IMG/VR virus record: IMGVR_UViG_3300034072_000301
Span: 1-25,151 of that record
Length of the DNA: 25,151 bases
Source: a virus
Reading direction: 5' to 3' (one strand)
Notes under the pieces: model-generated
Seen by the model: only the letters and a program-made list of their open reading frames with translations
Told to the model about the DNA's origin: nothing
Database searches by the model: none
Made by a program: the position numbers and the translations under genes
Shown: positions 1 through 25,151 of the stretch, piece after piece
Numbering within the stretch: position 1 is the first letter of the stretch
How the letters are laid out: each line of letters opens with the position of its first letter

Positions 1-1014
1 CAGCGCTATGTTGATTTGGATGCAAAAACTTCAACACTAACAGAGACAACTGACCCAGATGCAGTTGCTCTAACAACCCCAACATCAGTAACCATTACTC
101 TTAACGAGTACGGTAATGCTGTCCTAGTAACCCGTGCTCTTGAGTTATTCTCACTAGCAGACGTAGACCCAGCAATTGCAAACATCATTGCATACAACCT
201 TGCTGATTCTATTGACCAGGTTGTTGGAACAACTCTAACTGGTGGAACTAACGTAATCTACAGCGGAAGCACCGCTACAAGCACTGCCACAATCTCTGCT
301 GCTGCAACAATTGATTCAGCAGACATCCGTAAGGCTGTTGCTAAACTACGCGCTAATAAGGCCAAGGCTCGCCGTGGCTCTTACTACTGGTGCGGTATCC
401 ACCCAGAAGTTTCCCACGATTTGCGTGCAGAGTCTGGAAACCTAGGCTGGAACTTTGCTCACATCAACTCTGACCCAGCCGTTAATAACGTATGGGCTGG
501 AGAAATTGGCGACTACGAAGGAGCATTCTTTGTTGAGTCTTCTCGTTTGCCTAACTCTAAGTCTGGTGCAGACCAGACTGCTCTAACTACTGCAGCAGCA
601 GTAAGCGGAGTATCTGGAGCATTCACAATCGTAGCCGCTAATGGCGCCTTCGGTGGTCGTGCTGAGGTTGGAGATAAAATCTCTGGTACTAACGTAGGAA
701 CTGGTGCTAAGATTACAGCAATTTCTGTAGGTGCAACTAATACTACATTCACTGTAGATGTTGCTAACTCAGGTACTGTTGGAACTAATACTCTAACTGT
801 AACTCCAGTAACACGTGTATTTGATACTGTCCTTTGCGGACAGCAAGCACTTGCTGAGGCTGTTGCAGAAGAGCCACACATTGTTATCGGAAACGTAACC
901 GATAAGTTGATGCGCTTCCGCCCAATGGGTTGGTACGGCGTACTCGGCTTTGCACGTTATCGTGAAGAAGCACTGTATCGTATTGAATCAGGCTCCTCAA
1001 TCGCTGCTCTCTAG
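1..1014 (+). CDS. Major capsid protein, N4-gp56-like, 3' part
   Basis: The reading frame is open from base 1, so the gene begins before the window and only its 3' 337 codons are seen. The segment TITLNEYGNAVLVTRALEL, followed by NLADSIDQVVGTTLTGGTNVIY and later GSYYWCGIHPEVSHDLR, is the pattern I know from N4-gp56-type (HK97-fold) major capsid proteins, which form the icosahedral shell. A Gly/Ala/Thr-rich stretch of roughly 80 residues (about bases 570-810, containing GTNVGTGAKITAISV) interrupts the fold before VTRVFDTVLCGQQALAEAV and looks like an inserted surface domain. The position ahead of small structural genes and a connector fits a head module. Family assignment is by recall of sequence pattern, not by a search. 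Confidence 0.83.
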   Translation, partial: QRYVDLDAKTSTLTETTDPDAVALTTPTSVTITLNEYGNAVLVTRALELFSLADVDPAIANIIAYNLADSIDQVVGTTLTGGTNVIYSGSTATSTATISAAATIDSADIRKAVAKLRANKAKARRGSYYWCGIHPEVSHDLRAESGNLGWNFAHINSDPAVNNVWAGEIGDYEGAFFVESSRLPNSKSGADQTALTTAAAVSGVSGAFTIVAANGAFGGRAEVGDKISGTNVGTGAKITAISVGATNTTFTVDVANSGTVGTNTLTVTPVTRVFDTVLCGQQALAEAVAEEPHIVIGNVTDKLMRFRPMGWYGVLGFARYREEALYRIESGSSIAAL

Positions 1015-1028
1015 TTGATTGACTCTGA

Positions 1029-1060
1029 GGGGTAGGCCTAGAAATCTACCCCTTCGGGGT
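1029..1060 (+). promoter_or_regulatory. Alternative stem-loops after capsid gene
   Basis: GGGGTAG (1029-1035) can pair with CTACCCC (1046-1052), a perfect 7-bp stem. The same right arm, as ACCCC (1048-1052), can instead pair with GGGGT (1056-1060) around a tiny loop. The two hairpins are mutually exclusive. They lie between the capsid stop and the AGGAGG of the next gene. No U-run follows, so this is more likely a processing or attenuation element than a full terminator. Confidence 0.5.
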
Positions 1061-1079
1061 GAGTTCATTAGGAGGACTT

Positions 1080-1352
1080 ATGACTGAATATATTTTTACA
1101 ACCCCTGTGGTTGAAGAAGGCCCAGCAGGTCAAGCCCGCCTATTCTACTTTTATAAACTTGACAGGGGTATTACAATAGTACTAAAGCCTACGGGTGGGT
1201 ACGCACAGATTCGCTACCCAGTTGATGGTGACTTGTCAGCATATCCTGCAGTATATGCAGGTGGCTATAATCACACAGTAGATGATGCTACTAAAGCAGC
1301 ACTAATTGCTGGCGGTGTAGGTGTCACAGAGGATAACTTTACAGCGATATGA
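1080..1352 (+). CDS. Hypothetical head-region protein, 90 aa
   Basis: Start chosen at ATG 1080 because AGGAGG lies at 1071-1076, rather than a longer upstream GTG. The 90-residue product (MTEYIFTTPVVEEGPAGQAR...) has no recognised domain, cysteine motif or membrane segment. Its mixed hydrophobic pattern ending in AALIAGGVGVTEDNFTAI suggests a small folded virion or chaperone protein. It follows the capsid gene and overlaps the next gene by ATGA, so translation is probably coupled. Function unknown. Confidence 0.72.
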   Translation: MTEYIFTTPVVEEGPAGQARLFYFYKLDRGITIVLKPTGGYAQIRYPVDGDLSAYPAVYAGGYNHTVDDATKAALIAGGVGVTEDNFTAI

Positions 1353-1660
1353 AACATTGGGAACATCACCCTGAGCCAGTAGAAGGATGCTTTGGCTGTA
1401 AGGGTTTGAGTATACAGATGAACGCTGGAGATGCGGATAGTCGTAGAACTATTCCAAATAAAAAGTTCAATAAAGAATTGGATGCCTACAAAGAGGCTAG
1501 AGCCCAAGGCATTCAGCCTGCTGGAACTTCTATGAAGAAGATTCAGGAGGCAGTAAAGGCTAGTGACATACTGGGTAAACCTTATGACTCTAGCAAAATG
1601 GCACCAACAAAACATATAAACAAACAATCAGCAGCGGTAATGAAAGAACTAGGAGCATAA
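1349..1660 (+). CDS. Hypothetical CxxC protein, 103 aa
   Basis: Starts inside the stop of the previous gene (ATGA overlap). The N-terminus carries HPEPVEGCFGCKGL, a CxxC knuckle with nearby histidines that could bind zinc, followed by a basic region with NKKFNKELDAYKEARAQGIQPAGTS-type helices. I recall similar proteins next to capsid genes in actinobacterial phages, where they are unassigned. A head-completion or scaffolding-type role is only a positional guess. Confidence 0.72.
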   Translation: MKHWEHHPEPVEGCFGCKGLSIQMNAGDADSRRTIPNKKFNKELDAYKEARAQGIQPAGTSMKKIQEAVKASDILGKPYDSSKMAPTKHINKQSAAVMKELGA

Positions 1661-1661
1661 T

Positions 1662-1808
1662 ATGCCAATGGTAAATGGAAAAGAATTTTCATACGGTAAA
1701 AAAGGTATGGCTATGGCAAAGAAAGAAGCCAAGAAGTCAGGTAAGAAAATGGTTATGAAGGCTGGAGCCAAGAAGATGGCTATGAAGAAGATGGGCAAAA
1801 AGAAGTAA
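1662..1808 (+). CDS. Very basic Lys/Met-rich mini-protein, 48 aa
   Basis: ATG 1662 follows AGGAGC (1651-1656). The 48-residue product is about one third lysine, with repeated KKMAMKK/AKK patterns and several methionines but almost no acidic residues. It overlaps the next start by one base (TAATG), as expected for a packed operon. The composition resembles nucleic-acid-neutralising proteins, so it may contact packaged DNA, but no fold is recognisable. Confidence 0.6.
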   Translation: MPMVNGKEFSYGKKGMAMAKKEAKKSGKKMVMKAGAKKMAMKKMGKKK

Positions 1809-1993
1809 TGAAAGCAAAAAAAGGAATGGGTTTCAAGGCAGCACAGAAATCAATAGCCAAGAAGCAAGGTGTGTCGATGGAGAGTGCTGGTGCAATCCTC
1901 GCATCTGGAGCCCGCAAAGCCTCACCAGCAGCCAAGAAGAAAAACCCCAACCTGAAGAAGGTTAAAGGCGTTATGAAGAAGGGTAAGAAGTAA
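1808..1993 (+). CDS. Lys/Ala-rich basic protein, 61 aa
   Basis: Starts at the A of the preceding TAA. The product has a helical half (GFKAAQKSIAKKQGVSMESA) and a histone-H1-like tail (ARKASPAAKKKNPNLKKVKG). It is strongly basic, with no cysteines. It is the second of a series of small basic ORFs behind the capsid gene. A DNA-binding virion role is plausible from composition only. Confidence 0.65.
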   Translation: MKAKKGMGFKAAQKSIAKKQGVSMESAGAILASGARKASPAAKKKNPNLKKVKGVMKKGKK

Positions 1994-1995
1994 TT

Positions 1996-2175
1996 ATGAA
2001 TACAGGCAAACCTAGAAAAGCAGGCGGAATAGATAACCCTAACGCTAAGTCTCACGTCGCTGACCTTTATAGAAACACGAGGTCAATCAAATATAAACCA
2101 AATACTAAACTTGGTGGACGTCAGATGGACCCTACAAAAGTTAAAGGTTTTAAATATGGAGAGGGAACAGAGTAA
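1996..2175 (+). CDS. Basic hypothetical protein, 59 aa
   Basis: ATG 1996 to TAA 2175. It begins MNTGKPRKAGGIDNPNAKSH and ends KVKGFKYGEGTE, rich in Lys/Arg/Asn/Gly, and is probably disordered or only folds when bound. It sits two bases after the upstream stop, and its own stop overlaps the next ATG (TAATG). No family recognised. The one-base overlaps on this chain of ORFs support it being translated. Confidence 0.6.
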   Translation: MNTGKPRKAGGIDNPNAKSHVADLYRNTRSIKYKPNTKLGGRQMDPTKVKGFKYGEGTE

Positions 2176-2363
2176 TGCCAACAAGAATAGGTAATTTATC
2201 TAACGCAAAACTTCCTAAATCAGAAATCCTTGAAGAAGATGATTTAAATCGTTTTATTCTTTCGGGCGCAAACGCTAAAGTTGCCGCAGAGTTGAAAAGA
2301 CGAGGTGTCAAAGTTACGTCACTTCCATCTAAAAAATCTCTACGCACTAAAATGGTAGAATAA
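2175..2363 (+). CDS. Hypothetical protein, 62 aa
   Basis: TAATG coupling to the previous ORF. The sequence MPTRIGNLSNAKLPKSEILEEDDLNRF then a short basic helix (KVAAELKRRGVKVTSLPSKK) has balanced charge, unlike its lysine-rich neighbours. No cysteines or hydrophobic segment. Function unknown. Confidence 0.6.
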   Translation: MPTRIGNLSNAKLPKSEILEEDDLNRFILSGANAKVAAELKRRGVKVTSLPSKKSLRTKMVE

Positions 2364-2374
2364 GGTAACCAACA

Positions 2375-2524
2375 ATGTCGTCAGGACAATTGAAACCGCA
2401 CTACGGTTTTAACTCTGTACAAATCAGAGATGGATATGTAGTGCGGTTAAACAAAAATGGAACAGTAAGAGCAGTACTAGGAAAGTATGGGGAATATGGC
2501 AAACAAGGCAGACCCAAGGCTTAA
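2375..2524 (+). CDS. Small hypothetical protein, 49 aa
   Basis: ATG 2375 to TAA 2524, preceded by a purine-rich AAGGTAACCAACA. The product (MSSGQLKPHYGFNSVQIRDG...) looks like a single small beta unit (YVVRLNKNGTVRAVLG) followed by a basic tail. Its 3' end overlaps the next ORF by 38 bases in another frame, which is unusual in this block and lowers confidence in either this ORF or the long start of the next. Confidence 0.5.
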   Translation: MSSGQLKPHYGFNSVQIRDGYVVRLNKNGTVRAVLGKYGEYGKQGRPKA

Positions 2525-2786
2525 GAGGGCTGGCGTATCTGGTTTTAATAAACCTAAGCGCACCCCTGGACATCCAAAGAAGTCACACATTGTAGTGGCT
2601 AAGCAAGGTAGCCAAGTTAAGACTATTCGTTTCGGCGAACAAGGTGCTGAAACTGCAGGCAAACCTAAGGCTGGAGAGTCTGAAAGAATGAAGAACAAGC
2701 GTGCATCTTTCAAAGCACGCCATAGTAAGAACATTGCCAAAGGTAAACTAAGTGCTGCCTATTGGGCAGATAAGGTGAAATGGTGA
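2487..2786 (+). CDS. Basic conserved-type protein, 99 aa
   Basis: Start 2487 has AGGAAAG upstream; an in-frame ATG at 2496 (MANKADPRLKRAG) is the alternative. The product carries TPGHPKKSHIVVAKQGSQVK, IRFGEQGAETAG, and ends SFKARHSKNIAKGKLSAAYW before ADKVKW. I recall this arrangement from a small uncharacterised family found in phages (possibly DUF5872-like; unverified). Strongly basic. It overlaps the following ATG by 7 bases. A virion or DNA-associated role is inferred from composition and location. Confidence 0.68.
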   Translation: MGNMANKADPRLKRAGVSGFNKPKRTPGHPKKSHIVVAKQGSQVKTIRFGEQGAETAGKPKAGESERMKNKRASFKARHSKNIAKGKLSAAYWADKVKW

Positions 2787-2977
2787 AGAAGAAGGCAAAG
2801 CCTAAGACTAAATCTAAAGTCAATGAGGCTGGCAACTACACTAAGCCTGGTATGCGTAAAGCACTATTTAATAAAATTAAAGCAGGCTCTAAGGGTGGAG
2901 ACCCAGGAGAATGGTCTGCTCGTAAAGCACAGTTGCTTGCTGTGCAATACAAGAAGGCAGGCGGAGGATACAAATAG
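2780..2977 (+). CDS. Basic protein with GxWSARKAQLL motif, 65 aa
   Basis: The product has a Lys-rich N-terminus (MVKKKAKPKTKSKVNEAGNY) and a conserved-looking core, TKPGMRKALFNKIKAG, then GEWSARKAQLLAVQYKKAGG. I associate this core with a small phage/bacterial domain of unknown function (DUF6321-like, from memory). It overlaps the upstream gene and shares its last base with the GTG start of the next gene. Function unknown. Confidence 0.68.
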   Translation: MVKKKAKPKTKSKVNEAGNYTKPGMRKALFNKIKAGSKGGDPGEWSARKAQLLAVQYKKAGGGYK

Positions 2978-3213
2978 TGGCACTGGCTAAATCACAGAAG
3001 TCTTTAAAGAGTTGGACTAAGCAGAAGTGGAAAACTTCTGATGGCAAACCTTCTAAAGGTAAGAAGAGATATCTACCTGAAGCAGCGTGGGCTAATCTAA
3101 CTCCTGCTGAGAAGGCTGCTACTAATAGAGCAAAAGCCCAAGGTAATAAAAAGGGCAAACAATTTGTTAAACAACCAAAATCGATAGCAAAGAAAACGGC
3201 TGGGTATAGATAA
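2977..3213 (+). CDS. Basic protein, GTG start, 78 aa
   Basis: GTG 2977 uses the last G of the preceding TAG stop. Core features are SLKSWTKQKWKTSDGKPSKG, RYLPEAAWANLTPAEKAATN, and GKQFVKQPKSIAKKTAGYR. The last element is one I recall as conserved in small uncharacterised phage proteins. High lysine content and a Trp-rich first helix. It ends one base into the next ATG. Its linkage with the two preceding ORFs suggests a common job, perhaps DNA handling in the virion. Confidence 0.68.
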   Translation: MALAKSQKSLKSWTKQKWKTSDGKPSKGKKRYLPEAAWANLTPAEKAATNRAKAQGNKKGKQFVKQPKSIAKKTAGYR

Positions 3214-3488
3214 TGGCAACAGGTGTAGCAGGTAGTTCATTCACAAGCGAACTTAATCGCTTAGCAAATAGTGGGACATATCCAGCATTGAGTTCATATC
3301 TGACTGCTACTGCTGCTGCTAATGGGTACGCAGGGACAACAGGTGCAACACTCATTGGAGCACTTAATCTAGAGGCAGACGGTACCCGTCAACCTAATGA
3401 CTTCAAGGCTTTGGGCGGTATATGTAATGAACTTGCTGGAACTACTAATCTTTCACCTATGGAAGCCTTAAGGAGTATTGACGTATGA
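3213..3488 (+). CDS. Hypothetical structural-region protein, 91 aa
   Basis: Starts at the last base of the previous stop. The product (MATGVAGSSFTSELNRLANS...) is Ala/Thr/Ser/Leu-rich, neutral, with no cysteine pair except one GGICNELAG. In actinobacterial phage genomes I recall similar short proteins directly before the connector gene. It overlaps the next gene by ATGA, indicating coupled translation. Function unknown. Confidence 0.65.
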   Translation: MATGVAGSSFTSELNRLANSGTYPALSSYLTATAAANGYAGTTGATLIGALNLEADGTRQPNDFKALGGICNELAGTTNLSPMEALRSIDV

Positions 3489-4402
3489 CAACACTTGCAG
3501 AAATGATTGATGAAGTTCTTATCAATCTTTCAGGCTATACCTATCAACAAGACAGAAGCACATACCTTACCACTGCAGTCACAACATTAACTTCTCCTAG
3601 TTCTTCGCCAACAATCTTGAGCCTCGGCTCCACCGATTCAGTAGGTAAAGGTGTCCTAGAGGTAGGCGAAGAGTTGATGTGGGTTGACTCATTTGACCGT
3701 ATTGCTAACACAGCAACTGTTGCGCCCTATGGGCGTGGCTATCTAGGTACTACTGCCTCAACCGCTGCCGTAGATACCAAGGTAACAATCTCTCCTATAT
3801 TTCCTAGGTATGTAATCAAGAAGGCTATCAACGATACTATCCGAGCAGTCGGAACTCAATTGATGGTTGTAAAGCAAACTACTTTTACCTTTAACGCAGC
3901 CCAGAATACTTATGACTTAAGTAACCTTAATATTGAATCTATCCTTACTGTTATGTGGCAAGACATTGGGCCATCTCAGGAATGGATTAGAGTCAATCGC
4001 TATGACTTTGACCCACTAGCCGAAACCCAGACTTGGGGTGAGGGCAGTCAAACAATTAGCATCTATGATTATATTACCTCTGGCCGTACAGTAAAAATTA
4101 TGTACGTTACCCAACCTACAGCATTCACATCTAACAGCCAGACTTTTACAACTCAGACAGGATATCCCGAATCAGCAAGAGACGTAATAATTTTAGGTGC
4201 AGCGTATAGACTACTTGCTTATCTTGACCCAGCACGTGCGTCTCAGATTAGCCCACAGGCTGATGAGATTGACGCCAAGCGTCCGTTCGGTTCATCTAAT
4301 AATGCTACTCGTCAACTCTTTGCTCTCTATCAGCAGAGACTAAGAGAAGAAATTTCTTCTTTCCAAGGTCAGTACCCTCCCCGCATTCGTTTTAACCGAT
4401 AG
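3485..4402 (+). CDS. Head-tail connector / adaptor-like protein
   Basis: 305 residues. The N-terminus MTTLAEMIDEVLINLSGYTY, a central beta-rich ELMWVDSFDRIANTATVAPYG segment, and later RYVIKKAINDTIRAV are typical of neck proteins that sit under the portal in podovirus-like phages. The C-terminal half (ARDVIILGAAYRLLAYLDPA) is helical. Position between the head genes and the fibres supports a connector role. I cannot separate an adaptor from another neck component without structure prediction. Confidence 0.55.
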   Translation: MTTLAEMIDEVLINLSGYTYQQDRSTYLTTAVTTLTSPSSSPTILSLGSTDSVGKGVLEVGEELMWVDSFDRIANTATVAPYGRGYLGTTASTAAVDTKVTISPIFPRYVIKKAINDTIRAVGTQLMVVKQTTFTFNAAQNTYDLSNLNIESILTVMWQDIGPSQEWIRVNRYDFDPLAETQTWGEGSQTISIYDYITSGRTVKIMYVTQPTAFTSNSQTFTTQTGYPESARDVIILGAAYRLLAYLDPARASQISPQADEIDAKRPFGSSNNATRQLFALYQQRLREEISSFQGQYPPRIRFNR

Positions 4403-4410
4403 GAACATAA

Positions 4411-6480
4411 ATGCCAACACGTCAATACTCGTCTCGTAGCCAACAGTCAACACTGACCAGTGCTATAACCGCAGGTGCTGCTACTATGACAGTAGTATCA
4501 GGCACAGCCTTACTGGGTGGTCAGAGCATTCCATCAGGTAGAACTTTTACTTTAGTCATAGATGTAGATACTGCTCTTGAAGAAATTGTAGATGCTACGG
4601 CGGTATCTACCAATACATTTACAATCACTCGAGCCATTGATGGCTCTTCTGCACAGTCACACTCAGCAGGTGCAGTAGTAAGACATATGGCTATCGGTAG
4701 AGATTACCGTGATGCCAACCTACATACCCAGGCTTCTGCCTCTTACAATGATGGCGCAGGTAATGCCCAGTCAATGCACGGCATTGCATCTGGTGAAGGT
4801 GATGTAGTAGGTACAGCCAAGACACAGACTCTTACTAATAAGACTCTTACCAGCCCGACAATTTCTAACCCTACAATTACTGGAACATCTGGTGTTGAAA
4901 CCAGCATTGTCTTTGAAGGCTCTACAGCAGATGCTTATGAGACTACCCTGACTGTAGTTGACCCTACTCAGGATAATACAATCACCCTACCTAATACCAC
5001 AGGTACGGTAGTCATTGCTGATGCTACCCAGACCCTGACCAATAAGACCCTGACCAGCCCTACCATCTCTGGTAGCCCTGTTATTACTGGTCTATCTAGC
5101 GCAGGTATGGTTTCATCCTCTGCTACCCCTAAGGATTATGTAGATAGCATTCTAGGCTCAGCAACGGCTGCAGCCACTTCAGCAGCATCGGCTGCTACAA
5201 GTGCTGCTTCTGCTGCTACCAGTGCTACAAGTGCCTCTAATAGCGCCACAGCCTCGGCAACGAGTGCCTCAGCGGCAGCCACAAGTGCTACTAGCGCAGC
5301 CACTTCGGCTACTTCTGCAGCGGCTTCTGCCACAGCAGCGGCTACTAGTGCTACTAGTGCTGCAGCCAGTGAGTCAGCAGTCGCAGCCTCCGCTGCTGCT
5401 GCCGCAACTTCTGCTGCTTCGGCTAGCACCTCGGCATCTTCTGCTTTAACCTCGGCAAACTCAGCCAGTACTTCGGCTTCCTCGGCTTTAACTTCGGCTA
5501 ATAGCGCTGCAACATCTGCCTCTACTATGGCAGCCAGCGTTGCTGCTGCTGCTACCTCTGCAGCCAGTGCTGCTACTAGCGCAACTGCTGCTGCATCTAG
5601 TGCTACTGCTGCTGCAACGTCAGCATCATCTGCTAGCACATCAGCCTCATCGGCTTTGACTTCTGCTAACTCTGCTAACGCTGATGCTATTACTGCTGCT
5701 GCTTCTGTAGCCTCTATCGCAGGATATGCAACTGATGCTGCTAACTCAGCATCTGCTGCTGCTACATCAGCCACATCTGCTGCAGCATCTGCTACGGCTG
5801 CAGCAACATCTGCAACCAGCGCAGCAACTAGTGCTACTTCAGCAGCCACATCAGCAACAAGTGCTGCTGCTTCTTATGATTCTTTTGATGATAGATACCT
5901 TGGTGCTAAGTCATCTCCACCTACGGTGGACAATGATGGAGACCCATTACTAACTGGTGCTCTTTACTGGAACACAGTTACTAATGAAATGTTTGTATGG
6001 AGTGGTAGCGCTTGGGGTGGTATCTCATCTACTGCTGCTATCTTCCGATTTAGGTTTACCGCAGCAGGCGGAGAAACATCTGAGTCAGGTGTAGACGACA
6101 ACGGCAATACTCTTTCCTACCTAGTAGGCAAGGAGCAGGTATACCTAAATGGTGTATTGCTAGTTCGTGCTCAAGACTACACAGCAACTAACGGCACAAG
6201 CATTGACTCTTTAAGCCCTGCTCTAGCAGCCAGCGATGTGCTGGAGATTATTACCTTCACAGCCTTTGATGTTGCTACCGCAATACCTAATTCACTCTTT
6301 GATGCTAAAGGTGATTTGCTGGTGGCAACTTCAGCAGATACCCCTGGTAAATTAACAGTTGGCACTAACGGATATTATCTCAAGGCTGACTCAAGCACCG
6401 CAACAGGATTAGTCTGGGCTGCAGTACCAGAACCAGATTTAACTTCTGTTGAAATAATGTCTATAATGGGAGCATACTAA
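4411..6480 (+). CDS. Long tail fibre with Ala/Ser/Thr repeat shaft
   Basis: 689 residues after AGGAAC and ATG 4411. Order: N-terminal beta domain (about residues 1-130); two copies of a TLTNKTLTSPTI motif (about 138-235), common in phage fibres; an extreme Ala/Ser/Thr shaft (about 250-490), including three copies of TSASSALTSANSA; then a C-terminal part with GALYWNTVTNEMFVWSGSAW and a DAKGDLLVATSADTPGKLTVG motif. The shaft resembles the Ala/Ser-rich region of lambda Stf-type fibres, which trimerise into rods. The next gene starts on its stop (TAATG) and repeats the DAKGDL motif, so the two probably form one fibre system. Confidence 0.82.
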   Translation: MPTRQYSSRSQQSTLTSAITAGAATMTVVSGTALLGGQSIPSGRTFTLVIDVDTALEEIVDATAVSTNTFTITRAIDGSSAQSHSAGAVVRHMAIGRDYRDANLHTQASASYNDGAGNAQSMHGIASGEGDVVGTAKTQTLTNKTLTSPTISNPTITGTSGVETSIVFEGSTADAYETTLTVVDPTQDNTITLPNTTGTVVIADATQTLTNKTLTSPTISGSPVITGLSSAGMVSSSATPKDYVDSILGSATAAATSAASAATSAASAATSATSASNSATASATSASAAATSATSAATSATSAAASATAAATSATSAAASESAVAASAAAAATSAASASTSASSALTSANSASTSASSALTSANSAATSASTMAASVAAAATSAASAATSATAAASSATAAATSASSASTSASSALTSANSANADAITAAASVASIAGYATDAANSASAAATSATSAAASATAAATSATSAATSATSAATSATSAAASYDSFDDRYLGAKSSPPTVDNDGDPLLTGALYWNTVTNEMFVWSGSAWGGISSTAAIFRFRFTAAGGETSESGVDDNGNTLSYLVGKEQVYLNGVLLVRAQDYTATNGTSIDSLSPALAASDVLEIITFTAFDVATAIPNSLFDAKGDLLVATSADTPGKLTVGTNGYYLKADSSTATGLVWAAVPEPDLTSVEIMSIMGAY
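5150..5872 (+). repeat. Ala/Ser/Thr codon repeat tract
   Basis: About 720 bp of near-repetitive GCT/GCA/TCT/ACT/AGT codons encode the fibre shaft. The units are imperfect at DNA level, with many synonymous differences, so selection seems to act on protein composition rather than on a DNA repeat. The tract leaves a long stop-free frame on the opposite strand, which is a by-product. Confidence 0.8.
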
Positions 6481-7733
6481 TGACAAAAGCAAGAACGCTT
6501 GCGGATAATTTCGCAGCAGATATAAACGGGATTACCGCTGGTACTGGTATCACAGGTGGTGGTACATCAGGCACGGTAACAGTTACTAACTCAATGGCTA
6601 CTGAGATAGATGCCAAAGGTGATTTAGTAGTTGGAACTGGTGCAGATACATTTGCTCGCCTAGCAGTTTCAGATAACGGCAGCACTCTTGTCGCGAATAG
6701 TGCCGCTGCAACTGGACTATCCTACAAAGAGGATTATGCGGCTGGTAAGAACAAGATTATCAATGGCGATTTTGCTATCAATCAAAGAGGGTTTACTAGC
6801 ACCACTCAAAGCGCTGTTTACACTTTTGATAGATATCAAACATTCACTTCGGGAGGAACTGGTACTTATTCCGCACAAACTTTTACTCCTGGAACTGCTC
6901 CTGTTGCTGGATATGAAGCCAAAAATTATTTGAGAATAGTTACTACGGGTCAATCTGCCGCTTCTGATGGTACGCTTATTGACCAAAGAATAGAAGATGT
7001 AAGAACATTTGCTGGACAGACAATAACAGTTTCTTTTTGGGCTAAGGCTGCTTCGGGCACGCCTTCCATAGCAGTTGAACCTGCACAAAATTTTGGTGGT
7101 GGTGGCTCAACAGCCGTTAATGTTCAAGGTATTAAAAAAGCCATTACAGATTCTTGGGCAAGATATTCTTACACTTTTTCAATACCCAGCATTAGCGGAA
7201 AAACAATTGGCGATAACACCAATCGTTTAACAGTTAGATTTTGGGTTTCTGCGGGAACTGACTTTAACGCAAGATTAGATTCTCTCGGTATTCAATCTAA
7301 TACTTTTGAACTTTGGGGTTTTCAAGTAGAAGCAGGCTCAGTAGCCACCGCCTTCCAAACTGCAACTGGCACACTTCAAGGCGAGTTAGCCGCTTGCCAG
7401 AGGTATTACTACTTATTGGGTAATGGCAATACAGCAGCGAATAGAAGCATATGTTCCGCTGCGGCTTATGCTTCCAACGATGCTTCTGGAGTCGTTCAAT
7501 TCCCAGTCACAATGAGAACAACCCCAACTTTAACCGCATCTAGCGGCACGAATTATTATGGTTTTTTAAGAGATAGTGCAACAGATGGATTTAATAGTTT
7601 TACTTTAGGTTATGCTGATACTACTTCAGCAATAATCTATAACGCATCGCAAATCTCATCAACAGCAGGGCACGGCGGTGTTTTTATTACACAAAGTGCC
7701 TCCGCATCCGTAGCGTTTGGAGCAGAATTATGA
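6480..7733 (+). CDS. Tail fibre / receptor-binding protein with lectin-like domain
   Basis: 417 residues, starting in the previous gene's stop. The N-terminal 90 residues repeat the DAKGDLVVGTGADTFARL unit seen at the C-terminus of the upstream fibre. From about residue 90, KNKIINGDFAINQRGF, then TFDRYQT, VSFWAKAASGTPSIAV, WARYSYTFSIPS and FELWGFQVEAGSVATAFQTA followed by LAACQRYYYLLG are hallmarks of the jelly-roll, carbohydrate-binding-like domain common at phage fibre tips. Role: binding host surface polysaccharide. The C-terminal beta-rich part (about 310-417) is likely the variable tip. Confidence 0.78.
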   Translation: MTKARTLADNFAADINGITAGTGITGGGTSGTVTVTNSMATEIDAKGDLVVGTGADTFARLAVSDNGSTLVANSAAATGLSYKEDYAAGKNKIINGDFAINQRGFTSTTQSAVYTFDRYQTFTSGGTGTYSAQTFTPGTAPVAGYEAKNYLRIVTTGQSAASDGTLIDQRIEDVRTFAGQTITVSFWAKAASGTPSIAVEPAQNFGGGGSTAVNVQGIKKAITDSWARYSYTFSIPSISGKTIGDNTNRLTVRFWVSAGTDFNARLDSLGIQSNTFELWGFQVEAGSVATAFQTATGTLQGELAACQRYYYLLGNGNTAANRSICSAAAYASNDASGVVQFPVTMRTTPTLTASSGTNYYGFLRDSATDGFNSFTLGYADTTSAIIYNASQISSTAGHGGVFITQSASASVAFGAEL

Positions 7734-7900
7734 GTATTACATACAATGAAGAAACACTTCCGTTCGGCAAGTCTATTTGGTATGAGCAAAATGGATATAG
7801 GATTTCATTTACAGATTCAGACCCTGCCAACTCAGACTATCAACGCTACCTGCGCTGGCTAGAAGACCCAGAGGCAGAAGAAAACGGCACAATCTCGTAG
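7730..7900 (+). CDS. Small hypothetical protein, 56 aa
   Basis: ATG 7730 overlaps the fibre stop (ATGA). The acidic product MSITYNEETLPFGKSIWYEQ... ends RYLRWLEDPEAEENGTIS. Size and position right after a receptor-binding gene resemble small fibre-associated or fibre-assembly proteins. No conserved motif recognised. The stop at 7898-7900 is followed by a 40-base gap before the next gene. Confidence 0.6.
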   Translation: MSITYNEETLPFGKSIWYEQNGYRISFTDSDPANSDYQRYLRWLEDPEAEENGTIS

Positions 7901-7940
7901 GATAGTTCACAAACAAACAAACAGAAAGGTACAGTAACTA

Positions 7941-8243
7941 ATGGCTGTAGTAAGTAAAGTCCTTGCCCGAACAGCGGCGGCGACAGCAAGCACAACCCTA
8001 TACACAACCCCAGCAGGCAGCACTGCTGTCGTGACTAACATCGTTATCTGCAATCCGACAACGGCTGCAGTAACAGCATCAATGACTATCAATAGCATTG
8101 ACTTACTAGGTAGCGTATCTATCGCTGCCAACACTTCTGCCTTCTTTGATTTAAAGCAGGTAGTACCAGCAACACAGGTAATCGCTGGAAGTGCCTCATC
8201 TACATCGGTTGACTTCCACCTAAGCGGAGTGGAGATAGCGTAA
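7941..8243 (+). CDS. Small beta-sandwich virion protein, 100 aa
   Basis: AGAAAGG precedes ATG 7941. The 100-residue product alternates Val/Thr/Ala/Ser strands (TTLYTTPAGSTAVVTNIVIC, TASMTINSIDLLG) and lacks charged helices. This is typical of small decoration, collar or fibre-associated beta proteins in phages. It ends two bases before the next ATG. A structural role is inferred from composition and neighbours. Confidence 0.62.
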   Translation: MAVVSKVLARTAAATASTTLYTTPAGSTAVVTNIVICNPTTAAVTASMTINSIDLLGSVSIAANTSAFFDLKQVVPATQVIAGSASSTSVDFHLSGVEIA

Positions 8244-8245
8244 CT

Positions 8246-8761
8246 ATGGGTATTTCAGTATTTCCTGCGCCTAGCGCAGCAAGTAAAACAAGATATGTAG
8301 AAACCCTTACTTCGGGTAGTTCTTGGACAGTTCCTACTGGTGTTACTTATGTTAATGTTACATTGACTGGTGGCGGCGGTGGCGGCGGCGGAACTGGAGA
8401 TACTGCTACTGTTGGAGGCGCTGGTGGAACGACCACATTCACTGGAGCAACAAGCGCAACTGGGGGTTATGGTGGCGCTTCAGGTGATAGAGATACACCA
8501 AATACTGGTGCAAGTGGTCCTGCAAATAGTGGCAGCGGTGCAGATGGCGCACACGGTTTTGAAGGCAGTGGCAGCGTTTTAGATGCACATCACGGTGGCT
8601 TTGGCGCAATTATATCTAGTAACGTATCAACAACTCCAGGAAACACAATTTCTTATGGAATTGGCGCGGGGGGTACGGCGGGAACTGGAAGTGGCGGCGG
8701 GGGCGCCGCGGCGGGTGGCACTGGCGGTTCTGGTAAAATTGAAATTGAGTATTGGAAATAG
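8246..8761 (+). CDS. Glycine-rich tail tip / adhesin-like protein
   Basis: 171 residues. After a short beta N-terminus (TRYVETLTSGSSWTVPTGVT) comes VTLTGGGGGGGGTG and a long Gly/Ser/Thr/Ala region with GGTGGSGKIEIEY at the end. Poly-Gly-rich proteins of this kind (SWTVP...V..TGGGGGGG...) occur as phage tail adhesins and glycine-rich receptor-binding tips. Local GC is higher (GGC/GGT runs near 8370-8395 and 8665-8720), mainly dictated by Gly codons, and such runs are prone to length variation. Confidence 0.68.
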   Translation: MGISVFPAPSAASKTRYVETLTSGSSWTVPTGVTYVNVTLTGGGGGGGGTGDTATVGGAGGTTTFTGATSATGGYGGASGDRDTPNTGASGPANSGSGADGAHGFEGSGSVLDAHHGGFGAIISSNVSTTPGNTISYGIGAGGTAGTGSGGGGAAAGGTGGSGKIEIEYWK

Positions 8762-8769
8762 GAGAAACA

Positions 8770-8967
8770 ATGGAACGGAAATTTGCAGTAATTGAAGATA
8801 ACAAAGTAACAAACATTGTTGTTGGCGTAGAAGATGAAGTTGTTGCTGCTAACCCTGGCAAGTATATTGAATATACAAATGGTTGGGATTACAACAACGG
8901 CATTGATGGTGGTTCTTTTTTCCCACTTTTGCCACCAGTAATTGAAGAACCAGAGACAATAGAATAA
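8770..8967 (+). CDS. Small acidic hypothetical protein, 65 aa
   Basis: ATG 8770 chosen because AGGAG (8760-8764) lies five bases upstream; a longer in-frame start at 8752 has no such site. The product MERKFAVIEDNKVTNIVVGV... has an opening beta hairpin resembling N-termini of tail-fibre-assembly-type proteins, with an acidic end (VIEEPETIE). The association with the preceding adhesin gene suggests a fibre accessory protein. Weak evidence. Confidence 0.6.
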   Translation: MERKFAVIEDNKVTNIVVGVEDEVVAANPGKYIEYTNGWDYNNGIDGGSFFPLLPPVIEEPETIE

Positions 8968-8985
8968 CAAACCTAGGGGACAACA

Positions 8986-9711
8986 ATGATACAAAAACAA
9001 GAGACAGTAGCCATCGGCTGGTGCGATAACGGCAACACCGATGGTAAGTTTACCGAAGGACTAATGACGGCAGTCATTGCTGGTCCTAACAATGGTATGC
9101 GCTTTACTACTTCTATCCGTGTTCAAGGTAATCAGATAGGCAGACAACGCCAGATACTCTTTGACTACTGGGCAGATAAACTAAAGACAGACTGGATACT
9201 ATGGGTAGATTCAGACATAGTATTAAACCTAGAGGCTATGCAGAAACTCTGGCAGACAGCAGATAAGATTAACCGCCCTGTAGTTAGTGGTGTTTACTTC
9301 ATATCTAAAGAGAATGAGGGCAGTCTAATGCGCCCATTTCCTGTCTTGTTTGATGATGTAGATGAGTTCCAAGTTCGCTATCACCACCCACTACCTGATA
9401 ACCAAGTCATCAAGTGTGACTCGGCAGGCTTTGGTTTTGTCCTAATGCATAAGTCTATTGTGCCTAAGATGCGAGAAGCATTCCCAGAACAGTCTATGTT
9501 TATGGAACGCGGTGATGCTGATGACAGTAAGTTTATCGGCGAAGATATTATCTTCTTCCGCCGTATGAAGAAGGCAGGCATACCACTACACGCCCATACT
9601 GGGGCGTTAGTAAAGCATATGAAACGCTTTAGCGTTGACTATGACTACTATGCATTGTATTGGGCTAATGAACATTTGAAGAGCAAACTTAAAGAGCAAC
9701 AAGGAGAATAA
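8986..9711 (+). CDS. Family 2-like glycosyltransferase
   Basis: 241 residues with AGGGGA upstream. GT-A fold features: an N-terminal strand, IGRQRQILFDYWADKLKTDW then ILWVDSDIVLN, whose D75-S-D77 is the DxD metal/nucleotide-sugar motif. Then comes an SAGFGFVLMHKSIV acceptor region and a C-terminal GEDIIFFRRMKKAG block with the Glu-Asp pair typical of GT2 enzymes. It should transfer a sugar from an activated donor. Placed between an adhesin and a nozzle-like gene, it may glycosylate virion proteins; DNA or host-surface modification is also possible. No signal peptide or membrane segment is seen. Confidence 0.8.
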   Translation: MIQKQETVAIGWCDNGNTDGKFTEGLMTAVIAGPNNGMRFTTSIRVQGNQIGRQRQILFDYWADKLKTDWILWVDSDIVLNLEAMQKLWQTADKINRPVVSGVYFISKENEGSLMRPFPVLFDDVDEFQVRYHHPLPDNQVIKCDSAGFGFVLMHKSIVPKMREAFPEQSMFMERGDADDSKFIGEDIIFFRRMKKAGIPLHAHTGALVKHMKRFSVDYDYYALYWANEHLKSKLKEQQGE

Positions 9712-11922
9712 GTGGCTGGTCGTGATATTACAGAAGGTCGCTCTAGTAGAGCGATTGCTGTTGATGTAGGTGTAGTTGCTACTGATTCTATCTGGCAGAA
9801 CACCGATGTAGCCTACGATGTTGCTATTGGTGGTATGCCATTCATCTATGCCATCAATGATGCTAACCCATACATTCGTCAAACTGCTCCTTATAGAAAA
9901 GAACAATTTGATAATCAAACCGAGCCTGGTGAGCAGTCGCTCACTGGTTGGTGGATTAGAAGTCAGTCATCCTTTCATAGCGGAACAGGAATTAATTTCT
10001 TTGACCCTGCTCTAGTAATTAATGAAAGCACATACCGCTTTGCCGACAGTCGTAACGTAGACGTCTGGACTAAGGGCGAGGTAACCCTGCTTAATGCTGT
10101 TGCTGAAGAGCATTATGTTACAGGTGCGGTATCTAGTAATTTAAAAACAAACCAAAGTCTACGCTCTATTAAGTGGAGTGGTACTGAAGGTGTCTTGCTA
10201 AAAGATGAATATGATGTTGACAAGATTGCTGAAAATGGAACTGTCACTCACTTTATTGATTATGTTTCTGGCACCGATGACAAAGTATTTGCTATCTGTG
10301 ATGATGGAACTACTGCCTATTGGGTCACCAATGATACTGGCCCATCAGGCAAACTAGAGGTAAATAAGAAAGCCCTTACTGGTGATGCTTCTACTTCTGC
10401 AACAGTTTTATTTACAGCCAATGGTATTACTGTAACTAATGCGGTAATGGAGTTTGTCAAAGAGCGTATTGTTATGTGTGCTAATGACAAGGTATATGAG
10501 TTCTCCTCAGCAGCCTCAGCCTTACCTACTGCAGTTTATACACATCCATCTAGTAGCCACGTATTTACTAGCATAGCAGCATCAGGTCCTGCAATATATG
10601 TTGCTGGTTATAATGGTATTCAGTCATCTATATTAAAGTTTACCCTTAGTACTGCAGGTGTTATGCCTACGTTGACCACTGCAGTAGTAGCAGCAGAGAT
10701 GCCTGTAGGGGAAATTATTCACAAAATTCATTACTACCTAGGCTATATGATTATCGGAACCAATAAAGGTATTCGAGTATCTGTAGTCTCTGATGTAGAT
10801 GGGTCAATTAACTATGGACCTTTAGTTGTTCAAACTGACCAACCAGTATATGATTTTTGCTCACGTGACCATTATGTATGGGCAACTACTGGAGTTGCTG
10901 GATACTCAGGTTTAACTCGTATTGACTTAAGTCAGCAACTAGAACCTTTAGTTTTTGCTTACGCAAACGACATTTATTATGACTCTTCAATTGGGCACGA
11001 AACTACAGCCTGCGCTTTTGCTGGTGATACCGAAAGACTTGTTTTTGCATCACAGGCCAACAGCGTTGGTGGCACTATTACCAATAAAGAACTTACAAGT
11101 GATGTCGCTACTCTTACAACTGCAACAGCCCACGGGCTAAGCGTTGGAGATGAGGTATGGGTTCAAGGTGTTGACTCAACATTTAACTCTACAGATTTAT
11201 ATACAATAACTGCTGCCACTACAACTACATTTAGTTATACCAAAGCAGCCACAAACGTAGCCTCAACTGCAGTAACCTCAGCAACTGCTCTAGCAAATGT
11301 CCCTGGTTATGTTTATATTGAAAGTTCTAGTGAAAAAGCCACAAGTGGATATTTAACCACAGGCTATATCAGATACAACACACTAGAGCCTAAGAACTTT
11401 AAACGTTTGATAGGTCGAGGTGAGTTTGACTTTGGCTCTATGTCTTTACAGACAGTAGATAAAGATGGTTTGACATACGATGTAGTCAGTTATGATGCAG
11501 TAGTATCTCCAGTAGAAGTAACTACTAGCCAGCCAGCAGGGGCGCAGGAATACATAGCCTATAAGTTTATTCTATATAGAGACGGCACTGATAATACTAA
11601 GGGTCCTACCTTCAAGGGCTATCAGGCTAAGGCCACCATCGCTACACCGAGACAGCGAGTAATTAGATTTCCCGTCTATTGTTTTGACGTGGAGACAGAC
11701 AAGTACAATGTTCTAGTCGGCTATGAAGGCCGAGCCTTAGACCGAATCAATGCCTTAGAAACCATTGAACAAGATGGCGACATTGTTACTTGGCAAGACT
11801 TAACTACTGGCGAGTCTCGTCAGGTTTCTATAGAACAAATACAATTCACTCGTATGACTCCACCAGATAGAGGGTTTACTGGCTATGGAGGAATGCTCAC
11901 TATGACTGTAAGGACTGTGTAA
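9712..11922 (+). CDS. Large tail nozzle / tubular tail-like protein
   Basis: GTG 9712 follows AGGAGA. 736 residues, beta-rich throughout, without coiled coils or membrane segments. It starts with AVDVGVVATDSIWQNTDVAY, includes repeated beta-propeller-like blades (KVFAICDDGTTAYWVTND; GPAIYVAGYNGIQSS; YMIIGTNKGIRVSVV), and ends RMTPPDRGFTGYGGMLTMTV. This resembles large nozzle/tubular tail B-like proteins of short-tailed phages in size and layout. Around residues 460-530 an AHGLSVGDEVWVQGVDSTFN segment looks like a separate inserted beta domain. Identity is inferred from size, fold pattern and position. Confidence 0.55.
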   Translation: MAGRDITEGRSSRAIAVDVGVVATDSIWQNTDVAYDVAIGGMPFIYAINDANPYIRQTAPYRKEQFDNQTEPGEQSLTGWWIRSQSSFHSGTGINFFDPALVINESTYRFADSRNVDVWTKGEVTLLNAVAEEHYVTGAVSSNLKTNQSLRSIKWSGTEGVLLKDEYDVDKIAENGTVTHFIDYVSGTDDKVFAICDDGTTAYWVTNDTGPSGKLEVNKKALTGDASTSATVLFTANGITVTNAVMEFVKERIVMCANDKVYEFSSAASALPTAVYTHPSSSHVFTSIAASGPAIYVAGYNGIQSSILKFTLSTAGVMPTLTTAVVAAEMPVGEIIHKIHYYLGYMIIGTNKGIRVSVVSDVDGSINYGPLVVQTDQPVYDFCSRDHYVWATTGVAGYSGLTRIDLSQQLEPLVFAYANDIYYDSSIGHETTACAFAGDTERLVFASQANSVGGTITNKELTSDVATLTTATAHGLSVGDEVWVQGVDSTFNSTDLYTITAATTTTFSYTKAATNVASTAVTSATALANVPGYVYIESSSEKATSGYLTTGYIRYNTLEPKNFKRLIGRGEFDFGSMSLQTVDKDGLTYDVVSYDAVVSPVEVTTSQPAGAQEYIAYKFILYRDGTDNTKGPTFKGYQAKATIATPRQRVIRFPVYCFDVETDKYNVLVGYEGRALDRINALETIEQDGDIVTWQDLTTGESRQVSIEQIQFTRMTPPDRGFTGYGGMLTMTVRTV

Positions 11923-12125
11923 TGACACCTACTGAATGGGCTGGCCTAGCCGTAGCCGTATTTACTTTGATTGCTGGATTTGCTGGCGCTGTGCGCTGGT
12001 TAGTTAAGCATTACCTATATGAACTACGCCCTAATGGTGGCTCTAGTCTTAAGGATAAAGTCAATTCACTTGAAGAAAAAGTAGAACTATTAACTGATTT
12101 AGTAAGAGAAGCATTGAGGAGATGA
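11922..12125 (+). CDS. Small membrane protein of lysis cassette, holin-like
   Basis: 67 residues: one N-terminal transmembrane helix (EWAGLAVAVFTLIAGFAGAV, about residues 5-24), a basic WLVKHYLYELRPN linker, then a short coiled coil (LKDKVNSLEEKVELLTDLV). It shares its first base with the nozzle stop and abuts the endolysin. Similar single-TM plus coil proteins often flank endolysins in actinobacterial phages and are called holin-like. Either a holin or an accessory protein. Confidence 0.6.
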   Translation: MTPTEWAGLAVAVFTLIAGFAGAVRWLVKHYLYELRPNGGSSLKDKVNSLEEKVELLTDLVREALRR

Positions 12126-12650
12126 GTGAAACCTGTAGCCAAAGTAGCGTCACCTGCTGCTATTGCTGTGCTTCGTCAAGCGACAGCGCTGTTTCCGAAG
12201 CGAAAGAAACTGTCAGACGGGTTGTTGCCTTCGTTAGCGCATCAGAAAACCAGCCCGAATTCGGACCACAATACTGGGCTAGCAGTAGATTTGACCCACG
12301 ACCCTGAGAACGGTATTGATTGTGCTGTCATTTTTGAGAAACTTAAAGAAGATGAACGAGTGGATTACCTCATATACAATAAAAAAATTTGGTCAAGAGC
12401 CAGACGCAAAGAAGGCAATAGGAAATATACAGGTAGTAATCCTCACGTTAAGCATCTACATATTTCTATTAATGATACTCACCGCAGTGACACTAGTCCC
12501 TGGTTTTGGTGGATGAATCAACCAAAGATTGTGAATCAGATTGTGGCTGGTCTTCAGCCTCAACCTAAGAAGAAGGTAGCAAAAGGTACCACAATGGTAC
12601 CAGTATGCACTTGCTGTAAGGTTCACAATACAAAACGAAAGGCAATCTAA
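12126..12650 (+). CDS. Endolysin, peptidase M15/VanY-like
   Basis: GTG 12126 is set by AGGAG (12117-12121). The 174-residue product has the M15-type zinc signature: SDHNTGLAVDLTHDP (H48, D55) and a later HVKHLHISIND (H110, H112). It therefore probably cleaves peptide cross-links or stems in peptidoglycan. A basic linker (QPQPKKKVAKGT) and a C-terminal VCTCCKVHNTKRK cysteine patch, perhaps a small wall-binding or zinc knuckle, follow the catalytic part. Flanked by two small membrane proteins, as in a lysis cassette. No signal peptide, so it depends on a holin. Confidence 0.85.
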   Translation: MKPVAKVASPAAIAVLRQATALFPKRKKLSDGLLPSLAHQKTSPNSDHNTGLAVDLTHDPENGIDCAVIFEKLKEDERVDYLIYNKKIWSRARRKEGNRKYTGSNPHVKHLHISINDTHRSDTSPWFWWMNQPKIVNQIVAGLQPQPKKKVAKGTTMVPVCTCCKVHNTKRKAI

Positions 12651-12836
12651 ATGGAAGCACTAAAGCAAGTATCGCTGACCTGGTTCCGTGCTGCAGCATC
12701 TGCTGCTATTGCACTCTACCTCGCGGGCGAGACCAACTTTAAGACCCTCGGAGCAGCAGCCCTAGCAGGGTTCCTCGGACCAGTTCTTAAGTGGCTTGAC
12801 CCATCTGCAAAAGAGTTCGGCAGAGGCGCAGAGTAG
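12651..12836 (+). CDS. Holin-like membrane protein, 61 aa
   Basis: Last gene of the late module, directly after the endolysin. 61 residues with hydrophobic segments TWFRAAASAAIALYLAG and LGAAALAGFLGPVLKWL separated by a short polar turn. It can be drawn as two TM helices with a charged C-terminus (DPSAKEFGRGAE), matching small class II holins. It would permeabilise the membrane to release the endolysin. Followed 37 bases later by the terminator. Confidence 0.6.
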   Translation: MEALKQVSLTWFRAAASAAIALYLAGETNFKTLGAAALAGFLGPVLKWLDPSAKEFGRGAE

Positions 12837-12873
12837 CCCTTTAAACGCCCTATAAGGCGATTTAAGACCACAA

Positions 12874-12924
12874 GACCCCCAACCTAAGGTGATTACCTTG
12901 GGAAGGGGGTTCTTTTTCTTTTTA
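12874..12924 (+). terminator. Rho-independent terminator of late module
   Basis: ACCCCC (12875-12880) pairs with GGGGGT (12905-12910). An inner stem CCTAAGGT (12883-12890) pairs with ACCTTGGG (12895-12902), including one G-T pair, around a GATT loop. A T-rich tail (TTCTTTTTCTTTTT) follows directly. It lies between the last lysis gene and the next promoter and should insulate late from early transcription. A smaller CGCC/GGCG hairpin lies just upstream (12846-12859). Confidence 0.9.
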
Positions 12925-12949
12925 TCGGCGTGTCGGTTTGGTAAAAACT

Positions 12950-12979
12950 TTGACAGTCAGTGTATAATTTATATATAAT
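12950..12979 (+). promoter_or_regulatory. Rightward early promoter, sigma-A type
   Basis: TTGACA at 12950-12955 and TATAAT at 12974-12979, an 18-bp spacer with both hexamers matching consensus. The expected start is near 12986, giving a leader of about 130 nt before the first early gene. The promoter sits just after the terminator and inside an A/T-only tract, which would ease melting. Confidence 0.82.
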
Positions 12980-12990
12980 ATAATATATAT

Positions 12991-13005
12991 AGGGGCGGAG
13001 CCCCT
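12991..13005 (+). promoter_or_regulatory. GC hairpin inside AT-rich tract
   Basis: AGGGGC (12991-12996), loop GGA, GCCCCT (13000-13005), a perfect 6-bp stem flanked on both sides by about 30 bp of almost pure A/T (12961-12990 and 13005-13035). In RNA it would form a stable 5'-terminal hairpin of the early transcript. In DNA the AT tracts could be an unwinding element. A very similar design occurs near 24985. Confidence 0.6.
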
Positions 13006-13046
13006 TATAATATATATAATATATTATAATATATACAACTAAATAT

Positions 13047-13112
13047 TCCTAGCCCAAGTGTTGAGTACTCTCCTGTCCTCCGCTTAGGGCTAGGATACCT
13101 AACGACAGGAGA
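13047..13112 (+). promoter_or_regulatory. Structured leader with anti-Shine-Dalgarno
   Basis: TCCTAGCCC (13047-13055) pairs with GGGCTAGGA (13087-13095), 9 bp perfect. The enclosed loop holds TCTCCTGTC (13069-13077), exactly complementary over 9 nt to GACAGGAGA (13104-13112), the ribosome-binding site of the first early gene (ATG 13118). The pairing order is that of an H-type pseudoknot; if the helices exclude each other it is an on/off switch. The loop also contains the palindrome GAGTACTC. Seen directly in sequence; regulation is inferred. Confidence 0.65.
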
Positions 13113-13117
13113 AATAA

Positions 13118-13306
13118 ATGATTCAATTACAGGGCTATGAACTGCCAGCCCACGTATCATACTCGGCATTCACTACCTACCTGACCTGTGGGTATCAGTA
13201 TTATCTAGGTCGACTATTAAAACTACCTGAAGAACCAAGCATCTGGTCTGCTGGCGGTAGAGCATTCCACGCAGCAACTGAGGAATGGGACCTAGCAAAT
13301 GACTAA
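13118..13306 (+). CDS. RecB/Cas4-like nuclease, N-terminal ORF
   Basis: 62 residues: HVSYSAFTTYLTCGYQYYLG then GRAFHAATEEWDLAND. The pattern S-x-S-x(n)-C-x3-Y followed by G-x-A-F-H is the N-terminal part of RecB/AddB/Cas4-type PD-(D/E)XK nucleases, where the first iron-sulfur cysteine (C24 here) and a motif histidine (H51) lie. The frame stops at 13306, and the remaining nuclease domain continues in the +1 frame from ATG 13299 (8-base overlap). Alone this peptide cannot be catalytic. Ribosome binding is by GACAGGAGA at 13104-13112. Confidence 0.68.
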   Translation: MIQLQGYELPAHVSYSAFTTYLTCGYQYYLGRLLKLPEEPSIWSAGGRAFHAATEEWDLAND

Positions 13307-13901
13307 TGCGTTATGGGCTAAAGCCTGGAGTGATGAGACCAAAGACCTTGATTTTACTAAGGCTAGAGTTGCTGGACGAGCAACCATTGCTAACCCGAAT
13401 AAGGAAGATGCTAACTGGTGGAATGAGAAGGGCCCACAGTGGGTCGATAACTACATATCTTGGCGTAAAAGCAATACGAATTGGAAGATTTGGAAAACCC
13501 CTCAAGGGGCTAAAGCAATCGAAATAGAACTCAATCCTGTCATCGCAGACGTGCCTGTGAAGATGGTGATTGACCGTGTCTTTGAGGTTGATGGCGAGTT
13601 AGTCATTGTTGACCTTAAGACATCAGCGCGTAGACCAACATCTGACCTACAACTTGGCTTTTATAAAGTTGGGCTAGAGATGATGCTTGGCGTAACCGTC
13701 AATCAAGGAAACTACTGGATGTCCAGAGACTCTGGGACAGGAGAGATGATTGACCTAAGTAGATATACCATCGACACTCTAGAATACTTGGTGTCTGGCT
13801 TTGATAAAGCCCGTAAGGCTGGTATATTTCTTCCTAACCTATCCAGTTGCAGTTACTGTGGACTCACGGAACACTGCACATTTACGAAAGAGAATAAATG
13901 A
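13299..13901 (+). CDS. RecB/Cas4-like nuclease, catalytic ORF
   Basis: 200 residues beginning MTNALWAKAWSDE, which continues the family alignment directly from the upstream ORF. Catalytic elements: IEIELNP (E75/E77), VIDRVFEVDGE (D92), and VIVDLKTSARRP (D105-x-K107), followed by a QLGFY helix. Three C-terminal cysteines, CSYCGLTEHC (C184, C187, C193), would complete an iron-sulfur cluster with C24 of the upstream ORF. Probable role: 5'-3' exonuclease or end processing in replication/recombination. Either the enzyme works as two chains, a frameshift joins them, or the window carries an indel. It overlaps the next gene by ATGA. Confidence 0.8.
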   Translation: MTNALWAKAWSDETKDLDFTKARVAGRATIANPNKEDANWWNEKGPQWVDNYISWRKSNTNWKIWKTPQGAKAIEIELNPVIADVPVKMVIDRVFEVDGELVIVDLKTSARRPTSDLQLGFYKVGLEMMLGVTVNQGNYWMSRDSGTGEMIDLSRYTIDTLEYLVSGFDKARKAGIFLPNLSSCSYCGLTEHCTFTKENK

Positions 13902-14281
13902 ACAACGACGATTGGAAGATTCAAGTCTCCATCAAATCATCTGCATCTAAGGATGCCGATATGATTAACGTCCGCGCTAATACCGCTGACGAACTTAGCG
14001 TCTTACTAGAAGGCGTATCTAACTACTCAACTCAAATAGCAGCAACTGCTAAGATGGTTCAGGCAGCGTACACAACACTCCCTTTAGTGACGCCCGCTTC
14101 AACTCCCGTCACTCCGCCACCAGTATCCTCAATTCCAGACCAGGCAAAGCAAGCATCCCCTACCTGTATTCACGGACCTCGAGTGTTTCGAAGTGGCATA
14201 AGTAAAAAGAATGGACAACCATATGCATTCTGGTCTTGCCCTCAACCACAGGGTGCTGACCAATGCAAACCAGTTAACTAA
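13898..14281 (+). CDS. Zinc-finger DNA-associated protein, 127 aa
   Basis: The N-terminal half (WKIQVSIKSSASKDADMINV then TADELSVLLEGVSNYS) is a compact alpha/beta unit. A Pro/Thr-rich linker follows, then CIHGPRVFRSGISKKNGQPY and FWSCPQPQGADQC, a Cys-His...Cys...Cys ribbon similar to topoisomerase-type zinc fingers. I recall this architecture in early regions of actinobacterial phages, placed by the RecB-like nuclease. A single-stranded DNA-binding or recombination accessory role is likely but unproven. It is coupled to the nuclease stop. Confidence 0.68.
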   Translation: MNNDDWKIQVSIKSSASKDADMINVRANTADELSVLLEGVSNYSTQIAATAKMVQAAYTTLPLVTPASTPVTPPPVSSIPDQAKQASPTCIHGPRVFRSGISKKNGQPYAFWSCPQPQGADQCKPVN

Positions 14282-14294
14282 CTAATCTAACGAA

Positions 14295-14350
14295 TTGAAA
14301 CCACTTGCTGTTCGGGGAAGGTAGTGAGTGGTTTCAACTTAAGACAGGAG
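14295..14350 (+). promoter_or_regulatory. 11-bp stem-loop plus CTTAAGACAGGAG box
   Basis: TTGAAACCACT (14295-14305) and AGTGGTTTCAA (14327-14337) form a perfect 11-bp inverted repeat around a 21-nt loop. The box CTTAAGACAGGAG (14338-14350) follows without a gap, and the ATPase ATG is at 14355. The 73-bp gap is the largest inside this operon. The layout (structured leader, then box, then start) matches leaders in the leftward operon. Weak loop-to-RBS pairing (TTGC with GCAA, TGT with ACA) is possible. Confidence 0.7.
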
Positions 14351-14354
14351 CAAG

Positions 14355-15137
14355 ATGAAAACTTTAGCAAGGTCAGTAGGTAGAACTGACATAGGCGGTG
14401 AACCGTTGCCCGCTGTGTTCAAAGCATTTGAGAATAATAAAATTATATTTCGTAGAGCAGAAGTTTCTATGATGGCAGGAACTCCAGGTGTAGGTAAGTC
14501 AACACTTGCCTTAGGCTTAGCACTTAAGATGAAAGTTCCAAGTCTTTATATCTCAGCAGACACTAATGCTCATACTATGGCTATGCGCCTAGCATCAATG
14601 ATTAGCGGTAAGAATCAGACTGATGTAGAGCATCTATTACAGACTGACTTAGGTTGGACTAAGGCTGTTCTAGCAAAGGGAAGTCATATCGTATGGTCCT
14701 TTGAATCTAGCCCTAGTCTGGTTGATATAGACGAAGAGGTTCAAGCCTTTGAAGAACTCTGGGGTTGCCCTCCTGTAGCGATATTTGTTGATAACCTTAT
14801 GGATGTAGCCACCGATGGTGGCGAGGAGTTCGCATCAATGCGAGCGATAATGAAGGAGTTGAAGTATCTTGCTAGAGCGACTAATGCTGCGGTTATCGTA
14901 TTACATCATACGTCAGAGGCTGTCGAAGGGAAACCGTGTCAGCCGAGGTCTGCTCTCCAAGGAAAGGTTGCTCAACTCCCAGCGCTTATCTGTACTCTCG
15001 GAGTTGTCGGAACTGCAATGGCTGTTGCGCCAGTCAAGAACAGGTATGGTAGAGCGGATGCTAACGCGAACCTCAATGCGTGGTTAGCCTTTAACCCTGA
15101 ATATATGTATATTGAAGACATACCAGAGAACGCATAG
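14355..15137 (+). CDS. RecA/DnaB-fold ATPase, replicative helicase-like
   Basis: 260 residues. Walker A GTPGVGKST (42-50), Walker B VAIFVDNL (141-148), and a sensor-like IVLHHTSE (181-188) define a RecA-fold ATPase of the DnaB/RepA/KaiC group. There is no N-terminal primase-interaction domain, as in RepA-like hexameric helicases of this size. It probably loads or moves on single-stranded DNA at the fork or in recombination; primase genes lie 1.1 kb downstream. Its CTTAAGACAGGAG box is the only exact copy in the rightward operon. Confidence 0.85.
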   Translation: MKTLARSVGRTDIGGEPLPAVFKAFENNKIIFRRAEVSMMAGTPGVGKSTLALGLALKMKVPSLYISADTNAHTMAMRLASMISGKNQTDVEHLLQTDLGWTKAVLAKGSHIVWSFESSPSLVDIDEEVQAFEELWGCPPVAIFVDNLMDVATDGGEEFASMRAIMKELKYLARATNAAVIVLHHTSEAVEGKPCQPRSALQGKVAQLPALICTLGVVGTAMAVAPVKNRYGRADANANLNAWLAFNPEYMYIEDIPENA

Positions 15138-15145
15138 GACTAGAA

Positions 15146-15364
15146 ATGATTAAAAAAGAATTACACAATGGCAGGGAAGATGGAAGAGTAATCAACCTTC
15201 CAGATTATTTACCCACTGAAGTTCATATACCTTATGTAAATTTTGATGTTGTTGAGGCTATAGAAAACAGCGATGACCCAACTCAACCTTTGATGTTTCA
15301 TCAGACTATGTACAAACTTGATACTATTGACTTGAAATATAAATACGCAGGAGAAGTGAAATGA
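15146..15364 (+). CDS. Hypothetical protein, 72 aa
   Basis: Starts eight bases after the ATPase stop, with GGACTAG upstream. The acidic product (MIKKELHNGREDGRVINLPD, then YLPTEVHIPYVNFDVV) shows a few beta strands and no cysteines. It overlaps the following gene by ATGA. No family recognised. Confidence 0.65.
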   Translation: MIKKELHNGREDGRVINLPDYLPTEVHIPYVNFDVVEAIENSDDPTQPLMFHQTMYKLDTIDLKYKYAGEVK

Positions 15365-15621
15365 GTATTCTCACTGATGCCTTGATAGATGCTAAAGCAG
15401 ACCTGTGTTGGAATCACCAACAACAACAGTTAAAAAAAGAAATTAAGACTGATTGCATCTGCGCTCAGTTAGCAGATATGATTTATCTAACCAGAAAAGA
15501 GATAGCAAAAATGATTGAGGCTATTCATATTGCAGATATTGATAATGTAAAACCATTACACCTTGCTCAAGGAGTACAAAGTATGGCAGCATCTATTGCT
15601 AGGGGAAAAAATAATGGATGA
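15361..15621 (+). CDS. Helical hypothetical protein, 86 aa
   Basis: Coupled to the previous ORF by ATGA. Nearly all helix: SILTDALIDAKADLCWNHQQ, QLKKEIKTDCICAQLADMIY, then EIAKMIEAIHIADID. Three cysteines (C16 and the DCIC pair) lie on two helices. It could be a small adaptor or inhibitor, but there is no identifiable domain. The next gene begins 8 bases before its stop. Confidence 0.65.
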   Translation: MSILTDALIDAKADLCWNHQQQQLKKEIKTDCICAQLADMIYLTRKEIAKMIEAIHIADIDNVKPLHLAQGVQSMAASIARGKNNG

Positions 15622-15802
15622 CGATTACTTAGAGATTCACGCCAAAGAAATGGCTCAGGCTGAATACTTAAGACATAATGCCAAGTGCATACAAAAGATT
15701 AATGATGCCAAACCGCAAGTCAAAGATGAATACACACAAGGTGTCCAAGATGGACTAGACTGGGCAATACGCATACTAGAAAAGGATAAAAGTGCTTACT
15801 AA
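15614..15802 (+). CDS. Hypothetical protein, 62 aa
   Basis: Start ATG 15614 is preferred (AGGGGA at 15601-15606) over a longer start at 15563 that would run deep into the neighbour. The sequence MDDDYLEIHAKEMAQAEYLR... ends DGLDWAIRILEKDKSAY and is helical and acidic. GVQDGLDWAIRIL resembles a helix found in many small phage proteins of unknown role. A CTTAAGAC octamer lies inside the gene (15667). Confidence 0.62.
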   Translation: MDDDYLEIHAKEMAQAEYLRHNAKCIQKINDAKPQVKDEYTQGVQDGLDWAIRILEKDKSAY

Positions 15803-15953
15803 ATCATCAATTAATAAAAGAATAACTAAACGTTTATGGTTTACTGCAGGGTTTTCTTTTAATAGAATTGCTCTGGGTATTTCTTTACATCGTAATTACA
15901 TTGATATAGATTTAATTTTTGTTTACATTGGATTCGAATTTTATTATGGCTAA
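15792..15953 (+). CDS. Small hydrophobic protein, GTG start, 53 aa
   Basis: GTG 15792 to TAA 15953, overlapping both neighbours (11 and 8 bases). The product opens with a basic MLTKSSINKRITKRLWF and ends with aromatic-rich strands (IDLIFVYIGFEFYYG). It is AT-rich and more hydrophobic than its neighbours but lacks a clear TM helix. The tight coupling argues it is translated. Function unknown. Confidence 0.5.
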   Translation: MLTKSSINKRITKRLWFTAGFSFNRIALGISLHRNYIDIDLIFVYIGFEFYYG

Positions 15954-16296
15954 TCCCAATGGACGCAAGGGCGCCCAGTTTGAGACCGATGTAATGAAAT
16001 GGTTCAGGGCTATGGGTGCTGTATGCGAACGTCTTACCAAGACTGGAGCCAAAGATGAAGGCGACCTTGTCGCTATTGTTGCTGGCAAGACATACATCTT
16101 AGAACTTAAGAATAGAAAGAAGTTAGACCTACCTGCCTTCTGGGACGAGGCTCAGGTAGAAACAAAAAACTATACAAAGGCTCGCGGTCTTAAGACAGAA
16201 CCACCTGCCTTTGTTATAGTTAAACGTCGCAACGCAGGCATAGAAAAGGCTTGGGTCATACAGGATTTGGAACAATGGTTAGACGAGAGGAAGTAA
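15946..16296 (+). CDS. Holliday junction resolvase-like nuclease
   Basis: ATG 15946 gives 116 residues starting MANPNGRKGAQFETDVMKWF. PD-(D/E)XK motifs: E13 in the first helix, D40 in AKDEGDLVAIV, and E53-x-K55 in YILELKNRKK, with a later E/Q helix (FWDEAQVETKNY). This matches archaeal-Hjc-like resolvases widely found in actinobacterial phages, which cut four-way junctions before packaging. It overlaps the primase zinc-finger ORF by 22 bases. Another small PD-(D/E)XK nuclease is the alternative. Confidence 0.8.
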   Translation: MANPNGRKGAQFETDVMKWFRAMGAVCERLTKTGAKDEGDLVAIVAGKTYILELKNRKKLDLPAFWDEAQVETKNYTKARGLKTEPPAFVIVKRRNAGIEKAWVIQDLEQWLDERK

Positions 16297-16658
16297 ATGA
16301 CTTACCTAGTATCGCGGAAGTACTCCGTCACTATGGAGCAAATCTTCGAGCAACCAACGGGCAAGTTAATCTCCGTTGTCCTTTCCACTCGGACACTCAC
16401 CAAAGCGGTACAGCCAACCTCAATAAAAATATCTTCATCTGTTTTGCCTGCGGAGTGCAGGGAAACAGTTTACAAATCATAGCCAGACAGGAGAATGTGA
16501 ATATCAATGAAGCAAAGCGGATTGCAGAAGGAATTGTTGGGACGAGCAACGGACAAGTACACAGCAAGCATTTATCAGGCGGAAGATTACCTCAAAAGCA
16601 GAGGTATATCAATGGAGACAGCACGGCTGGCTCGATTAGGCGTAGTCGCAGAGGCTGA
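16275..16658 (+). CDS. DnaG-type primase, zinc-binding ORF
   Basis: Start placed at ATG 16275 (MVRREEVNDLPSIAEVLRHY); a start at 16251 is possible. The CHC2-type zinc finger is clear: RCPFHSD (C35, H38) and FICFACGVQGN (C56, C59). It recognises template for primer start. After about residue 90 the sequence turns into low-information basic text (HLSGGRLPQKQRYINGDSTA), while the TOPRIM part runs in the +1 frame from 16507. The 152-base overlap is unusual. Either a separate zinc-finger subunit or a broken/frameshifted primase gene. Confidence 0.75.
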   Translation: MVRREEVNDLPSIAEVLRHYGANLRATNGQVNLRCPFHSDTHQSGTANLNKNIFICFACGVQGNSLQIIARQENVNINEAKRIAEGIVGTSNGQVHSKHLSGGRLPQKQRYINGDSTAGSIRRSRRG

Positions 16659-17121
16659 AGTAGGCCACGAGGCATATCAAGGAAGGTTAAGTATCCCCTA
16701 TGTTACTAAAACTGGTGTTGTGGATTTACGGTTTCGTTCGCTCAATCCTGCAGTGGAGCCTAAGTATATGGGACTCACTGGCGCTGATACTAAAATGTAT
16801 AATGTTCTTGATATTGAGCGGGCTGGTGATTTTATTGGTGTTTGTGAAGGTGAGTTGGATACTATTACTATGTCTTCCTGTGTCGGTATTCCTTGTATTG
16901 GTGTTCCAGGGGCTAATAGTTGGAAGAAACATTACACGAGACTCCTCGCCGATTTCGAAAGAGTCTTTGTCTTTGCGGACGGAGACCAGCCAGGCAAGGA
17001 GTTTGCCAACTCACTTGCAAGAGAACTCCCTGTTACTGTCGTCCAATTCCCCGACGGAGAAGATGTTAACTCATTCTATATTGCAAATGGGGCGGAAGCA
17101 ATTAGACAGAAGATTCAATGA
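16507..17121 (+). CDS. DnaG-type primase, TOPRIM ORF
   Basis: 204 residues. After DKYTASIYQAEDYLKSRGIS comes the primase core: GRLSIPYVTKTGVVDLRFRS, GVCEGELDTITMSS (catalytic E114), and VFVFADGDQPGKEFA (D158-x-D160), the TOPRIM metal site. It makes RNA primers together with the upstream zinc-finger ORF. GACAGGAG (16486-16493), the Shine-Dalgarno part of the early-gene box, precedes the first in-frame ATG by 13 bases, supporting independent initiation. A TGA at 16498-16500 closes this frame upstream. It overlaps the next gene by ATGA. Confidence 0.82.
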   Translation: MKQSGLQKELLGRATDKYTASIYQAEDYLKSRGISMETARLARLGVVAEAEVGHEAYQGRLSIPYVTKTGVVDLRFRSLNPAVEPKYMGLTGADTKMYNVLDIERAGDFIGVCEGELDTITMSSCVGIPCIGVPGANSWKKHYTRLLADFERVFVFADGDQPGKEFANSLARELPVTVVQFPDGEDVNSFYIANGAEAIRQKIQ

Positions 17122-17486
17122 TGTATGAGGAAGACCTGTATTGTGATAAATGTGGGGAGCATTTTGATAATATCTTTGAAATGATAGACCATAACCTTGA
17201 GGATGAGGACGAGTTCAACCCAGCCCTTATCTTGCCCAATGGGGTAAGGCTTTTAGTGGGAAGCCTACTGAGATTTCTCTTTGAAAACGCGGACGAACCG
17301 AAGCAAATCAGACAAATAACCCAGTCAACTTATGTTACACTTTATGCTGCTGAGACTGGTAGTGATGTCTTGGATGACCTTATTGAGGAAGTGGTGGTTG
17401 GCTCTGAAATGTTAAGGTTTGATTCAAGTCTTAAGAAACTACTAGAAGAAAGCAAGCCCAATGAAACTGACGAAAGCGGAGAGTGA
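17118..17486 (+). CDS. C2H2-like zinc-finger acidic protein, 122 aa
   Basis: ATGA overlap with the primase. The N-terminus YCDKCGEHFDNIFEMIDHN has C-x2-C then a helix ending in His-rich DHN, as in classical C2H2 fingers, although the second histidine is unclear. The rest is helical and acidic (GVRLLVGSLLRFLFENADEP; LDDLIEEVVVGSEML). It may be a transcription or replication adaptor. No family name recognised. Confidence 0.66.
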   Translation: MMYEEDLYCDKCGEHFDNIFEMIDHNLEDEDEFNPALILPNGVRLLVGSLLRFLFENADEPKQIRQITQSTYVTLYAAETGSDVLDDLIEEVVVGSEMLRFDSSLKKLLEESKPNETDESGE

Positions 17487-17492
17487 AGAAGT

Positions 17493-17870
17493 ATGGCAGA
17501 TTACAGAGCACCTAACAAGGATGGGCTATCAGATTACGCAAACAAAATCAGAGAAGGGAATTCTAACTTTAACAATAGTAATCCCCCTGCTTTCGTCCAA
17601 AATGTAGAAGAGACTTTCAGTGAACTCAAGATTTTATTATTACAAAAACACTTTGATTACGGTCCAAAGAACATCAGTGAATCTCCAGGTGGTCCTATCA
17701 ATGGACTGCGAGTTCGTATGTGGGACAAACTTGCCCGCATTAACAACCTCGTCGATAAAGGAATCTACAACCCACAATATGAGTCGCTTGAAGACTCCTT
17801 CAAAGACTTGGCTAACTATGCCATCATCGGTCTTTTAGTCTTAAGACAGCAGTGGGATAGTGAGAAGTGA
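17493..17870 (+). CDS. DUF1599 / Nmad1-type protein
   Basis: 125 residues with the features I know from the DUF1599 (nucleotide modification associated domain 1) family: KHFDYGPKNISESPGGPING, LRVRMWDKLARINNLV, and ESLEDSFKDLANYAIIGLLV. The all-alpha fold is thought to act on nucleotides or in modified-base pathways, often in phages. No base-hypermodification enzyme was recognised elsewhere in this window, so the substrate is open. Contains a GTCTTAAGAC site (17838-17847). It overlaps the next GTG by 4 bases. Confidence 0.8.
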   Translation: MADYRAPNKDGLSDYANKIREGNSNFNNSNPPAFVQNVEETFSELKILLLQKHFDYGPKNISESPGGPINGLRVRMWDKLARINNLVDKGIYNPQYESLEDSFKDLANYAIIGLLVLRQQWDSEK

Positions 17871-18349
17871 TAGTTAACTTAACAAAGGATGAAGTTCGCG
17901 TATGTACTTTATTGGCTGTCGAGCGTTGGCTTACCAAGTTTGGTTCAGTTGATAGACCTAACTACGCTGAAGGTAAGAAGGCTGGAAGATTAGAGCCTGA
18001 GATTAACGCGAACATTAGAGCCAATGTGGCTGAGTGGGCAGTGGCTAGGGCATACAACCTTCAATGGTCTGTGCCTTGGTATCCTAATGAACTACATCCA
18101 CAACGCAAAGATATCCCTGATGTCGGGTCTAACTTAGAGATACGGACTGTGCGCACACAAAATTCAATCCCTTTCTGGAAGAAAGATTCTGGTAAAACTA
18201 TTATAGGAGTCAAGGTTCTTGATGAAGAATACTATTCACAAGTACAAATTTATGGCTCGTTTGTTGCTGATAACTATATGACGGATGAATATTACAGAGA
18301 AGATATCTCTGGCTGGCGTTTTCCAGTCGAACAGATGGGACAACAGTGA
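17867..18349 (+). CDS. Probable PD-(D/E)XK-fold protein, 160 aa
   Basis: GTG start in the stop of the previous gene. The layout ANIRANVAEWAVARAYNLQW (helix with E), DIPDVGSNLEIRTVRT (D, then E-x-R in place of E-x-K), and SGKTIIGVKVLD follows the restriction-endonuclease-like fold. I recall similar proteins in actinobacterial phage replication blocks. The Arg replacing the usual Lys at the third catalytic position may mean altered or lost cleavage. It could be a nuclease, a recombination factor or a DNA-binding relic. Confidence 0.62.
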   Translation: MIVNLTKDEVRVCTLLAVERWLTKFGSVDRPNYAEGKKAGRLEPEINANIRANVAEWAVARAYNLQWSVPWYPNELHPQRKDIPDVGSNLEIRTVRTQNSIPFWKKDSGKTIIGVKVLDEEYYSQVQIYGSFVADNYMTDEYYREDISGWRFPVEQMGQQ

Positions 18350-18744
18350 AAGAACCTGAACTATTCGAATGGCTTAAGAATAATATTTACCCTGATTTAC
18401 TACGCTCCGAGTCTGAGTTTGATGGTTTTGACTGCCAGTCAGATGAGAATAAATTATTTATAGAACTTAAGTCACGAAATACTCATTACGATGAATTGCT
18501 TATTGAGAAATACAAATATGATTTTCTTATTACCGAGGCAGGTAAGTTATCTTACACGCCTTGTTATGTGAACTACACCCCGCAAGGGGTATATTTTTTT
18601 GACCTTGATTCCATACTTAAGAATGAACTTGATATGAAATGGCAAGATAAATGGTTGCCCATAACTACCGAGTTTCAAAATACCAATAGCCGAATAAAAA
18701 AAATTGGGTTATTAGATATCAAATGGGGAACTAAACTACTATGA
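18346..18744 (+). CDS. Probable PD-(D/E)XK nuclease, 132 aa
   Basis: GTG start, 4-base overlap with the upstream gene. Motifs: E8 in an N-terminal helix (PELFEWLKNNIYPDLLRSES), D in FDGFDCQSDE, and ELK in KLFIELKSRNTHYDELLIEK. The E-x-K is intact, unlike in the preceding gene, so this one is more likely to cut DNA. The remaining half is beta-rich (YVNYTPQGVYFFDLDSIL). It ends with an ATGA overlap to the sigma-like gene. Confidence 0.65.
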   Translation: MKEPELFEWLKNNIYPDLLRSESEFDGFDCQSDENKLFIELKSRNTHYDELLIEKYKYDFLITEAGKLSYTPCYVNYTPQGVYFFDLDSILKNELDMKWQDKWLPITTEFQNTNSRIKKIGLLDIKWGTKLL

Positions 18745-19418
18745 ACTGGGAACGCATTGAACCTTGGCAGTATATAGTTGATGCTGTCGCACTAGAATAC
18801 TCTCGTAAGTTTGAGATGGTGGAAGTTGATGACTTAAGACAGATTCTTTATCAGTGGTTTGCTGAACACCCTAGGAAGTTAGATGAATGGGAGGCTAAGG
18901 GAGATAAGGATGCTAAGAATTTAATCTATCGTAGCCTAAGAAATCAGGCTTTAGATTACTGCCAGAGATGGAAGGCTAAGTCTGTTGGCTATGATATCTC
19001 TGACCTTTATTACTACGCCCCTGAAGTAGTAGAGGCTTTGCTTTCTCCTGTCTTAAGAGGTGAGTTTAACTCAACACATAAATTAAATCTTGGAAGAACT
19101 GGTCGTCCTACTGCCCCTGCTGAAGGCGGTAATTTAATGGCGATGATGATAGAAGTTGATTATGTTTATTGGAAGTTAGGCAAAGAGGATAGAAAGATTT
19201 TGTTTATGCGCCACGCTGAGAGTTTAGATTTCAGAGAAATCGCTAACCTCTTAAGTTTGGGCTCAGAAGATGCCGCTCGTATGCGGCACAAGCGGGCTGT
19301 TAATAGACTCATCAGAAAAATTGGTGGCTTCAAACCCTTTCCTGATTATGACTTGCCAGAAAAGGAAGAGGAAGAATCTGAGGTTGTATCTGAGGTAAAT
19401 CCTACCCCTGAAGATTAG
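18741..19418 (+). CDS. Sigma-factor-like protein
   Basis: 225 residues. Region 2-like helix VEVDDLRQILYQWFAEHPRK is followed by RSLRNQALDYCQRWKAK. The C-terminal region 4-like helix-turn-helix is LGKEDRKILFMRHAESLDFR, EIANLLSLGSEDAARMRHKR, then AVNRLIRKIGG. This is the layout of phage sigma-70-like or sigma-region-4 regulators and may direct host RNA polymerase to late or middle promoters. An acidic tail ends the protein. An exact antisense copy of the 13-base early box lies inside the gene (19045-19057). Its stop overlaps that of the convergent FmdB-like gene by 4 bp. Confidence 0.72.
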   Translation: MNWERIEPWQYIVDAVALEYSRKFEMVEVDDLRQILYQWFAEHPRKLDEWEAKGDKDAKNLIYRSLRNQALDYCQRWKAKSVGYDISDLYYYAPEVVEALLSPVLRGEFNSTHKLNLGRTGRPTAPAEGGNLMAMMIEVDYVYWKLGKEDRKILFMRHAESLDFREIANLLSLGSEDAARMRHKRAVNRLIRKIGGFKPFPDYDLPEKEEEESEVVSEVNPTPED

Positions 19419-19588
19419 TTTTGGTTATCTGTTTTATAGAATCCACTGCCCTTGAATTGAACTGCTGGGGCAGACCAGACTCGTTTCATAGTGCGATAGC
19501 ACACGATACATTCGGGTCCAACCTCAAAATGAATCTGCGTTTCTTGGTATGATTTACATTCCTCACATCTGTATTCGTATGTTGGCAT
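19415..19588 (-). CDS. FmdB-like zinc ribbon protein, 57 aa
   Basis: ATG 19588. MPTYEYRCEECKSYQETQIH followed by PECIVCYRTMKRVWSAPAVQ and FKGSGFYKTD is the FmdB-type putative regulatory zinc ribbon: two C-x2-C pairs (C8/C11 and C27/C30) and the GSGFY-type ending common in actinobacteria. It may bind nucleic acid or a partner protein; function is not established. Last gene of the leftward operon; convergent overlap with the sigma-like gene. Confidence 0.82.
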   Translation of the reverse strand: MPTYEYRCEECKSYQETQIHFEVGPECIVCYRTMKRVWSAPAVQFKGSGFYKTDNQN

Positions 19589-19592
19589 AGTC

Positions 19593-19760
19593 CTAGTCTA
19601 TCTCGGTTGGGGCGGTAGCGATAGCACCGCACTCTTTACATTCTTGTCTTAAGTCATACCAGCCTACATCTCTGGTCTCTTCGTCCCACATAACTGTAAT
19701 ATTCCACATCTTACTGCCACATATACAGACTAATATCGGGTCGCCTCGTAAGTCTAACAT
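19593..19760 (-). CDS. Zinc ribbon protein, 55 aa
   Basis: ATG 19760 overlaps the SLT gene's TGA by one base. Two cysteine pairs, VCICGSKMW (C12, C14) and ECKECGAIA (C41, C44), with Trp-rich strands between (NITVMWDEETRDVGWYDLRQ) describe a small zinc ribbon. A CTTAAGACA (minus strand, 19773-19781) lies 12 bases upstream of the start in place of a good Shine-Dalgarno, and another CTTAAGAC encodes its DLRQ. Probably a nucleic-acid-binding or adaptor protein. Confidence 0.7.
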   Translation of the reverse strand: MLDLRGDPILVCICGSKMWNITVMWDEETRDVGWYDLRQECKECGAIATAPTEID

Positions 19761-20176
19761 CAGTAATTCTTGTGTCTTAAGTGATGTTTCATTGCTTCAC
19801 ACGGGGTTTTGTATCTGTGTTGGATATATTTGTATGCGTGGAGGATTTGAATTGCGGGCTCTTTGCTAGTTTCCTTAAGTCTTTGAGCAATACCAAATGC
19901 CGAGGAACCTTGTTTGTTCTTCGCCAAATGGTCATAGCGAGCCTCCTTAGTAAAGATATAATCAAGACATCTCCATTCCATATTACGCCACCCATAACCT
20001 GCCCAAGCGTAGCGTTTTGCTAGGGCTTTATTTGCCCTCTTCTCTTCCATTGTTGCTTGATTTCTTTCTTCGATTATCGGCGCTCTGTCTTTGATTAAGG
20101 GTTGGAGTAGGGGTGGCGCACTCGCTATGAGTATCACGCCAGCCACCACACCCACCGCAAGGGGGCTCGTTTTCAT
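19760..20176 (-). CDS. Lytic transglycosylase-like protein, SLT fold
   Basis: 138 residues. An N-terminal signal-anchor (PLAVGVVAGVILIASAPPLL, about 5-24) precedes a charged linker and a compact domain: WRCLDYIFTKEARYDHLAKN then GSSAFGIAQRLKE and YIQHRYKTPCEAMKHH. E78 is the expected catalytic glutamate; S/AFGIAQ is the hallmark of SLT-type transglycosylases. Actinobacterial homologues cleave peptidoglycan glycan strands. C70 and C126 could form a disulfide outside the cell. Being in an early operon far from the lysis cassette, it might act in wall remodelling or exclusion rather than lysis. It shares one base with the WhiB stop. Confidence 0.8.
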   Translation of the reverse strand: MKTSPLAVGVVAGVILIASAPPLLQPLIKDRAPIIEERNQATMEEKRANKALAKRYAWAGYGWRNMEWRCLDYIFTKEARYDHLAKNKQGSSAFGIAQRLKETSKEPAIQILHAYKYIQHRYKTPCEAMKHHLRHKNY

Positions 20177-20526
20177 TACGCAATTCTACCAACTTTCTTT
20201 CTAACTCGCATAGTCATATGCCTTTCGCTCTGAATTAACTTTAAGTTCATAGTTTTTTTAGCCATAGTCCTACGCTCAAATGCTGTAAGCCCGCCCCATA
20301 TGGAGCCAAGATGTAGGTTCTCATCTTCTAGTCCTTGCTTAAGACATAACTCTCGCACAGGGCATTGATTACAAATCGATATGGCTTCAGCCATTCTTAA
20401 GGTTTGAAGTTTCTTTTCGTCTTCTATCTTATAGAAATAATACCACCATAATTCGGGGTCAGGGTGGCTACCGCAAGAGGCTTGCTCGTGCCAGTTCGGG
20501 GGAACTGAATAGGAACCTTGTAGCAT
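20176..20526 (-). CDS. WhiB-family iron-sulfur regulator
   Basis: 116 residues. The four cluster cysteines are present (C18; C52-x2-C55-x5-C61, in SICNQCPVRELCLKQG), followed by the GSIWGGLTAFERR turn (74-86) and a basic C-terminus for DNA contact. WhiB proteins occur only in actinobacteria and their phages and act with the host sigma factor. Phage copies can repress host whiB genes or block superinfection (as reported for mycobacteriophage TM4 WhiB). Start at ATG 20526 in a TAATG overlap; the RBS is GGGTGGT. Probably the operon's transcription regulator. Confidence 0.93.
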   Translation of the reverse strand: MLQGSYSVPPNWHEQASCGSHPDPELWWYYFYKIEDEKKLQTLRMAEAISICNQCPVRELCLKQGLEDENLHLGSIWGGLTAFERRTMAKKTMNLKLIQSERHMTMRVRKKVGRIA

Positions 20527-20747
20527 TACGACACCACCCTTAAATCGCGCCTTAGTTCTATGATAGAGACCGCTTTACCATAGTCGATGTCTTGAGTATG
20601 AAGAACCGAGAACTCTTGATTTTCATAGAGCCACTCGTCTTGCTCTTCAAGACTTAAGACATTAAAGTTCTCAGGAAGTTCGCCCTTTGTAGTCACATCT
20701 ATAATGCGAACTCCCTTTAACTCGTAAGTCACTCTATGAGTTTTCAT
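20526..20747 (-). CDS. Hypothetical protein, 73 aa
   Basis: MKTHRVTYELKGVRIIDVTT opens with two beta strands, followed by an acidic helix (LSLEEQDEWLYENQEFSVLH) and KAVSIIELRRDLRVVS. No cysteines. It starts 14 bases inside the upstream gene and ends on the WhiB ATG. A CTTAAGAC core lies within (20653-20660). Similar short alpha/beta proteins are frequent next to phage whiB genes, but I have no function for it. Confidence 0.66.
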   Translation of the reverse strand: MKTHRVTYELKGVRIIDVTTKGELPENFNVLSLEEQDEWLYENQEFSVLHTQDIDYGKAVSIIELRRDLRVVS

Positions 20748-21021
20748 TCTCGAGTTCCTTCTCTGCTAAATCTGCGAGGTAGGAATCTACTGCTTCCTCT
20801 GCCCTTGTTTCTTTGTAAAGTTGTATCTCTGCGTCAATGAAGATATCTTGAATGCGGTCCTTGAATAGGGCTAGTAAGTCTTCCTCGTCCCATATTTCTA
20901 CAGCCTTACGCCATAGGTCCGCCTTCATTTCTTTATATTCTGAACCAAGAACGAATCCCATTACATCTTGCTCAGGGTCATAATTGTTATTGATATGTGC
21001 GATTAAGTTCTTTGCTTTCAT
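20734..21021 (-). CDS. Acidic helical protein, 95 aa
   Basis: Preceded by the CTTAAGACAGGAG box (complement of 21029-21041) and ATG 21021. Sequence MKAKNLIAHINNNYDPEQDV ... YLADLAEKELENENS is alpha-helical and highly acidic, without cysteines. Acidic small proteins of early phage operons are often inhibitors of host enzymes or DNA mimics; here that is only a possibility. The upstream mini-gene's TGA overlaps this ATG. Confidence 0.66.
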   Translation of the reverse strand: MKAKNLIAHINNNYDPEQDVMGFVLGSEYKEMKADLWRKAVEIWDEEDLLALFKDRIQDIFIDAEIQLYKETRAEEAVDSYLADLAEKELENENS

Positions 21022-21188
21022 TTCCTTGCTCCTGTCTTAAGTCGTTTGATTAGGTCATTGATTACTATTGAACCCCACCAAAATCCCACCGCTATAGCGA
21101 ATAGGATTAAAGTATAAAGAGTCATTTGTAATAGTGCGAAGATACCGCCTAAGTGTAAGCCTGTCAAGATTTCTTTAAGCGTTTCCAT
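21018..21188 (-). CDS. Single-TM mini-protein, 56 aa
   Basis: ATG 21188 immediately follows the upstream TAA; AGGAAG lies before it. After METLKEILTGLHLGGIFALL a long hydrophobic stretch (MTLYTLILFAIAVGFWWGSI) gives one clear transmembrane helix, followed by a basic end (KRLKTGARK). The last codons are formed by the CTTAAGACAGGAG box of the next gene, so coding and control sequence are shared. A membrane-acting early protein (superinfection exclusion or host takeover) is possible. Confidence 0.6.
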   Translation of the reverse strand: METLKEILTGLHLGGIFALLQMTLYTLILFAIAVGFWWGSIVINDLIKRLKTGARK

Positions 21189-21290
21189 TTATTCTTCCTC
21201 TCCATCTTCTCCACCGTGTTGCTCACAGTGAAAGAATGTTTCACTTGTAGAGTTATCGCACTCATCAGCGTGGCAAATTAATTTACGCAT
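21189..21290 (-). CDS. Zinc-finger micro-protein, 33 aa
   Basis: ATG 21290 shares a base with the previous TAA. MRKLICHADECDNSTSETFF then HCEQH has the pattern C6-x4-C11 ... C22-x2-H25, followed by an acidic tail (GGEDGEEE). The neighbouring 40-residue protein has the same spacing, so the two look related. This explains the short length as a minimal treble-clef-like knuckle. AGGAG precedes the start. Confidence 0.58.
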   Translation of the reverse strand: MRKLICHADECDNSTSETFFHCEQHGGEDGEEE

Positions 21291-21412
21291 TATTTTTTCT
21301 CCTCTGTTGTGTGGAATAGGCAGGTCTTTGCCCACTTGCTCCCGTTGATGTGCTTTCTCATATTGTGGCAACCCTCTATCACGCACTCCCTTGTTCTAAC
21401 TGTGCCGTCCAT
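21290..21412 (-). CDS. Zinc-finger micro-protein, 40 aa
   Basis: Starts at ATG 21412 behind AAGGAGG, eight bases upstream. MDGTVRTRECVIEGCHNMRK then KTCLFH contains C10-x4-C15 ... C31-x2-H34, the same layout as the downstream 33-residue protein. This looks like a tandem duplication with divergence. The basic middle suggests nucleic acid contact. It overlaps the previous gene by 17 bases. Confidence 0.56.
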   Translation of the reverse strand: MDGTVRTRECVIEGCHNMRKHINGSKWAKTCLFHTTEEKK

Positions 21413-21521
21413 TACTTTCCTCCTTTAGTTGTGATGAGATTAAAGTAGTGCCATTTACATAGTTAAATAAAGCGGGGTCTATCTCGCTTTCTACCTCTGT
21501 TATTACTATCCACTTACGCAT
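21396..21521 (-). CDS. Micro-protein, 41 aa
   Basis: ATG 21521 with AGGAGGAAAGTA directly upstream, the same ribosome-binding string that precedes the next micro-gene. The sequence MRKWIVITEVESEIDPALFN ... QLKEESNGRHS has no cysteines; a short strand-helix unit is likely. Its 3' end contains the next gene's RBS. Support is the RBS and the packed gene order only. Confidence 0.5.
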   Translation of the reverse strand: MRKWIVITEVESEIDPALFNYVNGTTLISSQLKEESNGRHS

Positions 21522-21684
21522 TACTTTCCTCCTGTAGGTTTAGTCCTTCGCTAATATCCACCGCTAGTGCGTGAATATCTACGCAGTAAGGTGCGTTTTG
21601 CCTCATCATCTTGTCGGCAATATCGCGTAGTTCTTTCACCTTATCTGCCACGCTTTCTGGTCTAGTTCTAAGATGGCTAGACAT
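21514..21684 (-). CDS. Helical hypothetical protein, 56 aa
   Basis: ATG 21684 chosen (AAGGAGG seven bases upstream), not a longer start at 21726 that runs further into the upstream gene. MSSHLRTRPESVADKVKELR, DIADKMMRQNAPYCVDIHAL and a final acidic helix suggest a small helical bundle or dimer. The first and last bases overlap both neighbours (8 bp each). Unknown function. Confidence 0.6.
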   Translation of the reverse strand: MSSHLRTRPESVADKVKELRDIADKMMRQNAPYCVDIHALAVDISEGLNLQEESNA

Positions 21685-21931
21685 TTGCTTCCTCCTTGTT
21701 GTATGCCTTGTTGTGGGTGGCCTCATCTAATTCACTAGCGAATTCGTATTCACTTTCGTATTCATTTCCGTATTTATTGCGTAGGCTCTCAGGCAATTTA
21801 TCAAAACCCTTTATCTCATACCCTTCGCCTCTTGCCCAAGATAAGTTGATTAGATAACTTTTGCCTTGATAGGTAATTGCTATCGTTCTTTCCCACTCGG
21901 TGTCGTTATGGTCTATTAGATTTACTTTCAT
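21677..21931 (-). CDS. Hypothetical protein, 84 aa
   Basis: The box CTTAAGACAGGAG (complement of 21939-21951) and ATG 21931 precede it. MKVNLIDHNDTEWERTIAIT, YQGKSYLINLSWARGEGYEI form a beta-sheet start; the second half (SLRNKYGNEYESEYEFASEL) is a polar acidic helix. The box lies inside the coding end of the upstream gene. No family recognised. Confidence 0.64.
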   Translation of the reverse strand: MKVNLIDHNDTEWERTIAITYQGKSYLINLSWARGEGYEIKGFDKLPESLRNKYGNEYESEYEFASELDEATHNKAYNKEEANV

Positions 21932-21932
21932 T

Positions 21933-22091
21933 TTATTTCTCCTGTCTTAAGATATAATTGTGCGCACACTCTGTTAAGGGTGCTAGGCAGTCGCCACACA
22001 TAACGGGCGAGTAAGTAATCGCTCCGCCTGTTGCTCCGTTGCCGAGGTTTCTATTGTTAAGCGTGACGGTGTAATAATTGTAGTCTTTCAT
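21933..22091 (-). CDS. Cys-rich mini-protein, 52 aa
   Basis: Start ATG 22091 preferred (8 bases from the AGGAG of its CTTAAGACAGGAG box); ATG 22097 would leave only 2. MKDYNYYTVTLNNRNLGNGA continues to MCGDCLAPLTECAHNYILRQ: C32-x2-C35 and C42 with H44, a possible zinc knuckle. The C-terminal ILRQEK is encoded by the next gene's box, so the box is translated in this frame. Confidence 0.6.
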   Translation of the reverse strand: MKDYNYYTVTLNNRNLGNGATGGAITYSPVMCGDCLAPLTECAHNYILRQEK

Positions 22092-22107
22092 TTTCATATC
22101 TCCTGTC

Positions 22108-22455
22108 TTAAGCCATAACTTTAACTGGTAAACTTGTCCACTTTCCACCTTCGTAAAGGTGTAAGTATTCTGCCCATTGGTCGCGGGCGTAGTCTTCCCA
22201 CTCCTCGAATGTTTGGAATGTTCGCGCCTCTGTCCCTGTCTCTCCGCGCTTTGCGTATGAGTCTATATTCTCGGGTTCGGTATCGTTAACTCCCGAGATG
22301 TCTCCGAGATTTAAAAGGGTTTCAACCTTTGCGGGGTCGCTATAATGCTCCGTTAATGCTGCGCCCACGCCCTCTGGGTATCCGTCCCAATGGCAATAAA
22401 TTGCCTTTATAGTTCCGTCTTGTTGCCTTGCTCCGATGTTGCTTCGTGTTGCCAT
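22108..22455 (-). CDS. Conserved-type phage protein, 115 aa
   Basis: ATG 22455 after a CTTAAGACAGGAG box. MATRSNIGARQQDGTIKAIY then CHWDGYPEGVGAALTEHYSD and KVETLLNLGDISGV belong to a protein pattern I recall from many phages and plasmids, always uncharacterised. C-terminal half: EEWEDYARDQWAEYLHLYEG and GGKWTSLPV, a predicted alpha/beta fold. Its TAA stop is the TAA of the next box (CTTAAG), so stop and control motif coincide. Preceded by a structured leader (22479-22556). Confidence 0.74.
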   Translation of the reverse strand: MATRSNIGARQQDGTIKAIYCHWDGYPEGVGAALTEHYSDPAKVETLLNLGDISGVNDTEPENIDSYAKRGETGTEARTFQTFEEWEDYARDQWAEYLHLYEGGKWTSLPVKVMA

Positions 22456-22471
22456 TTTGTTTATCTCCTGT

Positions 22472-22556
22472 CTTAAGTAGTAAAGCGAGACTCTCCCGCC
22501 TTACTCGTGCCCCGTTATTGTCTCGCTCAATTCGCCCTCTGTAAAGGGTGCGGGGC
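22472..22556 (-). promoter_or_regulatory. Structured RNA leader copy 1 and early box
   Basis: In the minus-strand RNA, GCCCCG/CGGGGC (22509-22514 with 22551-22556) closes a three-way junction. Its arms are CCCT/AGGG (22535-22538 with 22545-22548) and ATTG/CAAT (22517-22520 with 22528-22531). A second hairpin follows: 11 bp (22480-22490 with 22494-22504) with loop GAG. Two of its pairs are G-U only in the minus-strand RNA. CTTAAGACAGGAG ends the leader. Copy 2 at 23130-23206 keeps the same layout with different stem sequences. Confidence 0.7.
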
Positions 22557-22578
22557 TGTGAGTTGCCTCACATAGTTT

Positions 22579-22758
22579 TTAGATGTAGTAGTTATCACTT
22601 AGCCATTCTTTTAGAAAGAACCCGCCAACTAGTAAGGCTCCAACGATTACCGCGAAAGGCGCGACGAGTGCGAGGCTTGCCCATAGTTCGAGGGCCTCGT
22701 TTCCTGTCTGCTGTGCTGTGTCTGCTACTTCTTGCCATTTGTTAAGGTATTTTATCAT
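22579..22758 (-). CDS. Small membrane protein, 59 aa
   Basis: ATG 22758, seven bases after AGGAG of a CTTAAGACAGGAG box. An amphipathic start (MIKYLNKWQEVADTAQQTGN) precedes a single TM helix (LWASLALVAPFAVIVGALLV) and a short tail (GGFFLKEWLSDNYYI). Together with the other TM mini-protein at 21018-21188 the operon encodes at least two tiny membrane proteins. Candidate for superinfection exclusion, but untested. Confidence 0.62.
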   Translation of the reverse strand: MIKYLNKWQEVADTAQQTGNEALELWASLALVAPFAVIVGALLVGGFFLKEWLSDNYYI

Positions 22759-22781
22759 TTCATTTCTCCTGTCTTAAGTCG

Positions 22782-23114
22782 TTATCTCTTGAGGTTGTCT
22801 AGTGTTTGTCTTGCGATGATGTCGAAAGGTAAAGAGCCCTGACCCTTTAACATTTGACCGATGAACAGCCCTGCGGTTTCGCTAATTTTATCGGTCACGA
22901 GGTCCATCACTTGCTCCGCTAGTGTTTCCCATTCATCGCTCAACTTGTTTGATAAATCTGCGACACCTTCGGCCTCTTGCGCGTCTTGCATCAACTCGGC
23001 CTGTGTTTCTTCGATATTTTCGGCCACCATCAGCCACTCGGTGGCGAATTGCTCGGCTAAAATAAAGCGCTTTGCCATATCGCTAACCGTTTCTGTCTGT
23101 GTTTCTGTAGTCAT
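22782..23114 (-). CDS. Acidic helical protein, 110 aa
   Basis: ATG 23114 after CTTAAGACAGGAG and a run of A. MTTETQTETVSDMAKRFILA is followed by long acidic helices (ENIEETQAELMQDAQEAEGV; EWETLAEQVMDLVTDKISET) and a hydrophobic end (LFIGQMLKGQG). Net charge is strongly negative. Might be a coiled-coil adaptor or a DNA-mimic-like inhibitor; no family. Preceded by structured leader copy 2. Confidence 0.66.
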   Translation of the reverse strand: MTTETQTETVSDMAKRFILAEQFATEWLMVAENIEETQAELMQDAQEAEGVADLSNKLSDEWETLAEQVMDLVTDKISETAGLFIGQMLKGQGSLPFDIIARQTLDNLKR

Positions 23115-23117
23115 TTT

Positions 23118-23206
23118 TTTTTCTCCTGTCTTAAGTAATAAGGGAACTCTTCCCCTATCGTGCCCCCGCTAGGTCTTGAACCTGCGCCCTCTGTAGGTGC
23201 GGGGGC
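23118..23206 (-). promoter_or_regulatory. Structured RNA leader copy 2 and early box
   Basis: Minus-strand RNA: GCCCCCGC/GCGGGGGC (23162-23169 with 23199-23206) closes arms CCT/AGG (23188-23190 with 23195-23197) and AGGT/ACCT (23171-23174 with 23180-23183). It is followed by an 8-bp hairpin (23139-23146 with 23150-23157) with the same GAG loop as copy 1. TACAGAGGGCG and GGGCACGA are the conserved sequence parts; the stems differ but still pair. The box CTTAAGACAGGAG (complement of 23123-23135) and the start follow. Confidence 0.7.
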
Positions 23207-23213
23207 TGTCGTT

Positions 23214-23651
23214 CTATGCGCTCGCCTTCTCTTGTGCTTTCTGATACTTCTCGATTAGTGCTTGAACTTTTGGCTGAAATAGCGCGTCATCTCGTCGCCA
23301 AATTTCTCGGCGTTTTTCGTCTTGCGCTTTCCATTCTTCGGTCTCATAAACGCGGGCTCTGATTGAATCAACCTTGAGGTTTGCCTCATCTCTTACTGCT
23401 CGGGCTTCTTTGTTCAGGGCTTGAATCAGGGCTTCAATTTCTCCCGCTCTTGTCTCTGCTTTTTGGCGGATTGCGTGAATCTCCTCTGAGTTTGCCACTA
23501 TGTGAGCCCGCTCGATTTGGTCTAAGTTTCTCCGAGCGTCCCAATGTTCATCGGATAATTTTTTCTGCTCCATTTCTGAGAGTTTATCTAAAAAGGCGCG
23601 GTATCTTGCGGGGCTTAGGTTTTCTTTTGCCCATTGTCTCGGGTTGTTCAT
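23214..23651 (-). CDS. Coiled-coil protein, 145 aa
   Basis: Start ATG 23651 is used because the CTTAAGACAGGAG box (complement of 23664-23676) lies 12 bases upstream; a longer frame from 23792 would run through the SprT gene end and the leader. MNNPRQWAKENLSPARYRAF is followed by nearly continuous heptad-like helix (KLSEMEQKKLSDEHWDARRN; AETRAGEIEALIQALNKEAR) rich in Glu, Arg, Lys and Ala. Probably an elongated dimer. No catalytic motif. Function unknown. Confidence 0.68.
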   Translation of the reverse strand: MNNPRQWAKENLSPARYRAFLDKLSEMEQKKLSDEHWDARRNLDQIERAHIVANSEEIHAIRQKAETRAGEIEALIQALNKEARAVRDEANLKVDSIRARVYETEEWKAQDEKRREIWRRDDALFQPKVQALIEKYQKAQEKASA

Positions 23652-23744
23652 TGTAGTTCTGTTCTCCTGTCTTAAGTCTGAAAAGTTCTGAGGCTCATCA
23701 GTCGGGGCACTTACCCCGAGACCATCGCCCCGATTTCTCGGGGC
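23652..23744 (-). promoter_or_regulatory. Leader with three hairpins and early box
   Basis: The 107-bp gap after the SprT stop holds GCCCCGA/TCGGGGC (23727-23733 with 23738-23744; in RNA a GAAA tetraloop), CCCCGA/TCGGGG arms (23702-23707 with 23714-23719), and CTGA/TCAG (23688-23691 with 23698-23701). They are followed by CTTAAGACAGGAG (complement of 23664-23676). The first two stems share CCCCGA/TCGGGG arms and could swap partners. No U-run follows, so termination is unlikely. Confidence 0.6.
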
Positions 23745-23758
23745 TAGGTTTCGCCTTG

Positions 23759-24382
23759 CTACGCTTTGAACTCTTTCCCGCAATTTTGGCACATCGGGCG
23801 GGATTTTTCAAGGACCGAGGCCGAGAGGCGGATAACGCTATCGCAACCGCACCGCGCACTTTTTAGGTTTTTATTGCGCCCTGCGCCTTTCTTAACTTGC
23901 TCCGAGTCTGCCCTTAGCGATAGCGCCTCCTCGATTAGGGCTAAGGCCTCGGCCCATCTAGTGGCGCACTCATCGCTCACCTCGGTGTTGCTCCAGCCGA
24001 TACCCTTGGCCTGTGTAATCGTGAGCCCTAGGCTCTCGGCTGTAGCCTTGAATTTCTGGTTATGATACCCGTCCCCGCTCACGCCCTTAATTCCCGCTTG
24101 GAGGTCTAGGGAATGGGCCACCTCGTGGAGGAGGGTGCCGAGAATGGCGCGGGCGCCTCTCTCGAAATAGTTTGCGCTTATCATTATCTCGTGGAAATTA
24201 TCTTCGCCCGCTTTCCAAATCTTCGCGTGCGTAAAGTGGCCCATTGTCCGCCCTGTCTTACGGGTGACTAGAATCGTGGCGCGGGGGGCGCCTGTCTTCT
24301 CTCTGATAATCTCGTGAGCATTTTCGAGAGCGCTAGCGATGTTCGATAGTCTCTCGGTCTTCTCTAGTGTTGCTGTGTTCAT
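23759..24382 (-). CDS. SprT-like zinc metalloprotease
   Basis: 207 residues, first gene of the leftward operon. TLLHEVAHSLDLQAGIKG gives HEVAH (86-90), with the third ligand probably H107 in GYHNQKF, as in SprT/Spartan proteins. A C-terminal zinc ribbon (RCGCDSV, C178/C180; MCQNCGKEF, C198/C201) completes the usual SprT layout. The family digests DNA-protein crosslinks or is otherwise linked to DNA-bound proteins; in phages its target is unknown. ATG 24382 follows GACGGGAG. A promoter and a LexA box lie upstream. Confidence 0.85.
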   Translation of the reverse strand: MNTATLEKTERLSNIASALENAHEIIREKTGAPRATILVTRKTGRTMGHFTHAKIWKAGEDNFHEIMISANYFERGARAILGTLLHEVAHSLDLQAGIKGVSGDGYHNQKFKATAESLGLTITQAKGIGWSNTEVSDECATRWAEALALIEEALSLRADSEQVKKGAGRNKNLKSARCGCDSVIRLSASVLEKSRPMCQNCGKEFKA

Positions 24383-24428
24383 TTCTTCTTCTCCCGTCTC
24401 GGTTAGGTATTTCCTGCCGATAAGTGGA

Positions 24429-24457
24429 ACTTTACGCCTTAAGCCTTAACCTGTCAA
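24429..24457 (-). promoter_or_regulatory. Leftward early promoter
   Basis: On the minus strand TTGACA (complement of 24452-24457), a 17-bp spacer, then TAAAGT (complement of 24429-24434). The spacer contains a CTTAAG palindrome (24438-24443), which would place any CTTAAG-binding factor inside the RNA polymerase footprint. The predicted start is about 40 bases before the SprT-like gene. Confidence 0.7.
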
Positions 24458-24490
24458 GGGTCTTTCTAGTGATGTCGGTCACATTATTAC

Positions 24491-24506
24491 TCGAACAGAT
24501 GTTCGA
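24491..24506. promoter_or_regulatory. LexA/SOS box
   Basis: TCGAACAGATGTTCGA: 7-bp perfect arms around two bases. It matches the Gram-positive/actinobacterial LexA operator (CGAAC-N4-GTTCG) in every fixed position. It lies 34 bp upstream of the -35 of the leftward promoter. An AT-rich TAATAAT just downstream in the leftward direction could be the -10 of a second promoter overlapped by the box. Implies host LexA, hence DNA damage, can influence this operon. Confidence 0.78.
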
Positions 24507-24840
24507 ATGATTCCCCTTATTCTTCCCCTGAATAGAACCCTAACTCTCAACTATAGGTCTAGGGTTATGGATTATTTCTGGATTATTCCCCCCCGCCATA
24601 ACCTGCGGGGAGATAGTCATCCTCTCCATACGCTCTCATTACTTGCTATTTATTATTGTTATTAGCCTAGAATCTAGATTTAAATAACTATCAATGAAGA
24701 CTTAAGACCTAAAAGAAACTAGCCTCCTCCTCGGGGGAAGTAAGTCTGCCAGAGAGAGGCACCGCTCAAGGCGGTTTGACCCCACACTAGTTAAAATCGG
24801 TCGTATATGTGTATATAGACTCACCCAAAATATTTCTGTT

Positions 24841-24894
24841 ATATTCGCCCTATATACCTCTGAACAGCACTTATATCGCCCAAAGGGCGAATAT
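24841..24894. repeat. 10-bp inverted repeat with nested hairpin
   Basis: ATATTCGCCC (24841-24850) is the exact inverse of GGGCGAATAT (24885-24894). A second copy of the left arm core, TCGCCC (24876-24881), forms a short hairpin with the same right arm (AAA loop). So one right arm can pair with either of two left arms 35 bp apart. A TGAACAG half-site lies between. Confidence 0.6.
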
Positions 24895-24961
24895 TAATAT
24901 ATTTTAAAAATACTTCATATAAATCTGTTCGGTTTTACGATTTGAACAGGTTTTCTTATAT

Positions 24962-25050
24962 GTATAGATATTTATATATCTATACGGAGCGTCGCTCCGC
25001 CTCTTGCGGGCTACGCGACTATATATAATATATATATATTATATAATATA
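24962..25050. other. AT-rich tracts with GC-rich hairpin core
   Basis: GTATAGATAT/ATATCTATAC (24962-24971 with 24976-24985) is a 10-bp inverted repeat. CGGAGC/GCTCCG (24985-24990 with 24994-24999, loop GTC) follows, overlapped by CCGC/GCGG (24997-25009). Then comes about 32 bp of pure A/T (25019-25050). The design (A/T tract, 6-bp GC hairpin with 3-nt loop, A/T tract) mirrors 12961-13035 at the other end of the early region. Candidate unwinding element or promoter region. Confidence 0.5.
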
Positions 25051-25118
25051 GACCTAGGTGCCCATATTCTGACCGTTTATAGAGGGGCGTTTATAGTAGT
25101 TTTTAATGGGGGTACTTA

Positions 25119-25151
25119 GTGGGTCGAAAGTCGGGTAAGACGGACATCCCA
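25119..25151 (+). CDS. Possible start of a gene running off the window
   Basis: A GTG at 25119 with GGGGG upstream opens a frame MGRKSGKTDIP to the window end. If the genome is circular or continues, the packaging genes (terminase, portal) missing upstream of the capsid gene would be expected to start about here. Eleven codons are too few to judge; an ATG at 25106 in another frame stops after ten codons. Confidence 0.25.
   Translation, partial: MGRKSGKTDIP

Follow-up and report, generated by a model that had tools for sequence, protein, structure and literature searches.

A family of tRNA-like three-arm RNAs placed between genes of freshwater phages

The window analysed here, the whole stretch of 25,151 nucleotides of DNA from an actinophage encoding WhiB and sigma, contains two copies of a compact RNA element that is like a tRNA domain in its geometry and yet is no tRNA. 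Both copies belong to a large and widespread phage RNA family, apparently undescribed, whose three-arm structure shows covariation in all three arms. No earlier description of this tRNA-like RNA was found in the open-access literature or in the RNA families searched. In addition, neither the window nor two cultured phages that carry the element, E7 and F5, gave any match at Rfam gathering score, in agreement with the original prediction, made from the sequence of the window, that the RNA might be an undescribed one. Searches of Rfam at permissive E-values returned weak matches only, which were at chance level or driven by the Shine-Dalgarno sequence.

Anatomy of the two copies in the window

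Two structured elements had been predicted ahead of two leftward genes, and both were located on the minus strand, at 22505-22556 (copy 1, type A) and at 23158-23206 (copy 2, type B). The core of copy 1 reads, 5' to 3' from 22556 to 22505, GCCCCGC A CCCU UUACAG AGGG CGA AUUG AGCGAGA CAAU A ACGGGGC ACGA. It consists of an acceptor-like stem with six of seven positions paired (22556-22550 with 22515-22509), a D-like arm (22548-22535, CCCU-UUACAG-AGGG), a T-like arm (22531-22517, AUUG-AGCGAGA-CAAU) and a 3' ACGA (22508-22505). The core of copy 2, from 23206 to 23158, reads GCCCCCGC A CCU ACAG AGG GCGC AGG UUCAAGA CCU A GCGGGGGC ACGA; its acceptor-like stem, GCCCCCGC paired with GCGGGGGC, has 8 bp, its D-like arm is CCU-ACAG-AGG, its T-like arm is AGG-UUCAAGA-CCU, and its 3' ACGA lies at 23161-23158. 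Pairing is thus kept in both copies despite changed stem sequences, as had been claimed. The window has exactly two occurrences of the sequence TACAGAGGGCG, and three when one mismatch is allowed, against 0.23 expected.

Hairpins adjoin the cores on the same strand. The hairpin HP1 of copy 1 (22557-22572; 5'-3' UGUGAGGCAACUCACA, 22572-22557) has a GNRA loop (UGUGAG-GCAA-CUCACA) and is flush with the 5' end of copy 1. On the 3' side, the ACGA is abutted in copy 1 by HP2, GUAAGGCGGGA-GAG-UCUCGCUUUAC (22480-22504), and in copy 2 by its own HP2, UAGGGGAA-GAG-UUCCCUUA (23139-23157), both of which were obtained by folding. When the copies were folded and compared with shuffled sequences, the minus strand gave z = -5.4 for copy 1 and -4.6 for copy 2, values equalled by none of 200 shuffles, while the plus strand was weaker (z = -2.5 and -2.1, respectively). 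The folding energies therefore beat those of shuffled sequences, and the argument that the leftward transcript is the functional molecule holds.

Each copy lies between two genes of one transcript. Copy 1 begins 22 nt after the stop codon of a gene at 22579-22758 (-) and precedes a gene matching phrog_1987, which has no assigned function (22108-22455 (-), ATG at 22455). Copy 2 begins 7 nt after the stop codon of a gene at 23214-23651 (-) and precedes a gene at 22782-23114 (-), with its ATG at 23114; this last gene had no match in Pfam or PHROG, and its family is the commonest one downstream of these tRNA-like elements. As for the gene upstream of copy 2, the longest open reading frame (23214-23792 (-)) begins at a GTG at 23792, and a start-associated box at 23664-23676 favours an ATG at about 23651 as the start.

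The genes downstream of the two copies are also preceded by a 13-nt start-associated box, CTTAAGACAGGAG, with a Shine-Dalgarno sequence, at 22465-22477 (-), where it is predicted to be mostly unpaired, and at 23123-23135 (-); in the mRNA it reads CUUAAGACAGGAG (22477-22465 and 23135-23123). The window holds 32 near-matches to this box, compared with 8 expected, and no shuffle reached 32. Its nine exact copies are found at 14338 (+) and at 19045, 21029, 21939, 22100, 22465, 22766, 23123 and 23664 (-), the boxes lying mostly just ahead of the start codons of leftward genes, and the tRNA-like element accompanies only two of the nine. The original prediction had noted a CTTAAG box beside the structures: the box is present, but it is not special to them, being part of the 13-nt box that also stands before structure-free genes.

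A phage RNA family with covariation in all three arms

An exact pattern scan found the element in nine viral contigs, and looser patterns returned many more matches; those of one pattern set were mostly chance occurrences inside coding sequence and were removed by a filter on the acceptor and the Shine-Dalgarno sequence. The first sets of regular expressions demanded ACGA or AC at positions 73-76. A check pattern that ignored these positions recovered mostly AC[GTA][AT], with some exceptions; conservation at positions 73-76 is nevertheless partly inflated, since the seeds were picked with AC there. The seed of a covariance model, CM R1, comprised 17 sequences resembling types A and C and none of type B, and a search with this model gave 130 matches at 98 loci. 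Copy 1, a seed member, scored 73.8 bits. Copy 2 was also recovered by this model trained without type B (33.6 bits, E = 2.4e-5 over the 964 kb searched), which bears out the claim that the two copies are one RNA family. In total, 107 distinct copies of about 45-53 nt were gathered.

Four subtypes can be distinguished: subtype A (GCCCCGC...AUGG AGCGAGA CCAU), subtype B (GCCCCCGC...AGG UUCAAGA CCU), subtype C (GCCCUAA...GGUA UUCACGA UACC) and subtype D, a minimal 45-nt form reading GCCCCCG CC UAGC GGG UA CGGA UUCACAA UCCG A CGGGGGC ACUA. Because types A and B were off by one column in the MAFFT alignment A1, this alignment was left out of the pair counts. In the seed alignment of 17 sequences, standard pairs filled 95.6% of the pair cells, compared with 73.7% after shuffling, and 51 double changes were counted against 15.3 +/- 2.7 in shuffled alignments; each slide of the partner strand by 1-3 columns lowered every pairing measure. 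Among 72 anchored sequences there were 198 double-change cells, against a mean of 52 and a maximum of 75 in 500 shuffles, although kinship inflates tests of this kind. The T-like stem occurs as AUUG/CAAU, AUGG/CCAU, AGAG/CUCU, CGUG/CACG, GGUA/UACC and GUUA/UAAC, a diversity that leaves little doubt about the covariation even though relatedness inflates the shuffle tests. The D-like arm also covaries (CCCUU/GAGGG, CACUU/GGGUG, CUCUU/GGGAG, UAGUU/GGCUA, CCGAU/GUCGG). Homologues with paired changes, for which a covariance-model search had been set as the test beforehand, were thus found in viromes and in cultured phages.

Likeness to tRNA and departures from it

A partial likeness of copy 2 to a tRNA had been suspected; our analysis revealed that it extends to copy 1 and to the whole family. 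Among 86 distinct cores, 79 are paired at seven of seven acceptor positions, and the T-like stem has 3-4 bp plus a mismatch. Counted from the T-loop to the acceptor end, there are 12 helical layers in 75 of the 86 cores and 11 in the other 11; the 12 layers are made up of 7 + mismatch + 4 and, in type B, of 8 + mismatch + 3. In the T-loop (tRNA positions 54-60 of the same 86 cores), C56 and R57 are each present in 85 cores (99%), and T54 (78%), T55 (76%), G59 (85%) and A60 (85%) are also frequent, T55 being replaced by G in a quarter of the cores. The 3' end carries A73 in 81/86 (94%), C74 in 83/86 (97%) and A76 in 74/86 (86%). Position 75 is occupied by G, T or A; among 107 distinct cores, C75 occurs in just 3, and 102 have G-C or G-U as pair 1-72. 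Of 141 contexts, 126 have A as residue N-1, with CA|G conserved at the 5' border, and in only 2 could N-1 pair with N73; because this pairing is almost never possible, the acceptor end and the 5' border are sharp.

However, every copy has only three helices, the anticodon arm is absent, and so is a variable loop. Neither ARAGORN nor the Rfam tRNA model called the element as a tRNA. No tRNA or tmRNA gene was found in the window, and no tRNA genes were found in E7 and F5.

Placement between genes and flanking hairpins

Among 108 contexts, 106 have a same-strand open frame of 40 codons or more whose end lies 5-44 nt upstream of the element, and in many type-A copies the upstream stop codon falls within the 5' hairpin. 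The Shine-Dalgarno box usually lies 25-44 nt past the core, with a start codon soon after, so that the next start is about 40 nt away; the Shine-Dalgarno sequence is predicted to be mostly unpaired (mean pairing probability 0.22). The downstream genes belong to at least 36 unrelated protein families. An element that follows a stop codon, precedes a start codon and stands ahead of 36 families is intercistronic and not a promoter leader. The original description of a structured RNA leader is therefore upheld for the structure and not for the leader, as the two copies in the window lie 7 and 22 nt past the preceding stop codons and are not promoter-proximal. The first element is found 20-926 nt past the stop codon of a sprT-like gene, which in the window (23759-24382) is the first leftward gene past an AT-rich gap. 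Upstream of this gene, positions 24420-25080 of the window are AT-rich with long A/T runs and no convincing gene, and form a candidate origin or promoter region.

Of 105 contexts, 103 have a 3' hairpin directly after position 76 (mean -9.8 kcal/mol, compared with -3.0 kcal/mol for shuffled sequences), and a 5' GNRA-type hairpin with varying stems is flush with the element in 53 of the 105. The type-A copies of E7 and F5 (L219:1383-1434 (-) and L220:23538-23589 (+)) have no 3' hairpin HP2, which indicates that what stays constant is the core rather than the hairpin. In a related group of phages (L166, L179, L208, L209 and L210), about 85 nt separate the element from the start codon; this region contains further hairpins and is conserved around ATGATAGACATTCGCGG, which makes it a candidate second structured RNA.

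Distribution in phages and hosts

Two cultured phages of Planktophila, E7 and F5 (OX376640, OX376641), carry the element; they are lytic on 'Ca. Planktophila landstejnensis' of the order Nanopelagicales (PMC10202952). The family as a whole occurs in phages related to these two, read here as Nanopelagicales phages. For an independent sample, phages were retrieved by the neighbouring sprT-like protein, which is unrelated to the RNA. Of 52 loci retrieved in this way and followed by 1.5 kb or more of sequence, 45 carry the element, and all 86 model matches in this set lie on the operon strand. Five of the eight loci listed have a protein identity of 34-41%, and in four of the five no copy was detectable. 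The fifth is L277, at 41% identity of the sprT-like protein; it has a variant copy right after a stop codon (L277:2532-2578), which is readable with a U1-A72 pair extending the acceptor, followed by ACTC; the model parsed it one position in.

A host-encoded origin was considered and rejected: when 257 billion bases of bacterial and archaeal genomes were scanned with the type-B pattern, there were four matches, none of which formed the element in context. A search of 397 Actinomycetota genomes with CM R1, under strict filters and run without a positive control, returned no match, and no Nanopelagicales genome was recognised in the host-genome sample.

Possible functions of the element

Judging by sequence features, we give a probability of about 0.45 to the reading that the element is a tRNA mimic which punctuates the early polycistronic mRNA, host RNase P and/or RNase Z cutting at it while the hairpins guard the ends. 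The acceptor/T-arm unit would be what the host tRNA-maturation enzymes recognise, with a cut by RNase P on the 5' side of G1 and perhaps one by RNase Z on the 3' side of A73. Such putative cuts would separate mRNAs at gene borders; each new 5' end would carry a hairpin, as would many of the new 3' ends, and these hairpins would shield the ends. For RNase Z, a missing CCA is permissive. RNase P gauges the 12-bp acceptor plus T stem (PMC11143913), and among the features of its substrates the element has the 12-layer ruler and C56, while of the 3' RCCA it keeps A73 and C74 but almost never C75. From the ruler, the elbow C56 and A73 C74 (PMC11143913), we infer recognition by RNase P, and its cleavage of phage and polycistronic mRNAs offers a precedent (PMC11143913). 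However, several features weigh against punctuation. The near absence of C75 would make the RCCA contact of RNase P incomplete, N-1 is A where the favoured U is absent, HP1 and HP2 crowd both putative cut sites, and the G at T55 in a quarter of the cores, together with the failure of ARAGORN and the Rfam tRNA model to recognise the element, points in the same direction. A broader reading, held with slightly less confidence, is that a mini-tRNA without an anticodon evolved in DNA phages of the dominant freshwater bacteria as a dedicated signal for gene borders in general. At each copy, the host tRNA-maturation machinery would cut the early polycistronic message of the phage, which would be a virus-made analogue of mitochondrial tRNA punctuation.

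The position right after stop codons, the stable hairpins flush with the core and the avoidance of C75, which speaks against full tRNA identity, would also suit an uncut roadblock or insulator between cistrons, which would halt a 5'-3' exonuclease of the RNase J type or post-termination ribosomes and set the stability or the independent translation of the next gene. This alternative deserves weight but is unlikely: it is not obvious why a roadblock should need a T-loop like that of tRNA, conservation of the ACNA end or a constant length of 12 layers, and the E7 and F5 copies that lack HP2 argue against a plain hairpin barrier as the core function. We consider it more doubtful still that the element is a binding site for a phage or host protein or for RNA polymerase, for example in antitermination like that of the put RNAs of HK022. 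Sequence-specific reading is suggested by the near-invariant GCC/GGC stem end, the ACNA and the loop bases, and the operon is probably long; but a put-type RNA would work on RNA polymerase close to the start of the operon, whereas here several copies occur per operon, 20-926 nt past the sprT-like gene and not at the promoter, and no candidate RNA-binding protein was present among the proteins scanned.

Three further explanations have very low probabilities. A released or embedded mini-tRNA could act as a decoy, sequestering a host tRNA enzyme or a defence directed at tRNA, and the tRNA-like elbow and acceptor and the several copies per genome would fit this; however, there is no anticodon arm to offer to anticodon nucleases, the full CCA is nearly absent, and a decoy acting in trans would not require precise intergenic placement, which makes this role highly improbable. 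Slightly less probable again is a riboswitch or thermosensor, that is, a leader sensing a metabolite or temperature and governing the downstream gene. Although a structured RNA does stand ahead of the Shine-Dalgarno box, there are 36 unrelated downstream families and no expression platform, the Shine-Dalgarno sequence is unpaired (0.22), the lack of a U tract after HP2 means that there is no terminator, and no Rfam riboswitch matched at gathering score. The least probable explanation is a DNA-level repeat, serving as a recombination linker or protein-binding site that aids the shuffling of gene cassettes. The element does stay while neighbouring genes vary between phages, and gene flux in E7 and F5 is high (PMC10202952); yet the compensatory changes in three arms, G-U pairs included, and the energy bias toward the sense strand are signatures of RNA, and the covariation largely refutes this explanation.

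Whatever its function, the element adds a structured RNA family with multiple copies per genome to the phages of highly abundant freshwater bacteria, and the cultured pairs of E7 and F5 with 'Ca. Planktophila landstejnensis' make the function directly testable. If the proposed tRNA-mimic cleavage is true, the phage organises its own mRNAs by tRNA mimicry, and more than 100 natural C75-avoiding variants would inform the minimal tRNA features required by RNase P and RNase Z in cells. If the element is left uncut, it is a natural mini-tRNA fold that presumably has a reader.

Comparison with known systems

With tRNA (RF00005) and the anticodon-less minihelices that serve as model substrates of RNase P, the element shares the 7-bp acceptor, G1-C72, about 12 stacked layers and A73 C74 N A76; its T-arm is partly like that of tRNA, with a UUCRA-type 7-nt loop but 3-4 bp plus a mismatch where tRNA has a 5-bp stem. 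It differs from tRNA in its shrunken D-like arm, in the mismatch at layer 8 or 9, in the avoidance of C75 and in being embedded in mRNA. The animal mascRNA/menRNA (RF01684) is a tRNA-like RNA freed by RNase P and RNase Z, and it is likewise a tRNA-like module within a longer transcript; it gave the only tRNA-like echo in Rfam, a sub-threshold match to copy 2 (15.8 bits, gathering 42.5). However, it is a single-copy 3'-end element of animal lncRNAs and is non-homologous by every criterion tested. Mitochondrial tRNA punctuation also places tRNA-shaped RNAs between the coding regions of one long transcript, but it uses real tRNAs, whereas the phage element has no anticodon and its cleavage is putative.

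In genome anatomy, the nearest described system is that of the start-associated sequences (SAS) of cluster K mycobacteriophages, 13-nt boxes of which about half have an extended upstream element, ESAS (PMC3203893). Both sit in the non-structural half of actinophage genomes, and ESAS is an inverted repeat of 17 bp whose formation of hairpins in mRNA had little support in the authors' analysis (PMC3203893), in contrast to the three-arm tRNA-like RNA supported here by covariation. The boxes themselves, GGGATAGGAGCCC for SAS and CTTAAGACAGGAG in the window, have the TAGGAG/CAGGAG core alone in common. RNase P also acts on mRNA and phage RNA in the his operon, T4 gene 32 and the C4 RNA of P1/P7 (cited in PMC11143913), but these are individual structures and not a dedicated multi-copy tRNA-like family. 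Freshwater-2 RNA (RF02980), which is listed as cis-regulatory and has a consensus ending in a ribosome-binding site and a start codon, gave weak matches adjoining two copies of the element, with 17.8 and 16.0 bits against a gathering score of 49.9; these alignments cover mainly the Shine-Dalgarno and start region, not the structure of the element.

Other observations in the window

Two rightward genes of the window appear to be split. At 13118-13901 (+), a PD-(D/E)XK/Cas4-like nuclease is spread over two overlapping open reading frames in different frames, which match positions 1-48 and 76-246 of the PF12705 profile; a frameshift, a sequencing error or a programmed shift could account for this. 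In addition, a primase at 16251-17121 (+) is seemingly split across two overlapping frames, with a cysteine-rich, zinc-finger-like part at 16251-16658 and a phrog_849 primase match at 16507-17121.
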